Below, in pieces: positions 1-64,000 of a stretch of DNA of 64,000 nucleotides. The position numbers and the translations under genes are program-made. How positions within the stretch are numbered: the stretch's first letter is position 1; each line of letters starts with the position of its first letter. Under the pieces are notes generated by a model. That model was not told the DNA's origin. It worked only from the letters and a program-made list of their open reading frames with translations, and did not search any database. The stretch is from an uncultured Pseudomonadales bacterium (GTDB taxonomy: Bacteria > Pseudomonadota > Gammaproteobacteria > Pseudomonadales > Azotimanducaceae). The DNA is taken from the NCBI GenBank assembly GCA_937921865.1, contig CAKZWF010000050.1, positions 1 through 64,000 on the forward strand, given 5' to 3'.

Positions 1-332
1 AGATCAAGCACGCTCAACCGAGGCAGTGCATCAGGTTCATAAACGGTGATGATTCAATGCTCCTTCAACGGACGAATAGTGTAAACGTTTTTCCGGCAGG
101 GTTCGGTAGCGGCCATCGATTTATCGATGGCGCCTCCCGACTTTCTCAAGGAGTTCGTCAAGCAGTTCCGGAATGAGTAAGCTGAAAACCTCACGACTCA
201 GCAGAATCCAACTGGCACTGCTGCTCTTGGCTGTACGGCGCGACATACGCCAGTGCTGCATCGCCCGGAGCTGGTAAATCGCTCAAGCTGATAGAGAGAC
301 AGTAACGACAAGCCAATTGTGAGATCAATCGA

Positions 333-1769
333 ATGTCTGAACGCCCAAACATACTTTTTGTCTTCGCTGACCAGCATCGCCACGATGCCCTGGGCTGCAG
401 CGGCAATGCCCTCATCGAAACACCTAACCTTGACCGGCTGGCTTCGTCCAGCGTGCGATTTACCGACGCCTGGTGTCAGTCGCCTATTTGTCAGCCATCC
501 CGGGCGGCTCTGATCACCGGACGCTATCCTCATGAGCTGGGTGTGATGCGCAACTTTGGACCCGACATGGACAGCCGTTGGCCAACGTTCATGAAGCAGC
601 TTCAACAAGCCGGTTACAACACGGCCAATATCGGTAAAACCCACTACTATGCTGAGGGCCTGGCAGAGCCAGACGGCGAAACAGATCTGCGGCAGTATGG
701 TGCACGGGTCGCCGAGTTCGGCTTCGACCATGTTGTTGAAGAATTCGACCGCTACGTCCATGCAATGGACGGTGTACACACGCCGTACACCAGTTACCTG
801 AAGACGGCGGGGGTATACGAGACCTATCGCGATCAGCTCAAGTCGATCTGGCGTCTGACCGAGCGTCACTGGGACGGAGTGACCAGCCCGCTGACCAAAG
901 AGCAGGACCTGACCAGCTTCCTCACCCGGGAGGCGCAGTCATGGCTGACGGAGCAATCCGCGCAACAGCCTTTTTTCCTGCAGTTGTCCTATGTGCAGCC
1001 TCATGTGCCTCTAATGGGCGACCCCGACTGGGCGAGCTATTACCGCGAACTGCAGATTCCTCGGGGACCTGTCAGCTCAGAGGTGGCCGACGTGCCAATC
1101 TGGAAGGACTATCTCTCCTGGTGTGGGCACCATGCGAACGCTCATCTGTTGAGTGATGAGTACGTGCTCGCTGGCGCGCGACAGTACTACGCGATGATCT
1201 CTCTCATCGACGAATGTCTTGGCCAGCTCATCAGTCAACTCGACGCGCAGGGAATGCTGGACAATACCTGGATAATCTACAGCTCCGATCACGGCGAGAT
1301 GCTCGGCGATCATGGTTTGATGGCGAAATTCAATTTTTATCGCAGCTCCGTGCAGGTACCGCTGATCATCCGCCCTGCGGGAGGCTGTGCCCCATTAGCC
1401 AGCGATGCGCTCGCGGCTGTGGTCGATATAGGCCCTACTCTGCTTGACGTGGCTGGTGCGCAGCCGCTGAAAGAGGTTCAAGGTCGTTCCCTGCTACCGG
1501 TGATCTCGCAGAATGACAGCGGGCGAGCGGTTCTGTTCAGTGAGATCCAGAAGCAATCGCGCAAAGCGCAGGCACCGACCTTTCGAGCGGTCAGAAATCA
1601 TCGCTATCGATTGACCCTGGAAACCAACACCGAGACTCCCTGTGAGCTCTTCGACCTGATCGAAGATCCGGACGAATTGCAGAACCGCGTATCCGATCCG
1701 AGTCTTGCGTCAGTGTTATCTGAACTCACTGAACAGCTGCATGACTGTATATCGCCTGCGACTTCCTGA
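333..1769 (+). CDS. Sulfatase family (alkaline phosphatase superfamily)
   Basis: ORF 478 aa; N-term RPNILFVFADQHRHDALGC, sulfatase motif C-Q-P-S-R followed by AALITGRYPHE, and YSSDHGEMLGDHG. Confidence 0.93.
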   Translation: MSERPNILFVFADQHRHDALGCSGNALIETPNLDRLASSSVRFTDAWCQSPICQPSRAALITGRYPHELGVMRNFGPDMDSRWPTFMKQLQQAGYNTANIGKTHYYAEGLAEPDGETDLRQYGARVAEFGFDHVVEEFDRYVHAMDGVHTPYTSYLKTAGVYETYRDQLKSIWRLTERHWDGVTSPLTKEQDLTSFLTREAQSWLTEQSAQQPFFLQLSYVQPHVPLMGDPDWASYYRELQIPRGPVSSEVADVPIWKDYLSWCGHHANAHLLSDEYVLAGARQYYAMISLIDECLGQLISQLDAQGMLDNTWIIYSSDHGEMLGDHGLMAKFNFYRSSVQVPLIIRPAGGCAPLASDALAAVVDIGPTLLDVAGAQPLKEVQGRSLLPVISQNDSGRAVLFSEIQKQSRKAQAPTFRAVRNHRYRLTLETNTETPCELFDLIEDPDELQNRVSDPSLASVLSELTEQLHDCISPATS

Positions 1770-1889
1770 ACGAACCGGCTGAAATCGTCAGCCTTGCCGC
1801 AATCACACTACCGCTGAGAAAATCTGCGGCTGGATGTATGCGCTTACCGCTTCCAATCCCCAGCACGGGCCAACATACTCACGCACCAT

Positions 1890-3176
1890 ATGTCACTCAC
1901 CACAACAACCCACCCCTTCATATCTGACGCCAAAAGGCGTTATACGCTGTTCATATTGGTGCTGGTCTTTACCTCTTCACATGTGGACCGGCAGATCATG
2001 GGCATCCTTGGTCAGCCGATCAAAGAATCACTTCTGCTGACCGATACCCAGCTGGGGTTGCTGACCGGAATCATGTTTGCCTTTTTCTATGCCACCCTGG
2101 GCATGCCAATGGCGATGTGGGCCGATCGCGGTAACCGACGCAACATCATCACCTTGAGCATTACGCTGTGGAGCGGCATGACGGCCCTCTGCGGACTAAC
2201 CCAGACTTACCTGCAATTGCTGCTGGCACGTATTGGGGTTGGGGTCGGCGAAGCCGGCTCAAACCCGCCTTCACATTCCATGATCGCGGATCTTTACCCA
2301 CCGGAGCAACGTGCCACAGCCATGGCAATTTTTGCCATGGGTATCAATGCCGGCATCATGCTGGGGTTTCTGATCGGTGGCTGGGTAAACGAGTGGCTGG
2401 ATTGGCGCTGGGCTTTCATCATCGCAGGACTGCCCGGCCTGCTTATTGCGTTACTGGTTCGCTTTACCATCACAGAACCCCCGCGCGGCTATTCCGAGCC
2501 GAATGTGGCGGTGGCACAACCACCGAAGTTCGCGGTAGTGCTGCGAACACTATTCGCGTCGGCGGTACTGCGCAATGTCGTGTCAGGCGGCATGCTGGCG
2601 GCCTTTGCCGGTTACGCTGCAGTGATCTGGGTGCCGGTTTATTTCGTGCGCATTCACGGCCTGGGTACGGGTGAGACCGGAACCTACCTGGCACTGATTA
2701 TTGGCATCGGCGGTGCGCTGGGATCATTCTCTGCCGGCTGGTTGGCCGATCGCTGGGGTAGTCGCAACCACGGCTGGCGCGCGTGGGTCGTCGCCTTGGC
2801 AACCCTGATCACTATCCCGTTTTTAGCCCTGGCATTCATCCAGGAGAGTGCCACAAACACAATGTGGCTATACGCCATACCGGCCATTCTCGGCACTGCC
2901 TACGTTGGCCCGGGGTTCGCCCTGATCCAGTCAAACGTGCCTTTGGAGATGCGTTCGGTCGCAGCCGCCATCAATCTTTTCATCACCAACATTGTCGGTC
3001 TGGGTCTGGGCCCATTGAGCGTTGGTATCCTCAGCGACTGGTTCGAACCAACCTACGGCACCGATGGCCTGCGTTACGCACTGTTTCTGGTTCCCGCCAT
3101 CAGCGTCTGGTCCATGCTGCACTACCTTCGCGCCGGTCAGCACCTGCGCCGCCTGCAATCTGTTCAATCTGCATAG
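1890..3176 (+). CDS. MFS transporter
   Basis: 428 aa hydrophobic ORF with many TM segments; MFS-like WADRGNRRNIITLS loop and GWLADRWGSR repeat. Confidence 0.9.
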   Translation: MSLTTTTHPFISDAKRRYTLFILVLVFTSSHVDRQIMGILGQPIKESLLLTDTQLGLLTGIMFAFFYATLGMPMAMWADRGNRRNIITLSITLWSGMTALCGLTQTYLQLLLARIGVGVGEAGSNPPSHSMIADLYPPEQRATAMAIFAMGINAGIMLGFLIGGWVNEWLDWRWAFIIAGLPGLLIALLVRFTITEPPRGYSEPNVAVAQPPKFAVVLRTLFASAVLRNVVSGGMLAAFAGYAAVIWVPVYFVRIHGLGTGETGTYLALIIGIGGALGSFSAGWLADRWGSRNHGWRAWVVALATLITIPFLALAFIQESATNTMWLYAIPAILGTAYVGPGFALIQSNVPLEMRSVAAAINLFITNIVGLGLGPLSVGILSDWFEPTYGTDGLRYALFLVPAISVWSMLHYLRAGQHLRRLQSVQSA

Positions 3177-3203
3177 GCAATAGCTTTATTCGTGGGTTCT
3201 GAT

Positions 3204-4241
3204 TCACCCCGGCACTTCGGCCGACGCTAATCGACCCTCGGCACTACCATAGAGATGGCAACTGGTCAGATGTCCTTGCTGATTCGCCTCGAGTTCAGGT
3301 GCCGTCTGACTGCACTGCTCCATTGCCTGAACACAACGCGGATGAAAACGACAGCCTGATGGAGGATTTCTCACGCTGGGTACCTCACCGACGATCAACT
3401 GTTGGGGGCGATGACTTTCAATGGCAGGATCCGCCACCGGTACTGCGCTGAGCAACGCCTGGGTATAGGGATGTCTGGGTGAGTCGAACAGTGCGTCCCT
3501 ATCGGCCATTTCAACAATCTTGCCCAGGTACATCACCGCGACCCTATCGCTCATGTGCCGAACTACCGAGATATCGTGGGCAATAAACAGATAGGTAAGG
3601 CCGAGTTCCTGCTGCAGATCCATGAACAGATTGATGATCTGAGCCTGGATCGATACATCCAGCGCTGACACCGGTTCATCGCAGACAATCAGCCTCGGTC
3701 GCAGCGCAAGGGCTCGGGCAATGCCGACCCGCTGGCGCTGACCGCCGGAGAATTCATGAGGATAACGATCAGCCATATTCGGCAGCAGACCCACCAGATC
3801 CATCAGTTCAGCAACCTGTTTCCGATAGAAGGTTTTGTCGCTGGCCATGCCGTGTACGACCAGCGGTTCACCGATGATGTCGGCAATTTTCATCCGCGGG
3901 TTCAGTGAGCTGAACGGATCCTGGTAAACCATCTGGATCTGCCGCCGAATGGGTCGCATCATTGCCGGCGTATGGCGGGTGATGTCTTCACCGGCAAATG
4001 CGATTCGTCCTGCTGTCGGGGTAAGCATGCGCATCACGCTGAGCGCTGTCGTCGACTTACCGCAACCGCTTTCACCAACCAGACTGAAAGTCTCGCCTGA
4101 CCTCAGGCTGAAGGATACGCCGTCAACGGCTTTCACAGTGGCAACCTGTTTGCGCCCGAGCACACCTTCGGTGACAGGAAAGTGAACCTTGAGGTCTTCG
4201 ACCTGCAGCAGTGGATCGGATTCGATCTCATTCATAGCCAT
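3204..4241 (-). CDS. Oligopeptide/dipeptide ABC transporter ATP-binding protein (DppF/OppF type)
   Basis: Walker A GESGCGKST, signature FSGGQRQRVGIARAL, Walker B LIVCDEPVSALD, C-terminal oligo_HPY-type PSGCRFHPRC. Confidence 0.95.
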   Translation of the reverse strand: MAMNEIESDPLLQVEDLKVHFPVTEGVLGRKQVATVKAVDGVSFSLRSGETFSLVGESGCGKSTTALSVMRMLTPTAGRIAFAGEDITRHTPAMMRPIRRQIQMVYQDPFSSLNPRMKIADIIGEPLVVHGMASDKTFYRKQVAELMDLVGLLPNMADRYPHEFSGGQRQRVGIARALALRPRLIVCDEPVSALDVSIQAQIINLFMDLQQELGLTYLFIAHDISVVRHMSDRVAVMYLGKIVEMADRDALFDSPRHPYTQALLSAVPVADPAIESHRPQQLIVGEVPSVRNPPSGCRFHPRCVQAMEQCSQTAPELEANQQGHLTSCHLYGSAEGRLASAEVPG

Positions 4242-5199
4242 GACAGGCCCGCAGGTGATGTTCAGCTATCTGTTCTAGTGCCGGTTTTTGGTCATGGCAT
4301 ACGTTACTGGCGTGTGGGCAGCGCGGCGCAAACGCGCACCCGGGCGGCAGATTGGCAAGGTCCGGTGGCTGGCCTTCAATGGTTATCAGGCGCGATTGTG
4401 GAGATCCGTCAAGACCAGGGATCGAGTTCATCAATCCACGTGTGTAGGGATGTTGCGGGTTGGAGTAAAGTTCGCCCGCTGGCGCAGATTCAACAATGCG
4501 ACCGCCATACATGACTGCGACCCGGTCGGCATAGCGTGCTACTACGCCGAGGTCGTGGGTGATCAGGATCAGGGCCGAGTTGGTTTCCCGGGTAAGATCT
4601 TTCAGCAATGCCAGGATTTGTGCCTGCACTGTGACATCAAGGGCGGTGGTAGGCTCATCGGCTATGATCAGCCGGGGATCACAGGCCAGCGCCATGGCAA
4701 TCATGACCCGCTGTCGCATGCCCCCGGAAAACAGGTGTGGATAGTCACCGAGGCGATGCTCAGCGTCGGGGATGGCAACTTTTCTAAGCAATTCAGTTGC
4801 GTGTTCCAGCGCTACAGACCAGGGCAGGCCCCGGTGCAGCTGGATTGGCTCTGCCACCTGTTTGCCGATAGTCAGCACCGGATTCAATGAGCTCATAGGT
4901 TCCTGGAAAATCATCGCGATGCGGTCGCCGCGAATTTTCCGGATACCGGCATCGTCCAGCTCGAGGAGATCACTACCGTCAAAGAGAATTCTGCCGCGGT
5001 CGACCTGGCCGGAATCGCCAAGCAGTCTCAGGATCGACAGCGCTGTCACGCTTTTGCCGGAGCCACTCTCACCAACAATGGCGAGGGTTTCACCCGGCGC
5101 AACATGCAGATTAACGGAGTCTACTGCCCGCACCCAGCCGCGGTCAGTCCGAAAGGACACTGAGAGGTCTTCGACTTCGAGCAGGTTAGGATTGCTCAT
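4228..5199 (-). CDS. Oligopeptide/dipeptide ABC transporter ATP-binding protein (DppD/OppD type)
   Basis: Walker A GESGSGKSV, FSGGMRQRVMIAMAL, LIIADEPTTALDVT, PPGCAFAPRC; overlaps neighbours by a few nt (operon). Confidence 0.95.
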   Translation of the reverse strand: MSNPNLLEVEDLSVSFRTDRGWVRAVDSVNLHVAPGETLAIVGESGSGKSVTALSILRLLGDSGQVDRGRILFDGSDLLELDDAGIRKIRGDRIAMIFQEPMSSLNPVLTIGKQVAEPIQLHRGLPWSVALEHATELLRKVAIPDAEHRLGDYPHLFSGGMRQRVMIAMALACDPRLIIADEPTTALDVTVQAQILALLKDLTRETNSALILITHDLGVVARYADRVAVMYGGRIVESAPAGELYSNPQHPYTRGLMNSIPGLDGSPQSRLITIEGQPPDLANLPPGCAFAPRCPHASNVCHDQKPALEQIAEHHLRACHGYE

Positions 5200-6890
5200 T
5201 CGAATCCCATCTCCCGCTTCATTTTCTCATCGATCCATAGTCGGGCGTAGATCGGCCCCGGACGCACCGCACCGGCACGAAGCTCACCATTGTAGTTTTT
5301 GACCCAGGGCCACCAGGCGGTATAAACATAACCAGTCGGCAGCCATACATAGGGCGCGGTATCAAGCATGTCGACAGTCAGTCCGTGGATAATCTGCACA
5401 CGCTCGGCATCGTCGCGGGTGCTGTGCATATCGTCGATACGGCGGTCCACGTCCGGATCACTGAACATGGACGGATTCCACACCTGACCGGTCTTGAAAC
5501 TCTTGCGCAGAGTAGAAGTAGGATTTACGTGACCGCTTCCCATCAGGTACATGGGGGTGTGGTTGCGCGAGGTCATCATTGAAAGAAACGACGCATATTC
5601 CAGCGGTTTGACGTTCAGCTTTACGCCAACTTTGGACAGGTAATCGTCCAGCAGCGGGATCAGGTCCAGGTTCGCGGCGCTGCAGCTACAGACCTGAATG
5701 TCAACTTCAAAACCATCCGGGTAGCCGGCTTCAGCCAGCAGTCGTCGGGCTTTTTCCGGATGATACTCGAACAGCTCGCGAACGGATTGCGGCATCTCTT
5801 CCAGAGGCTGGAAATTCTCCCCGAACGCCGGGTGTTGTGGATAGGCCATCAGTTCAGCGTGCCCACCGTAAAACAGATCGACAATTTCCTGCTGGTTGAT
5901 GGCCAGATTCATTGCCCGTCGCACGCGGATGTCGTCAAAGGGTTTACGATCAACTCGCAATGATATGAAGTTGCCGCTGGTGCCCAGCCAGCGATGCCAT
6001 TTGAGCTCCGGCGTGGTCTCTTTAAGATGATCGACGGCAATCCAGCGAATAGCTTCCAGTATATCGATCTTGCCGGTGCGCAATGCCGTGAGGTAGGTGG
6101 CCTCGTCTTTGATGATGCGATAGGTGAGGCTGTCTATAAAAGGCAACTGGTAGCTGCGCTCTGCGACCTGCAGAGAGTCCCAGTAACCTGGATTACGGGT
6201 ATAGGTCTGGGAGTTACTCTGCACGTAGCGGGACAGGAAAAACGGTCCGGTGCCCACGACGTTGCGCCAGCTCTTCGCATCCTTGCCAGCCATTTCCCTT
6301 GGAATGATCGCCGAGTAATAACCGTAACCAAAGCGGTAGGCCCACTCAGCGTTGTACTCTGAGAAGCGAAACACCACAGCATGAGAACCGCGGGCTTCGA
6401 CGCTCTCCAGATGCTCAAAGTAGGTTCTGATCCGTTTCGGGCTCTGATCGATGTAGTTGAAAGTGTAGAGCACATCCTCGGCATCCAGTTCGCGTGCCGC
6501 CATCAGACCTTCTCTGGCCGGAAACATGACGCCGCGACGAAGTTCGATGATCAGGGTCTTGTCATCTTCCCAGTACCAACGTTCCGCGAGTTCACCGCGT
6601 AGTGCTTCAACAGGGATATAGGCATCGGCAACATAGGGATATGGCCCGCCGTGTTTTTCACTCAGCGCAAGGTCTGCGGCCAGCAACTGCTCACGAACCA
6701 TTCCGGTATCGTGATTGATCTTCCAGTTCCAGTCTGCCGGGTCCCAGGACAGCGGGGATAAGGTTACATACACGCTGCCAACGTTGAGGTCGCCGCCGTA
6801 TTGTGGCTCTTCAGCCAGAGCTGAGCAGAGGCTGAACATAGCCAGAGAGCAGAACGTGAAAAGGCGCAATGAACGACGGGCTTGAGTCAT
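5196..6890 (-). CDS. ABC transporter extracellular substrate-binding protein, family 5
   Basis: Likely start MTQARRSLRLFTFCSLAMFSLCSALAEE (signal peptide) inside the longer ORF 5196..7052; SBP_bac_5-like GTGPFFLSRY and RRAMNLAINQQEI. Confidence 0.92.
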   Translation of the reverse strand: MTQARRSLRLFTFCSLAMFSLCSALAEEPQYGGDLNVGSVYVTLSPLSWDPADWNWKINHDTGMVREQLLAADLALSEKHGGPYPYVADAYIPVEALRGELAERWYWEDDKTLIIELRRGVMFPAREGLMAARELDAEDVLYTFNYIDQSPKRIRTYFEHLESVEARGSHAVVFRFSEYNAEWAYRFGYGYYSAIIPREMAGKDAKSWRNVVGTGPFFLSRYVQSNSQTYTRNPGYWDSLQVAERSYQLPFIDSLTYRIIKDEATYLTALRTGKIDILEAIRWIAVDHLKETTPELKWHRWLGTSGNFISLRVDRKPFDDIRVRRAMNLAINQQEIVDLFYGGHAELMAYPQHPAFGENFQPLEEMPQSVRELFEYHPEKARRLLAEAGYPDGFEVDIQVCSCSAANLDLIPLLDDYLSKVGVKLNVKPLEYASFLSMMTSRNHTPMYLMGSGHVNPTSTLRKSFKTGQVWNPSMFSDPDVDRRIDDMHSTRDDAERVQIIHGLTVDMLDTAPYVWLPTGYVYTAWWPWVKNYNGELRAGAVRPGPIYARLWIDEKMKREMGFE

Positions 6891-6892
6891 GA

Positions 6893-7792
6893 TTATCTGC
6901 CGCGCATACGTGGATCCAAGAGGTCGCGCAAGGCATCTCCATAGACATTGATGGAATAGACCACAATGGTCAGGCACAAGCCGGGCGCCAGCGCCAACCA
7001 GGGTCCGAGATACATATAGGTGCGGCCAGTGCCGCTGAGCATACTGCCCCATGTTGGCGCCGGTGGTGGTACGCCAAGGCCAAGGAACGACAATCCGGCT
7101 TCAGCGAGAATGACAGCGCCGATACGGGTGGTGAACAGCACAATCACCACCGGCATGACGTTAGGCAGAATGTGGCGCCTCAGAATGTAAAGGTTCCGGC
7201 CGCCCATGGACTGGGCTGCGTGGGTGTACATGTTTTCCTTTACGGACACAACTGAACCGCGAACGATGCGCGAACCGGCAATACCGTAGAGCAGCCCGAG
7301 AATGATGATGATCTGCGGTACGCCGGGGCCAACCACCGAGACCACCACAATCAACAGCACCAGATCAGGAAAAGTCATCCAGGCATCGACCATGCGCTGG
7401 ATGATCATGTCTACTTTGCCGCCGAAGTAGCCGGAGGCCAGACCAAGCACAATGGAGATAATGGTTGCCAGCCCAGCTGCGAGAAAGGCCACCACCATCG
7501 ACAATTGTGCGCCATAGAGAATGCGTGACAAAACATCCCGGCCCAGGTGATCGGTGCCGAGTGGAAAACTTAACGATGGCGCCTCCAGGCGGCGATGCAG
7601 ATCGGTATCATTGATGCCGTAGGGCGCAATGATGTCAGCAAAGATCCCACAGAACAGAAAGATCAGGAAAATCAGACCACCGGCCGCGCCCAGCGGTTTG
7701 TCCCGCACCAGCCTGCGAGTGAAGTCGATGATTGGCCAGCTGGATTTGCTGCTGATGGGTGCTGATACCAGCTCTGCCGCCCGGGTGCTCAT
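6893..7792 (-). CDS. ABC transporter permease (DppC/OppC type)
   Basis: 299 aa; LGTDHLGRDVLSRILYGAQLS and AGLSFLGLGVPPPAPTWGSML are typical of DppC. Confidence 0.94.
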   Translation of the reverse strand: MSTRAAELVSAPISSKSSWPIIDFTRRLVRDKPLGAAGGLIFLIFLFCGIFADIIAPYGINDTDLHRRLEAPSLSFPLGTDHLGRDVLSRILYGAQLSMVVAFLAAGLATIISIVLGLASGYFGGKVDMIIQRMVDAWMTFPDLVLLIVVVSVVGPGVPQIIIILGLLYGIAGSRIVRGSVVSVKENMYTHAAQSMGGRNLYILRRHILPNVMPVVIVLFTTRIGAVILAEAGLSFLGLGVPPPAPTWGSMLSGTGRTYMYLGPWLALAPGLCLTIVVYSINVYGDALRDLLDPRMRGR

Positions 7793-8712
7793 TGGTGGCG
7801 CACCTTGGGGTCCAGCAGGCCATAGCTCAGGTCAACCAGCAGGTTGATCAGCAGAACACCAACGCCAACGATCAGGAAAACGCCGGAGACGACCGGATAA
7901 TCTCGCTGAAATACCGCTTCGAGCAGCAGCAGACCCATGCCCGGTACCACAAATATCTGTTCGAGAATCACTGCGCCACCAATCAGTAGAGGCGCCTGCA
8001 GACCAATCAGCGTCACCACTGGAATCAGCCCGTTGCGCACTGCGTGGCGCAAAACCAGCAGGCTTTCACTGAGGCCCTTAGCTCTTGCGGTGCGGATATA
8101 ATCCTGGCGCATTACTTCGAGCATCATCGTTCTGGTCATCCGCATCGTCACTGCGGACATGGACAAGCCCAGCAACACTGCCGGCACCAGCATGTGTTTG
8201 AGATTCTGCAGCGGATCTTCGGTGAACGGAATGTAGTTCAGCTCCGGCGACCAGCGCCACCAGACGGACGGAAATACCATCACCAGGGTGCCCAGCCAGA
8301 AAGACGGGATCGCCAGCATCAACAGCGAAAAGGAACGGGAAATGTAGTCGCCGGCGGTATCCTGGCGCATCGCCGAATAGGTGCCAATCGGCAGCGCCAC
8401 GCTGAGTGCCACGATCATTGCCAGCAGCCCGAGTTCAAAGGTAATGGGCAGGGTCGCCGCCAGTTGATCCACGACGGGGACGTTCTGCCAGAGCGAGTTG
8501 CCAAGATCTCCAGTGAGGGCTGCACCAATCCAGGAGAAGTATTGGGCGACCAGCGACTGATTGAGGCCGAGGGCGGCTTCGATTGCGGCTCTATCCTGAC
8601 CTGTGGCGATATCGTTCTGCGCCAGCATCAGATCGATGATGTCGCCGGGAATCAGGCGCATCGATAGAAAGACGATGATGCTGGCAAAGAACAGCGTGGG
8701 TATCAGCGCCAA
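7789..8712 (-). CDS. ABC transporter permease (DppB/OppB type)
   Basis: 307 aa; YIRTARAKGLSESLVLRHAVRNGLIPVVT-like segment; 4-nt overlap with the DppC-like gene. Confidence 0.94.
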   Translation of the reverse strand: MALIPTLFFASIIVFLSMRLIPGDIIDLMLAQNDIATGQDRAAIEAALGLNQSLVAQYFSWIGAALTGDLGNSLWQNVPVVDQLAATLPITFELGLLAMIVALSVALPIGTYSAMRQDTAGDYISRSFSLLMLAIPSFWLGTLVMVFPSVWWRWSPELNYIPFTEDPLQNLKHMLVPAVLLGLSMSAVTMRMTRTMMLEVMRQDYIRTARAKGLSESLLVLRHAVRNGLIPVVTLIGLQAPLLIGGAVILEQIFVVPGMGLLLLEAVFQRDYPVVSGVFLIVGVGVLLINLLVDLSYGLLDPKVRHQ

Positions 8713-8833
8713 CAGGCGCCGAACGATGAATGCGTACAGCGAAAACCCCTACATCCGGTTAACCGGAATCCTCCCTCAGCGCAAGATCATACCCTATTCA
8801 GTTTCGAACACAGAAGACGCCCGATGAGCAAAC

Positions 8834-8863
8834 AAACGGGGTCGAAAGAAACGGGGTCGAACC
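8834..8863 (+). repeat. Tandem AAACGGGGTCGAA half-copies
   Basis: aaacggggtcgaaag aaacggggtcgaacc. Confidence 0.7.
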
Positions 8864-8982
8864 GAGGTTTAGGAAAACAAGGCTCAGAACAGCCTGGACA
8901 GTTTGAAATCGTAAGGTTTAACTTATCGTAACTCGTCAATGGCCAGGCTCTTTCGTCCTTCTAACTGCTGGAGCAAAAGACA

Positions 8983-9909
8983 ATGTCACAAGCGCCATAC
9001 AAACAGGCCGAAAATTACCGTTACGCGCCGAAACAGGTTGATGAAATCATCATCCGCCAGTTCACTTTCGAATTTCCCGACGACCTCAACCCCTATTGGA
9101 TTCCCGGCCATGTGGTTCGCTCCCACCTGTTCAATGGATTCTCGCTGACCATGCCTTATCTGGAACCCTTCCTGGTCAAAACCATGCGTGAAGCATCCGC
9201 TGCAATACAGGTTCCCGAGCTGCAGGAAGACATCCGGCAGTTCAACGGCCAGGAGGCCAGCCATTACAAGTGTCACCGGCGCCTGAACGAAATAGTGAAA
9301 ACTAACGGTTATGAAGAATTAGCCGAGGTTGAAGATCGCATGCAGCGCTCCTATAAGAAACTAGGCGGCAGAAGCCTGCGCACCAGACTTGCGTACAGCG
9401 CTGGTTTTGAATGCATGACGAATGGATTCACCCACTGGCTCATTACCAAACGTAGAAAACTGTTTGCTCACGCGGATCCACACATCTCGTCTTTCTGGTT
9501 GATGCATATGGTAGAAGAGACGGAACACAAAACCGTCGCTTTTGATACCTACATGGCCCATTCAGGGCAGTATCTGCCGCGCGCCATGGGAGTTTTCCAT
9601 GGATCTTTTCATGTTCTGGGTTATGGCTTCATCGGCATGTTTGCAGCCTTGAGAAAAGATGCTGTGCTGCAGCAGCCCAGAGTAGTGGCGCAAGTGATCC
9701 GGGAAACATGCTCGCTGATCTGGAATGTCGGTCCGTATTTATTAAGGGCTCTGTCGCCTCGGCACAATCCGCGTGGAGAAGTGGACCCTCAATGGATGCA
9801 GGACTGGATTGCAGGTCACGCCTCCCTGCCTGCAGGCGCAATGATTCCTCTTGTCGACACAAACACGCTCGACATGCCCGTACCGTTTAATCGCGCCCCG
9901 GTCACCTGA
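8983..9909 (+). CDS. PF10118-like 'metal-dependent hydrolase' family protein; sequence has ferritin-like di-iron motifs
   Basis: 308 aa; QFTFEFPDDLNPYWIPGHVVRSHLFNGFSL N-term; two ExxH motifs (QEASHYK and EETEHK) with intervening Glu (GFECMTNGFTHW). Confidence 0.75.
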   Translation: MSQAPYKQAENYRYAPKQVDEIIIRQFTFEFPDDLNPYWIPGHVVRSHLFNGFSLTMPYLEPFLVKTMREASAAIQVPELQEDIRQFNGQEASHYKCHRRLNEIVKTNGYEELAEVEDRMQRSYKKLGGRSLRTRLAYSAGFECMTNGFTHWLITKRRKLFAHADPHISSFWLMHMVEETEHKTVAFDTYMAHSGQYLPRAMGVFHGSFHVLGYGFIGMFAALRKDAVLQQPRVVAQVIRETCSLIWNVGPYLLRALSPRHNPRGEVDPQWMQDWIAGHASLPAGAMIPLVDTNTLDMPVPFNRAPVT

Positions 9910-9916
9910 CCGTCTC

Positions 9917-10447
9917 ATGAGTCAGCAAGCAACAAATAGAAACTTTGAAATTCAGAGGATAAGAACAGTGGAACGTCTGCAACGAGTAATGCTTATCAAT
10001 GGTTTTATGGTCATTCTCTTCGCCATGCTGGCTGGATTCATGCTGATGTTCTCTCTGCTGGGAGGCCTGGAGCTATGGCCCGAGTACATAGTGGCTATTC
10101 CGGTTTATGGCACGAGTGAAGGATGGGTCAGAGCACATTCCGGCGGAGCTATGAACGGATTGCTGGTGGTGGCCGTCGGTTTGTCATTGCCAAAAATGGC
10201 ATTGAGCCGATTCCAGCAGCGTCTGACGGCCTATGGTTTTATTTACGTGGCCTGGTCGTTCACCATCTTTTACTGGTTCGGCAATGCTGCAGGGAACCGC
10301 GCACTGACGTTTGGTGACAATCCGCTGGGTTCATCCGACCTGTTTGGTGTTATCGGATTCCTGCCGGCACTGCCTGCGGTGTTTCTGGTGGTATTGCTGT
10401 TGGGATTGGCGACGAAGGGAATCTGGTCATCTGCAGATGGTTCATGA
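9917..10447 (+). CDS. Styrene-oxide-isomerase (StyC)-like four-TM membrane protein
   Basis: EGWVRAHSGGAMNGLLVVAVGLSLP and NRALTFGDNPLGSSDLFGVIGF resemble StyC segments EGWARAHSGPALNGMMVIAVAF and NRGLTFGPNQFGPGDIFSFL as recalled; start taken at ATG 9917 inside ORF 9851..10447. Confidence 0.72.
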   Translation: MSQQATNRNFEIQRIRTVERLQRVMLINGFMVILFAMLAGFMLMFSLLGGLELWPEYIVAIPVYGTSEGWVRAHSGGAMNGLLVVAVGLSLPKMALSRFQQRLTAYGFIYVAWSFTIFYWFGNAAGNRALTFGDNPLGSSDLFGVIGFLPALPAVFLVVLLLGLATKGIWSSADGS

Positions 10448-10459
10448 TGACTGTGACAA

Positions 10460-12586
10460 TCACTGACGCGCGGCTGCAGCGCGCAGCATCTCCGGCGTAA
10501 AAGGCATTGCCCTGACGCGAGTCCCGGATGCCGCGAAGATCGCATTCGCTATCGCTGCAGGCGTCGGCCCGGTGCTGGCTTCTCCCACCCCCAGAGCTCT
10601 GTCACGTGACGGTACAAGGTGGGTTTCGATTTCCGGTACCTCACTGAATCGGAGTATCGGATAAGACAGCCAGTCCCGGGAAGTCACACCCGATTCATCC
10701 CAGGACACTGCCTCTTTCAACGCCCAGCTAGCAGCCTGGACAAAACCACCTTCGAGCTGGTTGATCAGACCATCGGGGTCGATCACCAGACCCGCATCAG
10801 CCGCGATTGTGGCTCTGCGCAGCTGTACCTGGGCATCGTCGCTGACCACCAGATCAACCGCCACCGCACACCAGGTCTGACGATTTTTGTAGCGGGCAAG
10901 GGCAATCCCCCGACCTACCCCAGCCTCATCCGATGGCGCAGCAAGCTGATCGCGTAACAACTCCAGCACTTTCCGCGCGCGGGTGTCCTGCAGGTGGCGC
11001 AGACGGAACTCGAAGACGTCTGCACCTGCAAGCTGTGCCAGCTCATCCATAAAAGACTCGATGGCAAAGACGTTGGCAAAAGCACCAAGGCTGCGCAACG
11101 ACGACGTCCGCAGCGGGCTGCTGGCGACAAAATGTTTGATCAGCTGCTGCTGTGGAAATTCGTAGATCGGCTGCAGATTCCGGTGAATGCCAACTTCTTT
11201 GAACATCGCAGGTTGTCTGGGCGCAGGCGGTGTCGCCTGCTCTCGCCACCAGGCGGACTGCAGATTAGTGTATCCCGGCGACGGTCGCGGCCGGCCGGCA
11301 TGAGAAAAGCTGAAACTCTCATGGCGCCAGTCGATGACTCGGCCGTCCTTATCGAGACCGGCCTTCATATCAATCACCGCGGCCGGCGCGTAGGGTTCAA
11401 AACCGTGTTCGTCAGCTCGAGTCCACTTCACACTTACCGGATCAGGCTCAGCTGCCATCGCCAGCAGCGCGGCATCCAGCGCCACATCGTCTGCGCCATT
11501 GTGGCCGTAGCAGCCCGCTCCTTCCGCGTGAATCACATCCACCTGATCTTTGGGTAATCCCAGCACGTCAGCCAGCGCGCGCTTGAGCAGCTCCACGCCC
11601 TGACTGTGCGAGTAAACGGTAAGGATGCCGTTGGCATACTGCGCCACTGCCGCAGATGGACCCATCGATGCATGCATCTGGTAGGGCCGATAGTAGGTGG
11701 CTTCGAGGGAGACGGTCACAGCAACAGACGACTGGTATGCCGGAACAGGCGCATCGACAGGGGTGCCGTCTACAACCGGCAGACTTCGCGTCACCTTGTT
11801 GCGCAGATAGTCGGGTATTTCTCCAGGCATCACGGTAAGCGGCGCCTGCGACCATCGGCATCGCAACGCCAGCCGTTCAGCGGCAGCAACGGCAATTTCT
11901 TCGCGCGCTGCCAGCACCCCGAGAAAGCTGCCGTCTCTGACAATCTCCACGCCGGGCATCTCCAGGGTATCCGGGCACTCGAGCAACCGGGCATCTGGCT
12001 GTGGCGGTTTAACGAGCCGTCCATGTCGCAGATGGTGAAACAGCATGTCATGCACAAAGGCGACATCACCGTTGAGCTTGGCAGGCAGATCAACCCGGCT
12101 TACCGCGTGGCCGACAATACGGTAGTGACGCGGATCTTTGACTGCGGGCAACGAGACAATGTCCGTTTCAAATCGCATCCCTGCCTGCAGGGACCAGTAA
12201 TCGATCTGCTCGTTGGACTCGGTGGAGCTGATCATGCCGTCATCCACAGTTAGCGTGCCGGGTGCCACATCGAGAAACTCAGCCGCTTTCGCCAGCAGTA
12301 TTTCACGCGCCGCGGCGCTGGCAACCCGCACCGCACTGCCGCTGTCCTCCACCGACATGCTGCCAGCGGTGATCTGTTCATTGGGTGTGATTCGGGTATC
12401 CGCAGTCTGCACATGAATGCGCTCAACGACCACATCGAGCTCTTCCGCTGCGATCATCGCAATGGCGGTCATGATGCCCTGGCCAATTTCCACCTTGCCG
12501 GTTTTAACGGTAATGGATCCATCAATGTTGATGTGCAGCCAGCGATCAAGTCCTGGTGCGCGCTCGATAGCGCCGGGCAGGTTCAT
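10460..12586 (-). CDS. Xanthine dehydrogenase family molybdopterin-binding subunit (isoquinoline 1-oxidoreductase beta / aldehyde oxidase type)
   Basis: KTGKVEIGQGIMTAIAMIAAEELDV, GVGEASTGPTPAAIANAIFAASGTRVRAMPFTPE; start overlaps stop of the 2Fe-2S subunit (ATGA). Confidence 0.92.
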   Translation of the reverse strand: MNLPGAIERAPGLDRWLHINIDGSITVKTGKVEIGQGIMTAIAMIAAEELDVVVERIHVQTADTRITPNEQITAGSMSVEDSGSAVRVASAAAREILLAKAAEFLDVAPGTLTVDDGMISSTESNEQIDYWSLQAGMRFETDIVSLPAVKDPRHYRIVGHAVSRVDLPAKLNGDVAFVHDMLFHHLRHGRLVKPPQPDARLLECPDTLEMPGVEIVRDGSFLGVLAAREEIAVAAAERLALRCRWSQAPLTVMPGEIPDYLRNKVTRSLPVVDGTPVDAPVPAYQSSVAVTVSLEATYYRPYQMHASMGPSAAVAQYANGILTVYSHSQGVELLKRALADVLGLPKDQVDVIHAEGAGCYGHNGADDVALDAALLAMAAEPDPVSVKWTRADEHGFEPYAPAAVIDMKAGLDKDGRVIDWRHESFSFSHAGRPRPSPGYTNLQSAWWREQATPPAPRQPAMFKEVGIHRNLQPIYEFPQQQLIKHFVASSPLRTSSLRSLGAFANVFAIESFMDELAQLAGADVFEFRLRHLQDTRARKVLELLRDQLAAPSDEAGVGRGIALARYKNRQTWCAVAVDLVVSDDAQVQLRRATIAADAGLVIDPDGLINQLEGGFVQAASWALKEAVSWDESGVTSRDWLSYPILRFSEVPEIETHLVPSRDRALGVGEASTGPTPAAIANAIFAASGTRVRAMPFTPEMLRAAAARQ

Positions 12587-13062
12587 GACGCCCCACGCAG
12601 CCGGGCTGCCGCGCTCTCCACTGCACGAATCATCCTCGGTTGGGCGCCACACCGACACAGATGCCCGTCCAGCGCCTGGCAGATATCCTGCCGGGATGGC
12701 TTAGGATTCTTCGCCAGCAGCGCTTTAGTCCGCATGACGATGCCGCTGAGACAGAAGCCGCATTGTGCCGCGTTGTGGTTGAGGAATGCCTGCTGAATCG
12801 GGTGCAGCTCGCCGGATTCAGCGGCCAGCCCTTCCAGGGTTTCGATGGCTTTACCCTGAAGGTCACCGATCCGGGTCGTGCAGGAATAGATCGGCTCACC
12901 GTCCGCCAGCACCACGCAGGCGCCACACTGTTCCAGACCACATCCAAGTTTCGCGCCGTGACAGTCAAGATCGTTTCGCAATGCGAATATCAGAGGCACC
13001 TCTTCACTGAGCTCCAGCGAGTGAGGCGAACCATTGACAGTAAGCCTGATGGACATCTTCAT
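12583..13062 (-). CDS. (2Fe-2S)-binding subunit of molybdenum hydroxylase
   Basis: 159 aa; HGAKLGCGLEQCGACVVLADG and NAAQCGFCLSGIVM...GHLCRCG cluster motifs. Confidence 0.95.
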   Translation of the reverse strand: MKMSIRLTVNGSPHSLELSEEVPLIFALRNDLDCHGAKLGCGLEQCGACVVLADGEPIYSCTTRIGDLQGKAIETLEGLAAESGELHPIQQAFLNHNAAQCGFCLSGIVMRTKALLAKNPKPSRQDICQALDGHLCRCGAQPRMIRAVESAAARLRGAS

Positions 13063-13155
13063 CCCCGTGTCATCCTGCCGAGCCCATAGCTTGGCCGATT
13101 TCGAGACTGCAGGCTACTGCGCCGCAGCGGGCCAGAGCAGTCTCAGACAGCAGAG

Positions 13156-13192
13156 CTATGGGGTCAGAGTAAAGGGGATCGCCCGAACGAAG
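13156..13192 (-). repeat. GGGGTCAGAGTAAAG dispersed repeat, half copy
   Basis: ctatggggtcagagtaaaggggatcgcccgaacgaagg. Confidence 0.85.
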
Positions 13193-13461
13193 GAACCGGA
13201 AAGAATCACATCACCCTCTCTAATCAACATTCCAAACTGATGCAGGGTGTTTGCCAGCCAGGCAACGGCGTTGACTGGATTTGCCAGTACCGCAGTGGAT
13301 GATCCGGTTTCTACAATTTGCCCGTTAATCGACAGCGACATCGTCCATTCACCCGTCTGCTCGGCATGCCATAAGTCCGCAGCAACTTCGGCGACCTGTT
13401 CTTTGTTCAGCACTCGTTCTGCCTCACTGCTTTTTACTGTCCTGTTCTGCCCACCAGTCAC
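13156..13461 (-). pseudogene. Remnant of 2-oxo-hept-3-ene-1,7-dioate / 2-oxopent-4-enoate hydratase (HpaH/MhpD family)
   Basis: N-terminal-like AEVAADLWHAEQTGEW joined directly to C-terminal-like ETGSSTAVLANPVNAVAWLANTL...LREGDVILSGSF; middle missing and 3' end runs into repeat (FTLTP stop). Confidence 0.75.
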
Positions 13462-14284
13462 CGCCCAGAGCTACCCGTCGAACGGCGTCAGTATCGGTCG
13501 GCTGATGCCCCACCTGATGCTGCGGCTCCGGAATATCCTGAACAGTGTTAGTCAGTCTGCCCAGACCGGTTACTTCTACTTCCACAACGTCTCCGGGCTG
13601 CATCGGGCGTGAATTTGCCGGCGTACCAGTCAGAATGACGTCGCCGGGCATCAGCGTGATATGACGACAGAGATCCGCAAGCTGATAATCGATGCCAAAC
13701 GTCATCTCGCCGACCTCGCCTTGCTGCACAACTTCACCGTTGATGTAGGTTCGCAATGTGGAGTTGCGAACATCCACACCACGCACAATGCCCGGACCAA
13801 TCGGACAGAATCCATCCATACCCTTGACCCGGGTCATGCCGCCAGCGTCGGTATCCCGGTAATCCTGAGCACCGACATCGTTGGCGGGCGCAAAACCCGC
13901 AATGTAGTTCCAGACGTCTTCGATAGCGACGTTCTTCATTGGCCGCCCGACAATGGCAGCAATCTCGCCTTCATAGTTGAGGTACTGACAATTGGCTGGC
14001 CGATTCAGCATGCCGCGATGGCTGTTGAGCGCAGTGACCGGCTTCATGAAATAGGTAGGCGTAACCAGATCAGGGGCTCGAAACTCGATGCGCCGCGACT
14101 CGTAGTTCAAGTGAATACAGATGATCTTGGTCGGGTTGCACGGAGCCAGGTAGACGGCATCGGACTCTGGTATCTCCCGGCCGTCGGGCAGCAGCAGATT
14201 ATCACCAGCAACACTGGTCCATACCGGTCTGCCTTCACACAGGATCTGCCGTTGTTCGAGACGCTCACCCTCAAATACGTTCAT
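13424..14284 (-). CDS. Fumarylacetoacetate hydrolase family protein (HpaG-like)
   Basis: 286 aa; YEGEIAAIVGRPMKNV, PTYFMKPVTAL, MTFGIDYQLADLCRHITLMPGDVILTGTPANSRPMQPGD. Confidence 0.92.
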   Translation of the reverse strand: MNVFEGERLEQRQILCEGRPVWTSVAGDNLLLPDGREIPESDAVYLAPCNPTKIICIHLNYESRRIEFRAPDLVTPTYFMKPVTALNSHRGMLNRPANCQYLNYEGEIAAIVGRPMKNVAIEDVWNYIAGFAPANDVGAQDYRDTDAGGMTRVKGMDGFCPIGPGIVRGVDVRNSTLRTYINGEVVQQGEVGEMTFGIDYQLADLCRHITLMPGDVILTGTPANSRPMQPGDVVEVEVTGLGRLTNTVQDIPEPQHQVGHQPTDTDAVRRVALGGDWWAEQDSKKQ

Positions 14285-14307
14285 CGTTGTTCCTCTTTTG
14301 TTGTTAC

Positions 14308-15804
14308 TCAGCGTGCCGGGGCAGATCCGCGCGAAATCAGCGGGAATGACGCGAATCGCGTTTCAGTGAAAAATTCCCGGCTGAGCCCACCGCCTTCGCG
14401 ACCAAGCCCGCTCATTTTCATGCCGCCAAACGGCTGCCGCAGGTCTCGATCAAAACCGGAATTGATCCAGATCATTCCGGTCTGGAGTCGATGGCTCACG
14501 TAGTGCGCTGTCGATTGCGATTCGGTCCAGATATACCCGGCAAGGCCGTAGGTTGAGTCGTTTGCGATTGCTAACGCATGCTCCACATCTTCAAACGGAA
14601 TGATCGTCGCGACAGGACCGAAAATTTCCTCCTGGCAGACTCGCGCCGTCGGCTCAACGTCAACGATAGCGGTCGGTTCAACGAAGTAGCCTTTCTCCAG
14701 ACCATCGGGCCGTTTGCCGCCAAACAGAATCCTGCCTTCGGTGCGGGCAAGATCGAGGTAACCGGTCACGCGCTCATACTGCGCTTTCGAGACCAGCGGT
14801 CCGAGCCGGGTGCCACGCGTCATCGGATCTCCGGGTTGCCACGCGCTCGCTGCCTTCTGAAACTGTTCCAAGAAGTCATCGTAAATGGCCTTCTGCACCA
14901 GAATTCGGGATCCGGCGACACAGACCTGACCGCTGTTCATGAAGATGCCCATCGCCGCAGCGGGGACAGCTTTCTTGAGGTCAGCATCAGCAAAGATGAT
15001 GTTGGCGGATTTGCCACCGAGTTCGAACGAGGTTCGCTTCAGCGATTGAGACGCGCGGCCGGCGATATCTTTTGCCGTGGCGGGTGAGCCGGTAAACGAA
15101 ACGCCAATCACGTCTTCGTGCTCGACCAGCGGAATCCCTGCTTCCTTGCCATAGCCCAGGACGGTGTTATAGACACCTTTCGGCATGCCGGCTTCTGCAA
15201 AAATCTCGCACAGCACAGCAATGGAAAGCGAGGACAACTCCGACGGTTTATGCACGGCAGAGTTACCGTACGCAAGGCACGGCGCCATCTTCCAGGTCGA
15301 CAGCATGATCGGACCGTTCCAGGGCGTGATCAGACCAAATACCCCGGCGGCATCACTCATCGTGTAGGTCAGCAGCGTATCGTCGCGGTTGAAGGCGTGG
15401 TCGCCTGCCTGCTCCTGCTCTTCGGCAAAAAACCGCAGATTCCATGCCGACCGCGCCATGATCGGATGCGGACCAGAGAACTCAGGGCCCAACGGCCCAC
15501 CCATTTCCAGGGTCTGCAACCGAATCATCTCGGCAGATCTTGCTTCTATGAGGTCCGCAGCTTTGAACAGAACCTTGCGCCGGAACGAAGGATTGGCACG
15601 AGACCATTCACCCCCAGTAAAGGCTTCTTTTGCTGCGGCAACGGCAGCAGCTATGTCGTCGGCATCACCCCGAGCTACCTGGGTGGTGACTGCTTCCGTG
15701 GCAGGATTGATCGCAGCAAAGGTCCTCCCGGAGCGGGAAGATACAAACTCTCCATCGATATAGTGTTTACCGATCGACGAGCTCAATTCTAACGATCCGC
15801 TCAT
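14308..15804 (-). CDS. Aldehyde dehydrogenase
   Basis: 498 aa; FELGGKSANIIFADAD, NSGQVCVAGSRILV active-site Cys, EEIFGPVATIIPF. Confidence 0.96.
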   Translation of the reverse strand: MSGSLELSSSIGKHYIDGEFVSSRSGRTFAAINPATEAVTTQVARGDADDIAAAVAAAKEAFTGGEWSRANPSFRRKVLFKAADLIEARSAEMIRLQTLEMGGPLGPEFSGPHPIMARSAWNLRFFAEEQEQAGDHAFNRDDTLLTYTMSDAAGVFGLITPWNGPIMLSTWKMAPCLAYGNSAVHKPSELSSLSIAVLCEIFAEAGMPKGVYNTVLGYGKEAGIPLVEHEDVIGVSFTGSPATAKDIAGRASQSLKRTSFELGGKSANIIFADADLKKAVPAAAMGIFMNSGQVCVAGSRILVQKAIYDDFLEQFQKAASAWQPGDPMTRGTRLGPLVSKAQYERVTGYLDLARTEGRILFGGKRPDGLEKGYFVEPTAIVDVEPTARVCQEEIFGPVATIIPFEDVEHALAIANDSTYGLAGYIWTESQSTAHYVSHRLQTGMIWINSGFDRDLRQPFGGMKMSGLGREGGGLSREFFTETRFASFPLISRGSAPAR

Positions 15805-16691
15805 TCGGACGCTCCACCCCGCTGGAAATCATGCCCGTAGGTATCCCGCACAAAATACTCACTCTGGTGGGTCGCAGGCTTACCACCATAGCCAATCTCA
15901 ATCTGCCATCCGGAAGGACCTACCAGATAGAACGAAAACATATGGTCATTGGCATGCTTGCCCAGCTCTATTGCGATCGGATATTTGCTTTGTTTAGCCA
16001 GTTCGTAGGTCGTGAACACATCGTCAAGATTGTCGACTTCCAGCATCAGGTGGTTGATGTGTTTACCTTCAGCCGGCGGCACCCCGAATGCGAACGTGTG
16101 ATCGCGCTCGTTACAGTGCATAAACAGGATATCGAGCGTGGCGTCTGGACCCATGGGCACCTTGTATTCGATCCCGCCCCGCATACCGAGAAGTTTGTAG
16201 AAATCATAGATCGGCTCAAGACCCTGGTGGCTGAGGATCATGTGGCCAACCCCGCCTGCATCGGTGAGATAACGACCATGCATTCGTCGGCCAGGATAGA
16301 ACGGCAGATGGGTGTCGATTCTGGGGCCATGAAAAATTTCCAGCGGATTGCCTGCAGGATCCTTGAGCAGCAGCACTTCCAGCACCCCCCGTTTGGCGCA
16401 AAGCGCCTGGTCTCCTACTTCAAACGGAATCTCGTTATCCGTAAGTGTTGCCTGCATTGCTTTGAATTCTTCAGCACCGGCGACCCGCAGGCCCGCGCCA
16501 ATCAGGTCATCCGCCGCACTTTCTTCCAGGAGGATGCGATGGTGCCAGTAGTCCATGCGCAGAGATGCGCTGCGGGCATCGCCAGGCTCTTCACAGACTT
16601 CAAGCGCCAGTATTTCCCTGGCAAATGTTTTCCATTCCTCAAGATCGGAAACCCCAAACCTCACGTATCCCAATTCGGTTACACAGGACAT
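15801..16691 (-). CDS. VOC-family extradiol (catechol 2,3-)dioxygenase
   Basis: 296 aa two-domain VOC protein; GVGHMILSH, INHLMLEVDNLDDV, GPSGWQIEIGYGGK typical of BphC/HsaC-type enzymes. Confidence 0.88.
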   Translation of the reverse strand: MSCVTELGYVRFGVSDLEEWKTFAREILALEVCEEPGDARSASLRMDYWHHRILLEESAADDLIGAGLRVAGAEEFKAMQATLTDNEIPFEVGDQALCAKRGVLEVLLLKDPAGNPLEIFHGPRIDTHLPFYPGRRMHGRYLTDAGGVGHMILSHQGLEPIYDFYKLLGMRGGIEYKVPMGPDATLDILFMHCNERDHTFAFGVPPAEGKHINHLMLEVDNLDDVFTTYELAKQSKYPIAIELGKHANDHMFSFYLVGPSGWQIEIGYGGKPATHQSEYFVRDTYGHDFQRGGASE

Positions 16692-16712
16692 TGTCTTCTC
16701 TCCCTATTGCCT

Positions 16713-18182
16713 TTATCGGCCCAGTTCGTATTTGCGCGTAATCTCATCTGTTGCTGCCCAGAACTCCGGCACGCTCTGCCACTCACGAGTTTGCTGCGCC
16801 ATCATGTGTGCCAGCGAATAGTTTCTCGCCGCTGACGCAAGATAAAATCGCTCGTAGAGTTCAACCCGTCCACCGAGCGCTGAACCCGCCATATCCCAAG
16901 CAGTGCGAAACAATCGCGCGCGGTCCTTTGCATCCGCGTCATCCGCACCACGCAGATAATGCGCAAGCAGAGGCTGCAGAGTTTCATCGTCGAAGTCAGC
17001 CTGCGCCGGTGTGGCGAGCAGGTTGTGTGACCCAATCTGCTTGAGAATATCGTTGGTGCGGACCATCCAACCCGGCATTGTCGGGCGCAACGCAATGAAA
17101 GGCCGCTCATCACATATCCAGGTGCCATCACCGTAGTCGAATGCGCCATCTTCTGCGGCTTTCAACGCACTTCGCGTCAACTCGCCGAAGGACCACAGCT
17201 CGCCCAGCATCTGCGTCGTTTCACTGCGCTGATTCTGACCGGTCACCTTGGCCATGCGCGATGCCAGCTCGTATGCGAACTCAAGTTTGGTGAGGGCCCG
17301 GATGACCGTCTGCTGCATGATGTTGCCGGTCCAGCCGCGCCTCATCACCGTGTTGAACACAGCCGGGTTGGCATCACAGAACACGCGGGATTTGGGAATT
17401 TCCACGTTATCAAAGATCATGAAAGCATCCTGCTCATCGAAGCGGCTGGAAAAAGGCGCATCGAAAACATTCCGGTCCACGGTGTAGTGATCCCTGCACA
17501 GGATTTTCAGCCCCTGGGCATTCATCGGCACGGAGAACGCCATGGCAATCTCCGGCTGATTCTCGGGAACGGGATGCGCAGGGTAAACCGCCAGCTCATC
17601 GGCGAAAGGTCCCAGGGTGGCGAGAATCCGGGCACCACTGACGATGATCGAGTCTGCCGTTTCCCCAACCTTGCGCAGCGCAAGCTCCTGGTTGATACCC
17701 TCATAATCAGGCACCCGTTTGTCGACGATGGGATGAACGATGGTGTGCGTGAGAGAAAGATCCTTCTCGGCAATTTCCTTTTGAAACGCCAGCAGGTTGT
17801 CGTGGCCTTCCTCGTTGCCTGCGGCCCGCCACAGGGTGGGCTGACCAGCGAAACCGGCAAAGGTGACGTTTACGTAATCCGGCGTGCGGCCAAGCATGCC
17901 GACGCTGTAGCCCGCCAGTTTCTGCAGACCCTGGCGCCGGCGCTCGAGGTCTTCCCGGCTACGCGGGATAAGATGGCTGACGCTGACGAGGTCTCCTTCT
18001 GAATTCTCCATCAGGCAGTCGTCGGCATAACGGTGCTGCCAGTCAAAGTACCCTGCCATACCGGCCAGCGAACCCTTGAAGCCGGGGTGACAGGCCACGT
18101 CAGTCACCGCCTCGCCGTTGACCCAAACAGATCGCTGGTCTTTCAGGCCCGCTAAATACTGCTCACCAGTTCGTGCCGCCAT
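16713..18182 (-). CDS. 4-hydroxyphenylacetate 3-monooxygenase (HpaB) family flavin-dependent hydroxylase
   Basis: 489 aa; MAARTGEQYLAGLKDQRSVWVNGE N-term, NEEGHDNLLAFQKEIAEKDLSLTHTIVHP, central CRDHYTVDRNVFDAPFSSRFDEQDAF. Confidence 0.93.
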   Translation of the reverse strand: MAARTGEQYLAGLKDQRSVWVNGEAVTDVACHPGFKGSLAGMAGYFDWQHRYADDCLMENSEGDLVSVSHLIPRSREDLERRRQGLQKLAGYSVGMLGRTPDYVNVTFAGFAGQPTLWRAAGNEEGHDNLLAFQKEIAEKDLSLTHTIVHPIVDKRVPDYEGINQELALRKVGETADSIIVSGARILATLGPFADELAVYPAHPVPENQPEIAMAFSVPMNAQGLKILCRDHYTVDRNVFDAPFSSRFDEQDAFMIFDNVEIPKSRVFCDANPAVFNTVMRRGWTGNIMQQTVIRALTKLEFAYELASRMAKVTGQNQRSETTQMLGELWSFGELTRSALKAAEDGAFDYGDGTWICDERPFIALRPTMPGWMVRTNDILKQIGSHNLLATPAQADFDDETLQPLLAHYLRGADDADAKDRARLFRTAWDMAGSALGGRVELYERFYLASAARNYSLAHMMAQQTREWQSVPEFWAATDEITRKYELGR

Positions 18183-18193
18183 ATCGAAATCCC

Positions 18194-19288
18194 CTATCCA
18201 GAGAGTTGTTGCGTTGCATCGCTATCTGTATATGTCCCTGGCAGCTGCACAATGGCGTCGAACCAGATCGATCGAAGTCTTTTAACCTCACCGCTTATTC
18301 TGATATCCGGAATCTGCTCCAGGATCTCGCGAAGCAGTGCTGCGAGTTCAAGACGCGCGAGCCGCGCGCCGAGACACTCGTGCGGACCCGTGCCGAATGC
18401 CAGGTGCTTGCGGGCGTTCTCGCGCGTTGTATCGAAAACATGCGGATTGTCGAAGACTTCCGGATCTCTGTTGGCCGCCGCGTAGGACATATAGATCTTG
18501 TCGCCTTTTCTGACTGGAACGCCACCAATGTCCGTGTCCAGTGTCGCCGTGCGCCTGAACTGGGTCGTCGGCGAGTGGAACCGCAAGACTTCCTCGATGG
18601 CGTTGGGCAGGTATCTATCCACATCACTTCTGAGCAGTTGCTACTGGGATGCTCATTCATCATCTGGATGAAGTGGGCACCGGTACTACGGGTGGTTTCG
18701 TGACCGGCAACGGCATTCTCGACGTCTGCCATTGCATTCCCTAATGCTACGACGCGATCGCGCATCGACTCAGGAATTGCCATTGTCGCAGAAGGTATAG
18801 ACGGGAAGTTTCGACGCCACGTCGAAGACGAACTCACAGCTGCCATCAGGTCGCACCGAGTTGATGATGTCTTTCGCCAGCTGATCGATTCTCGGTTTGA
18901 GATCCACCATGGCTTTGGGTGAAAACGGTGGCATGACCAGATGGCGCATGCGCTGATGGTCCTCGGGCCGCATACCCATGAAATTTGCCTGCTGTCGGGC
19001 CAGCTCTGCGTCATCGAGATCCCAGATCAGGAATCCTTCATCGTGTGAAGTAAAGCGCGACGGGTCACGAGAGACCTCAAAAACATCCTGATACCGAGTA
19101 AGAACCCAGAAACCTTTATGCACGAGCCTGTGTGAGCGTCCCTGACTGTAGGCTGCAACAGGCGGGTTCCAGGGCACTGGATCAGCTTCACGCCAGGCAT
19201 CGAAAAGCTCGTGGGGCGGGCCACCCGAGGCGGGAAAGAGATCCGCATTGAGAAGATTGGCTTCAGCGTCGCAAGGAAAGTTGGTCAT
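18194..19288 (-). pseudogene. Cytochrome P450, disrupted (two frame changes and an internal deletion)
   Basis: N-term ORF (18770..19345), middle in another frame (I-helix VAGHETTRSTGAHFIQMMNEHP) and C-term ORF (18194..18622: ExxR region NAIEEVLRFHSP, heme loop FGTGPHECLGARLARLEL). Confidence 0.88.
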
Positions 19289-19389
19289 GGTGGCTTCATT
19301 GCGCAGAGACCTGAGAAATATATTCTTCGCTTTTCTATTTATCAATAGATTTTATTTTTTCCTATGGATTATAATTCACCAACACTGAT

Positions 19390-20001
19390 TTGGAGTTCGA
19401 GTTGACCTCACTGAGAGCCCGCCAGAAGTATCAGCGGCGCGAAAATATGCTGATCGCGGCAAGATCGTTGTTTGTGGAACGCGGCTATACCAAGACCACA
19501 ATGGATGCCATTGCCGAGCGCGCCGAAGTTGGCGTGGCCACTGTGCATACCTACTTCGCGACCAAAGAGGGAGTGTTCGCAGAACTGGCGCGGATGGATA
19601 TGTCAGAGCTCAAGCATGAGGGCGATGCACTGCTGAAGCAGTCACCCGAAGATCCTGTCGAGGCAGTGCATGCCCTCCTGGACATTTATTTCAAGGTGCA
19701 GAACTACATCTCGTTCGATGTGATGCGGGATTTTGCCGCAGGGTCGAAAAAATCTGGCCCCATGCGCGACGTCGCCGTGTGGATCAATCACTGGCAATCT
19801 GCCCAGGTCAACGAGGCCCTCGAGCGAGGCAGAGCTTCGGGCAGAGTTTCTGAATCGCTACCGCTTGAGGAGCTTGCTTATATCATTATTGATCTGCTGA
19901 TCCGGTTTTATGATCGAGTCACATCTGGCGAAGACAGCGAGCTCGAAAGCAGGAAACTGAAGGTCAGGGTCCGGCTGCTGTTCGCAGACTGGCGAGGCTG
20001 A
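19390..20001 (+). CDS. TetR/AcrR family transcriptional regulator
   Basis: 203 aa; HTH ARSLFVERGYTKTTMDAIAERAEVGVATVHTYFATKEGVF; TTG start; divergent from P450/aromatic cluster. Confidence 0.93.
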   Translation: MEFELTSLRARQKYQRRENMLIAARSLFVERGYTKTTMDAIAERAEVGVATVHTYFATKEGVFAELARMDMSELKHEGDALLKQSPEDPVEAVHALLDIYFKVQNYISFDVMRDFAAGSKKSGPMRDVAVWINHWQSAQVNEALERGRASGRVSESLPLEELAYIIIDLLIRFYDRVTSGEDSELESRKLKVRVRLLFADWRG

Positions 20002-20163
20002 ACGCAGCTTCCGCTGCAACACTTATATCCGACCGGCTGTATCCAATCTCCACACAACCAGTCGTAGCTTCTGATCCGACTTCAGGTGCGACCTACGACA
20101 GCTGCCTGGCGCTGGGTGGATGCTTATACTTGGCTGCAACCAGCACCTGTAAGAGAAACCTCC

Positions 20164-21918
20164 ATGCGAAATGTCCGAGCAAACACCTGCACGACGTTCC
20201 AGGCCCTTTTATTCCTGGGCATGCTGTGTGCTTTCACACTTCCCGCTCTCGCGTCAGCTGAAATCAACCGACAGCAGCGCCTGGCGATCGTTGCTGCGCT
20301 CGATGACTCCAACCCTGCAAGCTTTGACGCATTCATCGCAGCCGTGCAGGCACTGCCACTGGCCGCAGACCTGGATCTGGATACTCTGCGCACGCAGCTG
20401 CGCAACCGCTCTCCACTCAATGACAACCAGCGTGCCAGCGCTGCTCGACTGCTGGGCCTCTATGCACGGGTGAAGTACGGCGACGAGGCGCTGGAGACGC
20501 TAGCCGAGCTGGTGGCAATTCCAACCTTCGAGGTCGAAGGTCTGCCCCAGTATGACAACCCCGCGTTCCAGCATATGGGCGCAACCCTCGAACGCCTCGC
20601 GCAACGCTTTGATCTCGGTTTCCGCAATGCAGGCGGCCGAGTCTATGAGATTTCTCTGGGCGAATCTCAAGGTGAACTCATCGGCCTGCACGCCCACGCC
20701 GACGTAGTACCCGTGAATCCGGATCTCTGGGTGCTCGACGACGGCACCCGGCTGGATCCGTTTACTGTCACCGCTATCGGCAATCGTCTCTATGGCCGCG
20801 GCACCCAGGATGACAAAAACGGCATCGTGGTCACCATGTACGCAATGCGTGTGGTCGCAGAGGAAGGTCTGCCACTGTTGAATCACTTCCGCCTGCTGGT
20901 CGATACCCGGGAAGAAACTGGTGGGGATGCCATGCCCTGGTACTTCGAACGCAATCCCGTGCCCGACTACAACATTGCGCTGGACGGTGACTATCCGGTG
21001 ATCATTGCCGAGAAAGGCTACGGAGTGGTGATGGCCAGCTTCCCTGTGCGCGATGCTGGCGGTACAGGTGCCACTATCGTCGAGATGACCGGCGGCCTGG
21101 CGACCAACCAGATTCCAGCACAGGCAACGGTCTGGATTGACAGCACTGCCCCTGCCTCTCTCATCGAGAGCCTGAACAGTCGAGGCAGCGCTTTTACTGC
21201 CATGGGGGGTGGTGACTATTCGATACGCGCAGCCCAGGACGGCGATCTGGTTCGAGTTGACGTCATCGGTGTGTCGGCCCACTCCTCTGACCCGGCATCC
21301 GGCATCAATCCGGTGTCGCGGATGTTTGCGTTTGTAAATTTGTTGAACGCGGAAGAGGTAGTCGAAGCCAATCACTTTACCGACGCTGCCCGCTACGCCA
21401 GCGACAACTGGGGCATCGACTTCCTTGGCACACAGCTCGGTATCGGTTGGAGCGACCCTTTCATGGGTCCGCTCACTGCCGCCCAGACCTTCATCTCCAC
21501 GGATGCCGAGCGCCTGCGCACAGCGGTGAACCTTCGCCTGCCCATTGGCCGCCAACCTGAGCTAGTGGTCGCTGAGGTCCGTGCCAAGCTGGATGACTGG
21601 GCCACGACCCGGCAAGTCGATGTAGCATTCGACATCAATGCCAGCGATCCCATGTACCGCAATCCTGACGGGGCCTGGGTCAACGCACTGCTGGACATCG
21701 CGGTGGAGAATCTCGGTATTGCCCGTGAGTTCGGTTCGTCCTCCGGTGGAACGTCAATTCACGATCTTCCGAACGGCGTGCAGTTTGGTCTTTCCCTGCC
21801 GAACGAAAAGTACACGGGTCACAACGCCAACGAATTCAAGACGGTCGATCAGTTTCTGCTCGACCTCTCCATTATCACGGAGATGGTCGCCAGATTGGGA
21901 GGCATGAGCCCATTGTAG
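20164..21918 (+). CDS. M20 family (PepV-like) dipeptidase, secreted
   Basis: GLHAHADVVPV, GRGTQDDKNGIV, DTREETGGDAM, SAHSSDPASGINP; signal peptide from MRNVRANTCTTFQALLFLG. Confidence 0.92.
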   Translation: MRNVRANTCTTFQALLFLGMLCAFTLPALASAEINRQQRLAIVAALDDSNPASFDAFIAAVQALPLAADLDLDTLRTQLRNRSPLNDNQRASAARLLGLYARVKYGDEALETLAELVAIPTFEVEGLPQYDNPAFQHMGATLERLAQRFDLGFRNAGGRVYEISLGESQGELIGLHAHADVVPVNPDLWVLDDGTRLDPFTVTAIGNRLYGRGTQDDKNGIVVTMYAMRVVAEEGLPLLNHFRLLVDTREETGGDAMPWYFERNPVPDYNIALDGDYPVIIAEKGYGVVMASFPVRDAGGTGATIVEMTGGLATNQIPAQATVWIDSTAPASLIESLNSRGSAFTAMGGGDYSIRAAQDGDLVRVDVIGVSAHSSDPASGINPVSRMFAFVNLLNAEEVVEANHFTDAARYASDNWGIDFLGTQLGIGWSDPFMGPLTAAQTFISTDAERLRTAVNLRLPIGRQPELVVAEVRAKLDDWATTRQVDVAFDINASDPMYRNPDGAWVNALLDIAVENLGIAREFGSSSGGTSIHDLPNGVQFGLSLPNEKYTGHNANEFKTVDQFLLDLSIITEMVARLGGMSPL

Positions 21919-23079
21919 TCAGACCGTCACGGTCGCCGGATCGTATTCGAGCAGTCCGCGGGCCGCGGCAGGACGTTGTGGAATATTGGGGTCCTGCAAG
22001 GCGAGGCCCTCTTCGCGGGACCAGAGCTGCACATTGGTGCCGCGGATCCGCCGGGCGACTTCGTAGCGCTGTAATGCCTCCTCGACAGAATTGCTTGCGG
22101 CAAACGCCCGACCGAGCACCAGCCCATCTTCGAGCGCAAGACACGCACCCTGACCGAGAAACGGGGTCATCGGGTGCGCTGCGTCTCCGAGCATCGCAAC
22201 GCGACCGTCCACCCACCTCGCCAGCGGCTCGCGATCTCGAAGTCCCCATTTGAACAGCTCTCCGCTGGGAATCGCCCGGATCAGTTCCACCAGGTGTGGT
22301 GCGAAGTCGGCATACGCTGCCTCGAACTCTTCATTGCTGGCTGGAATGGACCAGCCTTCAGCTTCCCATGTCGTCGCGCGACCGCAGCCGATCAGGTTCA
22401 TGATCGACCCGCCGCGCAGTGCGTAGAACAACATGTACCGGCCGGGCCCGGCGTACATCCCCATCTGCAGTTCTCTGACACGTTCGGGAATCAGAGACTG
22501 CGGAATCAGCGCCCGGTACGCTACCTGGCCATTGAACCCCGCGGCTTCGCCAGGAAACACGAACGAGCGAACCGCTGAAGTATTCCCGTCTGCCCCGATC
22601 AGCGCATCGCCAGGCGCCGTTCGGCCATCTGTGAAGATGGCGGTGACGCCAGATTCATCCTGCTCAAGTTCGGCGAACTCGCATCCTGCATGCAGCGCAT
22701 CCGGATCGTTGGCCACAACTGCTTCTTTCAGCACGTCGTGCAGATCGCCTCGGTGTACCTGCAATGTAGCAGCGCCCCAGCGAGCCTCAATGTCGCGATT
22801 CCGGGTGGAACCCTGCACCGCGCCGGTGGCGTAGTCGCAGGCATGGATCACCGGTACACAACTTGAGCGCATGGCCAGCGCGTCGTCGACACCAAGATCC
22901 CGAAGAGCGCCGCGCGCATTAGCCGTAATGATCAGTCCCGCGCCGATTTCGCGGAACGCTTGCGCCCGTTCGTAAACCGACACGCGGAACCCTCTTCGCT
23001 GCAATGCTAAAGCCGCTGCGAGCCCGCCGATGCCACCACCGATGATAGTGATGCGCTTCAGTTGCATGTGCTGAGACAC
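21919..23079 (-). CDS. FAD-dependent monooxygenase (salicylate hydroxylase-like)
   Basis: 386 aa; ITIIGGGIGGLAAALALQRRGFRVSVYERA, DALIGADGNTSAVR, VAMLGDAAHPMTPFLGQGACLALEDG. Confidence 0.95.
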   Translation of the reverse strand: MSQHMQLKRITIIGGGIGGLAAALALQRRGFRVSVYERAQAFREIGAGLIITANARGALRDLGVDDALAMRSSCVPVIHACDYATGAVQGSTRNRDIEARWGAATLQVHRGDLHDVLKEAVVANDPDALHAGCEFAELEQDESGVTAIFTDGRTAPGDALIGADGNTSAVRSFVFPGEAAGFNGQVAYRALIPQSLIPERVRELQMGMYAGPGRYMLFYALRGGSIMNLIGCGRATTWEAEGWSIPASNEEFEAAYADFAPHLVELIRAIPSGELFKWGLRDREPLARWVDGRVAMLGDAAHPMTPFLGQGACLALEDGLVLGRAFAASNSVEEALQRYEVARRIRGTNVQLWSREEGLALQDPNIPQRPAAARGLLEYDPATVTV

Positions 23080-23205
23080 TTCCGTATTCCGAAAAGACCG
23101 TCAAGAATATCCTGGTGGATGGGCGATATGAACAGGTATGCAATCTGACGCCATTGCGCAAGGTGGGGTGTTGCCGAGCTTTTAATCCCTCTGCTTCCCT
23201 GCCCT

Positions 23206-24765
23206 CTATCGAAACGCTTCAGGAGGGTGAGAATGCTGGGTCTGCTGCTCGTAAGCGTAGGAAAGCGAGATCAGTAACGCTTCAGAGAACGGCCGGCCGA
23301 GCAGTTGCAGGCCTGCAGGCAGATGGCCATGGCTGTAGCCCATGGGCACGCTGACAGCAGGCAGCCCTGTTGCTGGCGCGACGAGCTGGCTGTTGTCTCC
23401 ACGATATTCCTCGATGGCCTTGTCCATGTGCGCGGGCGGGTTCGTCCAGGTGGGATAGGCGATCGCGTCCACCCTCGCTCGATCCATGGACTCGACCACG
23501 TCACGCAGGAACAGCTGACGGCCTTCGTGTTCCGGGTAGTCGGGGCACCGCGGATCCAGATCCGCAGGATGCACGTCCGGCGGGTTGGCACCAAAGAACA
23601 TCAGGCGGTCTTCGATGTAGGGTGAATACTGCCCGGTCTCCAGAACCTGCATGACATCTTCGAGCGGCGCCTGGCTACCGAGCGATTTCAGATACTCGCG
23701 CATGTCGTAGCGGAACCGTACGCAGAAATTGCTGGCGTTCATGTGCGCATCCAGATCGGTGATCTCGAAACCATCGACGATGACCGCACCGGCCGCTTCG
23801 AGATCTTCCAGCGCCTGCTCGAACAGCGCGATCACCTCGGGTGCTGCATCCTCGGTATTCACCAGCGCGCGCAACACGCCAATCCGACGGCCTTTCAGTG
23901 CGTCCGGATCCAGTCCCCGAACGTAGTCCGGCAGTTGCCCATCCGGGATCAGCCTGGTGTAGGGGTCGTTCGGATCTTGTCCGGCGATCACGTTGAGAAC
24001 CCTGGCCGAGTCCTCCACCGTGCGGGTCATCGGCCCCACCACGTCGCGATCGAACGCCAGGGGAATGACGCCATCCCGGCTCACCAGCCCCATGGTGGAA
24101 CGGATGCCGAACAGAGACAGATGAGAGGAAGGCCCGCGAATGGAATTGCCCGTGTCCGAACCCATGCCCACCAGGCCGAATCCCGCCGCCACTGAAGATG
24201 CGGAGCCGCCACTCGAGCCGGCGGGTACCCGCTCGAGATCGTAGGCGTTTGCGGTGGCGCCGTAAGACGAGCTGAGCGTCTGCTTGGGGCTGAAAGCCCA
24301 CTCCGCCATGTTGGTCTTGGCGATGATGATGGCGTCCGAGCCTCTCAAGCGTCGGACGACAAACGCATCGTCCGGCGGCACGGATGCCTTCAGCGCGATG
24401 GAGCCGCCGCTGGTCGCCATGTCTGCCGTGTCCATGTTGTCTTTCAGCAGCACCGGCACGCAGTAGAGATCTCCGAGCTTTTCACCGCCCGCAAGCGCCG
24501 CATCGATCTGCCGCGCGCGTTGCAGCGCTGCGGGATTGGTGAAGATGATGGCATTCAGACCGGTGCTCTTATCCAGCTTCTCGATTCTTGCAAGATAAGC
24601 ACTGACGATGTCTTCGCAGGAGTGCGAGCCGCTGCTGATGGCGCTGTGGACGTCGCGAATGGTTGCCACAACTGGATCGAAACCGCTGTTGGCCGCAGAG
24701 CCTACAACACCCGTGAATACCAGGCCAAGCAGAGCACTAACCTGTATCAGGAACACCTTGTTCAG
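23206..24765 (-). CDS. Amidase signature family protein, probable exported
   Basis: VLLKDNMDTADMATSGGS, GSSGGSASSVAAGFGLVGMGSDTGNSIRGPSSH; ORF extends to 24915 but its 5' part lies in a repeat, so the true start is probably near 24765. Confidence 0.9.
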   Translation of the reverse strand: MNKVFLIQVSALLGLVFTGVVGSAANSGFDPVVATIRDVHSAISSGSHSCEDIVSAYLARIEKLDKSTGLNAIIFTNPAALQRARQIDAALAGGEKLGDLYCVPVLLKDNMDTADMATSGGSIALKASVPPDDAFVVRRLRGSDAIIIAKTNMAEWAFSPKQTLSSSYGATANAYDLERVPAGSSGGSASSVAAGFGLVGMGSDTGNSIRGPSSHLSLFGIRSTMGLVSRDGVIPLAFDRDVVGPMTRTVEDSARVLNVIAGQDPNDPYTRLIPDGQLPDYVRGLDPDALKGRRIGVLRALVNTEDAAPEVIALFEQALEDLEAAGAVIVDGFEITDLDAHMNASNFCVRFRYDMREYLKSLGSQAPLEDVMQVLETGQYSPYIEDRLMFFGANPPDVHPADLDPRCPDYPEHEGRQLFLRDVVESMDRARVDAIAYPTWTNPPAHMDKAIEEYRGDNSQLVAPATGLPAVSVPMGYSHGHLPAGLQLLGRPFSEALLISLSYAYEQQTQHSHPPEAFR

Positions 24766-24876
24766 TATCTGTCTCCTAAGTCCGAAATGGGCCCACAAGC
24801 GCACGCCAGCATGCCGGTTTCGACGACATCTGGCAAAAACGTGATTGGCGCTAATGGCGGTCAGAGAAAAGGCGCT

Positions 24877-24931
24877 GACGGGGTCGGAGCAAAGTGCCCG
24901 AGTCAGCGCGCCCACTGAGAACTTAACCGCG
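24877..24931 (+). repeat. Dispersed repeat, left half
   Basis: acggggtcggagcaaagtgcccgagtcagcgcgcccactgagaacttaac. Confidence 0.8.
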
Positions 24932-24973
24932 CGATGGCTGGGGGATCAGGCGAGAATGCAGCAGGGGAAATCA

Positions 24974-24992
24974 GGGCCCCATTGCGGGGCCC
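24974..24992 (-). terminator. Hairpin downstream of barrel gene
   Basis: Perfect GGGCCCC-attgc-GGGGCCC stem between the convergent-side end of gene 25015..25833 and the amidase region; no strong T tract. Confidence 0.5.
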
Positions 24993-25014
24993 GTAGTACG
25001 GAGGTGCTGGTGTT

Positions 25015-25833
25015 CTAGAAGCGCATCCGGGCACCGATACCAAATGTCTCGACTTCTACATCAGTGTCGTCGATTTCACTGTATGAGTACTCAGCAGAGA
25101 CAGCGATTCCTTCGGTTATGAACCACTCGGAGAAGACAGCGTATTCATCTGCTTCCAAACCGAAGTTGTCGAAGCGACCAAAGCGACCGCCGAAACCGAG
25201 AGTATTGTTGACATACCAGGTGGCGGCAGCGTTGTACACGTCAACATCATCGGCGTTGTCGACATCTACAGAACCGTAGTTGCCTTCCAGCACAATAGCG
25301 CCACTTGTCAGCGACCACAGGTGCTTCAAAGACAACTCGTAAAAGTCGGCATCACCGCCTTCGTCAACGTCTATGTTGCCGAATGTCGCCACTAACGTAG
25401 TGGTGTCCGTGAGGTATGCGCCGAATCCGACACTAAAAGTATCAATATCAGAGAAATCGGGTGTGCTGCGAGTGTATGAGCCTTCGAAGATCAACGGGAT
25501 GCTATCAAGATCAAGAACGTAGCGACCGCTGATTCCGTACTCATCTCCGTCCAGATCCTCAACGATATCGTCAAGATCCGTATAAACGTAACCTGCAGAT
25601 ATATTGGAAGCGTGATCCAGGAACGCCGCCTCTGACAGCGGTCCCTTTTGGGTATCAACAGCGTCCAGATAGAAAGACCCACCAATGGCGAATCTATCTA
25701 CATCCCCATCCTCATTTCCCAGGTCAATGTTTGTGCGCGAAGCCGCAGCATTCGCTTCCCAGCGGTAGTCCGCGTGTGCGGTTGCAGATACGGCCAGGGC
25801 TATGCCTGCTACCAGTACAGTTTTCTTGAACAT
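25015..25833 (-). CDS. Putative outer-membrane beta-barrel (porin-like) protein
   Basis: Signal MFKKTVLVAGIALAVSATAHA, alternating acidic/aromatic strands, C-terminal FGIGARMRF ending in Phe. Confidence 0.8.
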   Translation of the reverse strand: MFKKTVLVAGIALAVSATAHADYRWEANAAASRTNIDLGNEDGDVDRFAIGGSFYLDAVDTQKGPLSEAAFLDHASNISAGYVYTDLDDIVEDLDGDEYGISGRYVLDLDSIPLIFEGSYTRSTPDFSDIDTFSVGFGAYLTDTTTLVATFGNIDVDEGGDADFYELSLKHLWSLTSGAIVLEGNYGSVDVDNADDVDVYNAAATWYVNNTLGFGGRFGRFDNFGLEADEYAVFSEWFITEGIAVSAEYSYSEIDDTDVEVETFGIGARMRF

Positions 25834-25991
25834 GTTAGATCTCCTTGCATAGGCTGAAAGTGCGCTCTCCATAACTCCCCGGGGGAGTTGAGCGGCATGT
25901 TAGATGGGCTCAACTGCCCATAGTATGGCGTTCAGCCAATAGAAAACGTGCGCCACTGCCTTGTTTTGCAGGTTGATTGAACTAACCAACT

Positions 25992-26118
25992 GACTAACGG
26001 AGTCAGGTCAAGATGCCAGAGTCAGCGTACACACCGAGACAGTAGGGGACGGCAAGCAACTGGCAGAAGCGATGGAAACGTGTCAATTTACTTTGGCGCC
26101 CTACTCTGACCCCATCAA
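25992..26118 (+). repeat. Dispersed repeat, near-complete copy
   Basis: actaacggagtcaggtcaagatgccagagtcagcgtacacaccgagac ... tttggcgccctactctgaccccatcaatt. Confidence 0.88.
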
Positions 26119-26123
26119 TTGCA

Positions 26124-26753
26124 CTACGGTTTCGCGCCGTCGACCTTTCGCAGCGCCACGAACGCCCCCCGCAGTTCACCGGCCTGATACCCCGTTGCCA
26201 GATCCTGTGGATACAGCGCCGTAAGTTCCGCCTGCAGCCTCGGCTCGATGGCCGTGCCGTGGCAGGTCAGGCACAGCGGCGCCGTAGGAATCGCTTTCAT
26301 AAAACGATACTCCCCTTCTGCAGTGCTGCTGAAGGCAAGCTCGCCAGCCGACGTGCCCGCGGCCAGGCGGCGGTCAAAACTTTCCAGTACTTCCCGCTGC
26401 CAGTCGCTGGGCTGCCCGCGCTCCGGATTGCGGTGCTTCAGGCTGACCCGGGCCAGCTGAAAACCGGTCTCTTCAGACAGTTCATCCGCAATCGCAGGAG
26501 CTCGAAGGTGACACACTGCAACCGCCTGCAGCGGGCCGCCCTCTGCCATGGCCTGCTGCAGCTCACCCTGAAGCTGGCGGCCGAAACGCTGCACGGCTAC
26601 TGCCGCGTCAGCGCGCAACGCTGTGCTTGTCGATTGCGCTGCGATTTCTACGGCGGCAGATGCTGCCGGAGCGCGCGCTGTCGAGGATGATTCCTCATTG
26701 CTGCAGGCCGCCAGCGCAAGGCAGGTAAAAGCCAGCAGTATTTTCGCTTCCAT
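26124..26753 (-). CDS. DUF3365 / Tll0287-like heme-binding lipoprotein
   Basis: Lipobox LALAACSNEE; C-terminal LCLTCHG heme motif; YPQDLATGYQAGELRGAFVALRKV. Confidence 0.85.
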   Translation of the reverse strand: MEAKILLAFTCLALAACSNEESSSTARAPAASAAVEIAAQSTSTALRADAAVAVQRFGRQLQGELQQAMAEGGPLQAVAVCHLRAPAIADELSEETGFQLARVSLKHRNPERGQPSDWQREVLESFDRRLAAGTSAGELAFSSTAEGEYRFMKAIPTAPLCLTCHGTAIEPRLQAELTALYPQDLATGYQAGELRGAFVALRKVDGAKP

Positions 26754-26859
26754 GATTACACCTATGCGCCAGCTCATCTCCGACCAACTTGAGGCCTGGA
26801 GCATGATTAGCGACCCATTGCACAACCCTTAATGTGTTTCTGGTTCTATTCGCAGCCGT

Positions 26860-27684
26860 TTACAGGGGTAGAGACTTTGCTGGCCGAATCACGATCTCTT
26901 CTAAATTGAGTGTATGCGGTGTCTGAACCACATAGAGCACAGCGTCAGCGATTTCCTGAGGATCACCAATGCTGTCGATCATGCGACTGTGCAACTCTTC
27001 AAGGACCGCCCGGTCAACCTTACCTTCGTTGTCGAACTCAATGTCTGTCATCCCCAGGGATCCAGCCACGCCCATTACAAACTCACGATCCATGTTGCGG
27101 ATAAAATTGGACGCGAAGACTCCTGGCATCACACTGGTCACCCGAATGGGGTCGTTCTCCAACTCGGCGCGCAGCGTCGCATTGATGGTGTTCACTGCGA
27201 TCTTGGTTGCGCCATACACACCTGAATCGCGGCGCAATGCCGCGATGCTGGAGATGTTGAGAATATGGCCTTTGCTGCCGGTTGTCCGCATAACGCGGAT
27301 GGCAGTCTGGCAACCTATCAGCAGACCGAGCACATTGACGTCCAGCATCTCCCGCCAGTGCTCAATATTGCCGTCGATGATACTGCCCGTGTGACCAAGA
27401 CCAGCATTGTTGACCATGATGTCCAGCCGGCCGGCATGGCTGGCTGCAGAGTTGATGAAGGATTCCAGAGCATCCGCGTCACGCAGATCGAACGCGCTGA
27501 TCGTTGCACCACCCCCTGCAGATTCGATAGTCGCTTTAGAGAGCTCCATCGCTTTTTCGCTGCGACCACTGAGAAAGACATGCGCGCCGGCTTTGCCGAG
27601 TGTCTCGGCAATGATCTGACCAATGCCACTCGACGCACCGGTAACCGCTGCTACTTTTCCCGCAAGGGGTAGAGAGTCTGTCAT
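26860..27684 (-). CDS. SDR family oxidoreductase
   Basis: AAVTGASSGIGQIIAETL, NNAGLGHTG, GVYGATKIAVN. Confidence 0.95.
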   Translation of the reverse strand: MTDSLPLAGKVAAVTGASSGIGQIIAETLGKAGAHVFLSGRSEKAMELSKATIESAGGGATISAFDLRDADALESFINSAASHAGRLDIMVNNAGLGHTGSIIDGNIEHWREMLDVNVLGLLIGCQTAIRVMRTTGSKGHILNISSIAALRRDSGVYGATKIAVNTINATLRAELENDPIRVTSVMPGVFASNFIRNMDREFVMGVAGSLGMTDIEFDNEGKVDRAVLEELHSRMIDSIGDPQEIADAVLYVVQTPHTLNLEEIVIRPAKSLPL

Positions 27685-27875
27685 GGAATAGTCTCCTCAA
27701 TGCTTAGTTGAGGCAACATAGTTCCTGATCGCCGCGGTTGCTGCAATGGCCAACAGCCAGCTCGTCGAGTTCTATCTGCAAGAACGAAGAGATGGCAAAG
27801 CAACCCAACGATTTCAACTTGTCAGCACCATCTTCTACTATAGGCGTGTACTGGAAATACCAACGAGGCAGCCAC

Positions 27876-28280
27876 ATGAAAGTAGAAAACAGACTATCCC
27901 CCAGCGAGGAGCAAATGAAAGGATTCCTCGAAGGCGATGCCGACACGCCAATATATATGGTCAATCTCCTGAAATTCAAAGAAAAAGCTGCGTACGAAGA
28001 TGGCCGCGAAACCAGCCTGACCGGCGCAGAAGCTTACGCAATATACGGCGCGGAAGTTCAAGCTCATCTGGCAAAGGTCGGTGGGAAAGGCATATTTTCC
28101 GGCCAGGTGAGTCGCTTGATGCTCGGCGAAGTAGAGGATCTGTGGGACATGGTGGCAATCGCCACGTATCCAAGCAAAAAGGCCATGCTCACGATGATCT
28201 CCGACCCTGACTATGCCGAGAGCGCAAAACATCGAACCGCCGGGCTTGAAGGCCAACTCAATATTGAAACCAAGATGTAG
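27876..28280 (+). CDS. DUF1330-like protein
   Basis: PIYMVNLLKFKEKAAYEDGRE...TGAEAYAIYG...DMVAIATYPSKKAMLTMISDPDY; start at ATG 27876 in ORF 27738..28280. Confidence 0.85.
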   Translation: MKVENRLSPSEEQMKGFLEGDADTPIYMVNLLKFKEKAAYEDGRETSLTGAEAYAIYGAEVQAHLAKVGGKGIFSGQVSRLMLGEVEDLWDMVAIATYPSKKAMLTMISDPDYAESAKHRTAGLEGQLNIETKM

Positions 28281-28300
28281 CATCACCAACGGACAGCAGG

Positions 28301-28430
28301 GATATTCAGTTATCTGACTGAGTATCGAATCGTTTCCGACTAACGCGAACTTATAACCTGTTAGTCCGCTCGCATAGCTGACGTTCAGGCAAATCTAGTC
28401 TTAGAAGAACATCTAAGGCGACATTTGCCT
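28301..28430. other. Cluster of three inverted repeats in a convergent intergenic region
   Basis: GATATTCAGT/ACTGAGTATC (28301-28326), GACTAAC/GTTAGTC (28338-28366), AGGCAAATCTAGTCTTAGA/TCTAAGGCGACATTTGCCT (28387-28430, 19-nt arms, 3 mismatches). Confidence 0.75.
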
Positions 28431-28468
28431 CAAACGCCGCTTGAGAGGAGTAATGGTTATCGAAACGT

Positions 28469-29563
28469 CTATTTTATACTGCCGTTAAAGTTGGGGTAAC
28501 GGTACTCAAGCGTATCGTCGGTAGAGACCTGCCTGGTTGTTCCGGAGTCGATGTCGTAGAGCATGATCCTGCCATTGTCCGCATAGATGATGCTCTCGTC
28601 GTCGGGCGAGAAGCTTGTATACCAGATAATTCTTTCCCAACTGGGCTCGGTGAACGTAACTTCGTTGCTGATAGTCAGTTTATCAGCGTCAAAATCCGCA
28701 TAACAAAGCACCCCGCCCATATATTCACCCTTGGGCAAATTTTCCATGGTCTGTTTCATGTATGAAATCTTCGTTTCATCGTGAGAGATGCTGACTTTAT
28801 GGATATACATGGGTGCATTGGGATAGCTGATCGGCTCATAGGTGGGTGAACCAACCGGATCAGGTGTCATCAGGAAGTACTTTTTGCTGCCGCGGCGCAT
28901 GAACATCCGACCGTCTTTCAGATGCGAATATCCGAACTCACGGAAATGCTCCGGATCATTCGGATCAGATAACATTTCCTCATCACCAGGTTTTGCATCA
29001 GGAGAAGTCCGCCAGATCTTCACCCTGGAGTAGTCATTGGGTAAGCCGCTTAGATTCGTAATACGCCACCAGGTAATGCGGTTGGTACCGTCCCGGGTCC
29101 AGTGCAGATTGCCATTAAAATCATCATCTCCGGTCAATTCACGAACATTGCTGCCATCGGGATTCATCACACAAATCTTTGAACGCCACACAGAAACATC
29201 ACCCGTCTCTTTATCCGCGTCATTGGTCACCCTGAAAAAAGCAACCATACTGCCGTCGGGACTGGTAATCGGCTTGTAGTCATAGTGCTCCGACTCTGCC
29301 ATGTATGTGACTGTCGAGGTCTCACCATCACTGGTGGTCAGGGCTGCACGGCGACCCTTTTCCGGGGAATACACCGAAGCCCACCAGCTGACTGTGTTTG
29401 CACCTTTTGCACCTTTTGCGCTTTTTGCACTTTTTGCACTTTTTGCACTTTTTGCACTTTTTGCACTTTTTGCACTTTTTGCACTTTCTGCGCTTTTTGC
29501 ACTTTCTGCCATTTCCGTCCTCTGGTTGATGCCCTGCACGAGTGATTTTACCGTCAAAGACAA
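28469..29563 (-). CDS. TolB-like beta-propeller protein with low-complexity N-terminal (SAK)n tract
   Basis: 364 aa; KPITSPDGSMVAFFR, ICVMNPDGSNVRELT, WYTSFSPDDESIIYAD propeller repeats. Confidence 0.8.
   Translation of the reverse strand: MSLTVKSLVQGINQRTEMAESAKSAESAKSAKSAKSAKSAKSAKSAKSAKGAKGANTVSWWASVYSPEKGRRAALTTSDGETSTVTYMAESEHYDYKPITSPDGSMVAFFRVTNDADKETGDVSVWRSKICVMNPDGSNVRELTGDDDFNGNLHWTRDGTNRITWWRITNLSGLPNDYSRVKIWRTSPDAKPGDEEMLSDPNDPEHFREFGYSHLKDGRMFMRRGSKKYFLMTPDPVGSPTYEPISYPNAPMYIHKVSISHDETKISYMKQTMENLPKGEYMGGVLCYADFDADKLTISNEVTFTEPSWERIIWYTSFSPDDESIIYADNGRIMLYDIDSGTTRQVSTDDTLEYRYPNFNGSIK
29397..29509. repeat. 9-bp tandem repeat (TTTTTGCAC)n
   Basis: About a dozen consecutive copies of tttttgcac with a few variants at the ends (tttgcacct, tctgcgctt). 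Confidence 0.97.
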
Positions 29564-29600
29564 AATTCTTCATGCGCGGCTGCGTACGCCAGCCTCTGCG

Positions 29601-29630
29601 ACTTGCGGTACTTTACTCTGACCCCGTTTT
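29601..29630 (+). repeat. Dispersed repeat, right half
   Basis: acttgcggtactttactctgaccccgtttt. Confidence 0.85.
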
Positions 29631-29713
29631 CCCCGGATCATAATGCACATAGAGTCGACTGCCCCAATGGATGGGGGATAGATCCTTCCATTTAACCCTG
29701 TGTGGAAAAGACT

Positions 29714-30607
29714 ATGACCGAGCCTGAATTCTGGGGGCGCCGCGCTCGCAACATGGCTGAAATGGTGGAAATCTCCGCGCGCGGTACGAATATGAAAGAA
29801 AGTATTGCGTCGATCGCCGCCTACCAGCCTCGTCCGACCGACATCATCATCTCCCCGGCAGGCAAGTGCGGTACCACACTGCTGCAACAGACATTTCACA
29901 CCCTCCGCTCTCGCGGCGACATGGCGTTCGATGACATTTCGCGGGTGGTGCCCTGGATTGAGACTGCAAAAAGTCTGGCAATAGACATCAATGCAGAACA
30001 GATCGCCGAGCCACGCGGGTTTAAAAGCCATCTCTCCTGGGATCATGTGCCCAAAGGAGCAAAGTACATCGTTTCACTACGTGACCCGCAGGACGCGTTT
30101 GAATCGGGCTATCGATTCATGGAAGGCTGGTATTTTGAATCAGGCACTATTTCCTATGAAGAATTTTTTGAACGCAACAAGAGTGGCCGGACAAAGGGTC
30201 TCGATCACTGGTCCCACCTCGTCAGCTGGTGGAAGCAGCGGGATAATCCGAGTGTGCTGTTGGTGTCCTATGAACATATGGTCGAAGATCCGGAACTGCT
30301 GATCAGGCGCATGGCACGTTGCTGTGACATCCCGTTAGACGACGAGTTGCTGGCGCTGACGCTGACGCTGAAACACAGTTCGCGACCCTTCATGCTTGAG
30401 CACAAGGACCGGTTTGATGATGCCATGATCCACTACCCTCTTTCTAGCCGCCAGCCTTCATTGCTTACTGATAACGTTATTCTGAGAGGGCGACAACTTA
30501 CTCAGGGAAAACTTACGGGGTCAGGCAGGGGCAATGTTTGCGTTGTGTCGAAACAGATTGTCTGGATCGTACTGGGCCTTAATCCGCTGCAGACGCTGGT
30601 AGTTTGA
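29714..30607 (+). CDS. Sulfotransferase family protein with altered C-terminus
   Basis: ISPAGKCGTTLLQQTFHTLRSRG (PAPS-binding loop type), VSLRDPQDAFESGYRFMEGW; last ~35 aa read through repeat and antisense of next gene. Confidence 0.8.
   Translation: MTEPEFWGRRARNMAEMVEISARGTNMKESIASIAAYQPRPTDIIISPAGKCGTTLLQQTFHTLRSRGDMAFDDISRVVPWIETAKSLAIDINAEQIAEPRGFKSHLSWDHVPKGAKYIVSLRDPQDAFESGYRFMEGWYFESGTISYEEFFERNKSGRTKGLDHWSHLVSWWKQRDNPSVLLVSYEHMVEDPELLIRRMARCCDIPLDDELLALTLTLKHSSRPFMLEHKDRFDDAMIHYPLSSRQPSLLTDNVILRGRQLTQGKLTGSGRGNVCVVSKQIVWIVLGLNPLQTLVV
30510..30530 (+). repeat. Dispersed repeat, short left end
   Basis: aacttacggggtcaggcaggg at the sulfotransferase/BBE junction. Confidence 0.75.
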
Positions 30608-31918
30608 ACCATAGGATGCCCGGAGTTTTTCGGGCAAATCATCTGCAGAAAGATGATTGAGGTAAACGGTGCCTTCAAGTTCAGGCTCAACACGCTGCCA
30701 CAATTCTCTCACCCAGGCGATCCGCTCCGAGGACTCATCAGCATTTTCCCAGCAGCCAATTGCATCGAAGTCCCACTGTGGTTTGCGCGCGGCAAACGCG
30801 GTTGCATCCGGGTCCACCCGGGTTGCAGCTCCGTTGAGGTAGAACAGCAGGAACGCATCGCGTGGCGAACCAAAATTACCCGCGCCTTCCACGAGAGTAT
30901 CGATAAATTTATCAGTCAGCGTTTCACTGAAAGCGGAACGCCAGTAACGATGCAGGCCGTGAATCGCGTTCGGTTCATCAAGCAGTGATTGTCGAGCCGC
31001 GTACGTCATGGGGCCCACCGTATTCAGCAACGGCTGACCAAGTTCCTTTTCGATCCGAGCAAACGTCTTCAAACCTGTATCGATATCGCCGGTGTATGCA
31101 GGAATCAGTCCCGCGACGGCAGTACCGTCCGGTCCGGTCAGGCATCCCGCCGCCAGGCCGGCTTCGTCTGGGAGGTCCGGACAGAAGTCACGATAGAGAC
31201 GCAAGACCTCTCCGCCTCGATCCAGCGGATAAAGCAGCATCCCGCCAAGAACCGTAGTCACAGGATGGAGCTTGTACTCAAACGAAACCGCAACGCCGAA
31301 ATTTCCACCGCCGCCCCGAAGCGCCCAGAACAGGTCCGGGTGTTCCGTATCGCTTACAGTCAGGAGAGACCCATCCGCGGCTACCAGGTCCACAGACAGC
31401 AGGTTGTCGATGGTCAAACCGTGCAGGCCATGAAGCCAGCCAAGACCACCACCCAGGGTGAGCCCGCCGATTCCGGTATTCGACACGGTTCCGCCCGTAG
31501 TCGCCAGGCCAAAAGCTTGTGTTTCATGGTCCAGGTCGCACCAGAGTGCACCACCTTCAGCGCGAGCGGTTCGATTGACCGGGTCAACCCGGATGCCTTT
31601 CATGGTCGACAGATCAACAACAAGACCACCGTCGTTGGTTCCGTAACCGGGCGCACTGTGTCCACCACCCCGTACCGCAAGACTGAGGTCATGCTCGTGG
31701 GCAAACAGAATGGCCTGTTGCACGTCCGATACACCCGCACAGCGTGCGATCAACGCAGGATGACGGTCTATGTTGGCATTCCAGACCCGGCGCGCCGAGT
31801 CGTACCCATCGTCAGAAGCGCAGAACAGTGTTCCCCGCATTGAGGCCCGCAGTTCGGCGACTGCTGCGTCGCTGATATCCGCCGTCCCACCATTCAACTT
31901 TACGGCCAGTGTGCTCAC
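30521..31918 (-). CDS. FAD-binding oxidoreductase (BBE-like)
   Basis: AVRGGGHSAPGYGTNDGGLVVDLSTMKGIRVD, GGGLGWLHGLHGLTIDNLLSVDLVAADG, C-term YDPDNLFRHNANI. Confidence 0.94.
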   Translation of the reverse strand: MSTLAVKLNGGTADISDAAVAELRASMRGTLFCASDDGYDSARRVWNANIDRHPALIARCAGVSDVQQAILFAHEHDLSLAVRGGGHSAPGYGTNDGGLVVDLSTMKGIRVDPVNRTARAEGGALWCDLDHETQAFGLATTGGTVSNTGIGGLTLGGGLGWLHGLHGLTIDNLLSVDLVAADGSLLTVSDTEHPDLFWALRGGGGNFGVAVSFEYKLHPVTTVLGGMLLYPLDRGGEVLRLYRDFCPDLPDEAGLAAGCLTGPDGTAVAGLIPAYTGDIDTGLKTFARIEKELGQPLLNTVGPMTYAARQSLLDEPNAIHGLHRYWRSAFSETLTDKFIDTLVEGAGNFGSPRDAFLLFYLNGAATRVDPDATAFAARKPQWDFDAIGCWENADESSERIAWVRELWQRVEPELEGTVYLNHLSADDLPEKLRASYGSNYQRLQRIKAQYDPDNLFRHNANIAPA

Positions 31919-31975
31919 GAACGTCCCCTATGTGTTCCACCTCGAATGGACAAAGGTAGCATAGAATACCTCGTG

Positions 31976-32055
31976 AACTAACGGGGTCAGAGCAAACCGG
32001 CAAACCATTTTCACTCGAGACAAGGACCCAGGAGCTTATTACCCTGACCCCATAT
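31976..32055 (+). repeat. Dispersed repeat, both ends present with shortened core
   Basis: aactaacggggtcagagcaaaccgg ... gagcttattaccctgaccccat. Confidence 0.85.
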
Positions 32056-32074
32056 CCTCACAAGCCGCCCGCCT

Positions 32075-32517
32075 TCATTGTTTATCAATAACGTATTTTA
32101 AAATGGCGACAACCTGCTCCGGTGTTTGCGTCCAGGCCATAGCCGCTGCATCAACCTCTTTCAGTGGATGGACTATCTGTTCATCGTGCAGGGTTATGTA
32201 AGGAGTACCTGATGCGGCGCAATACCCGGCGTCAAAAGCAGCGTTCCATTGCTTATATTTTTCGCCAAAGCGAATTACCGCCAGATCACAGTTTTCGATA
32301 GCGGTTTTCGTTCTTATAGCATTCACTTTGGCGGATTTGTGATCCCGCCAGAAACTGATTTCTTCTTCACCCAGCAAGTCACCAGCCGCGTCGCTGGCTT
32401 CATGGTCTGTAACAGCTGATGAAAAAGTAACTGCGAGGTGCAATGCGTTACAGCCTCCACTATTTTCTGTCGCCAGTCAGTATGTATTTCACCGGAGAGA
32501 TAGACGTTAAAGCTCAT
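32075..32517 (-). pseudogene. YtoQ family protein, apparently frameshifted
   Basis: N-term frame MSFNVYLSGEIHTDWRQKIVEAVTH; rest in another frame LHLAVTFSSAVTDHEASD...FGEKYKQWNAAFDAGYCAASGTPYI. Confidence 0.78.
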
Positions 32518-32676
32518 ATTTGGTCTCATCAATTCTTTGTATGATTATGCGCTGAAGTCCGCAGTGGTGCTTGATAAACCACCGGGCGGATTAACCGGTC
32601 GACTGACCTCCTGGGCTGGCAGGCGCTGTCAGCCCCGCCTTACACTGTTCACACCACACCCCGAGCAACACAGAGC

Positions 32677-34470
32677 ATGATGAATGACCCAACCATCGAA
32701 AGAGATGGATTGATCTTCCGAGACCTGGATCACGACGGCAAACTTGCGCCGTTCGAAGACTATCGAAACAGCATCACTGAGCGGGTCAGCGATCTCCTGG
32801 GCAGAATGACGCTCGCAGAGAAGATCGGTCTGATGATGCACGGAACTGCTCAGAGCGATGGTCCGCTTGGTGCCCTGGGTGTGGGCGAATGCTACGACGA
32901 AAACAATGCCCGCGACCAGCTGCTCAATAAGTCGATCAATCACCTGATCACCCGGCTCAATTGCGAACCCAGTGAGTTTGCACGCGAGAACAACCGGCTC
33001 CAGGCTATCGCCGCCGAAAGCCGTTTGGGCATCCCGCTCACGATCAGTACCGATCCAAGGCATCACTTTCAACATGTTACGGGTGCCAGCAGTCGTGCTA
33101 TCGGGTTTTCTCAATGGCCGGAAACTACCGGACTGGCTGCCGCCAGAGATGCTGCGCTGGTCCGCCAGTTTGCTGAAGTTGCGAGGCTGGAGTACCGCGC
33201 CGTGGGGATCCACATGGCACTGTCGCCACAAGCTGATATTTCAACCGAACCGAGATGGTCGCGCATTTCAGGAACCTTCGGCGAATATCCCGATGTCACG
33301 AAAACAATGGTCGAAGCCTACGTCGAAGGCATGCAGGGCAGCAGCAATGGCCTGACTAAGGCTGGGGTCGCGGCAGTGGTTAAACACTGGGTCGGGTACG
33401 GTGCAGCGCCCGAAGGATTTGATGGCCACAACGCCTACGGGCAGCATTCAGCGGTGACTGACGAAAGCTTGAACTATCACATCGAACCGTTCCTCGGCGC
33501 ATTTGAGCGGTGTGTTGCTGGTGTGATGCCCACCTATACAATCCCCCATCAGCTGACCGAAAATGGGTCCCCCATCGAAGCGGTTGCCGGAGGCTTCAGC
33601 CACTATCTGCTGACCACCCTCCTGCGAGACCAATATGGTTTTGAAGGGTTTGTCCTTTCCGACTGGGCCATCTATCGGGATGCAACTGAAGCAACACACA
33701 ACCCCCAGCAGATGCAGTCGCCAGATGATATCGCGATGCCCTGGGGTGTCGAAACGCTGAGCCGTGTTGAGCGGATTGCTAAAAGTGTCAATGCCGGTGT
33801 TGATCAGCTGGGCGGCGAAGAGGATGTGGAGGCTCTGGCGAGTGCCGTCGCTTCAGGCCTGGTGAGCGTTGAGCGTATCGAGGAAGCCGCAGAGAGACTG
33901 CTCAGAGTAAAATTTGAGCTGGGTCTGTTCGATGCGCCATATGTCGACGAACAGGCTGCACAGTCCATAGTCGGTAACAAAGAGCATCAAAACCTGGCAC
34001 TGGATGCTCAACGTCGCGCACTGATCTGCCTGAATACGCATGATTCGGTTGATCCGGCAGCGGTTAAGTTCGTTGATTGGAACAACCTCGATGATATTCC
34101 TGCGGAAACCACCCTGGTCATTCGAATTGATTCACCCAGGGAACCGCTCCATCCCAATCACTTTTTCGGTTCAAGACAACATGAGGGTTCACTTGAGTAT
34201 GCTGAATCTTCCGATGAGTTCCAGACAATCAAACGACTGTCTGAAACCAACCGGATCATTCTTGTGATCCAGATGGCGAGGCCTGCGATTTTTCACAACC
34301 TGCTGCCGTTCATCGAGGGGCTCTATATCGATCTCGGCATCTCGGACGATGTCATTCTGGACGCCGTTTCCGGCAAGTTCGAGCCCAGTGGGGTCTTACC
34401 GTTCGGAATTCCAGATTCAATGCAATCTGTGCTGGATGGACGCTCTGACGTTCCAGGTCGGGTTGCATAA
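32677..34470 (+). CDS. Glycoside hydrolase family 3 protein
   Basis: 597 aa; RVSDLLGRMTLAEKIGLMMHGT, VAAVVKHWVGYGA, YGFEGFVLSDWAIY nucleophile region. Confidence 0.9.
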   Translation: MMNDPTIERDGLIFRDLDHDGKLAPFEDYRNSITERVSDLLGRMTLAEKIGLMMHGTAQSDGPLGALGVGECYDENNARDQLLNKSINHLITRLNCEPSEFARENNRLQAIAAESRLGIPLTISTDPRHHFQHVTGASSRAIGFSQWPETTGLAAARDAALVRQFAEVARLEYRAVGIHMALSPQADISTEPRWSRISGTFGEYPDVTKTMVEAYVEGMQGSSNGLTKAGVAAVVKHWVGYGAAPEGFDGHNAYGQHSAVTDESLNYHIEPFLGAFERCVAGVMPTYTIPHQLTENGSPIEAVAGGFSHYLLTTLLRDQYGFEGFVLSDWAIYRDATEATHNPQQMQSPDDIAMPWGVETLSRVERIAKSVNAGVDQLGGEEDVEALASAVASGLVSVERIEEAAERLLRVKFELGLFDAPYVDEQAAQSIVGNKEHQNLALDAQRRALICLNTHDSVDPAAVKFVDWNNLDDIPAETTLVIRIDSPREPLHPNHFFGSRQHEGSLEYAESSDEFQTIKRLSETNRIILVIQMARPAIFHNLLPFIEGLYIDLGISDDVILDAVSGKFEPSGVLPFGIPDSMQSVLDGRSDVPGRVA

Positions 34471-34605
34471 GAAATTGACCTGAACCCATAGTACGCATAG
34501 GCAAGATCGGCGTAGTGGGCTATCCCCCCAAGAGCGTTTAAGCTGGCGATTTTCTCCAACCCGCTCTAATCTGCTAGTCGGCTCAATCGAACTCAGGACA
34601 ATGCA

Positions 34606-36309
34606 GTGATTCATGATCTCGTTATTCGCAATGGACAGGTAGTCGACGGCACAGGCGCACCCGGAATCCAAGCCGACATCGCAGTTTCCAATGGCAAGAT
34701 TGTCGCGATCGAAGCCGGGATAAAAGCGACCGCAAAGCAGGAAATCGACGCTACAGGCATGATTGTGACGCCTGGGTTCGTAGATGTGCACACCCACTAT
34801 GACGGTCAGGCGACCTGGGATTCCCACCTCAATCCCTCTTCAAGCCTCGGCACAACAACTGTTGTCATGGGTAATTGTGGTGTCGGGTTTGCACCCTGCC
34901 GCCCTGAAGACCGCGATGTGCTCATCAAACTGATGGAGGGTGTGGAAGAAATCCCTGAATCGGTTATGAACGAAGGGTTGCCCTGGAGTTGGGAAACTTT
35001 CCCTGAATATCTCGACTGTTTAGACAGTCATCCCCACGACATTGATCTGGCGGCCCTGGTGCCTCACGGACCGATTCGCGTGTACGTGATGGGTGAGCGA
35101 GGGGTCAATCGAGAACCGGCAACTGAAGATGATATTGCGCAGATGAAAGCGATACTGGCAGAAAGTGTTGCCGCTGGCGGTGTTGGATTCTCAACTTCAC
35201 GAACGCTTGTGCATCGATCCAGCACGGGTGCATACGTTCCTACCTATCAGGCAGTCAGTAGTGAACTGAAACAGATGGGAGAAGCTCTATCCGGTGATCG
35301 CGGACACGTCTTTCAGTTTATTGCTGATTGGCAGGATGCCGAAGACGAATTCAGTATTTTGAGTGAAACCTCAGCAAAAACCGGCGCAAAAGGCACCTTC
35401 ACCCTGCTGGATCTGGATGGAACACCCACATTATGGCGGGAACATCTGGATCGCATAGAGGCTGCGCAGGCGCAAGGGATCGATATTCGCGGCCAGGTCC
35501 TTTCAAGGCCGGTTGGCATCATGATGGGACACCCTGCCTCCATGAGCCCGTTCTATGACCGCCCCAGCTTCAAAGCTCTGCAATCGATGGCCTGGGACGA
35601 GAAAGTCGCTGCCCTGAAAGATCCTCAAACCAAAGCAAAGATACTCAACGAAGCGAACGAGAATCCGCACATATTCGTAAAAATTGTCAGTGGACGCTAT
35701 GAGAACATGTACGTCCTCGATGATCCAATCGACTACCTGCCTGGTCCGGACCGCTGCGTCGCAAACCTTGCAGCGGCCGAAAACAGGAACCCGGAAGAGT
35801 GGTTGTACGACTATCTGCTGACCAGCAACGGCAACGCTCTGATCTATATTCCTGTTGCTAACTTTTCCGACAACATCCCTGAAATGCTGGAACATCCCAA
35901 TACCGTCGTCGCTCTTGGCGACGGCGGCGCACACGTTGGCTCAATCTGCGATACCAGCGCAAACCTGTATGTGCTGTGTAAATGGGTGAAAGAAAAAGCC
36001 CAGCTCAAGTTGGAACAGGGAATCCACATGCTGACACGACAGCCTGCAGAACTTTATTCCCTCAACGATCGTGGCATCCTTGCCGAAGGAATGAAGGCTG
36101 ACATCAACATCATCGACTTCGAAAACCTGAAATTGCACACCCCGCATATCGCTCACGACTTACCTGCTGGTGGTAAACGTTTTCTGCAGAACGCAGACGG
36201 CATCAAAGCCACGATAGTTTCCGGCGAAGTGATTTACGCAGACGGTGAGCCGACTGGCGCATTACCCGGAAAACTGATCAGAGGACAACGCCTGGATCCC
36301 AGAGTGTAA
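34606..36309 (+). CDS. N-acyl-D-amino-acid deacylase / D-aminoacylase family amidohydrolase
   Basis: 567 aa, GTG start; DLVIRNGQVVDGTGAPGIQADIAVSNGKI, VTPGFVDVHTHYDGQATWD, VALGDGGAHVGSICDTS. Confidence 0.93.
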   Translation: MIHDLVIRNGQVVDGTGAPGIQADIAVSNGKIVAIEAGIKATAKQEIDATGMIVTPGFVDVHTHYDGQATWDSHLNPSSSLGTTTVVMGNCGVGFAPCRPEDRDVLIKLMEGVEEIPESVMNEGLPWSWETFPEYLDCLDSHPHDIDLAALVPHGPIRVYVMGERGVNREPATEDDIAQMKAILAESVAAGGVGFSTSRTLVHRSSTGAYVPTYQAVSSELKQMGEALSGDRGHVFQFIADWQDAEDEFSILSETSAKTGAKGTFTLLDLDGTPTLWREHLDRIEAAQAQGIDIRGQVLSRPVGIMMGHPASMSPFYDRPSFKALQSMAWDEKVAALKDPQTKAKILNEANENPHIFVKIVSGRYENMYVLDDPIDYLPGPDRCVANLAAAENRNPEEWLYDYLLTSNGNALIYIPVANFSDNIPEMLEHPNTVVALGDGGAHVGSICDTSANLYVLCKWVKEKAQLKLEQGIHMLTRQPAELYSLNDRGILAEGMKADINIIDFENLKLHTPHIAHDLPAGGKRFLQNADGIKATIVSGEVIYADGEPTGALPGKLIRGQRLDPRV

Positions 36310-36328
36310 AGAGTAAAAGCGACAATCA

Positions 36329-36352
36329 CTCAGCGGCCCGAGTGCCGCTGAG
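36329..36352 (+). terminator. Rho-independent terminator
   Basis: CTCAGCGGC-ccgagt-GCCGCTGAG followed by aatactttta, just downstream of gene ending 36309. Confidence 0.8.
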
Positions 36353-36379
36353 AATACTTTTATCAGTGCCTGGACCCGG

Positions 36380-37384
36380 CTAAGACCGCAGCTGACTCAA
36401 CAGCCCCGCCAGCTCCGCATCCTCCATGCCGGGAACAGTAAATCCAGTGCGACCGATGAGCCCGCCAAATCGCTGCTGCATGGTATCTACTACCGTTTGC
36501 GGTTCGCCGACAATACCGATGGTGTGAACCATTTCATCGGTAATCAGCGCCGCCATATCGTCGGTTCTGTGGGCACGATTCAACACGATGAGTTCATCCT
36601 GCAGCTCACCCCAGCCATGAATATCCAACACCGGTTTGTAAGCGACTGTACAACCGTAGAAAGCGATACGATTTTTCAGCGTCGCTATCCCATCCCGCAA
36701 AGCTTCTTCGGTGGTGCCAGTCGCAATCATGGGGGCATAGTCCAGCTCATAGTTAGCGAGACTGCGTCCGCTGGTGGCTAACCCGGCTTCGATCGCCGGC
36801 AGCGTCACTTCTCGCATATATTTCTCTGAGGAGAACGGATGCATGATCATGCCGTCGGCAACCTCGGCTGCGACTTTGGTCATCAGCGGACCGGTGGCGG
36901 ATAGCACAATTCGCGGGCGGGGCCCACTGACGTTATCAGGGCTGAAGGTAGCGGGCATCAGCGTGTGCTGATAGTACTCACCCATAAACTCCAATCGTTT
37001 GCCGTCATACCAGCAGTCGAAGATCGCGTTCATCGCATTGATGTACTCGCGCATCTGGCGGGCAGCTTTATGCCAGGGCATGCTGAAACGACGTTCAATG
37101 TGGGGTTTTACCTGAGAGCCCAACCCAAGCACAAAGCGACCACTGCTGAAGGCATTGAGGTCATGAGTCTGAACCGCCATGGACATCGGATTGCGCGCGA
37201 ACGCCACGGCAACGGAAGTCACCAGCTCAATGCGGCTGGTGTTCGCGGCTGCAAGCGCCAGAGGCATAAACGGATCATGATTCAGCTCAGCAAGGCGTAT
37301 ACCGTCGTAGCCCAAGGCTTCCAGGCGTTTTGCCTGTTCGCCAATGCGCTGCATATCAGCGCTCGCTGAGGCATCGATTTTCAT
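36380..37384 (-). CDS. LLM class (F420-type) oxidoreductase
   Basis: LEALGYDGIRLAELNHDPFMPLALAAANTSRIELVTSVAVAFARNPMSMAVQTHDLNAFSSGRFVLGLGSQVKPHIERRF. Confidence 0.93.
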   Translation of the reverse strand: MKIDASASADMQRIGEQAKRLEALGYDGIRLAELNHDPFMPLALAAANTSRIELVTSVAVAFARNPMSMAVQTHDLNAFSSGRFVLGLGSQVKPHIERRFSMPWHKAARQMREYINAMNAIFDCWYDGKRLEFMGEYYQHTLMPATFSPDNVSGPRPRIVLSATGPLMTKVAAEVADGMIMHPFSSEKYMREVTLPAIEAGLATSGRSLANYELDYAPMIATGTTEEALRDGIATLKNRIAFYGCTVAYKPVLDIHGWGELQDELIVLNRAHRTDDMAALITDEMVHTIGIVGEPQTVVDTMQQRFGGLIGRTGFTVPGMEDAELAGLLSQLRS

Positions 37385-37420
37385 TGTTTTTCCTGTTTTG
37401 TCATGGAGGCGAAAAGTATG

Positions 37421-37499
37421 TGATCGCCTAATCTGGCACCTTACTCTGACCCGATAGATTCACTCTAACCCTATAGATTCCTCTGACCCGATAGATTCA
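37421..37499 (+). repeat. Dispersed repeat right half with tandem 18-19-bp end copies
   Basis: tgatcgcctaatctggcaccttactctgacccgatagattca ctctaaccctatagattc ctctgacccgatagattca. Confidence 0.88.
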
Positions 37500-38176
37500 A
37501 ACCCTGTATAGGTGACAAAATTATCTTTGTCTTCACGTACAGATTTGACTTCATTGGCGGCGAAATCAAAATCAGGCCAGCCCATCGCAACACAAGTCAT
37601 TATGGTCTGATCATCAGGAATTTTTGCATGCTCCCTCACGACCGATGATTGCATAATTCCCTGGCCATTGATGACAGTACCCAGACCACGCGTCCACGCG
37701 GCCAGAACCAGACCATATACAGCAGCACCCAAATCAAAGTGGCAAATGGTGTCATGCTCCATGGTTTTCTCACAGGTCATCACAATAGATACCGGTGCAT
37801 CAAACTGACGGAAGCCGCGCATCACCCAGTCCTGGCGTTTCTCGGTATCTTCGCGAGCAATATCCATCGCAGCAAATAGTTGTTTTGCGATATCTACCTG
37901 ACGCTGGCGATAAGCACCTTCATAGCCATGGTTCATCCTGATTTCCCGGTCGACATTGGCGCCAGACAGCATTTTCGCAGTATTACCTTCCCGGATACGC
38001 TCTAAGGGCTCACCGGTAACAACATGAAAAAACCAGGGTTGCGTGTTCATCGATGAAGGTGCACCTTTAGCAATCGCGATAATCTCGACGACTAATTTCT
38101 GAGATACGGGCTTTTTCTTGTAACCGCGAATACTGCGCCGTTTTTTCACGAGCGCGTCGAGCGCACTGGCTTCCAT
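37460..38176 (-). CDS. Nitroreductase family protein; C-terminal tail encoded by repeat DNA
   Basis: KKRRSIRGYKKKPVSQKLVVEIIAIAKGAPSSMNTQPWFFHVVTG; ends TGFESIGSEESIGLE within 18-19-bp repeats. Confidence 0.92.
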   Translation of the reverse strand: MEASALDALVKKRRSIRGYKKKPVSQKLVVEIIAIAKGAPSSMNTQPWFFHVVTGEPLERIREGNTAKMLSGANVDREIRMNHGYEGAYRQRQVDIAKQLFAAMDIAREDTEKRQDWVMRGFRQFDAPVSIVMTCEKTMEHDTICHFDLGAAVYGLVLAAWTRGLGTVINGQGIMQSSVVREHAKIPDDQTIMTCVAMGWPDFDFAANEVKSVREDKDNFVTYTGFESIGSEESIGLE

Positions 38177-38373
38177 ATATCACGTCACACATAAGTCTAA
38201 AAAACGGCAACCTACATGAAACGTCAACTACAGATCAAGTTACATCATTGAGCGCAATGTCCAGCAATCACGGGCAGCCAGGAGAAAGCACTCTGTCCGG
38301 GAATCACATAAGCTGGCGGTCCATTTCAGAGCCGCGGAAGCGGGCCAGCTAAACTGCAAAGAAAGGGGAAGTC

Positions 38374-39993
38374 ATGTCTGATAATTCAATAAGCGAAGGT
38401 CCTGTTGACGTCCTGATCATCGGCGCAGGTGCTTCCGGTGCTGCAGTGGCCTGGAGCCTTGCCGATACACGGATGAAAATCGTGTGTCTGGAACAGGGCG
38501 ATTGGATGAACCCGACCGACTATGCGACCAACAAGACCGATTGGGAAGTGCACCAGTACAGCAAGCTCAATATTGATCCGAATGTCAGAGGGTTGGAGAC
38601 GGATTACCCGATAAACAATGATGAATCCCCCATCAATGTTGTTAACTTCAATGGCGTGGGTGGCAGCACAATTCTTTATGCCGCTCACTTTCCAAGGCTG
38701 CATCCTTCCGACTTCAAGGTGAAGACGTTGGACGGTGTTGCTGCAGACTGGCCAATCTCCTACGACACTCTGGAACCCTACTTTGCCCAGAACGATCGAA
38801 TGATGGGCGTATCAGGTCTGGCTGGTGATCCTATGTATCCACCGAAACAGCCACCGTTACCGCCAATTCCGCTCGGGCTTGTCGGCGAAACCGTTGCGAG
38901 GGGCTATAACAAACTCGGTTGGCACTGGTGGCCTTCTGACAGCGCGATTATTTCTCAACCCTATGAAGGCAGGGATAAGTGTCTGAATCTCGGGCCTTGT
39001 ATGACCGGTTGCTCTCAGGGAGGAAAATCCAGTACAGATATTACCTACTGGCCGGAAGCGATTCGTATGGGCGTGGAATTACGAACCCGGTGTCGTGTTC
39101 GGGAAGTAACGGTCAATGAATCCGGCATGGCCGATGGTGTTATCTACTATGATGCCGACGGCAACGAAGTTCACCAGAAAGCCGAAGTCGTTGTGATGGC
39201 CTGCAACGGTGTCGGTACGCCACGAATTCTGCTCAACTCAACCTCTGAGCAGTTTCCCAACGGCCTTGCTAACAGTAGCGGCATGGTCGGCAAGAACCTG
39301 ATGTTCCATCCGGTTGGCTTTGCCCAGGGCCGGTTTGAAGAACACCTCGATAGCCACAAGGGGCCGCAAGGCTGCTGTATTCTGAGCAAAGAGTTTTACG
39401 AGACAGATGAATCGCGGGGATATGTGCGTGGCTACAATATGCAGATAACCCGCGGTACCGGCCCATTCAGTACGGCACTTCAGGGCTATGCTTCAGGCAC
39501 AATCCCCTGGGGACCAGGGCATCACGACGCCTTCCAGAAGCAATTTGATCATGTGGCTGCAATTGGTATTTTGTGTGAGGACCTGCCAGAGGAGCACAAC
39601 ACGGTCACCCTTGATCCAGAGCTCGTTGATTCTGATGGGATTCCTTCACCAAAGATCAACTACACCATGAGTGAAAACAGCCGGAAAATGCTTGAGCACG
39701 GTCTCGCCCGGGCTGAAGAGGCACTCCGGGCAGCTGGCGCTGTTGAAGTGACTTCCGGAGGACCCGTGCAGGCCGCAGGATGGCATCTGTTGGGCACAGC
39801 AAGAATGGGCGATGACCCGGCGACCTCGGTGGTCAACAATTGGGGCCGCTCACATGACGTTAAGAACCTGTTTATTGTTGATGGCAGTATCTTTGTGACG
39901 TCCGGTGGCCTGAATCCAACCAGCACGATTCAGGCATTGGCGCTCTATATCGCCGATACCATGAAGAAGAATCTTGCCAACCTGTTTGATTAG
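38374..39993 (+). CDS. GMC family oxidoreductase
   Basis: DVLIIGAGASGAAVAWSL, GVGGSTILYAAHFPRL, HLLGTARMGDDPATSVVN, GGLNPTSTIQALAL. Confidence 0.95.
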   Translation: MSDNSISEGPVDVLIIGAGASGAAVAWSLADTRMKIVCLEQGDWMNPTDYATNKTDWEVHQYSKLNIDPNVRGLETDYPINNDESPINVVNFNGVGGSTILYAAHFPRLHPSDFKVKTLDGVAADWPISYDTLEPYFAQNDRMMGVSGLAGDPMYPPKQPPLPPIPLGLVGETVARGYNKLGWHWWPSDSAIISQPYEGRDKCLNLGPCMTGCSQGGKSSTDITYWPEAIRMGVELRTRCRVREVTVNESGMADGVIYYDADGNEVHQKAEVVVMACNGVGTPRILLNSTSEQFPNGLANSSGMVGKNLMFHPVGFAQGRFEEHLDSHKGPQGCCILSKEFYETDESRGYVRGYNMQITRGTGPFSTALQGYASGTIPWGPGHHDAFQKQFDHVAAIGILCEDLPEEHNTVTLDPELVDSDGIPSPKINYTMSENSRKMLEHGLARAEEALRAAGAVEVTSGGPVQAAGWHLLGTARMGDDPATSVVNNWGRSHDVKNLFIVDGSIFVTSGGLNPTSTIQALALYIADTMKKNLANLFD

Positions 39994-40004
39994 GGAGAAG
40001 CGAA

Positions 40005-40475
40005 ATGAGTGATTTGATCGCAACAGATAACCTCCTAAATGAAGCGCAGAAAGCCATATTCGAAGCGCTAGTCGATACCCTTGTGCCAGCTGGTGAAGAT
40101 GAATTGATGCCTTCCGCCAGTGAAGTCGATGTTCTCTCATACATTGTTGATAGCGCACCGGATTTTGCACCACAACTTGCTGCAATCGTTGACAGCTTTA
40201 ACGACGAATTTGTTTCCAGTGGGGAGGAACGACGCGTCCAGTTGGTTCAGGAATTTGAGCAGGCACAACCTGAACTATTTGGCGGGCTGCTATTTCACAC
40301 CTATGCTCGCTACTATCAGGATGCTCGTGTGCTTGAAGGTATAGGGCTCACAGCTGGACCTCCCTTTCCTAGAGGAAACACGGTTGAAGCAGGTGATCTG
40401 TCCCTGCTCGACCCGGTGATGGAAAAATCCCACGGTTATCGCAAAGTTGCTGGAGTCAGCAGTGATCTACGTTGA
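40005..40475 (+). CDS. Gluconate 2-dehydrogenase subunit 3-like protein
   Basis: LNEAQKAIFEALVDTLVPAGEDELMPSASEVDVLSYIVD; immediately downstream of GMC gene. Confidence 0.8.
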   Translation: MSDLIATDNLLNEAQKAIFEALVDTLVPAGEDELMPSASEVDVLSYIVDSAPDFAPQLAAIVDSFNDEFVSSGEERRVQLVQEFEQAQPELFGGLLFHTYARYYQDARVLEGIGLTAGPPFPRGNTVEAGDLSLLDPVMEKSHGYRKVAGVSSDLR

Positions 40476-40530
40476 TTACCTTCGTGCAGATTCCGATAGC
40501 GGGTAAACGTACAAGAGAATCTGAAAGCAA

Positions 40531-40785
40531 GTGAGTGGATACTCGGCGCTGGGCTACGCAGTCCGCTTCACGGTCATCGCAAAATATCTATCCCAACTCT
40601 ATGGTGTACTCGCGTTGCTGTTGCTGATTCCCTGCCTGCCCGCCGCCTTTCTGTTCGCACGTGGCTGGTCTCAGTGGATCGGTGGCATAGGTGTCGTCGT
40701 TCTTGCGCTGGCCGTGCTGCTGCGCTCCGGTCACGCAACCAACAATTTCGGCTTCAAAAGGCCAAACCTTCAGACTTTTACCTGA
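40531..40785 (+). CDS. Small membrane protein of unknown function
   Basis: 84 aa ORF with two hydrophobic segments following the GMC operon. Confidence 0.5.
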   Translation: MSGYSALGYAVRFTVIAKYLSQLYGVLALLLLIPCLPAAFLFARGWSQWIGGIGVVVLALAVLLRSGHATNNFGFKRPNLQTFT

Positions 40786-40786
40786 A

Positions 40787-43114
40787 TCATTCGAGTTGGG
40801 CAGATCTGAGCCTTAATGCGTTGCTGACCACCGAGACAGAAGACAAACTCATGGCTGCTGCAGCGAACATCGGTGAAATCAAAAGACCGAAGAACGGGAA
40901 CAGCAACCCTGCCGCCAATGGAACTCCCAAGGCGTTGTAAACCAACGCAAAAAACAGATTCTGCTTGATATTACGCATGGTGGCTCGAGACAGTCGACGA
41001 GCGCGAACGATGCCATTGAGGTCGCCTTTAACCAACGTAAAGCCGGCACTTTCAATCGCCACGTCAGCGCCCGTGCCCATTGCGATCCCAACGTCGGCCT
41101 GAGCCAGTGCCGGAGCATCGTTGATGCCATCACCGGCCATCGCAACTTTGCAGCCCTGCGCCTGCAGTTCCTTGACGATGCGCGCCTTGTCTTCCGGCAG
41201 GACGCCTGCATGGATCTCGTCAATTCCGAGTTTCGCCGCTACGGCCTGTGCCGTCCGCACATTGTCGCCGGTCGCCATGACGATGCGCAGGCCCTCTTCA
41301 TGCAACGCTTGCAACGCTCCGGGTGTCGTCTCTTTCACTGGATCGGCGACGGCGACCAGACCGGCGACTGCCTTGTCGACGATCACGAACATCACCGTTT
41401 CGCCGTCATCGCGCCGGTGGTCTGCGATCTCTGCCAGATCACCAGTGTCGAGTCCCAGATCCGCCACCAGCTTGGCGTTGCCGAGCGCAACCGGTCTGCC
41501 GTCGATGACGCCTGTTACACCCTTGCCAGTGACAGCCTCAAACTCTTCCGCAATACCCAGTTCCACACCGCGGTCCTCGGCTCCGGCGACAATCGCCTCG
41601 GCAAGCGGGTGTTCCGATCCTCGCTCCAGAGTGGCGGCAAGCCTCAACACTTCGGTCTCGCTATGTACCGGCTCGGTAAGCACGGCAACGAGCTTGGGTT
41701 TGCCCAAAGTTAATGTTCCGGTCTTGTCGATTATGAGCGTGTCGACCTCGGCAAATCGTTCAAGCGCCTCGGCGTTCCTGATCAACACGCCGGCCTGTGC
41801 GCCACGCCCCGTGGCAGTCATGATCGACATGGGTGTCGCAAGACCAAGCGCACAAGGACAGGCAATGATCAGAACCGCTACTGCGTTGACCAGGGCGAAG
41901 GAGAGTGCGGGCGGTGGTCCCCAGATACTCCAGACGATGAACGTCAGAACAGCTATGCAGATTACGGCGGGCACAAATCTCCCCGCGACCGAATCGGCAA
42001 GCTTCTGGATCGGTGCACGGCTGCGTTGCGCGTTCGCAACCATCTCGACGATCTGGCTGAGCAGGGTGCCCGCGCCGACCCGCCTCGCCGCTACGATAAG
42101 AGAGCCTGTGCCGTTAATCGTGGCGCCTGTGACTTCATCGTTCTCAACCTTTTCAACAGGTATCGGCTCACCCGAGATCATCGATTCGTCGATGGCTGAA
42201 CGTCCGTGAACAACTACACCGTCCACCGGAACCTTATCCCCGGGACGCACGCGCAGCTGATCACCTACAACGACGTCCTCCAATGGGACCTCCTCTTCGC
42301 TCCCGTCGGCCCTAATGATGATCGCAGTTTTCGGCGCAAGATTGAGCAGCGCTCGAATAGCGGCACCCGTGCGGTCTCGGGCTCCAAGCTCCATCATCTG
42401 ACCCAGCAGGACTAATACGACGATCACCGCACCGGCCTCGAAATACACACCAACGTCACCGTCCGGGCTGCGGAAGCTTTCCGGAAATAACCCCGGGCTC
42501 AAAACGGCGACAACGCTGAACAAATAGGCAGAACCGACGCCCATAGAGATCAACGTAAACATATTAAGGTTGCGGCTAACGACCGATTGCCAACCACGCA
42601 ATAGAAAAGGCCAGCCAGCCCATAAAATGACCGGCGTCCCTAGTGCGAATTCGATCCAGAGCGTCGTGCGTTCACCAAAGACTTCTCGAACCATGCCGAG
42701 CCCTACCATTGGCCCCATCGTCAGCAGCAGAAGCGGCGTAGTAAGTACCACCCCGACCCAGAACCGGCGTTTAAAATCGATCAACTCCGGATTGGGACCG
42801 TCATCGGTCATCGACGGGTTCGTCGGTTCCAGCGCCATGCCGCAGATCGGGCAACTGCCCGGCCCCACCTGTTCGATTTCGGGATGCATCGGACAGGTAA
42901 AAAGGGTCCCTGGCGCAGACTGCTCCACCATGCGTGCGTTTTTTTCGTTTGATGTGTACCGTTCGGGGTCCGCGGCAAACTTGTCGCGGCAGCCTGCGCT
43001 GCAGAAGTGGAACAGCGTCGCTTGATGTCTAAATGAGGGATTCCCGGCCTTCGTATCGACGTCCATGCCACAGACTGGATCTACTGCGGCCGTCACATCA
43101 GTTGCCCTTGCCAA
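40787..43114 (-). CDS. copA: Copper-translocating P1B-type ATPase with N-terminal YHS and heavy-metal-binding domains
   Basis: [53 protein letters not shown]-term [11 protein letters not shown] (YHS) and [26 protein letters not shown]. Confidence 0.95.
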
Positions 43115-43330
43115 CGGATCACCAATTCATGGAGACTTCCTGCCCTGATCTTCACTCACCCTCCCGAACCATCCAGTCTGATCCCCGCAAACAAGATCCA
43201 GTCGTAACCTGGTCTTCAATACTGTAGCTAAACATACGCAGGCGCTTTAACTACAGATAAACCCGGACCGACCAGACTAGCACACGTGATAGCATTCTAA
43301 GTCGGGCAAAATCAGACAACAGGTACAACA

Positions 43331-44206
43331 ATGCAGGAATTCGAAGGAAAGGTCGCAGTCATCACAGGTGCAGCGAGTGGAATTGGCCGTGCCTTGACGG
43401 AAAAATGTATCGCAGAAGGGATGCATGTCGTGATGGCGGATATCGAAGAGGCTGTTCTTACTGAGGTATCAGCAAAGCTCCAGGCGACGACTAACAACAA
43501 GGTTCTGCCTGTGGTCACCAATGTTGCCCTTGAGTCCGAACTACGCAATGTACTCAAAGAAGCGCTTGATAACTTCGATGGTGTTCATCTGCTGTTTAAC
43601 AATGCGGGTGTGGGTGGAGGCGGCAACGCGTGGACAGCAACACAGAAAGATTGGGATTGGGTACTGGGCGTAAACCTATGGAGCGTGATCTATGGTCTGC
43701 GGATCTTTGTACCGCAGATGATTTCCCAGAACACACCTTGCCATATTGTGAATACTGCATCGGTTGCCGGGCTCATCGGAGGAAGCACGAACGCTCTCTA
43801 TTCAGCAACAAAACATGGTGTGGTGGCACTCACAGAGAATCTGTTTCGGGACTTACACAACGAAAACACCCAGATTGGCTGTTCCGTATTGTGTCCAGGA
43901 TTCGTTAACACCAATATTTTCGATAGCGGCAGAAATCGTCCTGAGGATCTTCAAAATCAAGCTGCTCCAGCGGCACCTACAGCGGAAGATGAGCAACGGA
44001 TAGCGATGTTCAAGGAGGTACTAAAGCAAGGGATGCAACCTGAAGACATTGCTGAAATTGTATTCGATGGCATTCGCAATGACCGACTGTACATACTTTC
44101 ACACGATCACTTCAACGATATGATCAAGCTTCGTGCCGACAATATCACCAGCGGAAATAACCCGGAACAGGTAGACCCCTCCATGGCGCAGCTCACACGA
44201 GGATAG
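43331..44206 (+). CDS. SDR family oxidoreductase
   Basis: VAVITGAASGIGRALTEKC, NNAGVGGGG, ALYSATKHGVVALTE. Confidence 0.95.
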   Translation: MQEFEGKVAVITGAASGIGRALTEKCIAEGMHVVMADIEEAVLTEVSAKLQATTNNKVLPVVTNVALESELRNVLKEALDNFDGVHLLFNNAGVGGGGNAWTATQKDWDWVLGVNLWSVIYGLRIFVPQMISQNTPCHIVNTASVAGLIGGSTNALYSATKHGVVALTENLFRDLHNENTQIGCSVLCPGFVNTNIFDSGRNRPEDLQNQAAPAAPTAEDEQRIAMFKEVLKQGMQPEDIAEIVFDGIRNDRLYILSHDHFNDMIKLRADNITSGNNPEQVDPSMAQLTRG

Positions 44207-44220
44207 TGCTGGTGTACCGC

Positions 44221-44262
44221 CTGATCGCCTACCTTGGTACTTTACTCTGACCGCAGAGATTC
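44221..44262 (+). repeat. Dispersed repeat, right half
   Basis: ctgatcgcctaccttggtactttactctgaccgcagagattc. Confidence 0.87.
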
Positions 44263-44381
44263 AAGTCATTGCCCGGACCAGATCGCTTCTCCAGTATCGG
44301 GCAACTGGCGAGCTTCCGGATTATCCCAATCGAAATCATCAGAATACTCGTGTTCGCAAACGGTAAGAGGCGTGGAAGACT

Positions 44382-44652
44382 ATGAGTGGGAGAACCAATA
44401 GGAAGAGTGGCCGGCGCGTATCCCTACAATCGCCGGCACGCACCCAGTTCGACGTTGAACACCAATATCGTCGACATGGCACGATTTTCGGCAGCGATGC
44501 TCAACCAGGGCACGCTGGGAGATTCGAAAATCATTGGCGCAAACGCATTGGCGGCAATGTGGTCGCCTGCGTGGACCAGCACAGATGACCCGAACCGCCA
44601 GGCAAGCCACCTCGCCAATCTTCAGACACAGCGACAATTTGTTATCAGCTGA
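44382..44652 (+). pseudogene. Fragment of a beta-lactamase-family serine hydrolase (PF00144-like)
   Basis: AYPYNRRHAPSSTLNTNIVDMARFSAAMLNQGTLGDSKIIGANALAAMWSPAW resembles the C-terminal half of serine hydrolases; no catalytic SxxK in frame. Confidence 0.6.
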
Positions 44653-44732
44653 ATTTGTCCTGGATTGATTCGAGCGAGATCGCTAAGTTGGCAGTAACTC
44701 TCTTGGGCCTGCTAACAGGATATTCGCTTCAC

Positions 44733-46136
44733 ATGACCCTGAAAATTTTCGGCTCGCGGATACGTCAAGTTTATCGCGCGCTGTTTGTGACGGTCGCCTG
44801 CGCCTCGTTTGCGCACAGCGCCGAAATTGATTTTACCCGACACCTCGCGCAATACGGCGTCAGCAACGAATCGTCCACCGTGTACGAAGACACATTTACC
44901 GGCACGTCTGGTAAAGCACGGCTGATCGTCACGACCACCGGCCAGATCACAGTCATTGAAGTGAACCTCAATGGCGTTGAAGTCATCGCCAGCGGAGACA
45001 TTGGCTCTACGTCGGCGATAGAAGTGCAGACCCAACTCATAGAAGACAATGTCCTACAGGTCACCATCCAGGGTACACCTGACAGCTCTGCACGGCTGAG
45101 AATCAAGCAGTCGGCTGATGTTGAACTGCAGGTCTATTCAAGAGTGCATTTCAACACCAACGTCAGCAACTTTTCGACGTCCCGCGAGTTTTACGGCAAT
45201 CTCGGATTCGAAACGTTGACAGGTTTTCCCGATACCAACACTTTAGCAATGGCGCGTGCAATCGGGATAGAAACACCAACCTCGTACGATGGCTCAAAGG
45301 GTGATGCTGCTGGAGGCTATCTACTGCATGGAGAATTGATCGGAGTCGGTGGATTCAGCGGCGGGCTCATTGATCTCATTGAATTTTCGATCCCAAGGAA
45401 CGAAGAACCACCCTACGCTGCGCTCAATCACCTCGGCATGGCCCGCGCGGCAATGCACACCACCAACCTTGATGCTGATTACGCTTATATGCAGACACTG
45501 GGAGTTGAGTTCTTGTCTGCGCCCGTTGATCGTTCAGACGGAACGCGATTCGCTATCTTCATGGATCCAGACGGGACCTACTATGAGCTGATCGAAGTAG
45601 AAGGCGAAGATGAACCCGATGAGCTGGAAACCAGCCATATCGTCAGCCTTGGTCACGTCAACGTCAACGTCAGTGATTTCGCACGTTCGGCTGCCTGGTA
45701 CCAGATGCTGGGTTACCAGGTGCTGGAAAAACTGGCTCCGACCGATTCCGCCGATGTCGCCAATGCGCTGGGATTCAAAGATGGCTACGAGATAGACGGC
45801 GCCGTTCTCCAACATCCAGGGGATGAGTCGACTCTGGAGTTGGTTCAATGGATCCGGCCATACAACCCAGAATCAGCATACGCCGTGCCTGTGAACCATT
45901 TCGGTATTCATCGAATGGCGTTTGCAACCAGTGATATCGAGGCTGATGTCGCCGTGCTCAAAGCCCAGGGCGTCGAATTTGTTTCAGAAATAACGCCCTG
46001 TTGTTCCGGCCCTGATTCCTGGGGCAGCATCGTGGCTTTTTACGACCCGGACGGAACAATCGTTGAGCTGGTCGAACAACCCGGATTCAATCAGTTGATT
46101 CGATTTACGAGATGGCTGAAAAATTTTTTCTCCTGA
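44733..46136 (+). CDS. Exported protein with two VOC (glyoxalase-like) domains
   Basis: Signal-like MTLKIFGSRIRQVYRALFVTVACASFAHSA; VHFNTNVSNFSTSREFYGNLGF and LGHVNVNVSDFARSAAWYQMLGYQ, FYDPDGTIVELVEQ. Confidence 0.82.
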   Translation: MTLKIFGSRIRQVYRALFVTVACASFAHSAEIDFTRHLAQYGVSNESSTVYEDTFTGTSGKARLIVTTTGQITVIEVNLNGVEVIASGDIGSTSAIEVQTQLIEDNVLQVTIQGTPDSSARLRIKQSADVELQVYSRVHFNTNVSNFSTSREFYGNLGFETLTGFPDTNTLAMARAIGIETPTSYDGSKGDAAGGYLLHGELIGVGGFSGGLIDLIEFSIPRNEEPPYAALNHLGMARAAMHTTNLDADYAYMQTLGVEFLSAPVDRSDGTRFAIFMDPDGTYYELIEVEGEDEPDELETSHIVSLGHVNVNVSDFARSAAWYQMLGYQVLEKLAPTDSADVANALGFKDGYEIDGAVLQHPGDESTLELVQWIRPYNPESAYAVPVNHFGIHRMAFATSDIEADVAVLKAQGVEFVSEITPCCSGPDSWGSIVAFYDPDGTIVELVEQPGFNQLIRFTRWLKNFFS

Positions 46137-46143
46137 ACCCACT

Positions 46144-46500
46144 TCAGGCTGTACACCATTTCGATCTCTGAAAGAACAGGAAAATACTCAAGGTCGCCAG
46201 TACAGCGTGCATGACCACACCCGCCTGCTGATCTCCCGCCAGCAGCAAAGAGACCAATAGACCTGTGTGGAAAGTGACCAGGATCCCCAGCACCACCGTC
46301 ACAACGCTGAGATCACTCCTGCTCCGCCACGACCACAGCGATACAGATGCTATTGCCAGGGCCGCAAATCCATAATGCATAGACCACATATTGCCTTTTC
46401 CCGCAGCAATGACGCCTTCGCTACCCCCTATCAGGGACGCGGCAGCAAGTATTTCTGTCAGAAAATTGAGGACCAGCAGAGTAGCGAAAGCGTATTTCAT
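46144..46500 (-). CDS. Small integral membrane protein
   Basis: 118 aa, four hydrophobic stretches. Confidence 0.6.
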   Translation of the reverse strand: MKYAFATLLVLNFLTEILAAASLIGGSEGVIAAGKGNMWSMHYGFAALAIASVSLWSWRSRSDLSVVTVVLGILVTFHTGLLVSLLLAGDQQAGVVMHAVLATLSIFLFFQRSKWCTA

Positions 46501-46523
46501 GTGGCGTCCTTGCAGTGGTTTGC

Positions 46524-47003
46524 TCAGAATTTGAAGACACGGATCACAACAGTGCCTGCCACGAGGTCATGCAGACATCGTCGTTGTTTCCGGAATATAA
46601 GAAGGTGGTCGACCAGCGGTATCAGTCCCACAGGCGGTAGCGCGATGACAAACAGGAGCGGGAAAAACACAGCTCTCAGGCAGATCAGCTTCCATAGCGG
46701 CGCGGGTATAAATTTCCAGTGACCATCTTCCCCTGAAGATACCGAGACAATGGCAATTCCCATGATGACTTTGCCGAGGGTCTGGCCACGCCGCCATAGC
46801 GTATAGCCGTTCAGAATCAGATAGCTGAGTACCGCCGTTAGCAGCACCCACAGGACCCACCAGAAGTCAGCGTAATCTTCGGCATCTTCGACAAAGCCAA
46901 ATATCATCACCAGCAGCAGAGTCAAAGCAGGTACAAAAAGGCCGTCGAGCAAGGTCGCGACCAGGCGCCGTGATCTCGTGGCTAAAGGCCACCGGTCATT
47001 CAT
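46524..47003 (-). CDS. RDD family membrane protein
   Basis: ATRSRRLVATLLDGLFVPALTLLLV, RRGQTLGKVIMGIAIVS, LPPVGLIPLVDHLLIFRKQRRCLHDLVAGTVVI. Confidence 0.88.
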   Translation of the reverse strand: MNDRWPLATRSRRLVATLLDGLFVPALTLLLVMIFGFVEDAEDYADFWWVLWVLLTAVLSYLILNGYTLWRRGQTLGKVIMGIAIVSVSSGEDGHWKFIPAPLWKLICLRAVFFPLLFVIALPPVGLIPLVDHLLIFRKQRRCLHDLVAGTVVIRVFKF

Positions 47004-48630
47004 GCTCGGGTTCCAGCTGAAACACCAGCAGAGCATTGCCAGCTCGCTGTTCTCCGACATACGCATAGCCAGCAGAAACAATCAGCAGGTCATCCGCAAT
47101 CATCGGCCCATGCGCATCGAACGCTCCGCCATGGCTGGCAACACCGTTCACTGATGGGTATTCACGAAAAGCATCGTGTGACCACACCCGCTCGCCCGTG
47201 GTCGCGGAGATTATCTCCAGATAACCATCCATACTGCCAGCCACAACAACATCGTTGGTCGCGGTCACCGCTGCCGAGTAGCCGAATACACATTCCTGCG
47301 AGTCGCAGCGCGAGGCCCTGCTGTAGCTCCACAATCGACTGCCGGTAGTGATGTCCAGAGCATACAGTCCTGGCGCAGCTTCACCTGGAGCTGGAAAACC
47401 CATGACTTTCTTGTCACTGATCGGAACAAACACCATGCCAAGATTCTCATTGGCGGCCAGCCCCCAATGCACACCCCCGATGATGCCACCCCTGCCCAGT
47501 TTCTCAGTCCAGATCCTTTCACCGGTTCGGCGATCCAGCGCATGGACGTCGGCAGATTTCTGACCCGCGATGATGATTTTTCGCCCGGACTCGGTTTGCA
47601 CCAGCATGGTTGGTGCACCGAAGTCCACATCGGGTCCGTGGGGATCTGGACAATTAGGGTGATTCAGCGCTTCGATGTTACACGCCGCGGTGTAGGCATC
47701 GTTTTTCGTATACTGGCGAATCCACACTATTTTTCCAGTCGCAGCCTCCACGGCAAAGATAGCGTCGCTGGTATCGGTAGTTGGATGGCTGTAGTTCTGC
47801 CCGGTTCCAAAAAACAACCAGTCCAGGTCTGCGTCATAGCTCGGCGCGCCCCAGACTGCCGCACCACTTGGGCCATATTTCGAAACAAAAAGCCAGTGAG
47901 AGCCCGTGTTCTCTGCAGCCTTTTCAATGGTGGGCAGATACCAGAGTTTATTACCGGTGCGGATATCGAGCGCCGCCATTCCGCCACTGGTCGTACAACA
48001 CCCATAAAGAGGATTCATGGCGATAGCCACTTCCAGCGACGACACTGGAACAAAGACGGCATCCTCGGTCACCAGCGGGGTACCCGAATACCAGGGCAGT
48101 GGTTCGTCCTCGACTGCAGCGTGCCAGACGAACTCACCGCTGGCTGCATCAACGGCATATACACCCTTGGTTCTATCATTAAAGATCAGGATCGCACGGC
48201 CATCGATTCTGCCAGGAACTATGGCACTGCTGATCTGCCCGGGGTGTTCAAACAACCAGCGTTCACAGCCCGTTTCTCGATCCAGCGCAACCAGACCGCG
48301 GCCGCCGTCACCGACAAAAATGGTGTCTTCGGTGATCAGCGGGTAGGACCGCGGTGCTGTGCTGGCAAGCCCATAAGTCCACTTGAGCGCCAGCCGGGCG
48401 GCGCTGTCTGCATCGATCGTGGATTCAGGCTGATAGCGCGTATTGTGGAGGTCGATACCCCATCCCACCCCATATGCTGAGGTGGGGCGCGCAACGGTAT
48501 CCACATCCGCACAGCTCGCATTGGCACCTGTAGTACAAACCATCGTGATTAGTACTATCAAGAACAACCCTGAGCAGCGCTGCCAAACGGCTGTAAACTG
48601 CGCTCGCAACCCTGACGGCAATCTTCTTCT
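46996..48630 (-). CDS. PQQ-binding beta-propeller protein, polyvinyl-alcohol-dehydrogenase-like
   Basis: GCCTTSGGMAALDIRTGNKLWYLPT, IIIAGQKSADVHALDRRTGERIWTEKLGRGGIIGGVHWGLA; exact start uncertain (ORF open to 48756). Confidence 0.82.
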   Translation of the reverse strand, partial: RRRLPSGLRAQFTAVWQRCSGLFLIVLITMVCTTGANASCADVDTVARPTSAYGVGWGIDLHNTRYQPESTIDADSAARLALKWTYGLASTAPRSYPLITEDTIFVGDGGRGLVALDRETGCERWLFEHPGQISSAIVPGRIDGRAILIFNDRTKGVYAVDAASGEFVWHAAVEDEPLPWYSGTPLVTEDAVFVPVSSLEVAIAMNPLYGCCTTSGGMAALDIRTGNKLWYLPTIEKAAENTGSHWLFVSKYGPSGAAVWGAPSYDADLDWLFFGTGQNYSHPTTDTSDAIFAVEAATGKIVWIRQYTKNDAYTAACNIEALNHPNCPDPHGPDVDFGAPTMLVQTESGRKIIIAGQKSADVHALDRRTGERIWTEKLGRGGIIGGVHWGLAANENLGMVFVPISDKKVMGFPAPGEAAPGLYALDITTGSRLWSYSRASRCDSQECVFGYSAAVTATNDVVVAGSMDGYLEIISATTGERVWSHDAFREYPSVNGVASHGGAFDAHGPMIADDLLIVSAGYAYVGEQRAGNALLVFQLEPEHE

Positions 48631-48664
48631 CACGAAGGCGACTTGCTCAAACGACTCCCTGACT

Positions 48665-49738
48665 TCAATAGGTCTGCCAACTGCGCAACTCCGGCAGCAC
48701 CTCTTTACAGAAAAGACGCATATTCTTTTCCGCATCTGCGCCGGATAAGCCTCCATAACTTACCTGTACCGTCAGATCGAAGTCGCCGATCTGAGTGCGA
48801 CGCTGGTCCAGCTTGTCGAGAATCTGCACGGGTGTACCCCAGGTATTGATATCCACAAAACCGTTCGCCGCTTCGTCCATGCCCGCTTCCTTCAGAAGTT
48901 CTGCATTGCTGGCGTAGTCGCCGTAGCCCTTCATCTGTTTGAAGTGGTCACCGGTCATCTCATAATGTTCCATGACCGTGATGTAGTAGTTGGCCATGTA
49001 CTCACGTGCATCAGCTTCAGCCTTCTCGGCACTTTCGTCACAGCTCAAGAAATCCACACACACTGGTGACGGTGCACGACTGCCGTGATGCTGTTGGTAG
49101 AGCGTTCGGAAGGTATCGAAGTGAGGTCCCATCTCCGCCCAGGGCTTCTGAGCAAAACTCATCATCTTGGCACCGAGTCTGGCGACAATCGGAACCGAGT
49201 CAGATGACATGCCCACCGCATAAAACCGATCTTTGAAGCTTGCGTACGGACCGGGACGAATTTGTGTGCGAGGCTGGTGGCCGTAGTGTTTGCCCCGACC
49301 TTCAAAAATGCCTGATTCAAGCGCTTCGATGATCAGTTCCGCCGCTTCGTCAAACCTGTCCCGGGCTTCATTCATGTCGACGCCAAAGGTGTCGTATTCC
49401 CGGCGTGCCAGACCTCGACCGATTCCAAACAAAGCCCGCCCCTGGCTCAGGTGGTCCAGTACAATCATCCTCTCCACCACTCGCAGCGGGTTGTGCCACG
49501 GCAGAATGACTGCCCCGGTCAGCAACTTGATCTGCTGTGTTTTCGCAGCCATGTGGGAAAGAAACTGGGTATTGTCCGGCGACATCGCGTAGTTGTAGAA
49601 GTGATGTTCAACCGCCGACAGCACGTCGAATCCAAGCGGCTCAGCAAGACCTGCAAGATGAATGTCCCGTGCCCAGGCCTCCGTATCGCTGATTCCATCC
49701 TCAAAATTCTGGAACACCATTAACAAACCAACTTTCAT
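48665..49738 (-). CDS. LLM class flavin-dependent oxidoreductase
   Basis: Start MKVGLLMVFQNFEDGISD; GFDVLSAVEHHFYNYAMSPDN, LDHLSQGRALFGIGRGLARREYDTFG. Confidence 0.93.
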   Translation of the reverse strand: MKVGLLMVFQNFEDGISDTEAWARDIHLAGLAEPLGFDVLSAVEHHFYNYAMSPDNTQFLSHMAAKTQQIKLLTGAVILPWHNPLRVVERMIVLDHLSQGRALFGIGRGLARREYDTFGVDMNEARDRFDEAAELIIEALESGIFEGRGKHYGHQPRTQIRPGPYASFKDRFYAVGMSSDSVPIVARLGAKMMSFAQKPWAEMGPHFDTFRTLYQQHHGSRAPSPVCVDFLSCDESAEKAEADAREYMANYYITVMEHYEMTGDHFKQMKGYGDYASNAELLKEAGMDEAANGFVDINTWGTPVQILDKLDQRRTQIGDFDLTVQVSYGGLSGADAEKNMRLFCKEVLPELRSWQTY

Positions 49739-49793
49739 TCGGATTCCTTGTTTTTCATTTCTTCGATTTTTTTGAGCTTCTGCTGCCTGATGA

Positions 49794-50801
49794 TTAGGGA
49801 TCGATGGCAAGGTTTTTACGGACCACTGGCAGCACCTGATTGGCAATATATTCGATTCTTCGACTGCCGCTGGCAACTGACTCTCCTGGAAACTGAGCCC
49901 AGAAATGCACATCAACAATCTGTGGATATTCCCGGAGCATCTCAGTCAGAGATGAAATGGCCAACTGTGCATCCCACAGCTCATACAATCCATCACGAAT
50001 GGCACTTTGCGCATCTGGAAACGCAGGCACCTCGTCGGGAGGGCCGAATGCACCCCAGCTCACATACTGATTCGTCTGATACAGCACATGCTCGCCAACA
50101 TGAGCCGCTTCCCGCTCAGGATCGGCGGAAATGATCGCCCAATTACCTGCACAGATGGCGCCCTGAGAAGGTTTTGCCAACGCATCGACATAGACGTCGT
50201 GACCAATACCGCCCGTGGACAGAAAACCATCCCCGAGTCTCGCAGCACGTTCGATTGCCGGTGGGCTCATGCCACCCATAAAGATACGTGGCGCTGTGTG
50301 CGGCGTTGGCGATACCTGGAGATTGTCCACATTGAAGCGCTTGCCACTATGACTCACTCGATTGCCGGACCAGGCTTGCCGCAGGATATCGATGCCTTCT
50401 TCCATCAGGCTAGGCCGATTGACCAGCTTGCGTCCGAAGTAATCAAACTCCAGTTCCCGATAGCCAAGACCAACCCCCAGATCAAACCGTCCGGAGGTCA
50501 GTATCGAAAGGGTTGCGGCATCTTCGGCAAGTCGTATCGGATCAGCCAGCGGCAGCAGCATCAGGTTGGTGCCGATACGTAAACGTTGCGTGCGCTCGCC
50601 TATCGCCGCCGCGATGACCAGAGGTGACGGGGTATATCCGTCATCGCAGAAATGGTGTTCGGTGAGCCAGACCGAGCCGAATCCCAGAGTCTCCGCCCAG
50701 ACTATCTGATCAAGCGACTCGCGATAGAGTGTCTCAAACGATCGGTTTTCTTGTGGATTACGAAAGTCGTACCACAGACCAAAATTTACCGAGCGGCTCA
50801 T
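49794..50801 (-). CDS. LLM class flavin-dependent oxidoreductase
   Basis: GFGSVWLTEHHFCDDGYTPSPLVIAAAIGERTQRLRIGTNLMLLPLADPIRLAEDAATLSILTSGRFDLGVGLGYRELEFDYFG. Confidence 0.94.
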   Translation of the reverse strand: MSRSVNFGLWYDFRNPQENRSFETLYRESLDQIVWAETLGFGSVWLTEHHFCDDGYTPSPLVIAAAIGERTQRLRIGTNLMLLPLADPIRLAEDAATLSILTSGRFDLGVGLGYRELEFDYFGRKLVNRPSLMEEGIDILRQAWSGNRVSHSGKRFNVDNLQVSPTPHTAPRIFMGGMSPPAIERAARLGDGFLSTGGIGHDVYVDALAKPSQGAICAGNWAIISADPEREAAHVGEHVLYQTNQYVSWGAFGPPDEVPAFPDAQSAIRDGLYELWDAQLAISSLTEMLREYPQIVDVHFWAQFPGESVASGSRRIEYIANQVLPVVRKNLAIDP

Positions 50802-51610
50802 ACCAGTCGCTGCAGAAAGCCGAGCACTGCAGTTCGGTACTCGTCCGGCTTTTCAATAAACGGCGCGTGGCCAACACCTTGCAGGGTCACCAGTTTTCCT
50901 TGAGGCAGAAGATCCGCGGCATAACCCCCGATGGCAGGGTCGACAACACCATCGCTGTCGCCACACACCACCAGAGCCGGAACATCCAGCAACCTCATCA
51001 TGCTGCGTTGGTCGATGTCTGCCAATGCAGCCAGTGAAGCGTCCGCACCAGGGCTTGCCTGCAATGCAAGCTCAAGAGTCCGGGCTTTAATTGCCTGGGT
51101 CACCGGCATGGCAAAAACCCCATCGTGATAAAGCGTGTACAGAAAATTTATACGATCCGCGCGAAGCGCTGCAACGGTAGCCTGGACGTCTGCAGCCTGG
51201 CCGCCGTGCGGAAAACCGTCAGCCTGGGTATATCTGGGTGTCGCGCCACACGTGGAGATCAACGCGGCAAGACGGGAACCCAGCTTACTGGCTGCGTCGA
51301 TTGCGACCGCACCGCCGAGTGACCACCCGTTCAATACCACGCGATGCAGCTCGAGTTGTGCACACAGAGCAACAACATCATCTCCCAACGCCGAAATCGA
51401 AACATCCGAGAAGTCTTTGCTGGACTGACCACAGTTACGCTGGTCGCAGGTAACAACCCCAAACTCAGCATCAACAAGCCAGGCGGTAACGTCATCCCAG
51501 ATACGATTACTCATACCCCAGCCGTGGCACAGGAGTATCGTCGGCTTTTCTGAACTGCCTGGAAAATGTTCGTAATAGACGTGACGATCTGCCACCGCTA
51601 ATGAACCCAA
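50798..51610 (-). CDS. Alpha/beta hydrolase
   Basis: ILLCHGWGMSNRIWDD, VVLNGWSLGGAVAIDAAS nucleophile elbow, GVGHAPFIEKPDEY. Confidence 0.93.
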   Translation of the reverse strand: MGSLAVADRHVYYEHFPGSSEKPTILLCHGWGMSNRIWDDVTAWLVDAEFGVVTCDQRNCGQSSKDFSDVSISALGDDVVALCAQLELHRVVLNGWSLGGAVAIDAASKLGSRLAALISTCGATPRYTQADGFPHGGQAADVQATVAALRADRINFLYTLYHDGVFAMPVTQAIKARTLELALQASPGADASLAALADIDQRSMMRLLDVPALVVCGDSDGVVDPAIGGYAADLLPQGKLVTLQGVGHAPFIEKPDEYRTAVLGFLQRLV

Positions 51611-51772
51611 CTACCTCTCTCCTTTCTCCTCGCTTCTGTCGAAGCATCCCGCACTTGCATTCCCCTGACATTTAATAGCATGGGTAACAGGCCAAGGCCA
51701 GAGAGGGGATGGCGAAATGAACCGGCAGAGGAGCCGCTTGTTAGTGGTTGACGGAGAATGAACCTCCGGGTT

Positions 51773-52954
51773 TTACGAGCCTGATGATTGAGACGCTGTA
51801 GATCTGAACTCGACACCTCGAAACCAGACGAAGGCAAGCATGGAAGTAGTAATCAGTAACAGACCGTTGAACACGAAAGCCAGTTCCTGGGACCAGTATT
51901 CGTAAACGTAGCCGCCCGCTAAAGGCCCTAACGCAGCCCCTACTCCGGCGGCCGCTTCTTTCGCACCCATCACGGAACCGCGCAGCGCTGCAGGGGCCAG
52001 ATCTGCCACCAGGGCTTCTTCCGCCGGGCTTGCCATTGCCCATCCCACCGAGAACAGAATATAGAAGGCAGCAACCAGGAGGATGCTTGGCCAGAACGGC
52101 AATGCCATGGAAGTGATGCCGGCAAAGGCAATACCCACCGCAATCACCGGCCCCCGTCCCCAACGGTCAGACCACTGGCCTGCATAGCGCGGCAAAAATG
52201 CGAACACCAGACCCGCGGGCAGAAACGCTGCCGCCAACGTACTGATATCCAGGTCGAACTTATTTCTCAGGAATAGCAGATATATGGGCTCAATCAGAGC
52301 ACTGGCAAATGCCGACAGGAACACCACGAACATCACACGGCGCAGCGGCGCACTCCACTCGAACTTCGGACGCACGGCATGGACTTCGACAATCCGGGTT
52401 TCTGGGACCGTTGCCATAGCCCATAGAAAACCGGCCAGCGCCATCAACGCATAGCCGCCAAACGCCCACGCCCAGGCTTGTTGCATCGGCATGAAGCCAA
52501 TCAGCGTGAAGCCGTAAACCGCACCCATCATGCTGCCACGCACTGAGGTCGTGGTCAGCCGGCCCATGCCGATGCCGCGTTCATTGGTATCACTGACATC
52601 GGCAACGATGGTGCGTGCAGACACCCACATGAGCGAAGCACCGATGCCTTGCAGGAAACGGGCAATGTAGAAATCCATGATGTCGACACTGCGTGACAGC
52701 ACAGACATTGCGGCCGCATAGAATAAGAATGCAAAGATAAAAAACCAACGGCGGCCAAACCTGTCGAGGCAGTATCCGACCAGGGGACGCACCAGCAGCA
52801 TCGTTCCAGTAAACACCGAATACATGCCGCCAATGGCGACTGCGTCTATACCCAGGTCATCAGCCCGCACCGGCAGACCAAAATTCAGAAACACAAAGGC
52901 GGTAGAACCCAAGAATACTGCTGTCAGATAGCTCGGCTTTTGAACTTGGCTCAT
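51773..52954 (-). CDS. MFS transporter
   Basis: 393 aa, 12 TM-like; YCLDRFGRRWFFIFAF, GQWSDRWGRGPVIAVG. Confidence 0.92.
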   Translation of the reverse strand: MSQVQKPSYLTAVFLGSTAFVFLNFGLPVRADDLGIDAVAIGGMYSVFTGTMLLVRPLVGYCLDRFGRRWFFIFAFLFYAAAMSVLSRSVDIMDFYIARFLQGIGASLMWVSARTIVADVSDTNERGIGMGRLTTTSVRGSMMGAVYGFTLIGFMPMQQAWAWAFGGYALMALAGFLWAMATVPETRIVEVHAVRPKFEWSAPLRRVMFVVFLSAFASALIEPIYLLFLRNKFDLDISTLAAAFLPAGLVFAFLPRYAGQWSDRWGRGPVIAVGIAFAGITSMALPFWPSILLVAAFYILFSVGWAMASPAEEALVADLAPAALRGSVMGAKEAAAGVGAALGPLAGGYVYEYWSQELAFVFNGLLLITTSMLAFVWFRGVEFRSTASQSSGS

Positions 52955-52986
52955 GGATGCCTTATAACACAGTGAAGGGAGGCTTT

Positions 52987-54084
52987 ATGACACATGGCAA
53001 CACAGGCACGGTATTGATAGCCGGGGCGAGCGGCCTGGTCGGCACCGCTGCCGCACACGCTTTCCTGGACAAGGGATGGCGTGTTATCGCTGCTTCACGA
53101 CGTAAACCCGAACTTCTGGCACATCGTGACTGCCAGCACCTTGCTCTGGATTTGCAGGATTCGGCAGCCTGCCGGAGCGCGGCACATGGACTGAGAAATG
53201 TTACCCATGTGGTTTATACGGCTGTATACGAGCTACCGGGGTTGATCCAAGGCTGGTCAGATGCAGAACAAATCAGCACCAACGGACAGATGCTGAGAAA
53301 TTTGCTTGAGCCACTGACCGAACTCGCCGAACTGCAACACGTCACCATCCTGCAGGGCACCAAAGCTTACGGCGCAGCGGTTCAGGCCATGCGCGTGCCC
53401 GGCCGGGAATCTCAGAGACGTGTCGAGCACCCGAACTTCTATTGGTTGCACGAAGACTACATCGCCAGCAAAGCAGCCGCTTGCGGATTTGACTATACGA
53501 TTCTACGTCCGCAGCTCATCGTCGGACCCAATCATGGTGTGGTGATGAATCTGCCACCGGTCGTCGGCGCATACGCCGCCCTGCGTCATCACGAAGGTCT
53601 GCCATTCAGTTATCCCGGCGGCGCCGACTGGGTGTGGGAAGCCGCTGACGTGCGATTGGTCGGCGATGCCTGCGTATGGGCGGCAACAAACGACTGTGCA
53701 CGGGGCGAGACCTACAACCTCACCAATGGCGAAGTATTCCTGTGGCGTGACATGTGGCCGGCGATCGCAGACGTTCTGGGTGTGGAAACAGGTCCCGACG
53801 AACCACTGAGCATTGCCGAGTACCTCTCCAGCCGGACCGGCATGTGGGATGAAGTGGTGCACAAACACAATCTGCAGCCGATCACACTGCCCACGCTTCT
53901 AGGCGAGTCGCACCACTACGCTGACATGTGTTTTGTTTGCGGGGCAAACGAACCACCGCCACCAACGTTTGTCAGTACGGTCAAAATCAAGCAGGCGGGA
54001 TTCACCGATACTTACAACAGCGAAGCGAGTTTTTGCCATTGGCTACACGACCTGCAAACTCGCAAGGTCCTCCCCAGCGTGTAG
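52987..54084 (+). CDS. SDR family, PRISE-like (progesterone 5-beta-reductase/iridoid synthase type)
   Basis: VLIAGASGLVGTAAAHAFLDKGW, HVTILQGTKAYGAA, HPNFYWLHEDYI, YTILRPQLIVG. Confidence 0.72.
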   Translation: MTHGNTGTVLIAGASGLVGTAAAHAFLDKGWRVIAASRRKPELLAHRDCQHLALDLQDSAACRSAAHGLRNVTHVVYTAVYELPGLIQGWSDAEQISTNGQMLRNLLEPLTELAELQHVTILQGTKAYGAAVQAMRVPGRESQRRVEHPNFYWLHEDYIASKAAACGFDYTILRPQLIVGPNHGVVMNLPPVVGAYAALRHHEGLPFSYPGGADWVWEAADVRLVGDACVWAATNDCARGETYNLTNGEVFLWRDMWPAIADVLGVETGPDEPLSIAEYLSSRTGMWDEVVHKHNLQPITLPTLLGESHHYADMCFVCGANEPPPPTFVSTVKIKQAGFTDTYNSEASFCHWLHDLQTRKVLPSV

Positions 54085-54123
54085 AATCAAATCCACTAAC
54101 AGCATCGCCAGGAGCATACGCGA

Positions 54124-55006
54124 AGTGAAAAATGCCAGAGGATATTTTGCCGTAATAGCGTGCTCGCTGCTGCTATGCAGCACTGCGCACAGCGGGATCG
54201 TCGCGGATGTGGTGTATGGCCACAAGGATGGTATGGCGCTGACCTATGACGTATTTGAGCCGGAAGAACCAAACGGCGGTGCGGTACTGTTCATGGTCAG
54301 CGGAGGTTGGTTTTCTGTCTGGCAGGAACCTGCGCAGCGGCAGCCCAGCTTGCAATCACTGCTGGATGCTGGATTCACGGTCTTTGCAGTGATGCATGGC
54401 AGCGCCCCACGGTTCAAAGTACCTGAAGCCGTGTCTGATGTGCGTGCTGCAGTACGGCACATTCGCGCCAACGCGCATCGCTACGGCATCGATGACGCGA
54501 AGATAGGGGTTTTCGGTGGCAGCGCTGGCGGTCATCTTTCTTTGATGCTGGGCCTCAACTCCGAAGCAGAATTTGATCAACCTCGACCGGAAGACCAACG
54601 AATACTGGCGCCCATCTACTCGGTAGACGCTGAAGTTGATGGATCTGTTGCCGCGGTCGTCGCCTACTTCCCACCTGCGGATCTGCGTAACCTGGCGGGC
54701 CCCAGCGAGAGATTTCCAGCACTGGATTTCGCACCCGAAGCAGCAGCGGCAGTATCACCGATTCTGTTTATCTCAGACGATGACCCGCCGACGCTGCTGC
54801 TGCATGGCGACGAGGACACACTGGTACCAATCAGCAACAGCGAAGTGCTCAGTGCAGCGTTCGATGAGGCGGGAGTCGAAAACGAGTTTGTCGTTTTTAA
54901 AGGTGCCGGACACGGATTTCGTGGTGAGCAGCGTGCTGAGGCTAATGCTCTGATGGTCTCTTGGTTCAAAGCGCATCTCCAGGATTCAACGTTGACCACC
55001 GATTGA
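54124..55006 (+). CDS. Exported alpha/beta hydrolase (BD-FAE / esterase type)
   Basis: GTG start with signal KNARGYFAVIACSLLLCSTAHS; GVFGGSAGGHLSLMLGL, LLLHGDEDTLVPISNSE. Confidence 0.88.
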
Positions 55007-55230
55007 CCGGCAAAGTCAGAGAGTTGTCGACATCAAACATCATCGCCTGCAGTCCGTGTGACTTAACTTCGCCCGGATAGTGACCAGCACTGCCTTCCTC
55101 TCTAGTGTGAACCATCTGAGAATCAGGACGCCCTAAGAAAACTAAAACAACCATAACGTTGGCCTCAGGACTGTTGCTGCCGATTGCTCGATCGTCTTCA
55201 CACCATTCAGGTGATAGAGAAGGCGTAGTC

Positions 55231-55629
55231 ATGAATACTCAGAACAGGATTCTGGCAGCAGCGATGATTCTACTGCAATTACTGACGGCAACAGGCTGCA
55301 CGACCACGCGGGTTGGCGGGACAATCGTGGCACCGATCAACATGCAGAAAATCCAGACTCAATTAGCAGCGGGTGTTCGCGTAAAGGTAAAGACAACGGC
55401 TGGGAGGAACATCAGGATGAAAGTTGTCAGTGTTGGAGCGGAAAAAATTGCCGGGGTTCAAACGGGCGGCACTGCCGTTGATTTAACATTCGATCAGATT
55501 GACAGCATCGAGATTCTGGAGATCTCAAAAGATCGGACATGGGCATTGGTTGGTGGCGTAACGTTAACGTTTATCGCAATCAGTGTAGCTGTTCTCTCCT
55601 CCATTGCTTTCTTCCCAGGGGGACCATGA
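55231..55629 (+). CDS. Putative lipoprotein of unknown function
   Basis: MNTQNRILAAAMILLQLLTATGCTTTRV lipobox; C-terminal TM segment. Confidence 0.6.
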   Translation: MNTQNRILAAAMILLQLLTATGCTTTRVGGTIVAPINMQKIQTQLAAGVRVKVKTTAGRNIRMKVVSVGAEKIAGVQTGGTAVDLTFDQIDSIEILEISKDRTWALVGGVTLTFIAISVAVLSSIAFFPGGP

Positions 55630-55698
55630 GCCGTTCAGTTTCAGCAATGCAGGCGTGATCGCCTGCTATTGCGCGTCAGTGCGGAATTATCGCTTCCA

Positions 55699-56037
55699 CT
55701 AAAAGGGAATGTCGTCATCGAAGTCTGAGGAATCGGGCGGCGGCGGTCCCTGATTGAAGCCATCGCTGTCGCCAGCACCTGCCACTTTCCAGCCCTGAAG
55801 GTTATTGTAGTAGCGGCCATTGTATTCCCGCCCGCGGATATCAAAGGTCACCGTGACCTCCTGGCCGGGTGACAGGCTGTCCAACAGACTGATCTTTTCC
55901 TGCACAAACTCAAGATTGATCTCCTGAGGGTATTTTCCATCCTCAACAATCACCACCATTTCGCGCTTTTTGAAACCACTGCCGAAGGTTTGCTCGTCTT
56001 GAATCAGTTTGACCTTACCGGTCAATTCATATGCCAC
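55699..56037 (-). CDS. DUF3127 protein with SSB-like acidic C-terminal tip
   Basis: LTGKVKLIQDEQTFGSGFKKREMVVIVEDGKYPQEINLEFVQEKISLLDSLSPGQEVTVTFDIRGREYNGRYYNNLQGWKV ... DFDDDIPF. Confidence 0.85.
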   Translation of the reverse strand: MAYELTGKVKLIQDEQTFGSGFKKREMVVIVEDGKYPQEINLEFVQEKISLLDSLSPGQEVTVTFDIRGREYNGRYYNNLQGWKVAGAGDSDGFNQGPPPPDSSDFDDDIPF

Positions 56038-56163
56038 CCGAACGGTCCTCGTGTGTGTGAAATCGGGGCCGCAGTCTAGCGTGCGCGGCGGCGGAATTGT
56101 AGCCTGCCGGGAAGAGATCTCCCGGCATTGGAACTATTGGGTCGTTGCTCGATGCACGGCGAA

Positions 56164-57123
56164 TCAGGGCGCCGCTGCAGTAACCCGATAGTGATCGATC
56201 TGAGTATCTTCAGCACCAAGATCCTGGAAATTATCTTCAATTCGCGCACTGATGTATTCCCGCCAGGAAAAGGCTCGATACCTCGCCGATGGCGTCGCAA
56301 GCATAGGATGAGGAGCAATAATCGCGTCCGCGGGAGGATTAAAGAAGTAGGGTGTGCTCATTCGCGATTGTGAACTCATTGGCACCACCCTGTGAACGGC
56401 CGCCCGATATTCATCGTTACTGAATGCCTGCATTACGTCACCAAGGTTCACAATGACGGCACCCTTCTCAGGAGGAACATCAATCCATCCATGTTCCGCC
56501 GACAATGCCTGCAGACCGCCGGTCTGATCCTGCAGCAACAGAGTAATCAGGCCGGGATCGGTATGATGATGCAGAGCCATATCGCCCAAGGCATTGACTG
56601 AATCGCGCTCCGTTTGTGTCAACGGATCGGCCGTCGGGTAATTGTTCAGGCGTACATTGCTGGTATTCGGATCGCCAACGAGCAGACTGTCTTCGGTGCC
56701 AAGCGCGTTCTGAACCAGCGCCAGGGTTGTTGCCGCGAGATCACTCATGGACTCATAGAATTCAGCCATAACATCGGCAAACTCCGGTCGGTCCTCGGGC
56801 CATTGATTGCGACCCTTATGGTCTGCGGCAGGCCTCATGAAATCGAAGACCTCCTTCAAGTCCCTCTTCTGCTTGGTCAGCTCTCGATCGTAGTACCCGA
56901 GCGGTCGTTTTTCGGTGCGCAGAATACGCAGGCGTTCTGCTCGTGGGGCCGCAAAAAAGGACGCTGCTTCCCGCCACATGCGCTCGAAGGTCGGTTCTAG
57001 ACCATGGCCAACCAGCAGGAAAAAGCCGTGATCCCGGCAGGCCCGATCAAGATCCGCCAGGACCGCAGGATCCCGCCGCTTAACCGCAGAATTACTTAGA
57101 TCAACGATTGGTACCTGGTTCAT
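56164..57123 (-). CDS. Isopenicillin N synthase family 2-oxoglutarate/Fe(II) dioxygenase-like
   Basis: VPIVDLSNSA..., HHHTDPGLITLLLQDQTGGLQAL (HxD), YRAAVHRVVP distal His. Confidence 0.92.
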   Translation of the reverse strand: MNQVPIVDLSNSAVKRRDPAVLADLDRACRDHGFFLLVGHGLEPTFERMWREAASFFAAPRAERLRILRTEKRPLGYYDRELTKQKRDLKEVFDFMRPAADHKGRNQWPEDRPEFADVMAEFYESMSDLAATTLALVQNALGTEDSLLVGDPNTSNVRLNNYPTADPLTQTERDSVNALGDMALHHHTDPGLITLLLQDQTGGLQALSAEHGWIDVPPEKGAVIVNLGDVMQAFSNDEYRAAVHRVVPMSSQSRMSTPYFFNPPADAIIAPHPMLATPSARYRAFSWREYISARIEDNFQDLGAEDTQIDHYRVTAAAP

Positions 57124-57213
57124 ATTGCTGTCAATCCAGACTCAAAGCTGAAGGTCGCCGAGAACCGTAACACAAACGCACTGATCCTCGACCCAGGGCT
57201 ATCCGGCTGTGGA

Positions 57214-57262
57214 AAACTAACGGGATCGCTTACTCCGGCACTTTACTCTGACCCCATAGATC
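57214..57262 (+). repeat. Dispersed repeat, left end fused to right half (internally deleted copy)
   Basis: aaactaacgggatcgcttactccggcactttactctgaccccatagatc. Confidence 0.88.
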
Positions 57263-58070
57263 CGAAATCCTCCGGAATGTCTTTCACTGACAGGGACCAT
57301 TCGGGGCTGCGCTTCTCCAGGAAAGACAGGATTCCCTCTTTCGCATCAGCCTGATTCCCGAGCCACGCGAAGGGTTGGCCCTCCGCCCTCATCATTTCCT
57401 GGGGTGTGGAGTCGAGCCCCTGCCAGAGCAGGCGCTTGGTGATCGCCACGGAAGCGGGCGCTGTGTTGGCATAGTCATTGGCCATATCGATGGCAGCCTC
57501 CACGAGATCGTCCTTCGGCAATACCCTGGAAACGATGCCCATCATCAGCGCCTCCGCCGCCGTAAATATTCGGCCGGACATCAGCAGGTCCGCAGCGTTG
57601 GAAAATCCCGCCACTCGCTGCACGATCAGATGGGCGGCAAGTTCCGGCATCATGCCGCGGCGAGTGAACACGAAGCCCATCTTCGCGTTTTCCGATGCCA
57701 GGCGGATGTCACAGAGCATCGGGTAAGTCATACCCACGCCCACAGCCGGACCATTGATTGCGGCGATCACGGGTTTGTCTATCTCATAAGGGTGCACGTT
57801 GCGCTGGTTGCGGCCGGCATTGTCCAGATCCTCCGGATCCCGGTCCGAAAAGGTCTCAGCACCGCCTTCCAGATCGGCACCCGCGCAGAAGGCGCGGCCG
57901 GCACCGGTCAGCACGATCGCTCGGACCGAATCATCTGCCTGGGCATTCTGCAGGGCCTGGCTCAACTCCACGGCGACCGTCGCGTTCCAGGTGTTCATCT
58001 TTTCCGGTCGGTTGAATGTGATCAGAGCGGCATGACCACGAATCTCGTAGAGCAGCGTGTCGAAAGACAT
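57243..58070 (-). CDS. Enoyl-CoA hydratase/isomerase family; stop codon within repeat
   Basis: Start MSFDTLLYEIRGHAALITFNRPEKMNTWN; GAGRAFCAGADLEGG, NGPAVGVGMTYPMLCDIRLASE; ends DFGSMGSE. Confidence 0.94.
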   Translation of the reverse strand: MSFDTLLYEIRGHAALITFNRPEKMNTWNATVAVELSQALQNAQADDSVRAIVLTGAGRAFCAGADLEGGAETFSDRDPEDLDNAGRNQRNVHPYEIDKPVIAAINGPAVGVGMTYPMLCDIRLASENAKMGFVFTRRGMMPELAAHLIVQRVAGFSNAADLLMSGRIFTAAEALMMGIVSRVLPKDDLVEAAIDMANDYANTAPASVAITKRLLWQGLDSTPQEMMRAEGQPFAWLGNQADAKEGILSFLEKRSPEWSLSVKDIPEDFGSMGSE

Positions 58071-58190
58071 CGTTGTCTCTCCTGTGATGATTTTGGATCC
58101 GCAATGGTAACGGTCGTGCAGGTTTTTACCAGGCGCTTGAAGGTAGCATCTGCACGGGTTAAAAGGGATGTTCAGAATAACCGATAGTGG

Positions 58191-58340
58191 AACTAACGGG
58201 GTCATAGTAGGATGCCAGCGAAAGCACACGCGCCGAGACCTTAAACGCGCACCATACGGGCAGCTCACGGCCATTTCACAACGACCTGTAATGGGAACTT
58301 GATCGCTTACTTCGGTACTTTATTCTGACCCCATCGATTA
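58191..58340 (+). repeat. Dispersed repeat, full-length copy (~150 bp) with terminal inverted repeats
   Basis: aactaacggggtcatagtaggatgccagcgaaagcacacgcgccgagacc ... gatcgcttacttcggtactttattctgaccccatcgatta. Confidence 0.9.
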
Positions 58341-58383
58341 CAGATTGGGGACTCGAAACAACCAGCGCTTCTTGGGGGGAGTG

Positions 58384-59994
58384 ATGACACAGAAGTTTAC
58401 GTCGGAATTGGATGTTGTGGTGGTCGGAGCAGGTTTCGCCGGTATGTATCTGATACATAAGCTCCGCGGGCTCGGCTTCAAGGTACGGGCATATGATGGC
58501 GCCAGCGACGTCGGTGGTACCTGGTACTGGAACCGTTACCCCGGCGCCCGTTGTGACGTGCGCAGCCTGGAATATTCGTTCTCGTTCGACCCGGAACTCG
58601 AGCAGACATGGGAGTGGAGCGAAAAGTTCTCCACCCAGCCAGAAATCCTGAGATACGCCAGTCACATCGCTGACCACTACAACCTGAGGCCTGATATTCA
58701 GTTCAACACGCGCGTCGAATCACAAACCTGGGACGATGAACGTTCGCGCTGGACCGTAACAACCGACGCCGGTGACGTGATCGACGCCCAGCACGTCGTA
58801 CTCGCGGTCGGCACGCTGTCCGCGCCGAAGCTGCCCGAAATACCGGGTATCGAAAGGTTCAAAGGAGAGTGGTACCAGACCCAGAAATTCCCCAAGGAAG
58901 GTGTCAACTTCATCGGCAAGCGTGTCGCGGTGATCGGCACCGGCTCTTCGGCCATTCAGGCTATCCCCGAGATCGCCAAGACCTGCAAGCAGCTCACGGT
59001 ATTCCAGCGCACACCGAACTTCTCCTTCCCCGCTGGCAACAGGCCCCTGGATCGCAAGGAAGTCGATGAGACGAAGGCCGACTACACGGGGGTGCGACGG
59101 CAAGCCAGGGAGTCGTTCTTCGGCCAGACCGGCCCTGAAGCGACGCAGTCCGCGCTTGAGGTGAGCTCAGATGAGCGCGTCCGCAGATATCAGGAAGGCT
59201 GGAATGACGGTCAATTGATCAGCGTTCTAGGGGCCTACGACGACCTCATTACCAACAAAGCCGCCAACGATTCTATTGCGGATTTCATCCGCGACAGGAT
59301 TCGCGAAACCGTCAAAGACCCCGTCACGGCCGAAGCCCTGTGCCCCTACGACCATCCGGTAGGTACCAAGCGCCCGTGCCTCGATACCGGTTACTACAAC
59401 ACGTTCAACATGCCGCACGTACGCCTTGTCGACCTGCGCAAGACTGAGATCGTGGAGATCACCGAAACGTCGATCAGAACTTCTGCAGAAGAGCTTGAGT
59501 TCGATATCATCATCTATGCCACGGGTTTCGATGCAATGACGGGATCAATCGTCAACATCGACATTCATGGACGTGATGGAGAATCGCTCGCTGACGCATG
59601 GCAGAACGGACCAGCGACGTATCTCGGCCTGATGGTTGCCGGCTTCCCGAACCTGTTCACGGTCACCGGACCGCAAAGTCCCTCGGTGCTGTCCAATATG
59701 ATGGTATCGATCGAGCAGCACGTGGACTGGATCACCGATTGCATAGAGAACCTGAGTAAACAAGGACTGCGCACCATCGAAGCAACGCCCCAGGCCCAGA
59801 GCGACTGGGTTGTCCACACCAACGAAGTTGCTGAGGAGACACTGTATCCGCTCGCCAACTCCTGGTACATGGGCGCTAACGTACCCGGCAAACCCCGGGT
59901 GTTCCTGCCGTATATCGGCGGCGTGGGCGTCTATCGTGAGAAATGTGACGAGATCGTCCGGGACGGCTACACGGGCTTCGCGCTCTCAAACTGA
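58384..59994 (+). CDS. Flavin-containing monooxygenase / Baeyer-Villiger monooxygenase-like
   Basis: VVVVGAGFAGMYLIHKLRGLG, GGTWYWNRYPGARCDVRS, FKGEWYQTQKFP, RVAVIGTGSSAIQ. Confidence 0.94.
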   Translation: MTQKFTSELDVVVVGAGFAGMYLIHKLRGLGFKVRAYDGASDVGGTWYWNRYPGARCDVRSLEYSFSFDPELEQTWEWSEKFSTQPEILRYASHIADHYNLRPDIQFNTRVESQTWDDERSRWTVTTDAGDVIDAQHVVLAVGTLSAPKLPEIPGIERFKGEWYQTQKFPKEGVNFIGKRVAVIGTGSSAIQAIPEIAKTCKQLTVFQRTPNFSFPAGNRPLDRKEVDETKADYTGVRRQARESFFGQTGPEATQSALEVSSDERVRRYQEGWNDGQLISVLGAYDDLITNKAANDSIADFIRDRIRETVKDPVTAEALCPYDHPVGTKRPCLDTGYYNTFNMPHVRLVDLRKTEIVEITETSIRTSAEELEFDIIIYATGFDAMTGSIVNIDIHGRDGESLADAWQNGPATYLGLMVAGFPNLFTVTGPQSPSVLSNMMVSIEQHVDWITDCIENLSKQGLRTIEATPQAQSDWVVHTNEVAEETLYPLANSWYMGANVPGKPRVFLPYIGGVGVYREKCDEIVRDGYTGFALSN

Positions 59995-60014
59995 TCGGCT
60001 CAGGTACCTCGACA

Positions 60015-60818
60015 TCAGCGTCGATCAGGCGCCAGGTCCCAGCCCATCATTTCAACGAGACCGTTGAGGCAATCCGAGAGCCCAGAATCGAAGGTTGCAC
60101 CACCATCACGAATCCAGTAATCCATGGGCATTTCTATTGTGGTGTATTGGTAGCGTTTTGATTGAATCGACGGTTTCCTGTCCGGGGTTTGCCAATCGAC
60201 AGTTAACGTGGCCGTCATTCGCAGCGCCAGCATCGATTTATTTTTTTCGATCAATTCGATCGGATTGAGCTCTGCATGCACGATCACATCAGCTGCCGCA
60301 ACAGCAATCTGATGAGCTGGCGGAACGGCTTCTATCAAACCGTCGTGCAGTTCAGTATGGAAATCCCGGCGATCCAGCGTCCGGATGACAACAGCCGTGA
60401 GCCGCTCGGAGGTCTTCGGCGGGAACATTCGCAAGGCATCAGTCGAGGCACCAACAAGACCGCCAGCCGTCGCGCCGACGAACGCAGGCAAGACCACGCA
60501 ACCCGGGCAAACGGGCCAGAACAGAAGGCTGGCGATGGCTCCGCCGGTAGCACCTACTTTGCTCGCGGTTCGGAAATTGTTGCCGATGCTCTTTACATCC
60601 CCAGCTCCTGCTGAATGGTTTTCTGCGACGATTGCCATGGTTTCGCCATCGAGAATCGACGCTGGCTGACTCGATGCGCAGCCGGAAAGGGTGTTGACAC
60701 TTACGCACATCAGCAGCGGCAACACAGCGACCTTTAACGCTGACTGGCACCTGGTAACAAGACGGCGGCGGACGCCGGTTTTTCTGCTTTGCTCCATGAT
60801 TGCTTTGAAGCCGGACAT
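60015..60818 (-). CDS. Putative glycine-zipper lipoprotein (paralogue 1)
   Basis: SGCASSQPAS lipobox-like; VGATGGAIASLLFWPVCPGCVVLPAFVGATAGGLVG. Confidence 0.65.
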   Translation of the reverse strand: MSGFKAIMEQSRKTGVRRRLVTRCQSALKVAVLPLLMCVSVNTLSGCASSQPASILDGETMAIVAENHSAGAGDVKSIGNNFRTASKVGATGGAIASLLFWPVCPGCVVLPAFVGATAGGLVGASTDALRMFPPKTSERLTAVVIRTLDRRDFHTELHDGLIEAVPPAHQIAVAAADVIVHAELNPIELIEKNKSMLALRMTATLTVDWQTPDRKPSIQSKRYQYTTIEMPMDYWIRDGGATFDSGLSDCLNGLVEMMGWDLAPDRR

Positions 60819-60820
60819 AA

Positions 60821-61624
60821 TTACTTTGAAGCCGGAATCGTCGCGTGCACGGGGGCGTTAGTCGCGCGAAGGTCCCAGAGCATCGCCTCGGTGAGCTTGT
60901 CTATACACTCGGTGAAGCTCTGATCGAACTTAGCGCCATTTTTCGCCAGCCAGTATTCGACCGGAAACTCTGCGGTCTCGTGAACGTAGCGTCTTGTTGT
61001 TGTGCGTGGATTCCTGCGCTGGCGATCCCACTGGACACTCATCACGCCGGTCATTCGCAGCGCCAGATGTGATCTGCGATCCTGCACCAGTTCAATGCTG
61101 TGCGGTCCAACGGCAATAACTGCGCTCGCAGTCTCCAGATCGGCAATGCGATTTACCGGAGTTGCCGCGGCGACCTCACGACGCATTTCCACAAAAAGAT
61201 CACGACGTTCCTGGATACCTTCCAGAATGGCTTTGGTTTCGGCCGCCTGCTCACCGTTTAAGGACTGAAAAGCTGCATCAGAGATACCGCCAGTCAGGCC
61301 TCCAGCCATCCCACCGGCGGCGGCGCCGCCGGTTACCAGGAACGGTGCGCAAAACGCGAACCACGGGCCGCAAAACAAAGAAGTCACCAAACCAGCAGTC
61401 ACCCCTCCCGCGGCGCCAACACCGGCGCCCGCCTTTAACGAATCATTGTCTGATTTCGCCCGAATGCCGTTTGCCGGTTCGCTGACAGCAGTGATCGCCA
61501 GCGTTGCGAATTCCGGAAGTGGTTTGGACCTGCTGGCTGCACATCCCTGGAGGCATAGAATCAGTACGAGGCAACTGGTTATCAGATACCGGCGATTTGT
61601 TTTACCAGGCAAGATATTCTTCAT
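60821..61624 (-). CDS. Putative glycine-zipper lipoprotein (paralogue 2)
   Basis: LVLILCLQGCAAS lipobox; GAGVGAAGGVTAGLV...GGAAAGGMAGGLTGG; same length and C-term pattern as neighbour. Confidence 0.7.
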   Translation of the reverse strand: MKNILPGKTNRRYLITSCLVLILCLQGCAASRSKPLPEFATLAITAVSEPANGIRAKSDNDSLKAGAGVGAAGGVTAGLVTSLFCGPWFAFCAPFLVTGGAAAGGMAGGLTGGISDAAFQSLNGEQAAETKAILEGIQERRDLFVEMRREVAAATPVNRIADLETASAVIAVGPHSIELVQDRRSHLALRMTGVMSVQWDRQRRNPRTTTRRYVHETAEFPVEYWLAKNGAKFDQSFTECIDKLTEAMLWDLRATNAPVHATIPASK

Positions 61625-61827
61625 TGTCCCGCTCCGATCACTGTCTCACCAGGTCGGATGACCTGGATCATCTGTATTTGAACGCGAACGGCTGTGTGGA
61701 GTCCTGATAACGGACTGATGTTTCCTTAGGAAACCTTTAGGACCAGTAATTCTGCGGGATCCGGGACGCTCATCGACCTGGTGGTATCGACCAAAGCAGA
61801 GAGCATTTCTCCCTTTGGTATCAACAA

Positions 61828-62586
61828 TCAGGAAGCGGTAAAGATGTCTGCCTGAGAATTTTGCGGCAGTGCCCGTGCCAATAATTCACCAAGCCTCATA
61901 GCCCTCAGGCTCAACACCAGCTCGCTGCAGTCTTTCGGCTGCTTTAGTACTTCTTCAATGTTGGCGTGCAGGACTCTGTAGCCAACATTGCCATATAGGG
62001 TCTGTCGGCCATTGTCGATAACATAGGACGGACTACCCTTAATTTGCTGACTATTTGCTCTGCGGTAGTCGCTCATGAGGGAGGCAATCGCCGATCCGTC
62101 GTTGATTGAAGCTCTAAATTCGACCAGGTCCAGGCCGGTCTCCTGGCAGACATTAAATAACACCGATAGCGCTCCTACATCTTGAGCATCGACGAAAATT
62201 GCCTGACGTATACTGCGCGCCAACTGCACACTAGCTTCCGGACCAGCGGTATTTTCTACTGCTTTTAGAACTAAATGTGCATTTGCAGAGGTCGCGGGTC
62301 GAACCTCATTCCAAATGCGCGAGTTAATCGGAGCATCTTCAAATGCGCTTGCCGATTGATGTACATGATCGGCAAACCCTTCAAACATCCCCCTATCCTT
62401 CCAAAGGTCTTGCATCTTCCCCTCTAGATCTCCAGATACATCTACATAGTGGTAGCGCCAAGCTACGTCGCTTCCCAGTTGACGATTTAGCTCATCATTC
62501 CGACGCTGTGCTATCCAAGCCCAAACACAGAGAATATCTGTGTAGTAATCGATCATCAGAGGCTTATTCATAGGTGTTTGTTCCAT
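61828..62586 (-). CDS. DsbA/FrnE/HCCA-isomerase-like thioredoxin-fold protein
   Basis: PLMIDYYTDILCVWAWIAQRRNDEL, KGSPSYVIDNGRQTLYGNVGYRVLHANIEEVL. Confidence 0.8.
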   Translation of the reverse strand: MEQTPMNKPLMIDYYTDILCVWAWIAQRRNDELNRQLGSDVAWRYHYVDVSGDLEGKMQDLWKDRGMFEGFADHVHQSASAFEDAPINSRIWNEVRPATSANAHLVLKAVENTAGPEASVQLARSIRQAIFVDAQDVGALSVLFNVCQETGLDLVEFRASINDGSAIASLMSDYRRANSQQIKGSPSYVIDNGRQTLYGNVGYRVLHANIEEVLKQPKDCSELVLSLRAMRLGELLARALPQNSQADIFTAS

Positions 62587-63076
62587 ATCTTTGCGGTGTA
62601 CCAGAAGTATTCCCTATCCATTTTCCACAACACAGAGAGGCAAAAGTAATCCGGTGCGTTCTGCTGGACGCAATAAAATCGGTTGTCGTGGGTAACGGGG
62701 CAATCGGTCGGCAAGGGTAGTTCGCCACTTACGCTTTCAGTAAGATGCCGGCAATGGTCACCGGCGCTGGTCGATACTGATCATTAACCACTACAAGCGT
62801 CATTGCCTTTGTTGCGCCCGGCGTCTGTAGACGAGCAGCCAGAATAGCAGGACGTGGGCGCCTGACTCGTCGCCATAGGCTTAGCCATTATGGCGACTTG
62901 AGCTTCTTGATCATGTGGCGCAGAAATCCTGAGCGCAAAGTGCGGAGGTTGAACTGAAAGAGAAAGAGTCAGCTACAGATGGGCCGTCAACGCCACGATC
63001 AGAACGGCGATCGCGCTTCGATGGCTTCAAGACACGGAGACGAGATTGGGGTTGGCGAAGAGCGATCTACTGGCAA

Positions 63077-63706
63077 GTGATGCATACTCTCGCCAGAACC
63101 ATCGGTTTTCACATTCACAGAATCGAGGTCGGCGCAGAACGAAGGGATCTCTTGGACCCTGATCCGCCAGAAGTACCCGCCGGATACACAACCAAAATCT
63201 GCACCAAAACCGATTTGCAACCGTTCGTTGATACGGTGCCAGATTTCCCACCGCAGTTCTTTGAAGCCGCGTTCGGCCGAGGGGATGAGTGTGCGGCTAC
63301 TTTTTATGACGGGAATCTTGTTGCTTTCGCATTTAACAGCCGAGTTAGAACACCGGTAAACAGCCAGATCGACGTTCTGATTCCGGAGGGATTTCGATAC
63401 GGATACAAATCCTGGACACATCAGGATCATAGGCGGAAGAACCTTTCCAGGATGCTGGGCTATGTAAGGCAGCAAGGCGCGAACAGGCCTTATGACGAGC
63501 GGGGAATCTGGTATATCGAAACCCACAATTTTCCTTCTCGACTTCATACCTACCGACACCCTCGAGTTAGATCGATTCTGATGGGTTATGGCGGGTGGTT
63601 TTCGTTTTTCGGACGTTACATTCCTTTTAACAGCCGAGGCGCAAAGTGGATAGGTTTTGAGTTCGTGCGTAATTCGGACAACAGGGTTCGGTACTATTCG
63701 CCATAG
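63077..63706 (+). CDS. Possible GNAT-fold acyltransferase-like protein
   Basis: 209 aa; GDECAATFYDGNLVAFAFNSRVRTPV...KSWTHQDHRRKNLSRMLGYVRQQGANRPYDERGIWYIETHNFPSR. Confidence 0.5.
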   Translation: MMHTLARTIGFHIHRIEVGAERRDLLDPDPPEVPAGYTTKICTKTDLQPFVDTVPDFPPQFFEAAFGRGDECAATFYDGNLVAFAFNSRVRTPVNSQIDVLIPEGFRYGYKSWTHQDHRRKNLSRMLGYVRQQGANRPYDERGIWYIETHNFPSRLHTYRHPRVRSILMGYGGWFSFFGRYIPFNSRGAKWIGFEFVRNSDNRVRYYSP

Positions 63707-63790
63707 GTCGCAAAGCTAATCTGCGTGATTCTGCCTGAATGATCATGCATCACTATCGATTGGCTGACGTTTCCAGGACGACAGGAATTT

Positions 63791-63827
63791 CAACAGGGAT
63801 ATTCAGCTAGTTGGCTGAGTGTCGAAG
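63791..63827. repeat. Second copy of GGGATATTCAG hairpin repeat (compare 28291-28329)
   Basis: caacagggatattcagctagttggctgagtgtcgaag vs cagcagggatattcagttatctgactgagtatcgaat. Confidence 0.8.
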
Positions 63828-64000
63828 CGGCGTGGTTTGTATCGGGACATCCGCATCCTGAATGATCAACGGATCGTGTTTTACGGCGCCCTTGACAGCC
63901 TGTGGCTGAAACCCTGCGCATGCGATGCTAACTGGGGAATTTCAGCCGGTGACGGAGGCGCAGGTGGATGGGCTTCGGCAGGCGTTGAAGGCGAGGCGTT

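Follow-up and report, generated by a model that had tools for sequence, protein, structure and literature searches.

A PF10118 protein with a candidate dimetal site and a styrene oxide isomerase-like protein form a recurrent two-gene unit in bacteria

A stretch of 64,000 nucleotides from an uncultured bacterium of the Pseudomonadales (contig CAKZWF010000050.1; hereafter the window) contains two adjacent genes, the first encoding a protein of the Pfam family PF10118 ('Metal_hydrol'), a family without an assigned function, and the second a protein resembling styrene oxide isomerase (SOI). A reading made from the sequence alone proposed that the first protein may be a di-iron oxygenase and that the pair may turn an alkene into an epoxide and then into an aldehyde. 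The locus raises the question of whether the two genes act together, and by what chemistry. The features concerned are as follows.

8983..9909, plus strand: PF10118 ('Metal_hydrol') protein, 308 aa, first of the pair; probable ferritin-like di-iron (or Mn/Fe) oxygenase
9163..9165, plus strand: codon of E61, candidate metal ligand (YLEPFLVKTMREA); helix 44-72 in the model; invariant
9253..9264, plus strand: codons of E91xxH94, candidate metal ligands (QEASHYK); helix 78-107; invariant
9409..9411, plus strand: codon of E143, candidate metal ligand (GFECMTNGFTHW); helix 132-155; invariant
9505..9528, plus strand: codons of H175xxxE179xxH182, candidate ligands (EETEHK); helix 166-181 and its end; invariant
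9917..10447, plus strand: SOI-like membrane protein, 176 aa, second of the pair; predicted haem-b-binding four-helix protein
10136..10138, plus strand: codon of H74, corresponding to the haem axial ligand H58 of SOI; kept in 122 of 122 aligned SOI homologues
10271..10273, plus strand: codon of Y119, corresponding to the catalytic Y103 of SOI; retained in the alignment

The locus

The open reading frame at 8983-9909 matches PF10118 over nearly the full length of the profile (190.6 bits, E 5e-56; the Pfam gathering cut-off is 33.2 bits). This is the only Pfam family found for the protein; the AurF family is absent. The SOI-like gene probably starts at the ATG at 9917, 7 bp past the PF10118 stop, as the profile match and this ATG indicate; this start displaces the TTG at 9851 given in the list of open reading frames. 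The genome from which the window comes has one copy of each gene, both at 8983-10447.

The genes flanking the pair on either side lie on the opposite strand: an ABC transporter of oligopeptide type (identified by sequence) before it, and molybdenum hydroxylase and aromatic meta-cleavage-type genes after it. The latter cluster (10460-18182, minus strand) encodes the large and 2Fe-2S subunits of a molybdenum hydroxylase, an FAA hydrolase, an HpaE-like dehydrogenase, a BphC-like extradiol dioxygenase and an HpaB-like monooxygenase, and is likely a separate aromatic meta-cleavage pathway. A promoter scan upstream of 8983 found no promoter.

The PF10118 protein

The sequence-only reading had recognised an E / ExxH / E / ExxH pattern typical of a di-iron protein and not of a hydrolase. 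The motifs are present at the places given, and E61, E91xxH94, E143 and E179xxH182 are unchanged in a first set of 50 relatives. These six candidate ligands stand; the reading overlooked a seventh, H175, which lies four residues ahead of E179 and is likewise invariant in paired and unpaired PF10118 proteins. All seven residues (E61, E91, H94, E143, H175, E179 and H182) are unchanged in 87 SOI-paired and about 48-49 alignable unpaired PF10118 proteins. Structure prediction of 8983..9909, proposed as a check, gave a confident, all-helical AlphaFold2 model (47 homologues; pLDDT 93.7, pTM 0.91) in which E61, E91xxH94, E143 and E179xxH182 occupy four long helices that follow one another, the arrangement seen in ferritin-like di-iron proteins.

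A Foldseek search of the PDB with this model placed R2lox, RNR R2, CmlI, AurF and methane monooxygenase (sMMO) at the top, with E-values that are weak and not significant (best 0.16, TM about 0.45). R2lox is the nearest structural match (TM about 0.45, probability 0.97-0.99, about 12% identity, E above 0.1), and Pfam gives no match of the protein to R2lox at family level; CmlI and AurF matched with TM 0.38-0.43 and E 0.7-1.1. A PF10118 profile run against PDB sequences found no convincing relative, AurF and CmlI being absent at E-values up to 10. The ligand pattern, the helical model and the di-iron or Mn/Fe proteins at the top of the fold ranking together make it likely that the PF10118 protein is a dimetal-carboxylate (di-iron, possibly Mn/Fe) oxygenase.

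The iron ligands of AzoC, a relative of AurF, are also seven in number: E102, E137, H140, E198, H225, E229 and H232 (PMC6783550, PMC8840469). AurF, CmlI and AzoC carry their ligands in the same E / ExxH / E / HxxxExxH arrangement as PF10118, and AzoC also matches it in the H-x3-E-x2-H spacing, the overall spacing agreeing in part. The folds of AurF and CmlI may resemble the model to some extent, at a TM of only about 0.4. The three differ in that PF10118 has no detectable sequence relation to them and lacks an amine pathway context. Membership of PF10118 in the AurF or R2lox family is not claimed.

The SOI-like protein

The resemblance of the second gene product to SOI, noted in the earlier reading, holds at the level of sequence and predicted fold. 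The protein matches the solved SOI (PDB 8pnu) with an E-value of 4e-26, and its AlphaFold2 model (pLDDT 94.2) has 8pnu as its top and sole significant Foldseek match (E 1.2e-11, TM 0.70/0.79). It scores 125.2 bits against the NCBIfam StyC model, below the equivalog cut-off of 150 bits.

In SOI, H58/H57 is the axial haem ligand (PMC11374702, PMC12502698), and Y103, N99 and D95 are functional residues of the mechanism (PMC11374702). Of the four SOI residues that position the substrate (N64, D95, N99 and Y103), the window's protein retains N64 and Y103 in the alignment and has N99 replaced by F115 and D95 by V111. Its R128 corresponds to the arginine of SOI that contacts the haem propionate, and this arginine is kept in nearly all of the 122 homologues. 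The N99A variant of the Pseudomonas enzyme is inactive (PMC11374702), and D94A of the Rhodococcus enzyme retains activity (PMC12502698); thus, the change at N99 is serious and that at D95 is not. N99 is replaced by F in the window's clade and in about half of the SOI-like family, and D95 is confined to true StyC among the aligned homologues. The two largest paired clades have N64 and Y103, and one of these two also has N99. Smaller paired groups, including clades with GWLFTLPAIANA-type motifs, lack Y103 and are still paired with PF10118, so the shared function is perhaps not SOI chemistry in every clade.

Since it misses the StyC cut-off and has both N99 and D95 replaced, the window's protein is SOI-like and not StyC. 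The conserved ligand and fold suggest with high confidence that it is a haem protein; isomerase activity is somewhat more probable than not, and the altered pocket may fit another substrate.

Recurrence and architecture of the pair

A survey of genome neighbourhoods, put forward with the original proposal, found the pairing to be recurrent. Of the 207 genomes surveyed in the window's GTDB family, 57 have an SOI-like gene and 80 have PF10118; 55 of the 57 also encode PF10118 (Fisher p 1.7e-29, a value that ignores kinship). Fifty-two of the 65 SOI-like genes have a PF10118 gene no more than 1.5 kb away, where random placement predicts 0.08, and in 49 of 61 neighbourhoods (60 family loci plus the window) the two genes directly adjoin on the same strand. 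A scan of 84,980 species genomes yielded 80 further SOI-like loci, mainly in Pseudomonadales and other Gammaproteobacteria and in Rhodobiaceae and other Alphaproteobacteria, with a few in Myxococcota and Burkholderiales. The pair was present at 61 of 86 loci examined (the 80 from the scan and six others); some contigs of the scan had already appeared in the family survey, and the non-redundant total is 87 pairs. The SOI-like family occurs in only 4 of 398 genomes of a wider phylum sample, indicating that the pair is concentrated in certain lineages. Many of its carriers are marine and freshwater bacteria, and viral contigs yielded no relative.

The order of the two genes is PF10118 first in 80 of the 87 pairs; the seven with SOI first form one clade, in which the pairing is kept. 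In all 80 PF10118-first pairs no more than 100 bp (median 32) separate the PF10118 stop from the start of the SOI-like gene, and some of the genes overlap. No third gene recurs around the 87 pairs, and neither a conserved reductase nor an aldehyde dehydrogenase is part of the unit in them. An opposite-strand neighbour lies upstream in more than half of the pairs and downstream in about half, and repeated neighbours (sulfatase, PhyH, AMP-ligase, AraC, SDR) are limited to sub-clades. The pair is a stand-alone two-gene unit. The proposal that the nearby molybdenum aldehyde oxidase completes the oxidation is not upheld: the gene is on the opposite strand, and relatives of it lie near only 3-4 of 116 SOI-like loci. 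An apparent PF10118-SOI gene fusion at one locus (L119) was discarded because the long reading frame is an out-of-frame extension.

The linkage has persisted between SOI-like clades that are only about 30% identical. Distances within the PF10118 proteins and within the SOI-like proteins correlate with an r of 0.79, where permutations reached 0.12 at most; shared organismal descent contributes to this correlation. In the window's family, 13 of the 65 SOI-like genes are unpaired and PF10118 is frequently present without SOI. SOI-paired PF10118 proteins score above 300 bits and unpaired ones below 210 bits against a PF10118 profile, a gap that is partly circular because the profile was built mostly from paired sequences. 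The exceptions are four proteins in three genomes (G030, G045, G062), in which an orphan SOI-like gene is accompanied by a paired-type PF10118 protein encoded elsewhere in the genome. It is close to certain that the PF10118 and SOI-like genes co-operate. A mere sharing of neighbourhood, by hitch-hiking or common regulation of genes with separate roles, would account for the unpaired members of both families and is very improbable, as adjacency has outlasted deep divergence, a reversal of order and changing surroundings, and paired-type PF10118 proteins occur in the three genomes with orphan SOI-like genes.

Several individual loci deserve mention. Two of them (L049:7259-9189 and L139:4544-6483, the latter in the cultured marine gammaproteobacterium HTCC2143) have PF10118 followed by two tandem SOI-like genes, one with and one without Y103. 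Three alphaproteobacterial loci (L146, L148, L153) combine a PF10118 protein about 20% identical to that of the window with an SOI-like partner closer to the clade of the window, a possible partner exchange. A C-terminal PF10118 remnant (L013:1281-1400, residues 255-294, 60% identity) upstream of an SOI-like gene represents a decaying pair. The pair in a MAG titled Klebsiella pneumoniae (L158) groups with those of freshwater Gammaproteobacteria MAGs (such as L114 and L115), and the contig is probably mislabelled or mis-binned. Another PF10118 clade (L205, L210, L213, L214) lies in a recurrent run of AMP-ligase, PF10118, Cupin_7 and zinc alcohol dehydrogenase genes without SOI. In the window, 333-1769 encodes a sulfatase, and sulfatases of the same family are found close to the pair at about 10 other loci, most of which belong to the TGWANT clade.

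Other oxygenases upstream of SOI homologues

The plasmid-borne StyC genes are preceded by StyA and StyB. A third arrangement was found in Burkholderia sp. OK233, Paraburkholderia madseniana and P. elongata (L164-L166).

L164:3302-7608 (also L165 and L166): operon of StyD-like aldehyde dehydrogenase, AlkB-family monooxygenase, SOI homologue and Fer2/FAD/NAD reductase

The monooxygenase of this operon matches PDB 8f6t (E 4e-22), and its SOI homologue scores above the StyC cut-off and keeps N99. This AlkB-SOI combination of oxygenase and isomerase is apparently undescribed. Given StyA/StyB, the AlkB-type enzyme and PF10118 in the upstream position, three unrelated oxygenases precede SOI homologues. 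The order of oxygenase and then isomerase, on which the original proposal relied, gains from the Paraburkholderia case, where a di-iron enzyme of AlkB type stands before a related SOI and beside a StyD-like aldehyde dehydrogenase.

The StyAB-StyC-StyD systems of Pseudomonas VLB120 and Rhodococcus opacus 1CP resemble the pair in having an oxygenase gene directly upstream of the SOI homologue, and StyC has H58, N64, Y103, the propionate arginine and the fold in common with the window's protein. They differ in that their oxygenase is the flavoprotein StyA with its reductase StyB, in place of an unrelated di-iron-type PF10118 protein, and in that they include an aldehyde dehydrogenase; the window's isomerase-like protein, unlike StyC, falls under the StyC cut-off and lacks D95 and N99. 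The AlkB-SOI operon is like the pair in placing a di-iron-type oxygenase immediately before the SOI homologue. Its oxygenase, however, is of the integral membrane AlkB family and has its own reductase and StyD-like aldehyde dehydrogenase, and its SOI homologue keeps N99 and passes the cut-off, whereas the window's protein does neither.

In a tree of SOI homologues, StyC and the AlkB-paired genes form one group (SH-aLRT 88), with PF10118-paired clades on several sides of it. The tree has moderate support and long branches; with a root placed outside the StyC/AlkB-paired group, it makes the PF10118 pairing the older arrangement and the sty operon the younger. A search of the window's genome (about 90% complete; run without a positive control) found no StyA homologue.

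Proposed reaction and alternatives

The scheme that we prefer begins with the soluble PF10118 protein, in which a carboxylate/histidine di-iron (possibly Mn/Fe) centre of the AurF-like seven-ligand type would activate O2. The enzyme would transfer one oxygen atom to a lipophilic and probably unsaturated substrate, the simplest product being an epoxide. The SOI-like protein, embedded in the membrane and presumably forming a haem-b trimer as SOI does, would then bind the substrate oxygen through its ferric haem, acting as a Lewis acid, and promote rearrangement to an aldehyde or ketone, so that a reactive intermediate is cleared at the membrane. This scheme builds on the durable linkage of the two genes and, at the level of sequence and model, on the folds and ligand sets of both proteins; we infer the identity of the metal, the binding of haem, the epoxide as intermediate and the carbonyl as product. 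Counting against it are the replacement of N99, the loss of Y103 in some paired clades, the non-significant Foldseek E-values of PF10118, the lack of a conserved reductase, and the fact that AurF-type enzymes are mainly known as N-oxygenases and less for epoxidation. The full route from alkene through epoxide to carbonyl has an even chance of being correct.

The strongest competitor assigns all the chemistry (hydroxylation, desaturation or epoxidation) to PF10118 and makes the SOI-like protein its haem-b membrane anchor or electron donor. The unit has no conserved reductase, and the haem ligand is the sole functional residue present in every SOI homologue, N99 and in some clades Y103 having been lost. 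However, the SOI-like alignment lacks the further invariant histidine that a bis-His electron-transfer haem would need, most paired clades retain N64 and Y103, which bind the substrate, and the SOI homologue of the AlkB-type operon is not needed as a donor because a dedicated Fer2/FAD/NAD reductase stands beside it. An anchor or donor role is therefore unlikely.

Alternatively, PF10118 could N-oxygenate an amine to an oxime or nitroso compound, and the haem protein could act on this N-O compound like an aldoxime dehydratase or as another kind of Lewis-acid isomerase. The seven-ligand pattern is that of AurF, CmlI and AzoC, and the first two are among the Foldseek matches. The haem of SOI, moreover, binds the amine inhibitor benzylamine (PMC11374702). 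Against this, PF10118 shows no detectable sequence kinship to AurF or CmlI, its nearest fold is R2lox and not AurF, and those SOI relatives whose pathway context can be read belong to alkene/aldehyde operons, leaving the amine route improbable.

Equally doubtful is the reverse sequence, in which an epoxide formed by other means is turned into an aldehyde by the SOI-like protein, and PF10118 consumes this aldehyde as an aldehyde-deformylating or -oxidising di-iron enzyme. Aldehyde-deformylating oxygenases are also ferritin-like di-iron enzymes (PMC4286721), the pair has no aldehyde dehydrogenase of its own, and one clade has SOI ahead of PF10118. Yet the sty and AlkB-type operons place the oxygenase ahead of SOI and have an aldehyde dehydrogenase to deal with the product, and PF10118 is upstream in most pairs (80 versus 7).

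Implications

A search of literature outside subscription journals found no description of the PF10118-SOI pairing, and one for PF10118, COG3687 and UCP07580 returned a single passing mention, of PF10118. The alkene-epoxide-carbonyl scheme calls on chemistry of a known kind, to which the PF10118 oxygenase and the altered isomerase would be new additions. A wider interpretation is offered tentatively, as a possibility short of even likelihood: PF10118 may represent a novel class of soluble monooxygenases with a di-iron centre, its partnership with a haem Lewis-acid isomerase may be the ancestral context of the SOI family, from which styrene oxide isomerase would later have been recruited by partner swaps (from PF10118 to AlkB-type to StyAB), and the pair may be a general alkene-to-carbonyl module with a natural substrate other than styrene.

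If this is true, it would give a first pathway role to PF10118, a family whose name implies a hydrolase activity at odds with its ligands, and would reveal a second, possibly older use of the SOI fold. For biocatalysis it would open a compact path, of two genes and free of flavin monooxygenases, that leads from alkenes to anti-Markovnikov carbonyls. The evolution of SOI becomes testable as well, since the same oxygenase family is partnered both by clades that have N99 and Y103 and by clades that lack them.
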